NCBI GenBank assembly: GCA_903826635.1
Contig: CAIKFI010000046.1
Coordinates: 1 to 40,309, forward strand
Reading direction: 5' to 3'
Length of the DNA: 40,309 nt
From: an uncultured Spartobacteria bacterium
Lineage (GTDB): Bacteria; Verrucomicrobiota; Verrucomicrobiia; Chthoniobacterales; UBA6821
In this document: positions 1-40,309 of the stretch, in pieces
How positions within the stretch are numbered: position 1 is the stretch's first letter
Layout: each line of letters begins with the position of its first letter
The notes under the pieces: model-generated
The model's database searches: none
What the model was told of the DNA's origin: nothing
Seen by the model: the letters and a program-made list of their open reading frames with translations, nothing else
Translations under genes and position numbers: made by a program

Positions 1-105
1 TGACCTCTAATTTGAGCCTCAAGGTTTTACTCGCTTGTGCGACCTGCAGGGAAGAGGAAACAAAAAAATCTCACAGGACCCAGGATTTAAACTTTCCAAA
101 CTGCA

Positions 106-1260
106 TTGCAATCAGTTCCGTTATACACTTTGATCCGTCAACGAATGCAAGATGAACAGATACCTCCGATCAAGGACCATGCTCTGATGTCGAGTGATGC
201 TAGCAATGGATCCGGCGTGTTTGAACCAGTGCCGCATCAGGTTGGCTCCGAGCCGGATCTCCAACCGCGTCGCCGCCGTAGCTCCCACTCCGAAATGGAT
301 AAGAACCGCAACCGAAACAAAACGTCTTCAAACCTGAGGCCTAGCAGGAAAAAACAGGCATCCCGAAGAAAGTCCCTTCTCGTTGTTTCTCTCCTGATTG
401 TCTCCGTTGTTTCTTCCTTGATTGTTGGTTTCCTGATCGGAAGAGAATGGAAGACGCGACAGGTCGTGGTCAAAGTTGCTTCCAATGACGAAGTCCTTCC
501 TACTTCCGAGGTCATGGCCCAGATGGATGCTGCTTTTGAAGCTCTAAGGGTGGGGGATTCACACAAGGCAATGATCGGTTTTCAAAATGCCCAGGGCCAG
601 CAACCATTGTTCGGACTTGATTACCTGGTTGCAGAGGCCGCATTCCTTTCCGATGAGACCCAACTTGCCCATGAGGCTGCCGAGCGCGCTGTCACTAAGA
701 ACGAGATGAGCTCTGAGGCCATTCTTCTCCTAGATATGATCAACTTCAACAGGGAAAAAGTTTCAACCGATCGAGGTCCGCAGTTTTCGGCACCTATTGA
801 TACTTTGGAAAGCTCGTTTCGAAAATATGCCGCATCGCATCCCTCCGATTCAAAAGTCTACAGCCTTTGGGGAGAATTGCTCCGCTCGCAGGGAGCCTAC
901 AAAAGCGCGATGGAAAAATTCCGCAGGGGAGCCCTTCGCGCCGATTCACGGGCTGGCTTTTCCTTGCTCTCTGCCAAGGAGGGGCTTTCGCGACTCCAAA
1001 GCGAGCCTTCGAAATCCGGGCACTCCCTCTCCGAAATCACCGCCATGACCGGGGAGCAGGCCCTGGAAGCAGCCTACTCCTCCATGCAGTTAAAAAATCT
1101 CACTGATAGCCTTCAGTTTCTGGAACGCGCGAGGGATTGTTACGATGACGTTGTCTTTCGTGAGATCTTGAAAGATCCGGCTTTTGATCCCTTCCGTTCG
1201 GAACCCCAACTCAAGGGATTTTTCAAAAAGGGGTCCGAGCACGGCAAAAGCGCATCCTGA
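106..1260 (+). CDS. Single-pass membrane protein with Arg/Lys-rich N-terminus and TPR-like C-terminal region
   Basis: ORF of 384 aa; TM segment KSLLVVSLLIVSVVSSLIVGFLIG after basic stretch RRRRR..KKQASRRKS; helical TPR-like repeats. 106 is a TTG start; ATG at 145 is an alternative. Confidence 0.65.
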   Translation: MQSVPLYTLIRQRMQDEQIPPIKDHALMSSDASNGSGVFEPVPHQVGSEPDLQPRRRRSSHSEMDKNRNRNKTSSNLRPSRKKQASRRKSLLVVSLLIVSVVSSLIVGFLIGREWKTRQVVVKVASNDEVLPTSEVMAQMDAAFEALRVGDSHKAMIGFQNAQGQQPLFGLDYLVAEAAFLSDETQLAHEAAERAVTKNEMSSEAILLLDMINFNREKVSTDRGPQFSAPIDTLESSFRKYAASHPSDSKVYSLWGELLRSQGAYKSAMEKFRRGALRADSRAGFSLLSAKEGLSRLQSEPSKSGHSLSEITAMTGEQALEAAYSSMQLKNLTDSLQFLERARDCYDDVVFREILKDPAFDPFRSEPQLKGFFKKGSEHGKSAS

Positions 1261-1407
1261 AATATTTTTCGTAGACTCCTAAGGGCAAGCCGTTTTGAGT
1301 TTTTTAATGAAACCTTCAAAAAAATGGCGCTTGCAAGGTGAGCTTTCGTCCTTTTTGATCCTTCTCTATTTTTCCAAGAATCTACCAAGTATTCTCACCT
1401 AGTTTTC

Positions 1408-2259
1408 ATGTTTCTCACTCTTCCACTGATCGCAAGCGCCGAACTCTCGGCAGAAACTCCCGAGTTTTTGACGCACTCGTTTTTGGCATGGTTGACCAAT
1501 TCGATTCTTGTGACCGCCATCGTCCTCGGATTGATCACCTGGATGGTCCGTTCCTGCACCCGAAAAATCGCCATCATTCCAGGCCCGGGGCAGAATTTTC
1601 TGGAAGCGGTCGTGGAGGGATTCTTCGGCGCCGTTGAGGGGATCCTCGGTGACAAGATGACCCGCAAGTCGTTTGGGCTCCTAGGGTCACTTTTCATTTT
1701 TATACTGATCTCGAACTGGTTCGGTCTTCTCCCCGGAGTTGGTAGTATCGGTTGGGGCGTGAAGGATGGATTTCTTTCCCTGAGCAGCATTCAGTCCCCG
1801 CTGCTTCGTCCCGGCACTGCCGATATGAACATGACGATTGCCATGTCAGTTGTCTCAATGATCCTTTGGTTTTACTGGACGATGCAGATCACTGGACCTG
1901 TCGCATTCATCAAGGAACTTTTCGGGGTGAAGGGTGGAATGACCGGGCCCATTCTATTTCTCTTGGTGCCCTTGTTTCTTTTCGTAGGTGTTTTGGAAGT
2001 CGTGTCGATCCTTGTTCGTCCTGTCTCCCTGTCTCTTCGACTCTACGGAAACATTTTTGCCGGTGAGAACATGCTGGCAACGATGATCAACATCGGACAC
2101 CTGTTCCATTGCCCCGGATGGCTGACCTCTGTGTTGAGTTGTATTGTCCCTATCCCTTTTTACTTTCTGGAATTGCTGATCGGATTCCTGCAAGCCATGG
2201 TTTTTACGCTCCTGATCATTGTTTATCTCCAACTCTCGACAACACACGAAGAACATTAA
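1408..2259 (+). CDS. atpB: F1Fo ATP synthase subunit a
   Basis: Motifs SLSLRLYGNIFAGENML and FLQAMVFTLLIIVYL; operon position. Confidence 0.96.
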   Translation: MFLTLPLIASAELSAETPEFLTHSFLAWLTNSILVTAIVLGLITWMVRSCTRKIAIIPGPGQNFLEAVVEGFFGAVEGILGDKMTRKSFGLLGSLFIFILISNWFGLLPGVGSIGWGVKDGFLSLSSIQSPLLRPGTADMNMTIAMSVVSMILWFYWTMQITGPVAFIKELFGVKGGMTGPILFLLVPLFLFVGVLEVVSILVRPVSLSLRLYGNIFAGENMLATMINIGHLFHCPGWLTSVLSCIVPIPFYFLELLIGFLQAMVFTLLIIVYLQLSTTHEEH

Positions 2260-2344
2260 GAAAGATTTAAAAAGACTTTTGAGCAACGGGACCATGCAGG
2301 ACGTGGACGGTGCCAAAAAACAACACCAACCAAACCACAAAAAC

Positions 2345-2587
2345 ATGCTCATCAACATACTTGCCGAAGCACTTACTTCGGCCAATACCATTACCGGTAG
2401 TTTCACCCTAGGTGTCGCTGGAGCCGGATCAGCCATCGGCATCGGTCTCATCGGCGCGCGCATGGTGGAGGCGATCGGTCGCAATCCCGGCACCCTTCCC
2501 AAGGTTCTCATGATAGGTATTCTCACGATCGCATTGGCTGAAGCCATTGCGATCTTCGGGTTGATTTTTGCCTTCCAAGGCAAGTAA
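2345..2587 (+). CDS. atpE: F1Fo ATP synthase subunit c
   Basis: MLINILAEALTSA..GAGSAIGIGLIGARMVEAIGRNPG..ALAEAIAIFGLIFAFQGK; ATG at 2345 is in frame with the longer ORF 2219..2587. Confidence 0.95.
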   Translation: MLINILAEALTSANTITGSFTLGVAGAGSAIGIGLIGARMVEAIGRNPGTLPKVLMIGILTIALAEAIAIFGLIFAFQGK

Positions 2588-2592
2588 GCCTC

Positions 2593-2630
2593 CTTTGGAC
2601 GGCGTCCTTGAACGAGGACGTCGTCCAAAG
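2593..2630 (+). promoter_or_regulatory. Intercistronic stem-loop between atpE and atpF
   Basis: ctttggacggcgtcct / aggacgtcgtccaaag: 16 bp stem with one G-U wobble, 6 nt loop tgaacg; no following T-run. Confidence 0.8.
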
Positions 2631-2676
2631 ACATTCTACAATCCAAACAATTTTTAACGGGAGAATCTCACTGCAG

Positions 2677-3180
2677 ATGGAAAAAGGAATTTTAAGTCAG
2701 TTCGGAGTCGATTGGCCGCATTTCATCGCCCAGTTGATTCTTTTTCTCATCGTCTACTTTGTCCTGAACCGGTATGCTTTCACCCCATTGCTCAAGATCC
2801 TTGAGGAGCGACGGAAGCGTATTGAGGAGGGGCAGCTTAATGTCGAGAAGATCAAGAAGCAATTGGCCGAGGCGGAACTTCGTTATCAGGAAGTTCTGCG
2901 CAAAGCGAATGACGATGCCATGCAACTCATCGAGGAGTCCCGTAAAAATAACGAGGCCTTTTCCCAGAGGGAAATGGAAAAAGCCGTCAAGGAATCGGCC
3001 GCAATCGTCGAGCGTGCCCGTCATGAGATCACCTCGGAACGCAATCGTATGATTGATGAGGTGAAGAGCGAGATGGTCTCCCTTGTTATCAAGACCACCG
3101 CCAAGGTTGCGGGAAAAATCCTGACATCGGAAGATCAGAACCGGCTGAGCAAGGATGCCCTAAGCGATCTTGCCGCCTGA
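2677..3180 (+). CDS. atpF: F1Fo ATP synthase subunit b
   Basis: N-terminal TM FIAQLILFLIVYFVLNRYAF then long charged coiled coil; ATG at 2677 preferred over TTG 2608, which lies in the hairpin. Confidence 0.93.
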   Translation: MEKGILSQFGVDWPHFIAQLILFLIVYFVLNRYAFTPLLKILEERRKRIEEGQLNVEKIKKQLAEAELRYQEVLRKANDDAMQLIEESRKNNEAFSQREMEKAVKESAAIVERARHEITSERNRMIDEVKSEMVSLVIKTTAKVAGKILTSEDQNRLSKDALSDLAA

Positions 3181-3198
3181 TTTCCTTCTAACGAGACG

Positions 3199-3588
3199 AT
3201 GCAGATCCCAAAAGAAGCTCGGCGCAAGGCAAGGAGTCTTTTTGACTCCTCTCTGGATTCCACGGGCCGTCCCAATTCTGAGACGTCACTGCGTATCGTC
3301 GATTTGCTGGTCAAATCCTCCCCCCGGCATACCCTTCAAATTCTCAGGGAGTTCACCCGGTTAGTTCGTCTTGAACTCAACAAACATCATGCCGTTGTCG
3401 AGAGTGCGGTGCCCATCGATGAATCGACACTCACGGCTATCCTGAAGTCCCTAGAAAAAAGGGACGGAGGTTCAGTTACCCTTGAGACCAAAGTGGATCC
3501 CTCGCTTATCGGGGGGTCCCGTATCAGACTTGGTAGCGAAGTCTGGGACTCCACCCTGGTGTCCCGACTCAACGCACTGGCATCCTGA
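3199..3588 (+). CDS. atpH: F1Fo ATP synthase subunit delta (short form)
   Basis: C-terminal signature VESAVPID..LEKRDGGSVTLETKVDPSLIGGSRIRLGSEVWDSTLVSRLNAL; operon position. Confidence 0.9.
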   Translation: MQIPKEARRKARSLFDSSLDSTGRPNSETSLRIVDLLVKSSPRHTLQILREFTRLVRLELNKHHAVVESAVPIDESTLTAILKSLEKRDGGSVTLETKVDPSLIGGSRIRLGSEVWDSTLVSRLNALAS

Positions 3589-3649
3589 CCTGTTTTTTTA
3601 ACCGCAAACACCCCATACCAATACCTTTCACCTTTAATACCAATAATCT

Positions 3650-5185
3650 ATGAGCAACCTCCTGCAAGAACTTGAAGCTAAGATCGACGGACTCTCGAAC
3701 GCATCCGTTATCAAATCCAACGTTGGAATCGTTCGTGAGATCGGAGACGGTGTCGCCCGTATTGAAGGACTCGGAGGCGTCATGCTCAACGAGATGCTTG
3801 AATTCCCCGGGGGGATTTATGGATTGGCCCTTAACCTTGAGGAGACCGAGGTCGGAGCCATCATTCTCGGAGACTATACATCCATCTCGGAGGGTGATGA
3901 GGTCAAGACCACGGGACGTCTGCTTCAGGTTCCGGTTGGCAAGGAACTGCTTGGAAGGGTTGTTGACTCTCTCGGACAACCCATTGATGGAAAGGGTCCG
4001 ATCCAGTCCAAGAAATTCTATCCGGTCGAAAAGATTGCGCCTGGAATTATTCAGCGCCAGAGCGTGAGTCAACCTCTCTCCACGGGCATCATGGCCGTGG
4101 ACGCAATGATTCCCATCGGCAGAGGACAGCGCGAACTCATCATCGGAGATCGCGCCACGGGCAAGACCACAATCGCAATCGACACCATCATTAATCAGGC
4201 CAAAATCAACCGTGTGGGCGAGGCCTCCGGCACCCCCTCTTTCCGTCCCGTCTACAGCATCTATGTGGGAATTGGGCAAAAGAACGCAAATATTGCACGC
4301 GTGGTCGATATCCTTCAGTCCAACGATGCACTTCGTGACACGATTATTGTCTCGGCACCGGCATCTGACAGCGCAACCAATCAATATCTTGCACCCTTTG
4401 CAGGGGCTGCCATGGGTGAGTGGTTCATGGACAATGGAATGGATGCCCTAATCGTATTCGACGATCTCTCCAAACATGCCGTTGCCTATCGTCAGGTTTC
4501 CCTGCTCCTAAAGCGCCCCTCTGGTCGTGAAGCCTATCCAGGTGATGTTTTCTATCTCCACAGCCGCCTGCTGGAACGCTCTGCCCGTCTCAGCACCAAG
4601 GCTGGAAACGGATCTCTCACAGCGCTTCCCATCATCGAGACACAGGCAGGTGATGTCTCTGCCTACATTCCCACGAATGTGATCTCGATCACCGATGGGC
4701 AGATCTATCTCGAGACAGATCTCTTTTATCAAGGAATCCGTCCGGCTATCTCCGTGGGACTTTCGGTGTCCCGAGTCGGATCAGCCGCCCAAATCAAGGC
4801 CACCAAGCAGGTGGCTGGTAAACTCAAGGGCGACCTTGCACAGTACCGGGAACTCGCTGCCTTTTCCCAGTTCGGAAGTGATCTGGATGCGCGCACCAAA
4901 GCGCAACTCGACAGGGGTCAGCGAATCGTTGAGCTCTTCAAACAGCAGCAATACAATCCCCAGGCCGTCGAACTCCAGGTCGCTATCCTTTGGGCCATGC
5001 AGAAGGGATATTACGATGCGATCCCCGTTGATCGCGTCAAGGATTTCCAGAATCAACTCGCCCAATTCATGAATACCCGAAAGGAGTCCATCCTGACGAG
5101 CATCCGAACCAAGGGAGCTGTCGATGCAGAGCTCGAAAAGGATCTCACGACGGCGGTCGATGAATTCAAGGTCATCTTTCGCTAA
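3650..5185 (+). CDS. atpA: F1Fo ATP synthase subunit alpha
   Basis: [18 protein letters not shown] Walker [18 protein letters not shown] signature. Confidence 0.98.
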
Positions 5186-5214
5186 TCGCTCAACACGAAT
5201 TGCCCTAGCAAGCC

Positions 5215-6072
5215 ATGCCCAATACACGTGACATCCGAAGGCGAATTAAGTCGGTCAAAAACACCGCCCAGATCACCAAGGCGATGCAGATGGTCGCCGC
5301 CTCCAAGATGCGAAAGGCCCAGCAGGCCGCCCTTGCCGGACATCCCTATTCCGAGGTGCTAAACCGGGTACTTGTCTCTCTTCGGGATCTGGTCAGTGAA
5401 GCTGATCACCCTCTTCTGGAATCACGTCCGGTAGAGAAAAAGCTCGTTCTGTTGGTGACTTCGGACAAGGGGCTCTGCGGTGCTCTCAACACCAACGTTC
5501 TGCGCGAAGCAGCATCCCTGGACTCCAAAAGCACCGTTTTTGTCTCCTCCGGTAAAAAAGGGTCCTCCTTTCTTGCAAGGACCGGCCGGGATATGATCGC
5601 CGACTTTTTGCTCCCCGACAGTCCAACATTCCTTCAGACAAAGGCTGTTTCAAAGTTTTGCTTGGAGAAGTTCCTCTCAGGAGAAGTTGACGAGGTTTCG
5701 GTTCTCTATCCGAAATTCGTGAACACCCTCACGCAGAAACCCGTTCTTTTGTCGCTCTTGCCGATTTCCAAGGATAAAGCCTCCGGGATCGATCACGACG
5801 ACAAATCCTCCGGTTCACAATTCCTCTTTGAACCCGATGCCGATGAGGTGCTCAATGCGATCCTTCCCTACTATTTTCACTTCACGGTCTTCCAGATGAT
5901 CCTAGAAGCACGGGCCTCCGAACAGAGTGCGCGTATGGTCGCAATGAAGAGTGCGACGGATAATGCCAAGAACATCGTTAAGGATCTCACTCTCGAATAC
6001 AACAAGGCCCGCCAGGCCAGTATCACGACGGAACTTCTTGAGATCACGACTGCCCAGATGGCTCTTGCTTAG
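5215..6072 (+). CDS. atpG: F1Fo ATP synthase subunit gamma
   Basis: RDIRRRIKSVKNTAQITKAMQMVAASKMRKAQ and C-terminal MKSATDNAKNIVKDLTLEYNKARQASITTELLEI. Confidence 0.98.
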   Translation: MPNTRDIRRRIKSVKNTAQITKAMQMVAASKMRKAQQAALAGHPYSEVLNRVLVSLRDLVSEADHPLLESRPVEKKLVLLVTSDKGLCGALNTNVLREAASLDSKSTVFVSSGKKGSSFLARTGRDMIADFLLPDSPTFLQTKAVSKFCLEKFLSGEVDEVSVLYPKFVNTLTQKPVLLSLLPISKDKASGIDHDDKSSGSQFLFEPDADEVLNAILPYYFHFTVFQMILEARASEQSARMVAMKSATDNAKNIVKDLTLEYNKARQASITTELLEITTAQMALA

Positions 6073-6096
6073 CCGTCAGGTCATCACGAACCCTGA

Positions 6097-7617
<1,521 letters not shown>

Positions 7618-7618
7618 C

Positions 7619-8029
7619 ATGCCCACTCTGAACCTCGAGATAGTCACACCTGAAGCGCGCATCTTTTCGGGTGAGGCGTTGATGGTGACCGCGCCCGGGG
7701 TAGATGGGGATCTTGGCATCCTTCCGGAACACATGCCCTTGATGACGCAGATTCATCCCGGGGAACTCCATGTCACAACGCCCTCGGGGGATATCTTTCT
7801 GGCTGTCGGGGAAGGGTTCCTTGAAGTTCTTCCCGATCGGGTCTCCGTCATGACGGACATGGCTGAGTCCGATTCTGAAATTGATGAAAAAGCCGCTGAG
7901 GAGGCTGTGGAAAGGGCCCGTAAAGCGATGACCGAGAAGACTCTTTCCGGTGAGGAGCTTGCGACGGTGCAATCCTCGTTGCTGCGTTCTCTTGCCAAGC
8001 TTCATGTGAAACGTCGCACCCACCGGTAG
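7619..8029 (+). CDS. atpC: F1Fo ATP synthase subunit epsilon
   Basis: MPTLNLEIVTPEARIFSGEALMVTAPGVDGDLGILPEHMPLMTQIHPGEL; ATG 1 nt after the atpD stop. Confidence 0.95.
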   Translation: MPTLNLEIVTPEARIFSGEALMVTAPGVDGDLGILPEHMPLMTQIHPGELHVTTPSGDIFLAVGEGFLEVLPDRVSVMTDMAESDSEIDEKAAEEAVERARKAMTEKTLSGEELATVQSSLLRSLAKLHVKRRTHR

Positions 8030-8052
8030 GAATCACAGCGGGGGCTTGTCTC

Positions 8053-8697
8053 ATGTCAGATGCCTCGCACTCCTACCAGAACCGGATCTTGCTTAGGTAT
8101 TGTCTTGATTCTGGCCGCCTGTTGATTGGTCAAATCCTGCTCGGAAATGATTACTCTCTGCGCCATAGTGACGATGTGGAGCGTTTGGATCTGAATCCTC
8201 ACACCTCAGCATCCGATGCGAGGGAAATTGCTCGCTATGATGAAAAGGGAGTTTTCAGGCCCCTGAAGACGGCGCCCAATCTACGCCGTGGTTGGCTTCT
8301 AAGGCTCTCCAGTCTTGAGGAGATGGAACTGGCTTTGGAATACTTTTATCCCTCGGCATTGGGTTTGTGGAACGCATTCCTTAACAAAAAACTCCATGCC
8401 ACGAGCATGACCGAAACGCTCAACCGTCAGACAGGGATGTATCGCATCACCCAACTTCTTACTCCCCAGCAAGCCGGTGAATTGGTGGCCCAATGCTGCA
8501 CTTCCGACGGTGGTTGCCTTCGTTCGATCCTATGGGATCGAGCGCCCGGGGAACCTCTCTCGACCCTTCCCCCCTCCAAGCTTTCACTGGATGACCTTCC
8601 TTCTGAGAGGATTCCCCTGATCTGTCGTGAACTTTGTAATCTTGTTGTCGCTGCGGCCCGCCCGATCGCGAAAGGCAATCTTCCAAAAAAAACTTAG
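8053..8697 (+). CDS. Uncharacterised protein, possible DR2241-like 4Fe-4S domain
   Basis: YRITQLLTPQQAGELVAQCCTSDGGCLRSILW plus ICRELCNLVVAAARPIA: Cys pattern resembling the DR2241 / CbiX-associated Fe-S domain; recalled from memory, not searched. Confidence 0.5.
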   Translation: MSDASHSYQNRILLRYCLDSGRLLIGQILLGNDYSLRHSDDVERLDLNPHTSASDAREIARYDEKGVFRPLKTAPNLRRGWLLRLSSLEEMELALEYFYPSALGLWNAFLNKKLHATSMTETLNRQTGMYRITQLLTPQQAGELVAQCCTSDGGCLRSILWDRAPGEPLSTLPPSKLSLDDLPSERIPLICRELCNLVVAAARPIAKGNLPKKT

Positions 8698-8703
8698 GCC
8701 TCG

Positions 8704-9945
8704 ATGAGTTATCCCCTCGAGACCCGCCTCTTCCGTGGGAAGACCGTTCTTTCCATGATCGGACCGCCTCTCGAAGATGGCGGTCTAGCCGTTCGTGGAG
8801 GCGAGATCTTGGACGTCGGCCCTTGGACTCAACTAATGGCCGAATATTCCGGAGCATTTGCAGAAGACCTGGGAGAGGTGATCATCATGCCGGGCCTCAT
8901 GAATGCCCACTGCCATCTTGACTACACCATGATGAGAGGCGCGCTCTTTGGTGAGGGTTCCTTCTCCGCCTGGATCCAGCGTCTCAATGCGATGAGAAGA
9001 TCCCTCGATCAGAGGGATTATTTGGATTCCATTGATGCCGGGTTGAGGGAGTTGAAGAAATGGGGATGCACCACGGTGTTCAATATTGAGTCTTTCCCGG
9101 AATTGCTTCCTTTTTTGCCGGAATCAAAGGTCAGGGTCTGGTGGTTTCTTGAGGTGATGGACATCCGAAGTAGAATGCAGTCCGCAGAGGCACTAGCAGG
9201 AGCCATCCACTTCTTTGAGAAGGTGGGTGAGGGGGGAGAGGGCTTTGGCATATCCCCCCATGCGCCCTATACTGTCTCCAGTGACCTTTACAAACTAACG
9301 GCTCTTTTTGCTGAGAAATATCGGATTCCACTATGTACTCATCTTGCCGAATCAAAGGAGGAGACGGATATGTTTGTCCGGGGGGAGGGGGAGCTTCACC
9401 AATTTCTTCATTCCATTGGACGCTTGATGGACGATTGCACTGGGAAAACCCCGGTTCAAATGTTGCTAGCCTCCCCGTTGCTTCCCAAAGGCAGCATCCT
9501 TGTTCACATGAACCACCTCGATGAGGAGGACCGTGATCTGCTCAGGCGTTCAGCGGGCAGCTATCCTGTCGTTCACTGTCCGCGAACCCATGCGTTTTTT
9601 AATCGGGAGCCCTTTGATCTTAAGTTCTTTCAGGATTCTTCCATTCCCCTTCTCCTCGGGACGGATAGTTTGGCGAGCAATCAGGATCTCAACATGTTTT
9701 CGGAAATGCGTGCCATGGCCGATTCATTCCCTTCGCTTGATCCCCGCGATCTCATGCTGATGGCAACCAGAAATCCGGCGGCAGCAATCGGTCGTTCCGG
9801 CAGGTTGGGCGAGCTATCTCCCGGAGCGAATGCCGATTTTATAGTCCTTGAGGATCAAAAGGGTGAGGGGGATCCCTATGAACGGGCGCTCGCCAACACC
9901 CGCCCTCCAAGGGTATGGATTTCAGGTCACCATGAAGAAATCTAA
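8704..9945 (+). CDS. Amidohydrolase family protein (SsnA/TRZ-ATZ-like deaminase, substrate unknown)
   Basis: VIIMPGLMNAHCHLDYT metal motif; ISPHAPYTVS; CTHLAES; LLGTDSLASNQDLNMFSEMR. Confidence 0.85.
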   Translation: MSYPLETRLFRGKTVLSMIGPPLEDGGLAVRGGEILDVGPWTQLMAEYSGAFAEDLGEVIIMPGLMNAHCHLDYTMMRGALFGEGSFSAWIQRLNAMRRSLDQRDYLDSIDAGLRELKKWGCTTVFNIESFPELLPFLPESKVRVWWFLEVMDIRSRMQSAEALAGAIHFFEKVGEGGEGFGISPHAPYTVSSDLYKLTALFAEKYRIPLCTHLAESKEETDMFVRGEGELHQFLHSIGRLMDDCTGKTPVQMLLASPLLPKGSILVHMNHLDEEDRDLLRRSAGSYPVVHCPRTHAFFNREPFDLKFFQDSSIPLLLGTDSLASNQDLNMFSEMRAMADSFPSLDPRDLMLMATRNPAAAIGRSGRLGELSPGANADFIVLEDQKGEGDPYERALANTRPPRVWISGHHEEI

Positions 9946-11875
9946 AAATTCCAGTCAGCACCTGGTTGCCCCCCCCTGGCTTTTTCCTGCATGTATTGCC
10001 GCGCTCTTGGGGTGCGTGGCCTTGGTTTTTTGCCAGGTCCTCTTCTTTCAGTTTCTGCCCTTCTGGGACGACGATACGAATATTCACCGCAATCCCCTCT
10101 ATTCACCGCTTTCATGGGAGAGCGTCTGGATCTTTTGGAAGGGGCCTTTCCAACAACTCTATATTCCCGTTACATACACTGTTTGGGCCGCGCTGGTTGC
10201 TCTTTCCAGAATCTTCGCCGGAACCAGCATTGCTGTCGGCCCCATCAATCCGATGCTTTTTCATGGGGCCAATCTGGCAGTGCACCTTCTCTCATCCCTG
10301 ATGGTGTTCTTCATCCTGCGGCGGTTATTCACGGCAAAGTATGAAAAATCTCCTGTTTCCGAAAATCGGGTCCTGTATGCATCCCTTGCGGGAGCCCTCC
10401 TCTACGCGCTGCACCCGATCCAGGTGGAATCAGTTTCCTGGGTCTCCGGCCTGAGAGATCTTCTGGGAGGAGCCTTTTCATTATCCTCCATCGCACTTTT
10501 TCTTGCTTGGCTGGATTCCCCATCCAAGACGCCATGGAGGTGGACACGCTTTGCAGCCGCCACATTTTTCCTATTGCTAGCATTCGGATCCAAGCCGGGA
10601 AGTGTCGTCACCCCAGGGTTGGCACTTCTTTGCGGAGGATGGTTGCTCCTCTTGCGAGGGCGTCGCTTGACGCCGTTGTTCTCCCTGGTTCCCTGGTTTT
10701 TCCTCTCTCTTATTGCGGTTGTGCTGACCTCCAAGTCACAACCCGCCGCCGAACTTGCCCGCTCGTTGGTGCCGATCTGGGCGAGGCCTCTTGTCGCCCT
10801 CGATGCGATCGCTTTCTATCTCGGGAAAATTTTCTACCCTGCAGCCCTATGCGCCGACTACGGGCGCTCTCCGAATTCAATCTTGGATGCGGGGATTCTT
10901 TATTGGAGTTGGGTTTTCCCCGTCCTTCTTGCGGCGATCCTGCTTTGTGTGAAGAGTTTCCGGATTTATCTCCTGCCGTATGCCTTACTTGTGCTTGGGG
11001 TGCTTCCGACTCTGGGACTCATTCCCTTTAATTTTCAGGTCGTTTCCACGGTCAGTGACCATTATCTCTATCTGGCCATGTTGGGGCCTGCCCTGGCCTT
11101 TGCCATGGTTCTCTGCGGTTCATCCGTTCGCGTGGCACAAGCAACCACCCTTGTTTTGTTAATCCTCCTCATCGTCCTGACGTTGATTCAGCTTCCCCAG
11201 TGGTCAAAGGGAGAGGTTTTCTTCCCCGCGACACTTGAATGTAATCCGACCAGTTGGAAATCCCGCCACAACTATGCTTGCACGCTTGATGCCCAGGGAA
11301 AACTTCAGGATGCACTAAGGGAATTCCAGGAGGCGATCCGTCTCCGCCCCTCAAATGCAGAGGCTCATAATGACATGGCTTTGACCCTTTTGAAGATGGG
11401 CCGCCGTCAGGATGCCATCGCGGAATTCCAACACTCGCTAGAAATCCGTGTCACCAGCGGGGCTGCGAGAAACCTTGCTGCGGTGCTATTGCTTTGCGGT
11501 AATCCCTCACAGGCCACAAAAGTCTACCGATTTGCCATGCAGGTCGATCCCGGGGACCTTCAGAACGTAAGGTCCCTTGCGTGGCTTCTGGCGACTTACC
11601 CTGATGACAATGTCAGGAATGGGCGTGAGGCCGTGACGCTCTCCCAGCAGATTGTCTCAGCAACCAACGGGCAGGTCCCTCTTTTCCTCCTGACCCTGAG
11701 CGCGGCCCTCGCCGAAACCGGAAACTTTGTCCAGGCCGAGCAGGTTGCCATTCAGGCGAGCGATACTTATAGAAATTCAGGGGATCCAAGGATGGCTTCG
11801 ATGATCAGTGAGAGGATCATTCCCGCCTTGAGAAACCATCAGGGCATCAGGGATAATCCGGCACAGCAGCAATAA
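9932..11875 (+). CDS. Polytopic membrane protein with C-terminal TPRs (TMTC-like O-glycosyltransferase-type architecture)
   Basis: Multiple TM helices; WDDDTNIHRNPLY acidic N-terminal loop; TPRs NYACTLDAQGKLQDALREFQEAIRLRPSNAEAHNDMALTLLKMG. ATG 9932 preferred; overlaps upstream gene by 14 nt. Confidence 0.75.
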   Translation: MKKSKNSSQHLVAPPWLFPACIAALLGCVALVFCQVLFFQFLPFWDDDTNIHRNPLYSPLSWESVWIFWKGPFQQLYIPVTYTVWAALVALSRIFAGTSIAVGPINPMLFHGANLAVHLLSSLMVFFILRRLFTAKYEKSPVSENRVLYASLAGALLYALHPIQVESVSWVSGLRDLLGGAFSLSSIALFLAWLDSPSKTPWRWTRFAAATFFLLLAFGSKPGSVVTPGLALLCGGWLLLLRGRRLTPLFSLVPWFFLSLIAVVLTSKSQPAAELARSLVPIWARPLVALDAIAFYLGKIFYPAALCADYGRSPNSILDAGILYWSWVFPVLLAAILLCVKSFRIYLLPYALLVLGVLPTLGLIPFNFQVVSTVSDHYLYLAMLGPALAFAMVLCGSSVRVAQATTLVLLILLIVLTLIQLPQWSKGEVFFPATLECNPTSWKSRHNYACTLDAQGKLQDALREFQEAIRLRPSNAEAHNDMALTLLKMGRRQDAIAEFQHSLEIRVTSGAARNLAAVLLLCGNPSQATKVYRFAMQVDPGDLQNVRSLAWLLATYPDDNVRNGREAVTLSQQIVSATNGQVPLFLLTLSAALAETGNFVQAEQVAIQASDTYRNSGDPRMASMISERIIPALRNHQGIRDNPAQQQ

Positions 11876-11976
11876 GGCTCTCCCTGCACTTCCCGCATAG
11901 ATCCTGCCGAGAAAGACCTCTTCTTTCAGATCACGGTTTGTCTTGATCTTGTGGCCATGAGACGAAAATCTCACGC

Positions 11977-12714
11977 ATGACAACTCCTCATCTGCGACAC
12001 TCTGGAAGAACCCCCGATATGCTGCGGGAGGTGTCGTTTCAAAAAGGCATCGCTCCCCAGTCTTCGGGATCGGTTCTGGTATCGTTTGGAAACACTCAGG
12101 TTCTTTGCGCTGCCAGTATCGAGGAGGGGGTGCCTCGCTGGATGAAGGAGCAGGGTGTTACCGGAGGATGGTTGACCGCAGAATATTCGATGCTTCCCTA
12201 TTCCACCGCGCCAAGAAAATCCCGCGACAGCACACGGGGGAAAATTGACGGCCGATCCACTGAAATTCAGCGCCTTATCGGTCGTTCACTCCGAGCAGGA
12301 ATCGATCTTGAATTGCTTGGATCCCGCACCCTGTGGATCGATTGCGACGTGCTTCAGGCAGATGGTGGAACAAGGACCGCGGCGATTACCGGGGCAAGCG
12401 TCGCCGTTTCTTTGGCATGCAATCGTCTTCTCAAGGAGGGGAAGCTCACAAAATCGCCGGTTGTGCGTCAGATTGCGGCCGTCAGTGTCGGCGTGGTTTC
12501 TTCTAGGGTGCTGTTGGATCTTGATTACCTTGAGGATCGGGATGCGGAGGTGGATCTGAATCTTGTCATGACCGGGGATCTCGAGTTTATCGAACTGCAG
12601 GCTTCCGGAGAGGAGAGCGTGTTCGGCAATGATCAGCTTGCTGAAATGCTTGATTCTGGGCGCAAGGGCATCAGCTCACTGATTGCTAAACAACATGAAA
12701 TTCTCTCTTCTTAA
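11977..12714 (+). CDS. rph: Ribonuclease PH
   Basis: GSVLVSFGNTQVLCAASIE; GWLTAEYSMLPYSTAPR; EIQRLIGRSLRAGIDL; CDVLQADGGTRTAAITGA. Confidence 0.97.
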   Translation: MTTPHLRHSGRTPDMLREVSFQKGIAPQSSGSVLVSFGNTQVLCAASIEEGVPRWMKEQGVTGGWLTAEYSMLPYSTAPRKSRDSTRGKIDGRSTEIQRLIGRSLRAGIDLELLGSRTLWIDCDVLQADGGTRTAAITGASVAVSLACNRLLKEGKLTKSPVVRQIAAVSVGVVSSRVLLDLDYLEDRDAEVDLNLVMTGDLEFIELQASGEESVFGNDQLAEMLDSGRKGISSLIAKQHEILSS

Positions 12715-12785
12715 CAAGTTTTCAGTCCAAAAAACTTGACCTTCTTCATGTTCGCTGACTTAATTTCCATCTAATTTATTTTTTT

Positions 12786-13049
12786 ATGTCCAGAAAGTGC
12801 TCTATCACAGGTTCTCATCCCACCCGCGGTTCCAAAATTCATCGTCGAGGCCTTGCCAAGAAAAAAGGTGGAATCGGTATGCACGTCACTGCTGTGACGC
12901 CCCGTTATTTCATTCCGAATCTGAAGACCAAGAGAATCTGGGTTCCCGAACTTAAAAAGTTTGTCACGGTCAAGGTGACGGCCCGTGCATTGAAAACAAT
13001 TTCGAAGAACGGGGCACACGCCACACTCTCGAAAGCTGGTCTCGTTTGA
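12786..13049 (+). CDS. rpmB: 50S ribosomal protein L28
   Basis: MSRKCSITGSHPTRGSKIHRRGLAKKK..RYFIPNLKTKRIWVPELKKFVTVKVTARALKTISKNG. Confidence 0.95.
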   Translation: MSRKCSITGSHPTRGSKIHRRGLAKKKGGIGMHVTAVTPRYFIPNLKTKRIWVPELKKFVTVKVTARALKTISKNGAHATLSKAGLV

Positions 13050-13091
13050 CCGGTCATAACATAACCCCCAAACAAAAAAAGGAAACACACC

Positions 13092-13295
13092 ATGGCATTC
13101 AGCGTCGTCAGCAAAAAAAGCGGTAAGACCTATTTTCTTCATCACAGACTTCAGGAACTTCGTGGCAGTCAGAAAGTGACCCTTTATTATTTTGGGGGCG
13201 AAGCGAAAGAGGGCGCCCTTGATGCACTTCCTGCAGGATACGAGATCTCCGAGAACGAACGCACGGGACTTCCTCTTCTCAAGAAGAAGAAGTAA
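13092..13295 (+). CDS. Small conserved-looking 67-aa protein
   Basis: MAFSVVSKKSGKTYFLHHRLQELRGSQKVTLYYFGGEAKEGALDALPAGYEISENERTGLPLLKKKK; RBS-like ggaaa upstream; lies between rpmB and a strong terminator. Confidence 0.75.
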   Translation: MAFSVVSKKSGKTYFLHHRLQELRGSQKVTLYYFGGEAKEGALDALPAGYEISENERTGLPLLKKKK

Positions 13296-13326
13296 GCAAC
13301 GTCTCTATATTACCCCTTTTAGGATG

Positions 13327-13360
13327 CGGGCGCCGGATCAAATCCGGCGCCCGTTTTTTT
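13327..13360 (+). terminator. Rho-independent terminator
   Basis: cgggcgccggat caa atccggcgcccg: 12 bp perfect stem, 3 nt loop, then T7. Confidence 0.95.
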
Positions 13361-13424
13361 CTGTTTCGTTCGAATTCAGGAAGGGTATTTGACCGATACC
13401 CCGTGAACGTCTAAAATCGTGCCA

Positions 13425-14288
13425 ATGAGTATCGATAGTCACTACGCCCATCCTGAAGCATTGGTTACAACGGTCTGGGTCTCCGAGCATCTCAAGGATG
13501 AAAACCTTTGCCTCATTGAGAGCAACGAAGACATTCTCCTGTATGACATGGGTCACCTGCCGGGGGCCATTCACATTGACTGGCAACGGGATCTCCAGAA
13601 TCAGACGATCCGTGACTACATCCAACCGGTTGATTTTGCGGCGCTTTGTTCAAGAAGCGGCATAACTCCTGAAACCACGTGTGTTTTCTACGGGGACAAA
13701 TCAAACTGGTGGTCCTGCTACGCCCTCTGGGTTTTTCGCCTCTTTGGTCACGAACATGTGAAAATCATGGACGGTGGCCGCGACAAATGGATTGCTGAAG
13801 GACGCCCCCTGTCGCGCGAGGTAACTCAACGCGCTTACTCGGATTATCCGGTGCCTCCGACGAGAAACGATGCAGAAATTCGGGCTTTCTACGACGATGC
13901 CCTTTTGCAGAGTCGAACAGCACTCCCTCTTATTGATGTCCGGTCTCCTGATGAATTCAAGGGATTGGTCACCCACATGCCGGAATATCCTCAGGAAGGA
14001 GTCTTGCGAGGAGGACATATTCCCGGGGCTCACAGCGTTCCTTGGAAGCAGGCGGTGAACAAGGATTCCACCTTCAAGAGTGAGGCGGAACTTCGCAAGA
14101 TTTACCAAGAGGATCTCGGACTTTCACCCGATGAAAAGATCATTGCTTATTGCCGCATCGGTGAGCGCTCAAGTCATACCTGGTTCGTTCTGAACTACCT
14201 TCTGGGCTTTCAAAATGTACGCAACTACGACGGATCGTGGACCGAGTGGGGAAATCGCGTGGGTGCTCCGATCGAAAAGTCTCTCTGA
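13425..14288 (+). CDS. Two-domain rhodanese-type sulfurtransferase (thiosulfate/3-mercaptopyruvate sulfurtransferase)
   Basis: [39 protein letters not shown]; catalytic loop [16 protein letters not shown]. Confidence 0.93.
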
Positions 14289-14770
14289 TGCCCTATCCGC
14301 CAAAGCTTGAGTCCATCATTTCGTTGTTCGGCGGCCTGTCCGATCCGGAGAAGAGAGAGACGCTGATTTCCTATGCCGAGCAGTCGTGTTTCCAAGAACC
14401 GAAACCGAATGAAAAATTTGATTTGGAGGATGTCAGAAAGGATCAGGAATGCACTGACACCGTCGCCGTGTATCTTCGTGTTGATGAAGAGGGAAACGCC
14501 CACTTCCGGGTGACATTGGGCCCCCAGGTTCAGACACTGACACGTTCCATGAGTTCCATACTCTGTAAGGGGTTGGATGGCATCACGCCCCGCGAGGTTC
14601 TTGAGGTCCCAGCTGACTTTGTGCCCAAAGTCGTCGGTGCCGAGTTGGTCAGAGTTCGCAGCCAGACGGTCTATTACCTGCTCACACGCATGAAGGGCGT
14701 GGCCAAAGTTTGGTTGCAACAACAACAGCGATCCGGAGACCCAGTGACAGGGGATTCATCGCCGGAATAG
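14288..14770 (+). CDS. SufE family Fe-S/sulfur transfer protein
   Basis: [70 protein letters not shown]; start overlaps the rhodanese stop. Confidence 0.8.
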   Translation: MPYPPKLESIISLFGGLSDPEKRETLISYAEQSCFQEPKPNEKFDLEDVRKDQECTDTVAVYLRVDEEGNAHFRVTLGPQVQTLTRSMSSILCKGLDGITPREVLEVPADFVPKVVGAELVRVRSQTVYYLLTRMKGVAKVWLQQQQRSGDPVTGDSSPE

Positions 14771-14779
14771 CCACGCACA

Positions 14780-15871
14780 GTGGCTCGGTGTTTCATCTTT
14801 AAACCAGACGGTATTGGGGATTTTTTTCTCTCCACCGGGGTGATCCGTCTTTTGGCAACGGAATTCGGTGAGGAGAATCTCACCATTGCCGTTCTTCCAG
14901 CATTGGAGTCCGTAGTAAGGGGTCAGTTTCCCAGAGCAAGTGTAATCACTCTCGAATTGGAAAAAAAACGACGAATCCTGAACGTTTTTGTAGCCAATTT
15001 CCTTAGATGTTTTCCCTCGTTGCTTGCGTTGAGACACATCAACCCTGACTACTCCATCTCACTCAGGCATATGCGGGATTATTTTCAGAGCGTTCTTTTT
15101 TACTCCGTGCGTTGCCGAAAGCGCTTTGTTGCTGAAAATCTTCTTCTCGGAAACAAGCGGCGGATACGCCGATGGACAGAGAAACTCCTCACGGGGTTTT
15201 TTTCACCCACGGTCATTCGTTATCCGAAATCAAAAGATATCGAGAGTCTCCCCCAAGCCTTGCCGTTCGAGTTGGAAGCACACCGACGTCTCGTAAGCGC
15301 GCTCCTTGGTCGGGAGGTTCTCGGCCGGGAAATCATGCCGAGGATTTTTCCAGTAAAAGTTTTTCCAAGGGTGGGTATCTGTTGGGTTTGCGCCCCTTTT
15401 TCCAGCGATCCGGGGAAGGATTTTCCCACGGAGGGCTGGATCAGACTTTTAAACTCCTTGGAACCGCAAGAATTGCCCGATCGTTTGGTGCTGACAGGAT
15501 CTGTGGGACAGACCTCCAAATTGAAGGATTTTCGAGATCAGATTCTCTCTTCACGATCTGAAAAAAGTTACTCGATACAGATCTTTATTCCGCCATCCCT
15601 TCAGGATTTTATTGATTTGCTAGCGATGGCAGACTGCGTCCTGACTGTTGATACGGCTGCCGCTCATGCGTCGACAGCCCTTGACCAAAGGACCTTGGTG
15701 CTTTTTTCCGGCCAGCATGCCGACATGTTTGCTCCATGGAGCACCAGTTCCCGGCAACTGTGGATGCTTCCGTGCAAGGCTTTAAACACCGAGGCTTGGC
15801 ACTCCCGCTTGGAGAATAAAGACATTCTTGCCTCGCTCAAAAAGATCCTCAGAGAGACCCGCAACACGTGA
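14780..15871 (+). CDS. Glycosyltransferase family 9 (heptosyltransferase-like)
   Basis: FKPDGIGDFFLSTGVIRLLA N-terminus; C-terminal LLAMADCVLTVDTAAAHASTALDQRTLVLFSG; GTG start. Confidence 0.85.
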   Translation: MARCFIFKPDGIGDFFLSTGVIRLLATEFGEENLTIAVLPALESVVRGQFPRASVITLELEKKRRILNVFVANFLRCFPSLLALRHINPDYSISLRHMRDYFQSVLFYSVRCRKRFVAENLLLGNKRRIRRWTEKLLTGFFSPTVIRYPKSKDIESLPQALPFELEAHRRLVSALLGREVLGREIMPRIFPVKVFPRVGICWVCAPFSSDPGKDFPTEGWIRLLNSLEPQELPDRLVLTGSVGQTSKLKDFRDQILSSRSEKSYSIQIFIPPSLQDFIDLLAMADCVLTVDTAAAHASTALDQRTLVLFSGQHADMFAPWSTSSRQLWMLPCKALNTEAWHSRLENKDILASLKKILRETRNT

Positions 15872-15921
15872 AAAGATCATGGGTGAAAGGATCAAAAACT
15901 TCCCAAAAAATCCTCCACCAT

Positions 15922-15996
15922 TGGCTCCAGCGGTAGGATTTGAACCTACGACCAATCGATTAACAGTCGACCGCTCTACCGCTGAGCTACGCTGGA
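15922..15996 (-). tRNA. tRNA-Asn (anticodon GTT)
   Basis: Reverse complement TCCAGCGTAGCTCAGCGGTAGAGCGGTCGACTGTTAATCGATTGGTCGTAGGTTCGAATCCTACCGCTGGAGCCA folds as cloverleaf; encoded CCA. Confidence 0.97.
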
Positions 15997-16174
15997 ATAA
16001 TGGAGGTGTTATGCAACACTTCTCTGCTTCCGACTGCAATCAAAAATTCACTCCTGCTTCAGTCCGGACACAATTAAAGAAGGGCACTTCCCACCAAGTT
16101 TGTGAAACCTATCTCCTCGGATTCTGATTTCCTTCTTTCCGATTCCCTTCGTTTTTGGTTTCTTCCTGTAATCA

Positions 16175-16711
16175 ATGGATAAGCAAGAAACACACACTAC
16201 CGGTATCTCGCAGTCCGATCGGATCCCAGCCGATCTTCTTTTCAGAATTGACGAAGCGGTGACCCATTATCCGATCTCCAAGAGGAGTGCCTCCCTGCCT
16301 CTTCTTCATCTCTGGCAAAACCACTTCGGTTTTATTGATGACAGCGCGGTCAATTGGATTTCCAAAAGACTTGATCTGGAGCCCATCAACATCCTCGAAC
16401 TTGTCACTTTTTACCCCTGGTTCCGTCAGCAACCAGCCGGCAAGGTCTGCATACGCGTCTGCCGGACGCTCTCCTGTGCTTTGGCAGGTGGTTTCGAAGT
16501 GCGTGATGCATTCTGCACGGCGGCCGGTATCAATCCGAATGCAGAGATGCATGGCCATACTCCGCCGGTCAGTGCGGATGGTAAATTCAGCGTTGAGTTT
16601 GTCGAGTGTCTTGCAAGTTGCGGCTCCGGACCTGTCGCATTGATTAATGATGATCTCGTAGAGGACATCACCCCCGAGGGGGCTGCCGGCATCTTAAGCC
16701 AGTATCACTAA
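16175..16711 (+). CDS. nuoE: NADH-quinone oxidoreductase subunit E (24 kDa, 2Fe-2S)
   Basis: CIRVCRTLSCALAGG and VEFVECLASCGSGPVALINDDLVEDITPE; followed by nuoF. Confidence 0.92.
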   Translation: MDKQETHTTGISQSDRIPADLLFRIDEAVTHYPISKRSASLPLLHLWQNHFGFIDDSAVNWISKRLDLEPINILELVTFYPWFRQQPAGKVCIRVCRTLSCALAGGFEVRDAFCTAAGINPNAEMHGHTPPVSADGKFSVEFVECLASCGSGPVALINDDLVEDITPEGAAGILSQYH

Positions 16712-16733
16712 TACCCCGTCCAAATTATCCATT

Positions 16734-18074
16734 ATGAAATCACTCTTACTTCCGCCACATCCGAAAGAGCGCCGCATTGTCTTCAAGAACGCATGGACCC
16801 AAGGCTACACACCCGATATTGAGTGCTATCTTAAAGATGGCGGTTATGAGGAATTGAGGAAGGCTCTAGCCATGAAGCCGGCCGAGATCATTGACGAAGT
16901 CAAGAAGTCCAATCTCCGTGGCCGCGGTGGAGCTGCATTTCCCTGCGGAGTTAAATGGGGCTTCATTCGCCATGATGACGGAAAGCCCCATTACATCACC
17001 TGCAATGGCGATGAATCCGAACCCGGCACGTTCAAGGACCGCTACATTCTCAACAACGACCCCCACCAACTGATCGAGGGAATGGCGATCGCCGCTTTTG
17101 CCCTGAACGTTCACCTAGCCTATATTTACATCCGTTGCGAGTTTACCAAGTCTGCTGGAATTGTCACGAAGGCGATCGAGGAAGCCAAAGCGAAGGGCTT
17201 CCTAGGCAAAAACATTCTTGGAACCGGATTCGATCTGGAGATTTATGTTCACCAGGGAGCCGGTGCCTATATCTGCGGCGAAGAGACCAGTTTGATCGAA
17301 TCCATCGAGGGGAAGCGCCCTTACCCCCGTATCAAGCCCCCATATTTCCCGGCCGTGCTCGGGCTTTATATGTCGCCGACGATTGTCAACAATGTCGAGA
17401 CCTTATGTCATGTGAAGCAGATTTTCAAACTCGGTAGTGAGGAGTATTCAAAGATGGGAACTCCGGGCGATGGTGGGACTCGGGTGATGTGCGTCTCGGG
17501 AGATGTGATGCGTCCTGGTCCCTACGAAATTCCTGTCGGTGGAGTCACCCTTGGTGAGTTGATTAACGATGTTTGCGGAGGCATGAAGCCGGGGCGTAAG
17601 CTCAAGGCGATTATCCCTGGTGGCAGTTCCTCGAAAGTCATGCGAGCCGGTGAGGTCTATAAAATGAAAGTGAAGGGTCCAGACGGTGAAATGATTGAGA
17701 AAGATGTTCCCTTGCTTGACATCACCATGGATGCCGCTTCCCTGGCGGCTGCAGGAACGATGATCGGTAGTGCCGGCGTGATTGTCATGGATGATTCCCG
17801 CAGCATGCTCTGGGCCCTGAATAACCTGAATACGTTCTACGCACATGAGAGTTGCGGGCAGTGTACTCCCTGCCGCGAAGGGGTACTCTGGATTGACAAG
17901 ATGACCACCCGCATGGTCAACGGGGAGGGAATTGCACAGGATCCGATTACTCTTAAGAACGTTGCTGACAACATTGCGGGACGTACAGTCTGCGCTTTTG
18001 GAGAGGCGGCATCCTGGCCCGTCCAGAGTTTCCTGGAGAAGTTTCCGGAAGAGTTTGCTGTTGGCGCCAAATAA
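16734..18074 (+). CDS. nuoF: NADH-quinone oxidoreductase subunit F (NADH/FMN-binding)
   Basis: LRGRGGAAFPCGVKWGF; CNGDESEPGTFKDR; YICGEETSLIESIEG; ESCGQCTPCREG. Confidence 0.97.
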   Translation: MKSLLLPPHPKERRIVFKNAWTQGYTPDIECYLKDGGYEELRKALAMKPAEIIDEVKKSNLRGRGGAAFPCGVKWGFIRHDDGKPHYITCNGDESEPGTFKDRYILNNDPHQLIEGMAIAAFALNVHLAYIYIRCEFTKSAGIVTKAIEEAKAKGFLGKNILGTGFDLEIYVHQGAGAYICGEETSLIESIEGKRPYPRIKPPYFPAVLGLYMSPTIVNNVETLCHVKQIFKLGSEEYSKMGTPGDGGTRVMCVSGDVMRPGPYEIPVGGVTLGELINDVCGGMKPGRKLKAIIPGGSSSKVMRAGEVYKMKVKGPDGEMIEKDVPLLDITMDAASLAAAGTMIGSAGVIVMDDSRSMLWALNNLNTFYAHESCGQCTPCREGVLWIDKMTTRMVNGEGIAQDPITLKNVADNIAGRTVCAFGEAASWPVQSFLEKFPEEFAVGAK

Positions 18075-18089
18075 TTCAGACGGCCCCTG

Positions 18090-18455
18090 ATGACCCCTCG
18101 TGCCGCAATTCAGGTGGCTGGGATCACGGGGGTTCTTGCGGTTGCTCTCGGTGCCTTCGGTGCGCATGCTCTCAAAGGACTTTTGGAGGCGAACCATACG
18201 CGTGAGATCTGGAGCACAGCCGTGCTCTATCATCTGGTCCACGTGCCTGTCCTTCTCTGGTTGGTCCGGGGAGCAGCCGTTCAGACGGTCACATTTTTGA
18301 TGTTCACCGGAGGGATCATTCTTTTCTCTGGAAGTCTTTACGCTCTTGCAGTGACTGGCATCACTTGGCTGGGAGCTATTACCCCGCTGGGAGGACTTCT
18401 TTTAATGATGGGTTGGGGCATGATCGTGCTCTCCGCCTACCGTTCCGAATCCTAA
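18090..18455 (+). CDS. DUF423 family small membrane protein (YgdD-like)
   Basis: GVLAVALGAFGAHALKGLL..W.TAVLYHLVHV; four hydrophobic segments. Confidence 0.85.
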   Translation: MTPRAAIQVAGITGVLAVALGAFGAHALKGLLEANHTREIWSTAVLYHLVHVPVLLWLVRGAAVQTVTFLMFTGGIILFSGSLYALAVTGITWLGAITPLGGLLLMMGWGMIVLSAYRSES

Positions 18456-18471
18456 CCTGCTGATGATCGCC

Positions 18472-18882
18472 ATGACCGAGAGTTTCATTGTGCCGACCAG
18501 GGGGAAGGGGACCTATGAGATCACATCTGATGTGGAGGAGATCCTGGTCCGTAGTGGGATTAGGACCGGGATCGTCACCATCTTTATCCAGCACACCAGT
18601 GCGAGCCTCGTTATTTACGAGAATGCAGATCCCACGGCACGGGCGGACCTGCATCGCTTTTTTGAGGAACTGGTCCCCGAAGATCATCCGGGTCTGATTC
18701 ATATAGCTGAGGGTCCGGATGATTCCACCAGCCATTTGAGGATGGCTCTGACACGGACAAGCGAATCCATTCCCGTGGCTTCCGGGGGGTTGCAACTCGG
18801 TGTCTGGCAGGGCATCTATCTTTTTGAGCATCGCAGTGTTCCTCATCGAAGAACCGTCGTTGTGTCTTTGATCGGAGTTTAG
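18472..18882 (+). CDS. UPF0047/YjbQ family protein
   Basis: TIFIQHTSASLVIYENADPTARADL; HLRMALTRTSESIPV; LGVWQGIYLFEHR. Confidence 0.9.
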   Translation: MTESFIVPTRGKGTYEITSDVEEILVRSGIRTGIVTIFIQHTSASLVIYENADPTARADLHRFFEELVPEDHPGLIHIAEGPDDSTSHLRMALTRTSESIPVASGGLQLGVWQGIYLFEHRSVPHRRTVVVSLIGV

Positions 18883-19128
18883 AGCGGCTTTAATAATTCT
18901 ATATCCATTCTTTATGGCAGCATGGAGCGTTCTGCAATGTCGCATCGCTCGAGCAGTAGCACAGCGACTACAACTGCTCTCATGCTCCTCTCCAATCACA
19001 TCCCATGGCGCTCCCAAATGTAATGCCACCTCTTAACTGAATCCGCTCCAGAATAGCGCCCCCTCGAATAAGAAATGCGAAAGACGCTTTTTCGATCGGT
19101 CGATATATCTCCAGGTTTTCTCCAAAAG

Positions 19129-19144
19129 ATCCCCTGCTGGGGAT
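19129..19144 (-). terminator. Possible weak terminator of the SpmA/B-like gene
   Basis: Minus strand ATCCCC AGCA GGGGAT followed by CTTTT; 6 bp stem. Confidence 0.35.
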
Positions 19145-19177
19145 TGATTGATTATAAAGGCAAGAAGTTCTTGGAAC

Positions 19178-20473
19178 TTATTTGAACATCAATCTGCAGA
19201 TTACAAGCGAGGCTGTCACACCCGCCGCATCCGCAAGCAAACCGGCCGCGAGAGCATGACGCCCATGACGAATACCGACTGATCCAAAGTAAACGGCAAG
19301 GACATAGAGGGTTGTTTCCGTCCCGCCGAGAATGGTTCCGGCTAACTGGGCGGCGTAACTGTCCGGACCGCAAGACTTCACAATTTCAGCAAAGAGTCCA
19401 GTGGCGGCGCTTCCGCTGAGAGGACGCACCAACACAAGGGGCAGAACCTGCGTCGGAAGTCCAATTCGATCAAGCAAGGGTGCCAGGATATACGTGATGT
19501 CGTCGATCCCGCCGGATGCTCGGAAGATTCCGACGGCAACCAGAATGGCCACTAGGTAGGGAAAGATTCGCAGGGCCACTTGCACCCCTTCCTTGGCACC
19601 CTCAATGAACTCCTCATAAACAGGGACGCCGCGCATGGCCGCATACAAAGGAAAAAATCCAATCATGAAGGGGATCGCCACCAAAGAGAGCGACTGGATG
19701 CATGAAATCATGACGGTCACCCCCGCTGTCCTTGTCGCCACAAGATGGCAGATACATCCGATAAAAAGGGTCAAGTAGATGAGGAGAACCAGACTCTTCC
19801 AGAGTCCCAAGCGCGGAAGATTCGTGGGAACAATCGAATCTAGATTTACCGGTTTCAAATGGAGGGGCTCAACGGGAACCGGTTTCAGGGCAAAGCAGGG
19901 AAGTCTCTGAAGCAGCTTCACGGCAATAATGGCGGTAAAAAAGGAGCAGGATGTGGCAACCAGCGCCGTTCCGATGATTGATGTGGGATGGCTGGCTCCT
20001 GCGGCTGCAAGCAAGGCAACTGCAGTGGCCGGGATCAGCTGGACAGAGCTCGTGTTGATGGCAAGGAAAGTGCACATGGCGTTGGAGGCGGTGCCCGGTC
20101 GGGAATTGAGGGATTCAAGTCCCTGCATGGCCCGTAATCCCATCGGCGTCGCTGCATTACCGAGGCCGAGCATGTTGGCGGCCATATTCATCACCATGGC
20201 ACCCATGGCCGGATGATCCGCTGGAACATCGGGGAAAAGTCTTCTTAGAACGGGGCGCAAAAAAGCTGCAAGTTTTTCCACGGCTCCTGATTTTTCAGCC
20301 AGACGCATGATGCCCAGCCAGAATGCCATGAGAGCTCCCAAGGGTAGGGCGATGCTCATGAGGGAGGTTTTGCAGGCCTCAAAGGTCGCGATCGTGACCG
20401 CCTCGGTCCGCCCTGTGCAGACTCCAAGCAGAACCCCGCAAAGGATAAGCCCAAGCCATAAGTAATTCATCAC
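19178..20473 (-). CDS. SpmA-SpmB-like fusion (nucleoside recognition domain membrane protein)
   Basis: MVMNMAANMLGLGNAATPMGLRAMQGLESLN (SpmA-like) and C-terminal RPLSGSAATGLFAEIVKSCGPDSYAAQLAGTILGGTETTLYVLAVYFGSVGIR (SpmB-like). Confidence 0.88.
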   Translation of the reverse strand: MMNYLWLGLILCGVLLGVCTGRTEAVTIATFEACKTSLMSIALPLGALMAFWLGIMRLAEKSGAVEKLAAFLRPVLRRLFPDVPADHPAMGAMVMNMAANMLGLGNAATPMGLRAMQGLESLNSRPGTASNAMCTFLAINTSSVQLIPATAVALLAAAGASHPTSIIGTALVATSCSFFTAIIAVKLLQRLPCFALKPVPVEPLHLKPVNLDSIVPTNLPRLGLWKSLVLLIYLTLFIGCICHLVATRTAGVTVMISCIQSLSLVAIPFMIGFFPLYAAMRGVPVYEEFIEGAKEGVQVALRIFPYLVAILVAVGIFRASGGIDDITYILAPLLDRIGLPTQVLPLVLVRPLSGSAATGLFAEIVKSCGPDSYAAQLAGTILGGTETTLYVLAVYFGSVGIRHGRHALAAGLLADAAGVTASLVICRLMFK

Positions 20474-20572
20474 ATGCCTCTTCTAAAGGATATGGGGCCG
20501 CTGTAAGAGAAAAAAGGAGAGTATTGAATCAAGTTTTCCCGTGGCAGGATCGCCGTGATCGGTTAAAAGAGA

Positions 20573-21145
20573 ATGATGTCTGTTTGCTCTGATCGTTGGA
20601 TTCGCCGGATGTCCCTTGAAAAAGGGATGATAGAACCGTTTATCGATGGCCAGATCCGTTCCTCTGCAGATGGGGGACGTGTCATCAGCTACGGTCTCTC
20701 AAGTTATGGTTATGATCTAAGGGTGGCCGATGAATTCAAGGTTTTCACCAACGTCTACAGCGCTATGGTCGATCCCAAGGAGTTTGACGAAAAGTCTTTC
20801 GTCGATCTGAAGACCGATGTCTGCGTGGTTCCGCCCAATTCCTTCGCACTGGCCCGCAGTGTTGAATATTTTCGCATCCCCCGCGAGGTCCTTACAATTT
20901 GTGTGGGCAAGTCCACCTATGCCCGCTGTGGAATCATTGTCAATGTCACTCCTTTCGAACCGGAATGGGAGGGCCATGTGACCCTTGAAATTTCAAACAC
21001 GACTCCGCTTCCCGCAAAGATTTACGCCAATGAGGGATTGGCGCAGGTTGTCTTTTTTGAGGCCAATGATCCCTGCGAAATCAGTTATGCCGATCGCTCC
21101 GGCAAGTATATGAAGCAACAGGGGATCACCGTCCCCCGGATGTGA
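20573..21145 (+). CDS. dcd: dCTP deaminase
   Basis: [74 protein letters not shown]. Confidence 0.96.
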
Positions 21146-21547
21146 TGATGTGAGGATCTGATTTCGGAGACTCGAGGCTTGGATTCTCCCGGAATTTCTT
21201 GAGAGTATCGTCATCCCACAATCCCTTGGTGTGTCTCATACCTGTTCACCAAGTCGCTCTCAACCACCGCCATCGAATACCCCACCAGTTGCTTCCTGGC
21301 TCTGGAAGTGCCGCCTCGGCCAAAGGTGCCATCGCTCCGCTCCTCTCCAAGACGTCATTCATCAGCTTCATAGCGCCGCGTGCCGTCAATTTCTGGTCGA
21401 TGGCGCTCAATCTCGAAATGCGGGTTCACCATCCGGGTGAGCGTCCCTACTCTGATATCGTCAAGCTATCGCAAAATCTAGGCTGAACGATTTCCTTTGG
21501 GCGGGAGCCATCCGATCCATTGTCCCAAAAAACTTGATACGATTTCC

Positions 21548-21573
21548 GGTGCTTCCTTGGAGAAGGAAGCGCC
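21548..21573 (-). terminator. Hairpin immediately 3' of cysE
   Basis: ggtgcttcctt ggag aaggaagcgcc: 11 bp stem with one wobble; T-run only about 15 nt further on the minus strand. Confidence 0.5.
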
Positions 21574-21576
21574 TTA

Positions 21577-22530
21577 TCAGATCATGAAATCGATCTCATC
21601 GTCCGAGATCTGAACCGTAATCACCGATGTTTTCTTCCCTTTCTTATCAAGGCGGTTCTGAACCTGTTCGGCCCTTACGAGAAGAGTGTCGGGAGGAATA
21701 CTCTTCATCAGGAAGACATTGGCGCCAATGGTGCTTCTTGCTCCGATCACGGTATCCCCTCCCAAGATGATTCCATTGGGATAGATGACGACGTTGTCCT
21801 CAACCTTGGGATGCCGTCTGGTTCCCTTGATGATCTCACCGTGTTCGTCCTTTTGAAAACTTCGGGCACCAAGGGTGACCCCATGGTAAAGTTTCACTCT
21901 GTTTCCGATCTCACAAGTCTCTCCGATCACGACTCCCGTTCCATGATCGATAAAAAAATGTGAGCCAATCGAGGCTCCTGGATGGATGTCGATCCCCGTC
22001 CTGCTGTGAGCCCATTCCGTCATCATGCGAGGAAGAAGGGGAACGCTCTCTTTATAGAGCAGGTGGGCCACCCTCTGGATGGCCACCGCTTCGAGGCCTG
22101 GGTAGGCGAGCACGATTTCTTCAAGGCTACGTGCTGCAGGGTCGCCCGCATAAGCCGCCTCCACATCGGTTTTGAGCAGGGCACGGACCAGCGGGATGCC
22201 CTCAAAGAAATGCTCGGTGATGGCAATGGCTTCGGAACGGAGCGATTTCGCATCAAGTTTGTTTTCGGTTCTGATTCTCAGGCTGACAGAGATGATCTCC
22301 TCAAGTTGATCGGAAATGCTGTCGATGATCTCCTGGGCCGCAGCCGGGAGTTCCTCCAAGGAGACGGCCTCCTCCGAAAAGAATCCCGGGAAAAGAAGAT
22401 GCAGGAGTTCATTGCAGAGAGAGTCAATGGAGCGCTTGGAAGGTAGATTCGCTCTGTCCAAGTGATTGATTCCACCGCTCTGCCTGTAGGAGGAGAGGAT
22501 AGGTTCCAGAAGATGCTTCCGGGAAGTCAT
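21577..22530 (-). CDS. cysE: Serine O-acetyltransferase
   Basis: GIDIHPGASIGSHFFIDHGTGVVIGETCEIGNRVKLYHGVTLGARSF; hexapeptide repeats. Confidence 0.95.
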   Translation of the reverse strand: MTSRKHLLEPILSSYRQSGGINHLDRANLPSKRSIDSLCNELLHLLFPGFFSEEAVSLEELPAAAQEIIDSISDQLEEIISVSLRIRTENKLDAKSLRSEAIAITEHFFEGIPLVRALLKTDVEAAYAGDPAARSLEEIVLAYPGLEAVAIQRVAHLLYKESVPLLPRMMTEWAHSRTGIDIHPGASIGSHFFIDHGTGVVIGETCEIGNRVKLYHGVTLGARSFQKDEHGEIIKGTRRHPKVEDNVVIYPNGIILGGDTVIGARSTIGANVFLMKSIPPDTLLVRAEQVQNRLDKKGKKTSVITVQISDDEIDFMI

Positions 22531-22640
22531 TCCTCGATACTACCCGTTTCAATCTGCCTTTGCGAGCAATTGTACTCTTCCCCTGGTGTCTCGGATTCCG
22601 AGAATTTCCATTCCAGTTACTCATTGATTGATGGGGACGT

Positions 22641-22669
22641 TTGACATCCTTTCAATCTGTGACTATTTG
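22641..22669 (+). promoter_or_regulatory. Candidate sigma70-like promoter upstream of the DUF2090-like gene
   Basis: TTGACA, 17 nt spacer, TATTTG; -10 is a poor match. Confidence 0.35.
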
Positions 22670-22749
22670 ATTCTCTCTGCTGTTGGTTAACTGCTACACG
22701 GAAAGAAATTCCCTCCCGCAATATACAGAACAAAAAGACTTCCCTTACT

Positions 22750-23667
22750 ATGACTCCAGGTTACGACAAAAAACTCTATCTTCTCGCCTTCGATCATCGA
22801 GGTTCGTTTGAACACGGACTCTTCGGTGCCACTCCTCCCGTCTCAGAGGAAATCAGGGCCAAAATCATCGACCTGAAAAAGATCATTTTCGAGGCCAACC
22901 AGTTGGCTATTGCCGGGGGGGCGCAAAAAGACATCTCAGGAATCCTTGTGGATGAGGAGTTCGGCACCGAAGTGGCTCACATGGCTATCGCCGACGGAGT
23001 CCCTCTAGCCATGCCTGTCGAGCATTCCGGCCAGGAGGAGTTTGAATTCGAATACGGCTCCGATTTCGGGAGCCATATTGAGGCGTTTAATCCCACCTTC
23101 GCAAAGGTGCTTGTTCGTTATAATCCTGAAGGTGACTCTGCCCTGAACGAGCGTCAGACAGCCCGACTGGCCACGCTCAGCCGCTGGCTCAGGGAAAAAG
23201 GGAGAAAACTCCTCTTTGAACTCTTGGTTCCGGCAACGACCAAGCAGCTCGATCATTTTGAAGGCCACCAGCGTGAGTTCGACACGCAACTTCGCCCCCA
23301 GCTCGTTCTTGAGATCATCCGCCGCATGCAGGCCGCTGATGTCGAAGCCGATATCTGGAAGATCGAGGGATTGGACTCCTCGGAGGCCTGTGACGCCGTG
23401 GCCAAGCAGTCAAGGGCTGGGGGCCGTGACGGGGTCAAGTGCATCATTCTTGGGCGTGGTGCCGATTTGGATCAGGTGCTGACATGGATCAAACTGGCCG
23501 CCCCGGTGGAGGGCTTTGATGGGTTTGCCGTGGGACGTACTCTCTGGCAGGAAGCACTCAAAGGCTTCGTAGCCGGCAATCTATCGCGCGGGGATACTGT
23601 CAAGACAATTGCCGATCGCTACCTCTCCTGCATCAGGACTTACGAGGCGGCCTCTTCCGGCAAGTAA
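22750..23667 (+). CDS. DUF2090 / IolC C-terminal-like aldolase-fold protein
   Basis: KKLYLLAFDHRGSFEHGLFG; LVDEEFGTEVAHMA; MPVEHSGQEEFEFEYG; KVLVRYNPEGD; GRGA..FAVGRTLWQEAL. Confidence 0.8.
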   Translation: MTPGYDKKLYLLAFDHRGSFEHGLFGATPPVSEEIRAKIIDLKKIIFEANQLAIAGGAQKDISGILVDEEFGTEVAHMAIADGVPLAMPVEHSGQEEFEFEYGSDFGSHIEAFNPTFAKVLVRYNPEGDSALNERQTARLATLSRWLREKGRKLLFELLVPATTKQLDHFEGHQREFDTQLRPQLVLEIIRRMQAADVEADIWKIEGLDSSEACDAVAKQSRAGGRDGVKCIILGRGADLDQVLTWIKLAAPVEGFDGFAVGRTLWQEALKGFVAGNLSRGDTVKTIADRYLSCIRTYEAASSGK

Positions 23668-23704
23668 GCCTCTTAAAAAAACAAGCGACACGTTCCCTTC
23701 AACC

Positions 23705-24523
23705 ATGACATCTCCCAACGATATCCGCATGATGATTGCCGATGTGGACGGCACACTAGTCACCCAGGAAAAAGTTCTCACCGAGAGAGCCATTGCCGCC
23801 GTTAAAAAACTTCATGAAGCGGGTGTTCTTTTTGCCGTCACGAGTGGTCGTCCACCACGGGGTATGTCGATGCTGATTGACCCCCTGAAGTTAACGACGC
23901 CTATTTCCGGATTCAACGGAGGCATTGTCGTTGACCCTGAAATGAACGTTATTGATCAGAAGGTGATTCAGGCGGATCTCGTTGGTCCGATGTACCAACT
24001 TCTCAAATCACACTCGCTTGATATTTGGGTTTATCAGGGTGCCAAGTGGTATGTCGGGAATCGCAAGGCGTCTCATGTGGACCGGGAGGCCTGGACGGTG
24101 AAGTTTGAGCCGATTGTGGTCGATGACATCGAATCCATCACCGACAACATCGCGAAAATTGTCGGCGTAAGCGACGACCTAGCTGCTATCCAGACGGCCA
24201 CAGAGGCTGCTCATAAGGAGTTCGGTTCTCATGTTTCGGCGGAGCCTTCCCAGCCCTATTATCTCGACATCACACATCCCGAAGCCAACAAGGGCTCGAC
24301 TGTTGAGTATCTTTCGGCCAAATACAATATTCCTTCCTCTGCCATCGCAACGATCGGAGACATGCCGACTGATGTCATGATGTTCAAGCGCTCCGGGGTG
24401 GGGATTGCCATGGGCAACGCAAAGCCTGATGTGCAAAATTCGGCCACTGAAATCACTCTCTCCAACGAGGAGGAGGGATTTGCCTTTGCCGTGGAACGCT
24501 TTATTCTAGGATTGCAGGAATAA
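23705..24523 (+). CDS. Cof-type HAD-superfamily phosphatase
   Basis: MMIADVDGTLVTQEKVLTERAIAAVKKLHEAGVLFAVTSGRPP; IATIGDMPTDVMMFKRSGVGIAMGNA; ATG 23705 preferred. Confidence 0.92.
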   Translation: MTSPNDIRMMIADVDGTLVTQEKVLTERAIAAVKKLHEAGVLFAVTSGRPPRGMSMLIDPLKLTTPISGFNGGIVVDPEMNVIDQKVIQADLVGPMYQLLKSHSLDIWVYQGAKWYVGNRKASHVDREAWTVKFEPIVVDDIESITDNIAKIVGVSDDLAAIQTATEAAHKEFGSHVSAEPSQPYYLDITHPEANKGSTVEYLSAKYNIPSSAIATIGDMPTDVMMFKRSGVGIAMGNAKPDVQNSATEITLSNEEEGFAFAVERFILGLQE

Positions 24524-24547
24524 CCAGTCCGCTGGCTTTTCCGCTAC

Positions 24548-25081
24548 TTATCTGTTCCATGGGGCTTTTACGAGCAACAACCCCATGCCGCAGCAGTCGG
24601 TGATTCCGGCAAAGAGGAGTCCGGCGCCAACGAATGCTGAAAGGGCAAGAAATCCCGGATAAACAGTTAGTGATAGGATAATTCCCACGAGAACAAGGCC
24701 GCCGGCTCCAATCCTGACCTGACGTTCGATGCTGAGAGACTTCTTTCCGGAGGAAACGACGGGATAACCGTCAGCAATCCACGCAATGGTTCCACCCTCA
24801 ATGATGCTGATACTCGTAAATCCGGCTTCAACAAAAGCTCCGGCAGCCACCTTTGCCCGAGAACCTCTCTCACAGATCAGATAGACGGGGCAATCCCTAT
24901 GAATCTTGAGACTGTTGAAAAGTGTCGATGATTTGATCGTTTCGAGCGGCATGTTACGAGCACCGACCGCATGAACTCCCTCAAATTCAGGAGGGGTGCG
25001 AACGTCGAGTAGGATCGGTGCGGGGTGTGTGTGCACCAGTAAGCTGAACTGGCGGGGATCTATACCTGTGAATTGGGGCAT
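24548..25081 (-). CDS. Rhodanese domain fused to DUF2892-like membrane domain
   Basis: ILLDVRTPPEFEGVHAVGARNMPL; VYLICERGSRAKVAAGAF; C-terminal two TM helices; ATG at 25081. Confidence 0.85.
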   Translation of the reverse strand: MPQFTGIDPRQFSLLVHTHPAPILLDVRTPPEFEGVHAVGARNMPLETIKSSTLFNSLKIHRDCPVYLICERGSRAKVAAGAFVEAGFTSISIIEGGTIAWIADGYPVVSSGKKSLSIERQVRIGAGGLVLVGIILSLTVYPGFLALSAFVGAGLLFAGITDCCGMGLLLVKAPWNR

Positions 25082-25159
25082 GACCAATTATAAGATACCC
25101 TGAATCAGAAGTGAAATCTTCAGAATTGGCAGCGAAGGTTGTCTTCGAGTTTTATTTCC

Positions 25160-26479
25160 TCAAATCGCAAAATCGCGATACTCCGGACGTGCCACTTCAG
25201 TTGGTGGAAGCAGCATTCCGGCCGCCACGGTGGCATTGGTTCCTGGTTCGATCAGGATGAAGGATCCGGTAAGTCGGTTTGTGGCATAACCGTCGTAGAT
25301 AATCGGTTTGGCCGTTTTGAGACGGATCTCACCGATGTCATTCATGGCTAAATCGGAGACACCAGTTTCCTTATCAAGGGTGGATATGTTGATCTTGTGA
25401 TCGATCGATAAAATAGCGGCCTTAACCGTCTGGTTAGTGTGCTTGAGAAAATATTGCTTTCCGGGAGTGAGAGGTCGCGGATTCATCCAACAGATCTTCG
25501 CATGGAGTTCCGAGGCCGCTCCGGGAAGATCTTCGGCATCGACGATCGTGTCTCCACGACTGATGTCCAGGTCATGGTCTAGCACCAAGGTCACGGATTG
25601 GGGGCAGAACGCTTCATCAAGCATGCCGTCCAGCGTCCAGATCTGCTTAACCGCGGAGCTGAAACCGCTAGGAAGAACAGTCACCTTTTGGCCGACCTTC
25701 ACGATTCCTCCGGCGATTTGTCCGCTAAGGCCCCTGAAATCATGAAGTGCATGATTGGTTGGATTGTTAGGACGATTCACCCACTGGACGGGGAAACGGA
25801 AATTGCTGAGATTGGAGTCGCTTGCAATGTGGACTGTCTCCAGGTGACCAAGCAGAGTTGGACCTGGATACCAGGGAGTGTGTTCCGAAGTGGTCACGAT
25901 GTTGTCGCCGTTCAGGGCACTCACCGGAATGAATTTTACGTCCTTAATATCAAGTCTGGGGAGAAACTCCTCGAACTGATCCTTGATTTCCTGAAATCGA
26001 TCCTGACTCCAGTCCACCAGATCCATTTTATTAATGGCCACGACGAGGTGGGGAATGCGCAGAAGAGATGCAATGATGGCGTGGCGGCGACTCTGTTCGA
26101 TCACCCCCTGGCGGGCATCGATCAGGATAATCGAAAGATTCGCCGAGGACGCACCGGTGACCATATTGCGCGTGTACTGCACATGACCCGGCGTATCGGC
26201 GATGATGAATTTCCGATGGGGAGTTGCAAAATATCTGTAAGCGACATCAATGGTGATGCCTTGTTCACGTTCCGCCCGCAGGCCGTCGGTCAGGTTGGCC
26301 AAGTTAATCTGGCCGCCTCCGGTAATGTCGGCGGAGCGTTCGAGAGCCTCGATCTGATCCTCCATCAGGGACTTGGAATCATAGAGGAGTCGACCAATCA
26401 AGGTCGACTTGCCGTCATCGACAGATCCGCAGGTATTGAAGCGGAGTAAGTCGACAGGATGCGAATTTAAAGGGGACAT
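25160..26479 (-). CDS. cysN: Sulfate adenylyltransferase subunit 1 (GTPase)
   Basis: LRFNTCGSVDDGKSTLIGRLLYDSK; EREQGITIDVAYRYFATPHRKFIIADTPGHVQYTRNMVTGAS. Confidence 0.97.
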   Translation of the reverse strand: MSPLNSHPVDLLRFNTCGSVDDGKSTLIGRLLYDSKSLMEDQIEALERSADITGGGQINLANLTDGLRAEREQGITIDVAYRYFATPHRKFIIADTPGHVQYTRNMVTGASSANLSIILIDARQGVIEQSRRHAIIASLLRIPHLVVAINKMDLVDWSQDRFQEIKDQFEEFLPRLDIKDVKFIPVSALNGDNIVTTSEHTPWYPGPTLLGHLETVHIASDSNLSNFRFPVQWVNRPNNPTNHALHDFRGLSGQIAGGIVKVGQKVTVLPSGFSSAVKQIWTLDGMLDEAFCPQSVTLVLDHDLDISRGDTIVDAEDLPGAASELHAKICWMNPRPLTPGKQYFLKHTNQTVKAAILSIDHKINISTLDKETGVSDLAMNDIGEIRLKTAKPIIYDGYATNRLTGSFILIEPGTNATVAAGMLLPPTEVARPEYRDFAI

Positions 26480-26491
26480 AGACTGTATCGG

Positions 26492-27394
26492 TTAAAAATA
26501 TCCGGCCTTCTTGCGGTCTTCCATGGCCGCTTCGGAGACGCGGTCGTCGGCCCTGGATCCGCGTTCGGTGACACGTGCGGCGGCGATCTCGGCAATGATG
26601 TCATCGCAGTTGGTTGCGGGGGATTCCACGCAACCTGTGCTGATGATGTCGCCGATGGTTCGAACACGGACGACCAGATCCCTTACCTCTTCGTTTGGTT
26701 TGGCCGGCATCAGTTCCGTATCGGGAACCCACTGACCGCCACGGCGGACGCATCGGCGTTTGTGGCTAAAGTAAATCGAAGGGACTTCGAGTTTCTCCCG
26801 CTTGATGTATTCCCAGACATCCATTTCAGTCCAGTTCGAGAGGGGGAAAATCCGCATGTTTTCTCCGGGATTGAGACGGCCATTGTAAAGATTCCAGATT
26901 TCCGGGCGTTGATTCTTTGGATCCCATTGCCCGAAGCTGTCCCGGAAGCTGAAGAAGCGTTCCTTAGCCCTTGCTTTTTCCTCATCGCGGCGTGCTCCCC
27001 CGATACAACAGTCGAAGCGATATTCCTCAATGGCACCGAGAAGCACGGGGATCTGAAGTTGGTTGCGGCTGATCTGCCCGGCAGCCTGCACGGCGGTTCC
27101 CCTTTCCAGTGCCTCGTCGACGGTACGGACAATAAGCTTGGCGTTGAGTTCCTTCGCTCGGCGGTCCCGAAACTCGAGAAGTTCGGGAAACTCGTGGCCG
27201 GTCGCAACATTCAGGAAGGGCATCGGGATGTCCGATGGACGGAAGGCCTTCTCCGCAAGGCGGAGCAGACAGATCGAGTCCTTGCCACCGGAGAAGAGAA
27301 TCGACGGACGTTCAAACTCGGAGACAACCTCACGCATGATGTGGATCGCCTCCGTCTCAAGGTAATCCAGATGATCGAGATGATAACTTTTCAT
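26492..27394 (-). CDS. cysD: Sulfate adenylyltransferase subunit 2
   Basis: MKSYHLDHLDYLETEAIHIMREVVSEFERPSILFSGGKDSICLLRLA; FDCCIGGARRDEEKARAKER; ATG at 27394 preferred over 27634. Confidence 0.96.
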   Translation of the reverse strand: MKSYHLDHLDYLETEAIHIMREVVSEFERPSILFSGGKDSICLLRLAEKAFRPSDIPMPFLNVATGHEFPELLEFRDRRAKELNAKLIVRTVDEALERGTAVQAAGQISRNQLQIPVLLGAIEEYRFDCCIGGARRDEEKARAKERFFSFRDSFGQWDPKNQRPEIWNLYNGRLNPGENMRIFPLSNWTEMDVWEYIKREKLEVPSIYFSHKRRCVRRGGQWVPDTELMPAKPNEEVRDLVVRVRTIGDIISTGCVESPATNCDDIIAEIAAARVTERGSRADDRVSEAAMEDRKKAGYF

Positions 27395-27419
27395 GGGAAA
27401 AATGATGACTGAGGGAAGA

Positions 27420-28103
27420 TCAGGCCACTGATTGCGACGCTCCTCCTCCCCAACTGGCATGAAGGCCGCATTCACGTTTCTCATCGGCTTTCGCGGGATC
27501 AAAATAGTCCCATTCGTTCGGGAGTTGATGGCCTTCGAGATAGGTCTCCATCTCTTCATCGGTGAGGTAAAAAACGGGGCTGATTTTAAGTGAGCCGAAA
27601 TTTGTGTCCGAGGAAACGATGTCAAGTTCCGCACGATTGGGATTCTGTATCTTCCTTAATGCGGTGATCCAGATCGTGGGGGAGAGCTCACGCATTCCAC
27701 GCTGGAAAGGCTCGAGCTTCATTTGGGCGCTGAACCTTTTAAGACCTTCCTCATCCTCGGTGGTCGGGATCGGACCATGAATTGTATCCCGGTGGGCCGG
27801 TGTGATGAGGGGGAGATAGGCCCTCAGATTAAGATCCAACAGCGTTCTTAAGCTCTCGGCGTGGCGATAAGTTGCCGTGCGGTTGTAACCGTGATCCACC
27901 CAAAGGACGGGTATATCAGGTTGAGCCTGCGTGGCGAGATGTAGAACAACCGCCTCGTAAGGGCGGAAATTTGTCGAGACGATGGCCCGGCCTCCTGCTT
28001 TGCGCGAGAGATCAATCGCCCATCGTGTGATCTCAAGGGGCGATCTGCCTCTCAGTTCCTGATTCCAGGAATTAATCTGTTCGGGTGTCGGTAGTGGTGA
28101 CAC
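27420..28103 (-). CDS. cysH: Phosphoadenylylsulfate reductase (CysH family, PAPS-type by motif)
   Basis: IVSTNFRPYEAVVLHLATQAQPDIPVLWVDHGYN; C-terminal KRECGLH; no CC..CxxC Fe-S cysteines. Confidence 0.9.
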   Translation of the reverse strand: MSPLPTPEQINSWNQELRGRSPLEITRWAIDLSRKAGGRAIVSTNFRPYEAVVLHLATQAQPDIPVLWVDHGYNRTATYRHAESLRTLLDLNLRAYLPLITPAHRDTIHGPIPTTEDEEGLKRFSAQMKLEPFQRGMRELSPTIWITALRKIQNPNRAELDIVSSDTNFGSLKISPVFYLTDEEMETYLEGHQLPNEWDYFDPAKADEKRECGLHASWGGGASQSVA

Positions 28104-28111
28104 GGGAGGAA

Positions 28112-29824
28112 TCAGGCCGTCTGGGTGCCCACACTGTGGAAGGTTGCATCCACCGGAAGGACCTCCCGATCGCAGAAGTCACCAAACCCTTCCCCATCGA
28201 CACGCTCCTTGGCATAGCGCTTGATGATGGGAGTCAATCTGGTGACGGCATCGTCGATCGTGATGCTGGGCGAGAAGAGCCGGTTCAGGCGCGTGCCGTT
28301 ATACTTGGCCCCGAGATAGAGGGCGTATTTACCGGGCGCCTTTCCAACAAAGCCTATCTCGGCAAGGTAAGGACGTGCGCAACCGTTGGGGCATCCGGTG
28401 ATGCGTAGGCTGATTGCATCGTCGCGAAGGCCCGCCTCATCAAGGACAGACTCGAATTTCCCGAGAATGGAGGGAAGGTCCCGTTCACTCTCGGCCAGTG
28501 CCAATCCACAGGTCGGAAGTGCGACGCAGGAGAGCGCGTTGAGACGAAGTGCGCTTCGGTTGTTCTCATGAGAGAGACCATGTCTCTCAAGGATCGCGCT
28601 GATCTCGACCTTCTTGGCAGCGGTGACACCCGAGATGGTGACGTTCTGCGAAGGGGTGAGACGGAAGTCGCCCTGATGGATCTCTGCGATCTCGCGCAGA
28701 GCGGTTTTCATGGGCCAACCTTGGATATCCTTGATGCGGCCGCTCAAGATATGGAGGCCATAGAACCAGGTGCCGTCCGCGCATTCATGCCATCCATGCG
28801 GATCCTCGATCGTTGTGAACTCAAAGGGCTTGGCAGGTTCAAAGATGATGCCCGATCGTTTTTCGACCTCGGAACGGAACCAGTCGATCCCACGATCCTG
28901 AATCGTGTATTTGAGGCGGGCGTGTTTTCGGTTGGTGCGGTCGCCGAAATCACGCTGGGTTGTGAGAACCGCCTCGCCGATCGCATTCACCTTGTCAGCC
29001 GGAATGAAACCCAGGACATCGGCGAGTCGAGGGAATGTTTCGGCATTTCCGTGACTCATGCCAAGGCCTCCACCGACCGTCACATTGTAACCGATCAGCC
29101 TGCCACTTTCTGCAATCGCGATATAGCCCAAGTCCTGGGAGAAGATGTCGACATCGTTCGATGGTGGGATTGCGAATCCCGTCTTGAATTTGCGGGGAAG
29201 GTAGGTGTCGCCATACATCGGCTCGATCTCGGGTTCTCCTCCAGCCACGAGTTCCTCGTCGAGATAGATCTCGTGGTAGGCATGGGTCTTTGGCAATGCG
29301 AATTCGCTCCAAGCCACCGCGTGGTTGTAGACCTCCTGTTGGATGGGATCACGCTCCGGATTTGGAGGGGCCATGACATTGCGGTTGACGTCACCGCAGG
29401 CAGCTATCGAATCAAGCAACACCTGGTGCATTCCCTTGACCAACTTTTTGACGTTGCCCTTCAAGACACCGTGGAATTGGAAGGTTTGTCGGGTGGTCAG
29501 GCGTAGGGAAGGGGACGCGACGGCGTCGGCGAGTTGGTCAAGGACGATCCACTGTCTTGCGGTTGCCGTTCCACCGGGGAGACGAACGCGCAGCATGAAT
29601 GCAAAAGCCTTCTCTTTCCCCTCTTTTTTCAACGCATTGCGCAGGTCACGGTCGTCCTGCATGTAGAGTCCGTGAAATTTCGAGAGTTGGTTGCTTTCTT
29701 CGGAAATGTTTCCCGTGGTGGTGTCGGCAAGATCTTGTGCGATCTGTCCGCGCAGGTGATGGGAGTGAATTTTCATTCCCTCGTTTGCGGCGAGTGGCTT
29801 TGTTGTGGTGCTGTCAGTACTCAT
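28112..29824 (-). CDS. cysI: Sulfite reductase hemoprotein (siroheme/4Fe-4S)
   Basis: RLTTRQTFQFHGVLKGN; ALPTCGLALAESERDLP; TGCPNGCARPYLAEIGFVGKAPGKYALYLGA. Confidence 0.94.
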   Translation of the reverse strand: MSTDSTTTKPLAANEGMKIHSHHLRGQIAQDLADTTTGNISEESNQLSKFHGLYMQDDRDLRNALKKEGKEKAFAFMLRVRLPGGTATARQWIVLDQLADAVASPSLRLTTRQTFQFHGVLKGNVKKLVKGMHQVLLDSIAACGDVNRNVMAPPNPERDPIQQEVYNHAVAWSEFALPKTHAYHEIYLDEELVAGGEPEIEPMYGDTYLPRKFKTGFAIPPSNDVDIFSQDLGYIAIAESGRLIGYNVTVGGGLGMSHGNAETFPRLADVLGFIPADKVNAIGEAVLTTQRDFGDRTNRKHARLKYTIQDRGIDWFRSEVEKRSGIIFEPAKPFEFTTIEDPHGWHECADGTWFYGLHILSGRIKDIQGWPMKTALREIAEIHQGDFRLTPSQNVTISGVTAAKKVEISAILERHGLSHENNRSALRLNALSCVALPTCGLALAESERDLPSILGKFESVLDEAGLRDDAISLRITGCPNGCARPYLAEIGFVGKAPGKYALYLGAKYNGTRLNRLFSPSITIDDAVTRLTPIIKRYAKERVDGEGFGDFCDREVLPVDATFHSVGTQTA

Positions 29825-30023
29825 GATGGTGATTTTTAAAGTTGAATAATACGACCTTTCTTAACGTTCATTTTTGAAGTATTCGGTTTTTAAATGACTT
29901 AAAAAGCATCAAAAATTAAGATAACAACAGATTTGAAGGACGATTTTATAAGAAAACCTCCCGTTGACGAGAAAAAACAACCATCAATAGGACTATAAGA
30001 CGACCTTTCAAATCGTATAACTA

Positions 30024-30953
30024 TTATGCCCTGGGATGGGCGGCATCATAAGCGCGTTTGAGTCGCTCCGTCGTCACGTGGGTGTAAATCTGTGTTGTAG
30101 TCAGGCTCGCATGTCCTAGCAGTGACTGGACACTCCTGAGATCGGCTCCGTTATCCAACAAATGGGTCGCAAAGGAATGACGAAGTTTATGAGGGCTAAG
30201 GGTGGCGGGGAGTCCTGCAGCGCGGACATAATTTTTCAGAAGTAGCCAGATCGAACGATTTCCCAATCTCTTCCGACTTTTATTCAAGAAGAGAGGGCCG
30301 CTTTGTATGTTCGCCTGATGGTGGTATTGAGACAATGCTTCCAGCGCAGGTCTTCCAACAGGAACGATTCTTTCCCTCGAGCCTTTTCCCATCACACGCA
30401 CCGTCTCCCCGATGGGATCGAGATCCCTCACATCCAGGGAAACGAGTTCCGCAAGTCGGAGACCTGAGGAGTAGAAGAGTTCGAGTATTGCAGTATCCCT
30501 GAGGGCCATCCACTGGGGGGCCTGCTTCGACTTGGTCTTTACCGTGGGCTGATCAAGCAGCAAGGATACCTGTGGAATGGTCAGGAACTGGGGGAGTTTT
30601 TTTTCCAATTTTGGCAAGGAGACCAGTTTCAGAACATTTGCAGAGACGTGATTCCGCACAGTCAGATAATTAAAAAAACTGCGCAGAGCGGAAAAAGTGA
30701 GCCTGATGGTGGCGCGGGAGAGGTTATTTTTCATCAACTCAAATAGGAAGGCCCTGAAATCATCAGCCGTTGCATCGCTCCAACCCAGACCGGGTCGGAA
30801 GATCCGGAACTGCTCCAAGGATTGTCGATACGCCTTGATGGTTTGAAGGGAGTAATTTTTACCCTCGCCCAAAAACTCCAAAAACTCTTCCGTCTGTTCA
30901 TCGACAGTTTTTGTATTCTGTGGGGAAACCCGTATCGATGGGGTGCGTTTCAT
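30024..30953 (-). CDS. Tyrosine recombinase XerC/XerD family
   Basis: LFYSSGLRLAELVSLDVRDLD; MGKGSRERIVPVG; LSPHKLRHSFATHLLDNGADLRSVQSLLGHASLTTTQIYTHVT. Confidence 0.93.
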   Translation of the reverse strand: MKRTPSIRVSPQNTKTVDEQTEEFLEFLGEGKNYSLQTIKAYRQSLEQFRIFRPGLGWSDATADDFRAFLFELMKNNLSRATIRLTFSALRSFFNYLTVRNHVSANVLKLVSLPKLEKKLPQFLTIPQVSLLLDQPTVKTKSKQAPQWMALRDTAILELFYSSGLRLAELVSLDVRDLDPIGETVRVMGKGSRERIVPVGRPALEALSQYHHQANIQSGPLFLNKSRKRLGNRSIWLLLKNYVRAAGLPATLSPHKLRHSFATHLLDNGADLRSVQSLLGHASLTTTQIYTHVTTERLKRAYDAAHPRA

Positions 30954-31028
30954 CAATGCTGAACTGTAAACAAGGCTGATGCCTGTAAGCAAATTCTGTG
31001 ATCGTCATCCTGTGGAATCTTGGAAAAC

Positions 31029-32162
31029 ATGAACGTGATGAGTCAGACTGGTATTACGATTGGATTCCTGCGCAGGGGGTATTCCCCGACCGGAGGTGTG
31101 GAGGGATACCTCAAGGGACTGGCGAAAGGTTTGAGATCAGAGGGACACCGGGTGATCCTTTTTGGAACGGGAGAATGGCCCTCAACCGAATGGCCGGGTG
31201 GTGAAGTCCTTCTCTGCGAGGGACGAAATCTCACCGAATACATCGCAGCCGTGGAGCGACATAAGAAGTCCTCATCTGTCCGGGTTGACGTGATTCTTTC
31301 CGTGGAGAAAGTGCCCGGTTGTGATCTCTACCGAACCGACGAGGGGTTGCATTGCTCGTGGATGGCGCAACGTTCCAAGTCAATGACTCCCTGGGCCCGG
31401 TTGTTTCAGAAAATCAGCCCCAAGCACAGGGAGAAACTCCGATTGGAAAAGGAACTTTTCAATCACTCCTCCACCCGACGTGTCATCTCGCTCTCCCGAA
31501 AGATCAGCGGTGAGATCCGTGACATCTACGGCTATCCGGAAGAGCGGATCACCCTCATCCGTAACGGAGTTCCCGGAAGGGGCTCAACCTCGTCCGAGGA
31601 GAAGGATCGTGCTCGTAAGAAACTCGGGATTTTATCGCATGAAAAAATCGCTATTTTTGTCGGCACCGGATGGGAACGCAAGGGCCTACGCTATGCGATC
31701 CAGGCTATCGAGATGCTCCGTGATCCTCTTGTTAAACTTGTGGTGGCCGGAAAAGGGCCCGAAAAAAAGTTTGCCTCCCCCTCCGTTCGCTTCCTCGGTC
31801 CCGTTAAGGAGATGGTTGATGTTTACTCTGCCGCCGATCTCTTTCTCTTTCCCACACTCTTTGATCCTTTTCCCCTGGCGACTCTCGAGGCTCTTAGCGC
31901 AGGTCTTCCCGTGATCACAACAGCGGCCAACGGTGTCTCCGAAATCATGACTCCCGGCGTCCACGGAGAGGTGGTTTCTGAATCCTCCGATATTACTGCT
32001 CTTTCCGAGGCTCTACGGAAGTGGCTAACGATCCTAGATGATCCTGTCAGTGCCGAGAAGACGCATGCTTTGTGCTCTCAGCTCGCTGCAGGTTTCACAC
32101 TAGAACAGAACCTCAGGGAAACTCTGACCGTGATCAGAGAGGTCATTGCGGAGCAGAAGTGA
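31029..32162 (+). CDS. Glycosyltransferase family 4 (GT-B)
   Basis: GGVEGYLKGLAKGLRSEGHRVILF; AIFVGTGWERKGLRYAIQAIEML; FPTLFDPFPLATLEALSAGLPVITTAANGVSEIM. Confidence 0.9.
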   Translation: MNVMSQTGITIGFLRRGYSPTGGVEGYLKGLAKGLRSEGHRVILFGTGEWPSTEWPGGEVLLCEGRNLTEYIAAVERHKKSSSVRVDVILSVEKVPGCDLYRTDEGLHCSWMAQRSKSMTPWARLFQKISPKHREKLRLEKELFNHSSTRRVISLSRKISGEIRDIYGYPEERITLIRNGVPGRGSTSSEEKDRARKKLGILSHEKIAIFVGTGWERKGLRYAIQAIEMLRDPLVKLVVAGKGPEKKFASPSVRFLGPVKEMVDVYSAADLFLFPTLFDPFPLATLEALSAGLPVITTAANGVSEIMTPGVHGEVVSESSDITALSEALRKWLTILDDPVSAEKTHALCSQLAAGFTLEQNLRETLTVIREVIAEQK

Positions 32163-32221
32163 TGAATGAAGAGCTCATCATGATGGGAAAATCTGGACCT
32201 CGATGTTAGAGCAGGTCTTCA

Positions 32222-33121
32222 TTAACCAACCCGGTCCACGGTGACTTCGACAATCATCTTGCGTGTTCCCTTGCCTCGGAAGGTTCCTCCCACCGGTCGG
32301 ATGTCCGTGTAATCTCGACCAACTGCAAGTTTTACGTAACGGGTGTCGGATTCACGGCAATGGGTAGGATCGTATCCCTTCCACCCGTATCCCGGGATGT
32401 AGACCTCCAGCCAAGCATGGCTTGCCTCGATTTCTCCAGGGAGTCGGTTTTTGTTGAGGAAATAGCCGCTGACGTATCTTGCGGGGATTCCGTGGGTTCG
32501 CAGCAATCCCAGCATCAGGTGAGCAAAGTCCTGACAGACGCCCTCCTTTTTTTTCACGACCTCTACGGCGCGTGTGTTCACATTGGTTGATTGCGGAGTA
32601 TACTTGTAGTTGCGGTGAATGTGTTCTCCGATGGAGACCGTGTCGTTCCAGATATCCTTAAGACCCGAAGGAAGGGCATCAATGGCCTCGCGCCAAACCT
32701 CTGCATCAAGGGAGACAAATTCGGAACTTTGGAGAAAATCAAAGAACTGCTCCTTGATTGTCGAAGATGCGATCGTGCCGGGATCGGTAACCGGGACAGG
32801 GCCCCTGTTTTCCGGGAGAGTCTGCACCGTTGAGATGGCTTGAACTTCGAGCGACTCGTGCGGATCAGGGACATCGAAATAGTGGACGCAGTTGGCGTAG
32901 AAATCGGGATAATCGCGGATCTGGGAGTCGGGGTTGATCTTGAACTGGAACTCCCTGCATTGCTGGAGGGAGTCGCTCATTGGTTGAAGGCGTGCCTCGT
33001 TGAAGCTGTCCCTAACGTGTCCCTCGTAGGTGTATCGCGTGAGATGAGAGATGTTAAGGAGCAGCGGCTCCGTCCAAGGAAGATCACCGACTCCCTTTGG
33101 GGTTTCATTGGGATGCATCAT
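32222..33121 (-). CDS. Transglutaminase-like cysteine peptidase domain protein
   Basis: LNISHLTRYTYEGHVRDSFNEARLQP; GVCQDFAHLMLGLLRTHGIPARYVSGY; ASHAWLEVYIPGYGWKGYDPTH (Cys-His-Asp). Confidence 0.93.
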   Translation of the reverse strand: MMHPNETPKGVGDLPWTEPLLLNISHLTRYTYEGHVRDSFNEARLQPMSDSLQQCREFQFKINPDSQIRDYPDFYANCVHYFDVPDPHESLEVQAISTVQTLPENRGPVPVTDPGTIASSTIKEQFFDFLQSSEFVSLDAEVWREAIDALPSGLKDIWNDTVSIGEHIHRNYKYTPQSTNVNTRAVEVVKKKEGVCQDFAHLMLGLLRTHGIPARYVSGYFLNKNRLPGEIEASHAWLEVYIPGYGWKGYDPTHCRESDTRYVKLAVGRDYTDIRPVGGTFRGKGTRKMIVEVTVDRVG

Positions 33122-33123
33122 GG

Positions 33124-34200
33124 CTATTGCTGTTGCATTTGCTGCTGTTGAAGGAAAATCTCCGACTCAAGGTCCACGGGAGGATGATACATGTATTCCT
33201 GGTAAATATGGTCGTCCAAGTGGTCGAGTGCAGTCTGGACTTTCTGAAGGAACTGATGAAGTCCGCTGTTGAGGATTTCCTCGATAGTCATGAAGTTCAG
33301 ATCAGAGAGTAGTTTTCCGAAAGCCCGTTCCTCAGCGCTCTTGTATTGGCGTTGTTCCTTCCCACTCAAGCGATGGAGGTCCTCGTCAAGATGACGCATG
33401 CAGGAGACGATTGAACGAGGAAAAGTGGTGGAGAAGATCAAAAACTCGGCGACTTTTTTTGGAAGGATATCATCCACGTGGAAGCGGCGATAAGCCTCCA
33501 ACGCGCTTGCGGAGCGCAGAATGGCCTGCCATTGGGCTGCATCCACGGCTCCTCCAATTTCAGCAACGCTCGGAAGGAGAATATGGTATTTGATGTCAAG
33601 AATACGGGAGGTCTTGTCGGCACGCTCCAGGAATTTTCCCAGATTGATGAATTCATAGCCCTCGTTGCGGGTGTAGGTCGAGCCCGTGAGGCCTTGAAAA
33701 AGATGTGAGTATTTTTTGATCTGGTCGTAGAAATCGTGGGCTCCTGTCTGCCACACTTCGCGGGCATTCCTGGATTTGAGGAAGAGGTAGCACTCATTCA
33801 GCGTCTCGAACATCTCGATGGAGATCTGGTCGCGGACCTGTCGGGCGTTTTCCCGAGCGGAAAAAAGGCAGGAGATGATGGAGTTGGGGTTCTCTTCCCG
33901 GAAAGTCAGGAACTCCGTCACGGTCTCGCTGTCGGCTTTCTCATAGAATTTGAAAAAAGTCTCTTCATCACCCGCCGAGCACAGAATGGGCAGCCAGTGT
34001 TCCTTGAGTTGCTGATCGTTGAGGTCGGAAAAATCGAGCATCAACTGAAGGTTCACATCAAGAAGGCGCGCAATATTCTCGGATCGTTCGATATAGCGGC
34101 TCATCCAGTAGAGGGAGTTGGCCACACGGGAGAGCATGCCGGGATTATCGCGCCGGTTGGTGATCGGCTTTTGGGCGGTGAAAGAAGCTAGTTCGGTCAT
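33124..34200 (-). CDS. Alpha-E (DUF403) domain protein
   Basis: MLSRVANSLYWMSRYIERSENIARLLDVNLQLMLD; position between ATP-grasp and transglutaminase. Confidence 0.93.
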   Translation of the reverse strand: MTELASFTAQKPITNRRDNPGMLSRVANSLYWMSRYIERSENIARLLDVNLQLMLDFSDLNDQQLKEHWLPILCSAGDEETFFKFYEKADSETVTEFLTFREENPNSIISCLFSARENARQVRDQISIEMFETLNECYLFLKSRNAREVWQTGAHDFYDQIKKYSHLFQGLTGSTYTRNEGYEFINLGKFLERADKTSRILDIKYHILLPSVAEIGGAVDAAQWQAILRSASALEAYRRFHVDDILPKKVAEFLIFSTTFPRSIVSCMRHLDEDLHRLSGKEQRQYKSAEERAFGKLLSDLNFMTIEEILNSGLHQFLQKVQTALDHLDDHIYQEYMYHPPVDLESEIFLQQQQMQQQ

Positions 34201-34245
34201 GAATCAAAAAGGTTAATTTTTCGGCTTGTGCACTGGTTTTGGGTC

Positions 34246-35703
34246 CTAAGAGTCCCCGTTGAGAACCCAGGTGTCTTTTGATCCTCCTCCCTGGGAGGAG
34301 TTCACAACGAGGGATCCCTTCCTCAGGGCCACCCGTGTCAATCCTCCGGGGGTCACGGAGACTTTTTCGCCGTAGAGAATGTAGGGACGAAGATCGACAT
34401 GCCGCCCCTCAAGAGCGCCAACCTCCTCGGCATTGCACCAGGTCGGGTGTCGGGAGAGGGAGATGGGATGCTGGGCGATGAAATTCCTGGGGTTGGCCAG
34501 GATCTGTTCCCTGAAGGTCGAAACCTCCTCCTTCGTAGCCCACGGCCCCATGAGCATTCCATATCCACCGGCCTCGTTGGCCGATTTGACAACCAGTTTC
34601 TCGAGGTTTTCGAGAATGAACATGCGGTCCTTGTTTTCACTCGCAAGGTAGGTGTCGACATTCTGCAGGATGGGATCCTCGCCAAGGTAATATTTGATGA
34701 TCTGAGGCACGAAGTAATAGACCACCTTGTCATCGGCGACACCCGTGCCGATGCTGTTGGCCAGACTCACATTGCCGGAACGGTAGGCATTGACCAATCC
34801 CGGCACACCAAGCATCGAGTCGGAACGGAAAACCGTGGGATCCAGGAAATCGTCATCGATTCTCCTGTAAATGACGTCGACCGGAACAAGCCCGGATGTG
34901 GTGCGCATGTAAACCTTTGCGTCTCGGACAACAAGATCCCGTCCTTCGACAATCGGAATCCCCATCTGGCGAGCCAGAAAAGAGTGCTCGAAATAGGCGC
35001 TGTTGAAGACCCCCGGAGTTAGCAGAACAACGTTGGGTTGAGAAGCGCCAAGGGTGGGAGGAGAGACAAACTGGAGGAGTTTGCGCAACTCTGCGGCGTA
35101 ACTGTCAACCGGATGCACCCGGGCTGAGCGGTAAAGATCCGGAAAAGCCCGCTTGAGTGCGGCCCTGTTTTCCAGCATGTAGCTGGCTCCGGAAGGACAA
35201 CGGAGATTGTCCTCAAGGACCAGGTAATTTCCATGCCGGTCGCGGATAAGATCCGTCCCGCAGATATGAATGTAGATGTCCTTGGGGACATTGAACCCCA
35301 TGAATTCACGACGGAAATGCTTGGCTCCTAGAATATAGTGGGGAGGAATAATCCGATCCTTCAGAATTTTCTGCTCGTGATAAATGTCGTGCAGGAAAAG
35401 GTTCAGCGCCGTGATGCGTTGGATCAGTCCTTTCTCGATCCGTTGCCACTCGGTGTCGGGTATCACACGCGGCACAAGGTCGAATGGAAAAATACGCTCG
35501 GTTCCCTGATCGTCGTTGTAGACGGTAAAGGTTACGCCGCCACGCATGAATGCAAGGTCAACGGCCGTCTGCTTGCGACGGTATTCTGAGCGATCCAAGA
35601 GTTTGAATCGTTCGGCAACCTTTTGGTAATGGGGACGGATTCCCCCATCTTCAAGGAACATCTCGTCAAAAAAGTCTTCCGTTTTGTAATTGTCTGTCAG
35701 CAT
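34246..35703 (-). CDS. Circularly permuted ATP-grasp (type 2) protein
   Basis: [88 protein letters not shown]. Confidence 0.94.
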
Positions 35704-35788
35704 GGAGTGGGGAGTGTGGTGTGGTATCGTCTTTGTAAGACGAAAGAAAAAAGCAAATGTCAGGCCAAAACCCGTTTTTTCATAAGAA

Positions 35789-36826
35789 TCATCGTTGCAG
35801 GAGTAATTCCTTGATTTTCAGTTGGTAGTTCTCGCGTGCGTTGAGGGATTGCAGGCATCCGTGTTTGTCGATCAACCAAAGGGTGGGGAGTGCATTGATT
35901 CCGAAGCCCCTGGCAAGCGGGGATTGCCATCCTTTCCCGTCGAAGGCTGTCGGCCAGTCGATGTGGAGGGCTTTTGTCGCCGCTTTGAGATCATTTTGAT
36001 CCTGATCGAGGCTCACACCGATGACTTTAAGCCCGGGAGTGATCGAGGAATAATTTGCGAAGTCGCGAATCCAGACGAGGCAGGGGGCCGATTCCGCAGC
36101 CCAAAAGACGACGGCCACCACATCGCCCCGGTAGTTGGAGAGGTCGATGGTTGCACCATCAGCGTCCCTGAAATTCAGAGGAACCGGTTTTCCAAGTTGA
36201 TCGAGTCTTCGGAGGTCATCCTCCAATCTCAATTTCAAAGAGGGATCAGGGGAAGTGTTCTCCAAAGCCAGGGCTTCGTTCACCAGTCTTCTCTTCAGTT
36301 CCGGATTATTGTCGCAAAGAGTCGAGGCCTCGGCCAAGAGGCGGGGAGCCCTGCGGTCGTTCGGAAATTCCCTTGAAAAAACACGGGCGCTTGTGACGGC
36401 CCGATCGCGCCTCACATCGGCGTCGTCGCCCAAATTCTGCCACTGAAGGGAGATCCTTCGGAACATCGTCTCGGCACGCTGGGCTGAGTCTGGGGCCTGC
36501 TTTTCAAGAAGCATCAGGCGCTCAAGGGAGTCATCCACGTCCCTGGAATTTTTCTCCAACGAGGCAAGCCTTGCCTTGGCCACCTCCAGTCTCACTTTGG
36601 ACTCGTAGGACTTGGAGTCATGCGGAAAGTCCCTCAGGAAAATCTTGTTTACGTTGATCTGGGCGGTGAAGTGGGCGGCCATGGACGATTTTGCCTTGGC
36701 TGGGTTTGCCGAGAGTTTGGTCAGAGGAAGATCCAATGCAGTTACCTCGGCCCAGTCTGCATGGAGTATTTGAGTGCCGAGATTGATTCCTAATAAGCAG
36801 AGGATCGGGATGAGCTTCTCTTTCAT
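35789..36826 (-). CDS. Secreted redoxin/TlpA-like thioredoxin-fold protein with helical N-terminal region
   Basis: Signal-like [80 protein letters not shown] overlap with upstream gene supports ATG 36826. Confidence 0.8.
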
Positions 36827-37758
36827 GGGGTTGTGGCGGGATTTTTGATCGAGATAAAGACCGGGCAATGATCACTGGCCTGATTCCAGAACGATGGTCT
36901 GGCTATGCCCGATTGTTCCATGTCAATTTCAGGTTCCAGTGTCTTATCGACCATGATGTAGTCAATTCGGGAATAAACATCCGCCGAATCCCAGTATTCC
37001 GTCCACAGTTCGCCCCGTTCATCCGTTAGATCAAGTGCTTTGAGACGATCCGGGGCATCAGGTTTCCCAAGGATCTGCCGGATTGAGCGTGCGTTTTTGG
37101 TATCATTGAAATCACCGAGCACGATCAGGCGTGTCGTGGGATCCTCCTTGAGGATGTCATGCACCAAGCGATGTAAGGCAAGTGACTCAGCATCCCGCAA
37201 ATCCGTTTCGTCATACTCCTCGGAGCTTATCTTTGCTTTGAGGTGGACGCCGAGCAATCGAAGAGGGCGGTTTCCGGGAAGCTCCACCGTGACATCCAGG
37301 ATGCCGCGAGGACTGTGAAGCGTGAGTCCTCCGACCTGGATTGGCAGATCCCCCCGGGAGTGTTTCTCGAGGATAGGATACTTGCTCAGGAGAACGACAT
37401 GGCGGGTGCTGTCGTTTCCCTGCAGGTATTCCGTGAAGGGATAATCAAGGCCCGCAGAACGGAGTCTGCGTTGAAGATCCTCCAGTTGCGACGGGTCGCC
37501 TATTTCCATAAGGCAAAGGATATCAGGATGGATCGTCCCGATCATCTTGGTTACGGTCTCCTTTTCCCTCACGGGTTTGCCCGCATTGGCCCTAAGTCTC
37601 CCGTTGATTCTCCGGGTCATGGAGAGATAGTTCTCAACATTGTAACTGGCCACCCTGACTTCATTCGTCTCCCCCGTTGCAAGCACCTCATTGGGGAGAA
37701 GCAAAGCGATCAAAACGGCGCCCCAGAAGATGGGGGCGCGTAAGGAAAACACGAACAA
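36823..37758 (-). CDS. Endonuclease/exonuclease/phosphatase family protein, likely exported
   Basis: RVASYNVENYL; ILCLMEIGD; LIVLGDFNDTKNA; ASDHCPVFISI; N-terminal hydrophobic signal. Confidence 0.9.
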   Translation of the reverse strand: MFVFSLRAPIFWGAVLIALLLPNEVLATGETNEVRVASYNVENYLSMTRRINGRLRANAGKPVREKETVTKMIGTIHPDILCLMEIGDPSQLEDLQRRLRSAGLDYPFTEYLQGNDSTRHVVLLSKYPILEKHSRGDLPIQVGGLTLHSPRGILDVTVELPGNRPLRLLGVHLKAKISSEEYDETDLRDAESLALHRLVHDILKEDPTTRLIVLGDFNDTKNARSIRQILGKPDAPDRLKALDLTDERGELWTEYWDSADVYSRIDYIMVDKTLEPEIDMEQSGIARPSFWNQASDHCPVFISIKNPATTP

Positions 37759-37766
37759 CTCTTTTT

Positions 37767-38087
37767 TTAAGACTTCTTCTGCTCCTCCGAGGTCACTGGG
37801 GTGGAGGCATTTCCTGCATCCAAGGAGAGTGGAGCCAAGGGCGTGGGAGTTGTCGTGACAGTCGCTGTTGTTGAGGGATCCGACGATTTGGTGACCTCCT
37901 TGTCAAATTCCTCCTTGGCTTTCTTGAATTCATTGACGCTTTGACCAAGCCCCCGAGCAAGTTCCGGAAGACGCTTCGCCCCAAAAAGAACCAGAACGAT
38001 GACAAGAAGAATGATCAGATCGGGTCCGCTTGGAATGCCAAATGCAAGGAATGGATGGAATCCTGTGGAGAAGAGAGTGAACTGCAT
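37767..38087 (-). CDS. TatA/TatE-family twin-arginine translocase component
   Basis: PDLIILLVIVLVLFGAKRLPELARGLGQSVNEFKKAKEEF. Confidence 0.93.
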   Translation of the reverse strand: MQFTLFSTGFHPFLAFGIPSGPDLIILLVIVLVLFGAKRLPELARGLGQSVNEFKKAKEEFDKEVTKSSDPSTTATVTTTPTPLAPLSLDAGNASTPVTSEEQKKS

Positions 38088-38295
38088 CTTTACTTCCTAA
38101 CACTCTGGGAGCGTCATGCAACAAATCTTCACGGATTGTCAGTCAAGGAGAGTCGTCCGTTCCAGCGCCCTGAGCATTGAAATTCCAGAATTCGGGTGGT
38201 GATCAGGGGAAGCGATGAGCAGGGATATCCAGTGTTTTGGTCTTGTCGTTAGGATGAGTTGCCCAAGGCTCGGGGAGTTCTGTAGAGTCCATGGA

Positions 38296-38883
38296 ATGAT
38301 CAGGGCAATTCTTTTCATGGCTTTGCTTCTCGCGGTTGCCGATCGTGCTTTTGCGGATCGGATTCTTTGTAATCAAACCGCTTCGGACGATCAACCCAAA
38401 GAACGGAGGATGATGGATCGCATTCTTCATCCCGACACCACGTTGAAAAGCTCCTACAATAATAAAATATTCAACCCTTTAGGGAGTGTTAAAATGAAGG
38501 AATATAACACCAAAGAGTATGCGGGAATCAAAGAGTTCTCCTCAAAGTCTTTCATGACGAAGTCGTTTGACGGGATGAAAAAAAACTGGTCCGGGCTCCT
38601 CAAGTACGCCGATTTTTTTTCCCATAAAAAAACTAGTAAAGAGTATCAGGTGAAAAACTTTGAGGCCACCAAGTCGTTCCCCTCGAGGAATGTCAAGACA
38701 GGCAGCTATCCGGAGCTGGATAAAAAGAGTTCCTATTCCACGCAAGATTCCTATTCCACTCGAGAGTTTATCGAAAAAGGGAAGACACAAGGTGCGATTG
38801 ATAATAACGAGAAACTCCAGCAATCCATCAAAAAAGGGCTTTCCATCGATGAGGTGAGAAATCTCCTCAACAAAGCGCCTTGA
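38296..38883 (+). CDS. Putative secreted protein with periodic xxKx[YF] repeats
   Basis: Signal MIRAILFMALLLAVADRAFA; KMKEY NTKEY AGIKEF SSKSF MTKSF and later TSKEY QVKNF EATKSF; ATG 38296 preferred. Confidence 0.7.
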   Translation: MIRAILFMALLLAVADRAFADRILCNQTASDDQPKERRMMDRILHPDTTLKSSYNNKIFNPLGSVKMKEYNTKEYAGIKEFSSKSFMTKSFDGMKKNWSGLLKYADFFSHKKTSKEYQVKNFEATKSFPSRNVKTGSYPELDKKSSYSTQDSYSTREFIEKGKTQGAIDNNEKLQQSIKKGLSIDEVRNLLNKAP

Positions 38884-38928
38884 TTCTGTTCCCCTGCCAT
38901 CTCGCAATTTTAACAGTCAAGAAACCGA

Positions 38929-40107
38929 ATGAATCCTTTCGCCGATCAAATCGCCCCGCTCGTCTCCGGATGTGCCCAAGTCCTCAGTGAGAAGGAGCTC
39001 GCCGCCAAGTTAGCTCTGGGTCGCCCGCTCCGGGTGAAGCTTGGAGTCGATCCGACTTCTCCCGACATCCACCTTGGTCACACGGTCAGCCTTTCGAAAC
39101 TGCGACAGTTTCAGGAGTTCGGCCATGAGGCCATTCTGATCATCGGTGATTTCACGGCCATGATCGGCGACCCTAGCGGTCGCTCCGCGACACGTCCCCA
39201 TCTCAACCACGAGCAGGTCATGGAGCATGCCAAGACCTATCAGGAACAAGCGTTCCGGATCCTCGATCCCGAAAAAACCACTGTGCGTTACAACGGGGAG
39301 TGGTTCAAGGCGATGGGCTTCGAGGATGTCATCAGGCTGAACAGCCGGGTCACACTCCAGCAAATGCTCCAGCGTGAGGATTTCCGGGAACGTATCGACA
39401 AGGGGCTTCCCGTCCGCGCCCATGAGATCCAGTATCCGATCATGCAGGGATGGGACTCGGTCGTCATCAAGGCGGACGTTGAGTTGGGCGGCACCGATCA
39501 GTTGTTCAATATTCTCGTCGGCAGGGATCTCCAGCACGAAGAGGGGCAGCATCAGCAGGTTGCCATGATGCTCCCCATCTTGACCGGTTTAGATGGCGTT
39601 CAGAAGATGAGCAAGAGTCTTGGGAATGCTGTGGGTGTTGCCGAGGCTCCCGGTGAGATGTTCGGAAAGATCATGAGCATTTCCGACACCCAGATGACCG
39701 ACTTTTACCGACTTCTTCTTCATGAGGAGATTGATCCGACGATGCATCCGATGGAGGCCAAAAAATCATTGGCCGAACGGCTCACCACCCGATTCCACTC
39801 GGCATTGCTTGCCAAAGGTGCCCGGGAAGAGTTTGAACTCCGCTTCTCGAAGAAGGATCTGGAGGCTGCCGACCTGCCCTCCTACATTCCCGTCGAAGGA
39901 CTTCCCTGTGATATTGTTTCGCTCGGGGTGGATGCTTTTGAGAAGTCTTTTGGGGTTAAGAAGTCCCGTGGTGACGTCCGTCGCCTTGTCGAAGGGGGAA
40001 GTGTCTCCTGGCGGGGGGAGAAGATCACCGATCCCAAGGCCATGCTCTCCCTGGAAGAACCGGGTGTCCTGAAACTAGACCGCCGGAATGCTGTCAAAAT
40101 TGGTTAG
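38929..40107 (+). CDS. tyrS: Tyrosyl-tRNA synthetase
   Basis: LRVKLGVDPTSPDIHLGHTVSLSKLRQFQEFGHEAILIIGDFTAMIGDPSGRS; KMSKSLGN; C-terminal S4-like region. Confidence 0.96.
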   Translation: MNPFADQIAPLVSGCAQVLSEKELAAKLALGRPLRVKLGVDPTSPDIHLGHTVSLSKLRQFQEFGHEAILIIGDFTAMIGDPSGRSATRPHLNHEQVMEHAKTYQEQAFRILDPEKTTVRYNGEWFKAMGFEDVIRLNSRVTLQQMLQREDFRERIDKGLPVRAHEIQYPIMQGWDSVVIKADVELGGTDQLFNILVGRDLQHEEGQHQQVAMMLPILTGLDGVQKMSKSLGNAVGVAEAPGEMFGKIMSISDTQMTDFYRLLLHEEIDPTMHPMEAKKSLAERLTTRFHSALLAKGAREEFELRFSKKDLEAADLPSYIPVEGLPCDIVSLGVDAFEKSFGVKKSRGDVRRLVEGGSVSWRGEKITDPKAMLSLEEPGVLKLDRRNAVKIG

Positions 40108-40127
40108 GAATGGTTGAATTTCAATCC

Positions 40128-40309
40128 ATGAGTAACCTTTCCAAAGATCTTTCGTTCGACCAAAGGGCCTGTTTTATTGCGGGACCGGAAATCACGGGCA
40201 CCACGCTGATGTGTTCCTTGCTGGATGGGCATCCCAATCTGGCGGTTTTTCCTGAAGAGACCAACTACATGCGCACGGTTTTGCCCAGAATGGGTCATCT
40301 CCCGCTGCA
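40128..40309 (+). CDS. Sulfotransferase family protein, 3'-truncated by window end
   Basis: Own translation MSNLSKDLSFDQRACFIAGPEITGTTLMCSLLDGHPNLAVFPEETNYMRTVLPRMGHLPL, open to the window edge; PAPS 5'-phosphosulfate loop-like GxxxTGTTLM..LLDGHP; ATG 40110 is an alternative in-frame start. Confidence 0.7.
   Translation, partial: MSNLSKDLSFDQRACFIAGPEITGTTLMCSLLDGHPNLAVFPEETNYMRTVLPRMGHLPL

Follow-up and report, generated by a model that had tools for sequence, protein, structure and literature searches.

An exported lysine-aromatic repeat protein encoded upstream of tyrS and its putative role in the verrucomicrobial cell envelope

Results

The repeat-protein gene and its product

The DNA analysed here (the window) is a stretch of 40,309 nucleotides from an uncultured Spartobacteria bacterium with a genome of 2.1 Mb; the named relatives found for it are MAGs of Verrucomicrobia that bear the labels Spartobacteria and Xiphi-315. 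Near the end of the window lie a gene coding for an exported repeat protein and, downstream of it, tyrS. The features of this region are as follows:

38296..38883, + strand: whole coding sequence of the 195-aa exported repeat protein; stop codon TGA at 38881-38883, homologs with the same start region
38296..38355, + strand: signal peptide, residues 1-20; cleavage after AFA predicted by eye
38392..38436, + strand: conserved N-terminal block, residues 33-47 (QPKERRMMDRILHPD); from the alignment, with a low-confidence AF2 helix at 35-44
38446..38568, + strand: first repeat array, residues 51-91, KSSYNNKIF...KEYNTKEYAGIKEFSSKSFMTKSF; periodicity, dN/dS 0.04-0.26
38587..38595, + strand: WSG, residues 98-100; neither W nor G varies within the genus-level alignment, and relatives have KNPWFG at the aligned site
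38626..38769, + strand: second repeat array, residues 111-158, KKTSKEYQVKNFEATKSF...STQDSYSTREF; periodicity
38776..38880, + strand: C-terminal module, residues 161-195, KGKTQGAIDNN...GLSIDEVRNLLNKAP; from the alignment and AF2
38929..40107, + strand: tyrS (tyrosyl-tRNA synthetase), 45 nt downstream of the repeat-protein gene

Inspection of the sequence bore out the open reading frame, its coordinates, the signal peptide and the repeats listed in the initial annotation. With the start at 38296, a hydrophobic segment follows directly after the initiator Met, and a hydrophobic N-terminus is also present in aligned homologs; an alternative in-frame ATG at 38215 is a less likely start. The predicted mature protein has 175 residues, a pI of 9.6, a net charge of +11 and a GRAVY of -1.08, and is thus very hydrophilic. 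The net charge of its relatives ranges from +2 to +16, Cys is nearly absent from them, and some have lipobox-like N-termini (for example LAGC in L134, LSSC in L124, LCSC in L183). The lipoprotein-like relative in L183 (3860-4519; also in L184 and L185) belongs to a genus with single-contig genomes of ~3 Mb.

Two further regions of the window were assigned by eye. At 32222-35703 (- strand), there are three same-strand genes, which look transglutaminase-like, alpha-E-type, and circularly-permuted ATP-grasp-type. The ORF that follows tyrS and runs off the window end (40117-40309) looks sulfotransferase-family-like.

Periodicity of the repeats

The window protein contains 18 aromatic residues after residue 25, separated by spacings of 5, 11, 5, 6, 5, 5, 7, 6, 3, 1, 9, 5, 6, 10, 9, 6 and 5. 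With 5000 shuffles of the protein as the expectation, 10 of the 17 spacings equal 5-6 (2.2 expected; no shuffle reaches 10), and Lys or Arg stands two residues before 11 of the 18 aromatics (3.4 expected; no shuffle reaches 11), in agreement with the layout proposed from the sequence alone. The phase is kept in homologs: summed over 40 distant relatives, spacings of 5-6 occur 171 times versus 59 expected, and K/R at -2 occurs 265 times versus 91. When order-level members were pooled, the aromatic spacing peaked exactly at 5 (185 versus 45 expected), a spacing of 6 was found 85 times (41 expected), and spacings 2-4 were depleted. The position at i-2 was K or R in 341 of 612 pooled cases, versus ~108 expected. 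The residues enriched around F/Y in the pooled set were K/R at -2 and +3, T at -3 and +2, G at -4 and +2, and D/E at +4. Judged from these sequence statistics, the repeat unit of the family is [T/G][K/R]x[F/Y]x, essentially five residues. The unit xxKx[YF] given earlier is corrected, its periodic character being upheld, and conserved non-repeat ends and the link to tyrS are added to that description. Relatives in other orders have a spacing peak of 59 versus 18.6 expected and K/R at -2 in 128 cases versus 45.8; these statistics are not independent, because both the repeats and the C-terminus form part of the profile that selected the hits. Phe is more common than Tyr in the family (7.3% versus 3.6%) and the two interchange; Tyr is missing altogether from the examined region of L070 and L073. 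Family middle regions contain 3.6% Q and 3.9% N.

Pentapeptide-repeat proteins (PF00805 and relatives), which form a right-handed quadrilateral beta-helix, likewise have a five-residue phase in which one position is aromatic or large and hydrophobic. In those proteins, the residue at i-2 is small (A/S/T/V/C) and is packed inside the coil, whereas the repeat protein has Lys/Arg at i-2, and frame gaps of 6-11 break its array. An uninterrupted five-residue beta-helix frame was not found, since spacings of 5, 6, 7, 9, 10 and 11 occur. A Pfam search with 36 members gave no pentapeptide-repeat match (PF00805 etc.) at E ≤ 1, and the initial annotation was right to set the protein apart from the A(D/N)LxX family. 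It had also recognised no named family, and indeed no Pfam or NCBIfam family matches the repeat protein, no relative was found among PDB sequences or plasmid records, and literature searches returned no description of such a family. We rate the family, of which the window protein is here the founding member, as new and lineage-specific; its general kind, that of exported, repetitive, disordered envelope proteins, is known.

Conserved ends and predicted structure

The repeats are enclosed by conserved ends. The N-terminal block after the signal peptide aligns family-wide as QExxLxDRIxxPD, and the C-terminal module, which ends in the helix motif LTIDEVRELLNK, is the most conserved part of the family. 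The motif was present in 11 of 17 first-round class-level ORFs, compared to 1 of 4401 control ORFs. L118 and L119, first matched by the N-terminal and repeat part only, nonetheless have the motif at their ends. Matches in families f16 and f15/g151 lack it when searched by regular expression and are doubtful members.

AF2 gave no usable fold: pLDDT was 54 for the single sequence and 48 with two relatives (3-row alignment). In both low-confidence models, most of the predicted helix lay at the ends and around W98, the repeats were mostly unstructured, and no beta strands were predicted. Helices are predicted in the C-terminal module at 163/165-179 and 184-192, with block-mean pLDDT of ~55-73.

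The module was compared with three known features. A sorting signal of the PEP-CTERM-like kind was ruled out: with a C-terminal profile, no second match per genome was found below E 0.5 in 8 genomes, further hits being at chance level, and the motif is not a general sorting signal, because no other convincing carrier protein was found in them. Crosslinking through a terminal Lys, as in Lpp, was considered and set aside on account of the varying last residue: most order-level members end in K or R, but others, among them the majority of the window's own genus, end in P, E or Q. Finally, the stretch KGLSIDEVRNLLNKAP is superficially like the BamE/SmpA_OmlA motif (G-M-T-x-x-x-V-x-x-x-L-G-x-P). 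In BamE, this motif lies at the beginning of a domain that contains beta strands, whereas in the repeat protein the motif-like stretch is the very C-terminus; none of the 36 members matches Pfam SmpA_OmlA.

Distribution and selection

The family was matched in 15 of 16 genomes of the window's genus. The remaining genome, G012, has neither a family match nor a tyrS match, and the region may therefore be missing from its assembly. A profile search of the order found members in 126 of 197 sampled genomes and 35 of 45 genera, almost always as one copy; a deeper profile, A5, recovered further members in other orders of the class (104 of 384 genomes, 47 of 171 genera). No member outside the class was found at E ≤ 0.001 in the phylum sample. 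On this sampling, the family appears to be single-copy and restricted to the class Verrucomicrobiae, so the lineage specificity first suggested is retained, with its reach corrected to the class. Over the whole gene, dN/dS for genus-level pairs is 0.11-0.28, indicative of purifying selection, and in the first repeat array it is 0.04-0.26, showing that the repeats are selected as well as the ends. The features that define the family are the signal peptide, the five-residue K/R-x-F/Y phase, the C-terminal LTIDEVRELLNK helix, and one copy per genome.

Genome context

Of 40 diverse order-level loci, 34 have tyrS directly downstream of the repeat-protein gene on the same strand; the gap has a median of 19.5 nt and is <65 nt in 31 of the 34. 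A check of this linkage gave no Rfam match and no same-strand terminator-like site. From their position, the two genes are likely co-transcribed. Other neighbours in order-level loci are not conserved.

Outside the order, the neighbours differ from tyrS. Two class-level members (L120:839-2746 and L126:3147-5024) adjoin a gene for a different aminoacyl-tRNA synthetase, proS. Downstream in L126 come an ABC ATPase gene and hprK; the latter is also a neighbour in L124. A neighbouring rpoN is found in L117 and in L133, the latter an order-level locus. In genus g111 of family f50 (L189:3884-7367 and L193:1185-4582), the family gene stands directly before TonB_C, TolB-like PD40 and OmpA/Pal genes. 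In L183, a MotA/ExbB-family gene is located ~2.3 kb away on the opposite strand and shares no operon with the family gene, a layout repeated in L184/L185. We treat the Tol-Pal-like linkage as a lead from one lineage.

Discussion

The reading we favour, albeit with somewhat less than even confidence, is that the repeat protein is a Sec-exported, cationic, largely disordered tether of the cell envelope, whose stickers bind an anionic polymer and whose C-terminal module docks on a partner. Signal-peptide cleavage would yield a mature chain that acts as a flexible tether, and its [T/G][K/R]x[F/Y]x array would provide regularly spaced cation-plus-aromatic stickers. The stickers would bind an anionic envelope polymer, most likely peptidoglycan or LPS, by multivalent weak contacts, and the short C-terminal two-helix module (LTIDEVRELLNK) would dock on a conserved partner in the periplasm or outer membrane. 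Export, the conserved ends, the repeat grammar and the lipoprotein-like relatives fit an unfolded protein that is either periplasmic or tethered to a membrane; disorder of the tether in vivo is presumed from low AF2 confidence and composition. The initial annotation had called the protein secreted and possibly extracellular. The signal peptide agrees with export, but the periplasm is a more likely site than the cell exterior, given the lipoprotein-like relatives and the Tol-Pal-like cluster in one lineage. Binding to DNA or the wall, also raised in that annotation, may occur. A promoter shared with the housekeeping gene tyrS would give steady, growth-linked expression of an envelope protein; the tyrS linkage of most members, although the most strongly conserved feature of the context, is itself silent on envelope role and mechanism. 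A more elaborate proposal, which we consider rather unlikely, is that the pentapeptides form a novel type of array, serving as an unfolded, multivalent organiser of the envelope peculiar to Verrucomicrobiae, which links peptidoglycan and the outer membrane with a partner of the Tol/TonB type and is co-expressed with tyrS.

Two explanations fare poorly. The biased composition could recall a chance low-complexity ORF without function, yet this is refuted by the presence of one copy in most genomes of the order, the conserved ends, the low dN/dS (0.11-0.28) and the kept synteny. Attenuation of tyrS, with the gene serving as a Tyr-rich leader ORF for sensing charged tRNA-Tyr, would explain a position just upstream of tyrS in 34 of 40 loci and the Tyr in the repeats. 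It is largely refuted, and we give it very little weight: F and Y interchange with F the commoner, L070 and L073 do without Tyr in the examined region, the product is ~195 aa long with a signal peptide and has its amino acids under purifying selection, other genes adjoin in other lineages, and no Rfam match was obtained. Binding of nucleic acid in the envelope by cation-aromatic contacts, for DNA uptake or for binding extracellular DNA, would suit a basic, aromatic, exported repeat protein; linkage to competence or pilus genes was, however, not recognised in the examined loci, and we judge this role quite improbable.

A condensate- or fibre-forming extracellular scaffold, whose chains would associate with one another outside the cell through their aromatic stickers, is an unlikely alternative for which the regular aromatic stickers, the polar or charged spacers and the export of the protein speak. 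Its precedent is CsgF of the curli system, likewise exported, with functionally important aromatics; the published account (PMC10133297) describes how its phase separation on the surface of E. coli is driven by Phe residues in the N-terminus. Unlike CsgF, the repeat protein has highly cationic repeats and a different C-terminus, and there is no sequence match between the two; no curli genes were recognised near the examined loci. The high net positive charge opposes self-association, and some relatives are lipoprotein-like. With low Q/N and a five-residue unit, the long Q/N strand-loop-strand repeats of the curli type are absent, and no confident beta structure is predicted, so the amyloid-like character once proposed finds no support. 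About equally unlikely, in our estimate, is an accessory factor of energised TolQRA/ExbBD-TonB-Pal systems, acting in outer-membrane constriction or transport, with the C-terminal helix docked on a Tol/TonB protein. The TonB_C, TolB-like and OmpA/Pal genes of L189 and L193 and the ExbB-family gene of L183-L185 point that way, but direct adjacency is limited to a single genus, the L183 gene shares no operon with the family gene, and in the window's order it is tyrS that adjoins (34 of 40 loci). CpoB/YbgF and other accessory proteins of the Tol-Pal operon are likewise exported, and here too a Tol-Pal-like cluster occurs in one lineage. CpoB consists of a coiled coil and TPR repeats, neither of which was found in the repeat-protein family with Pfam.

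Little is known of the verrucomicrobial cell envelope, and a single-copy exported family that is unnamed in Pfam and NCBIfam, is kept throughout an order and can be traced through the class, and has a defined repeat grammar and conserved ends, is a good entry point to it. Should the protein turn out to bind peptidoglycan or LPS, it would be a clear example from nature of an envelope tether built on cation-aromatic stickers at regular intervals. The position before tyrS provides a synteny handle for members whose sequence similarity has faded. In L158 (G004, of the sister genus), an ORF at 793-1434 (+ strand), found by its position upstream of tyrS, is a likely, strongly diverged member that was missed by the profile, and its C-terminal features are still recognisable.
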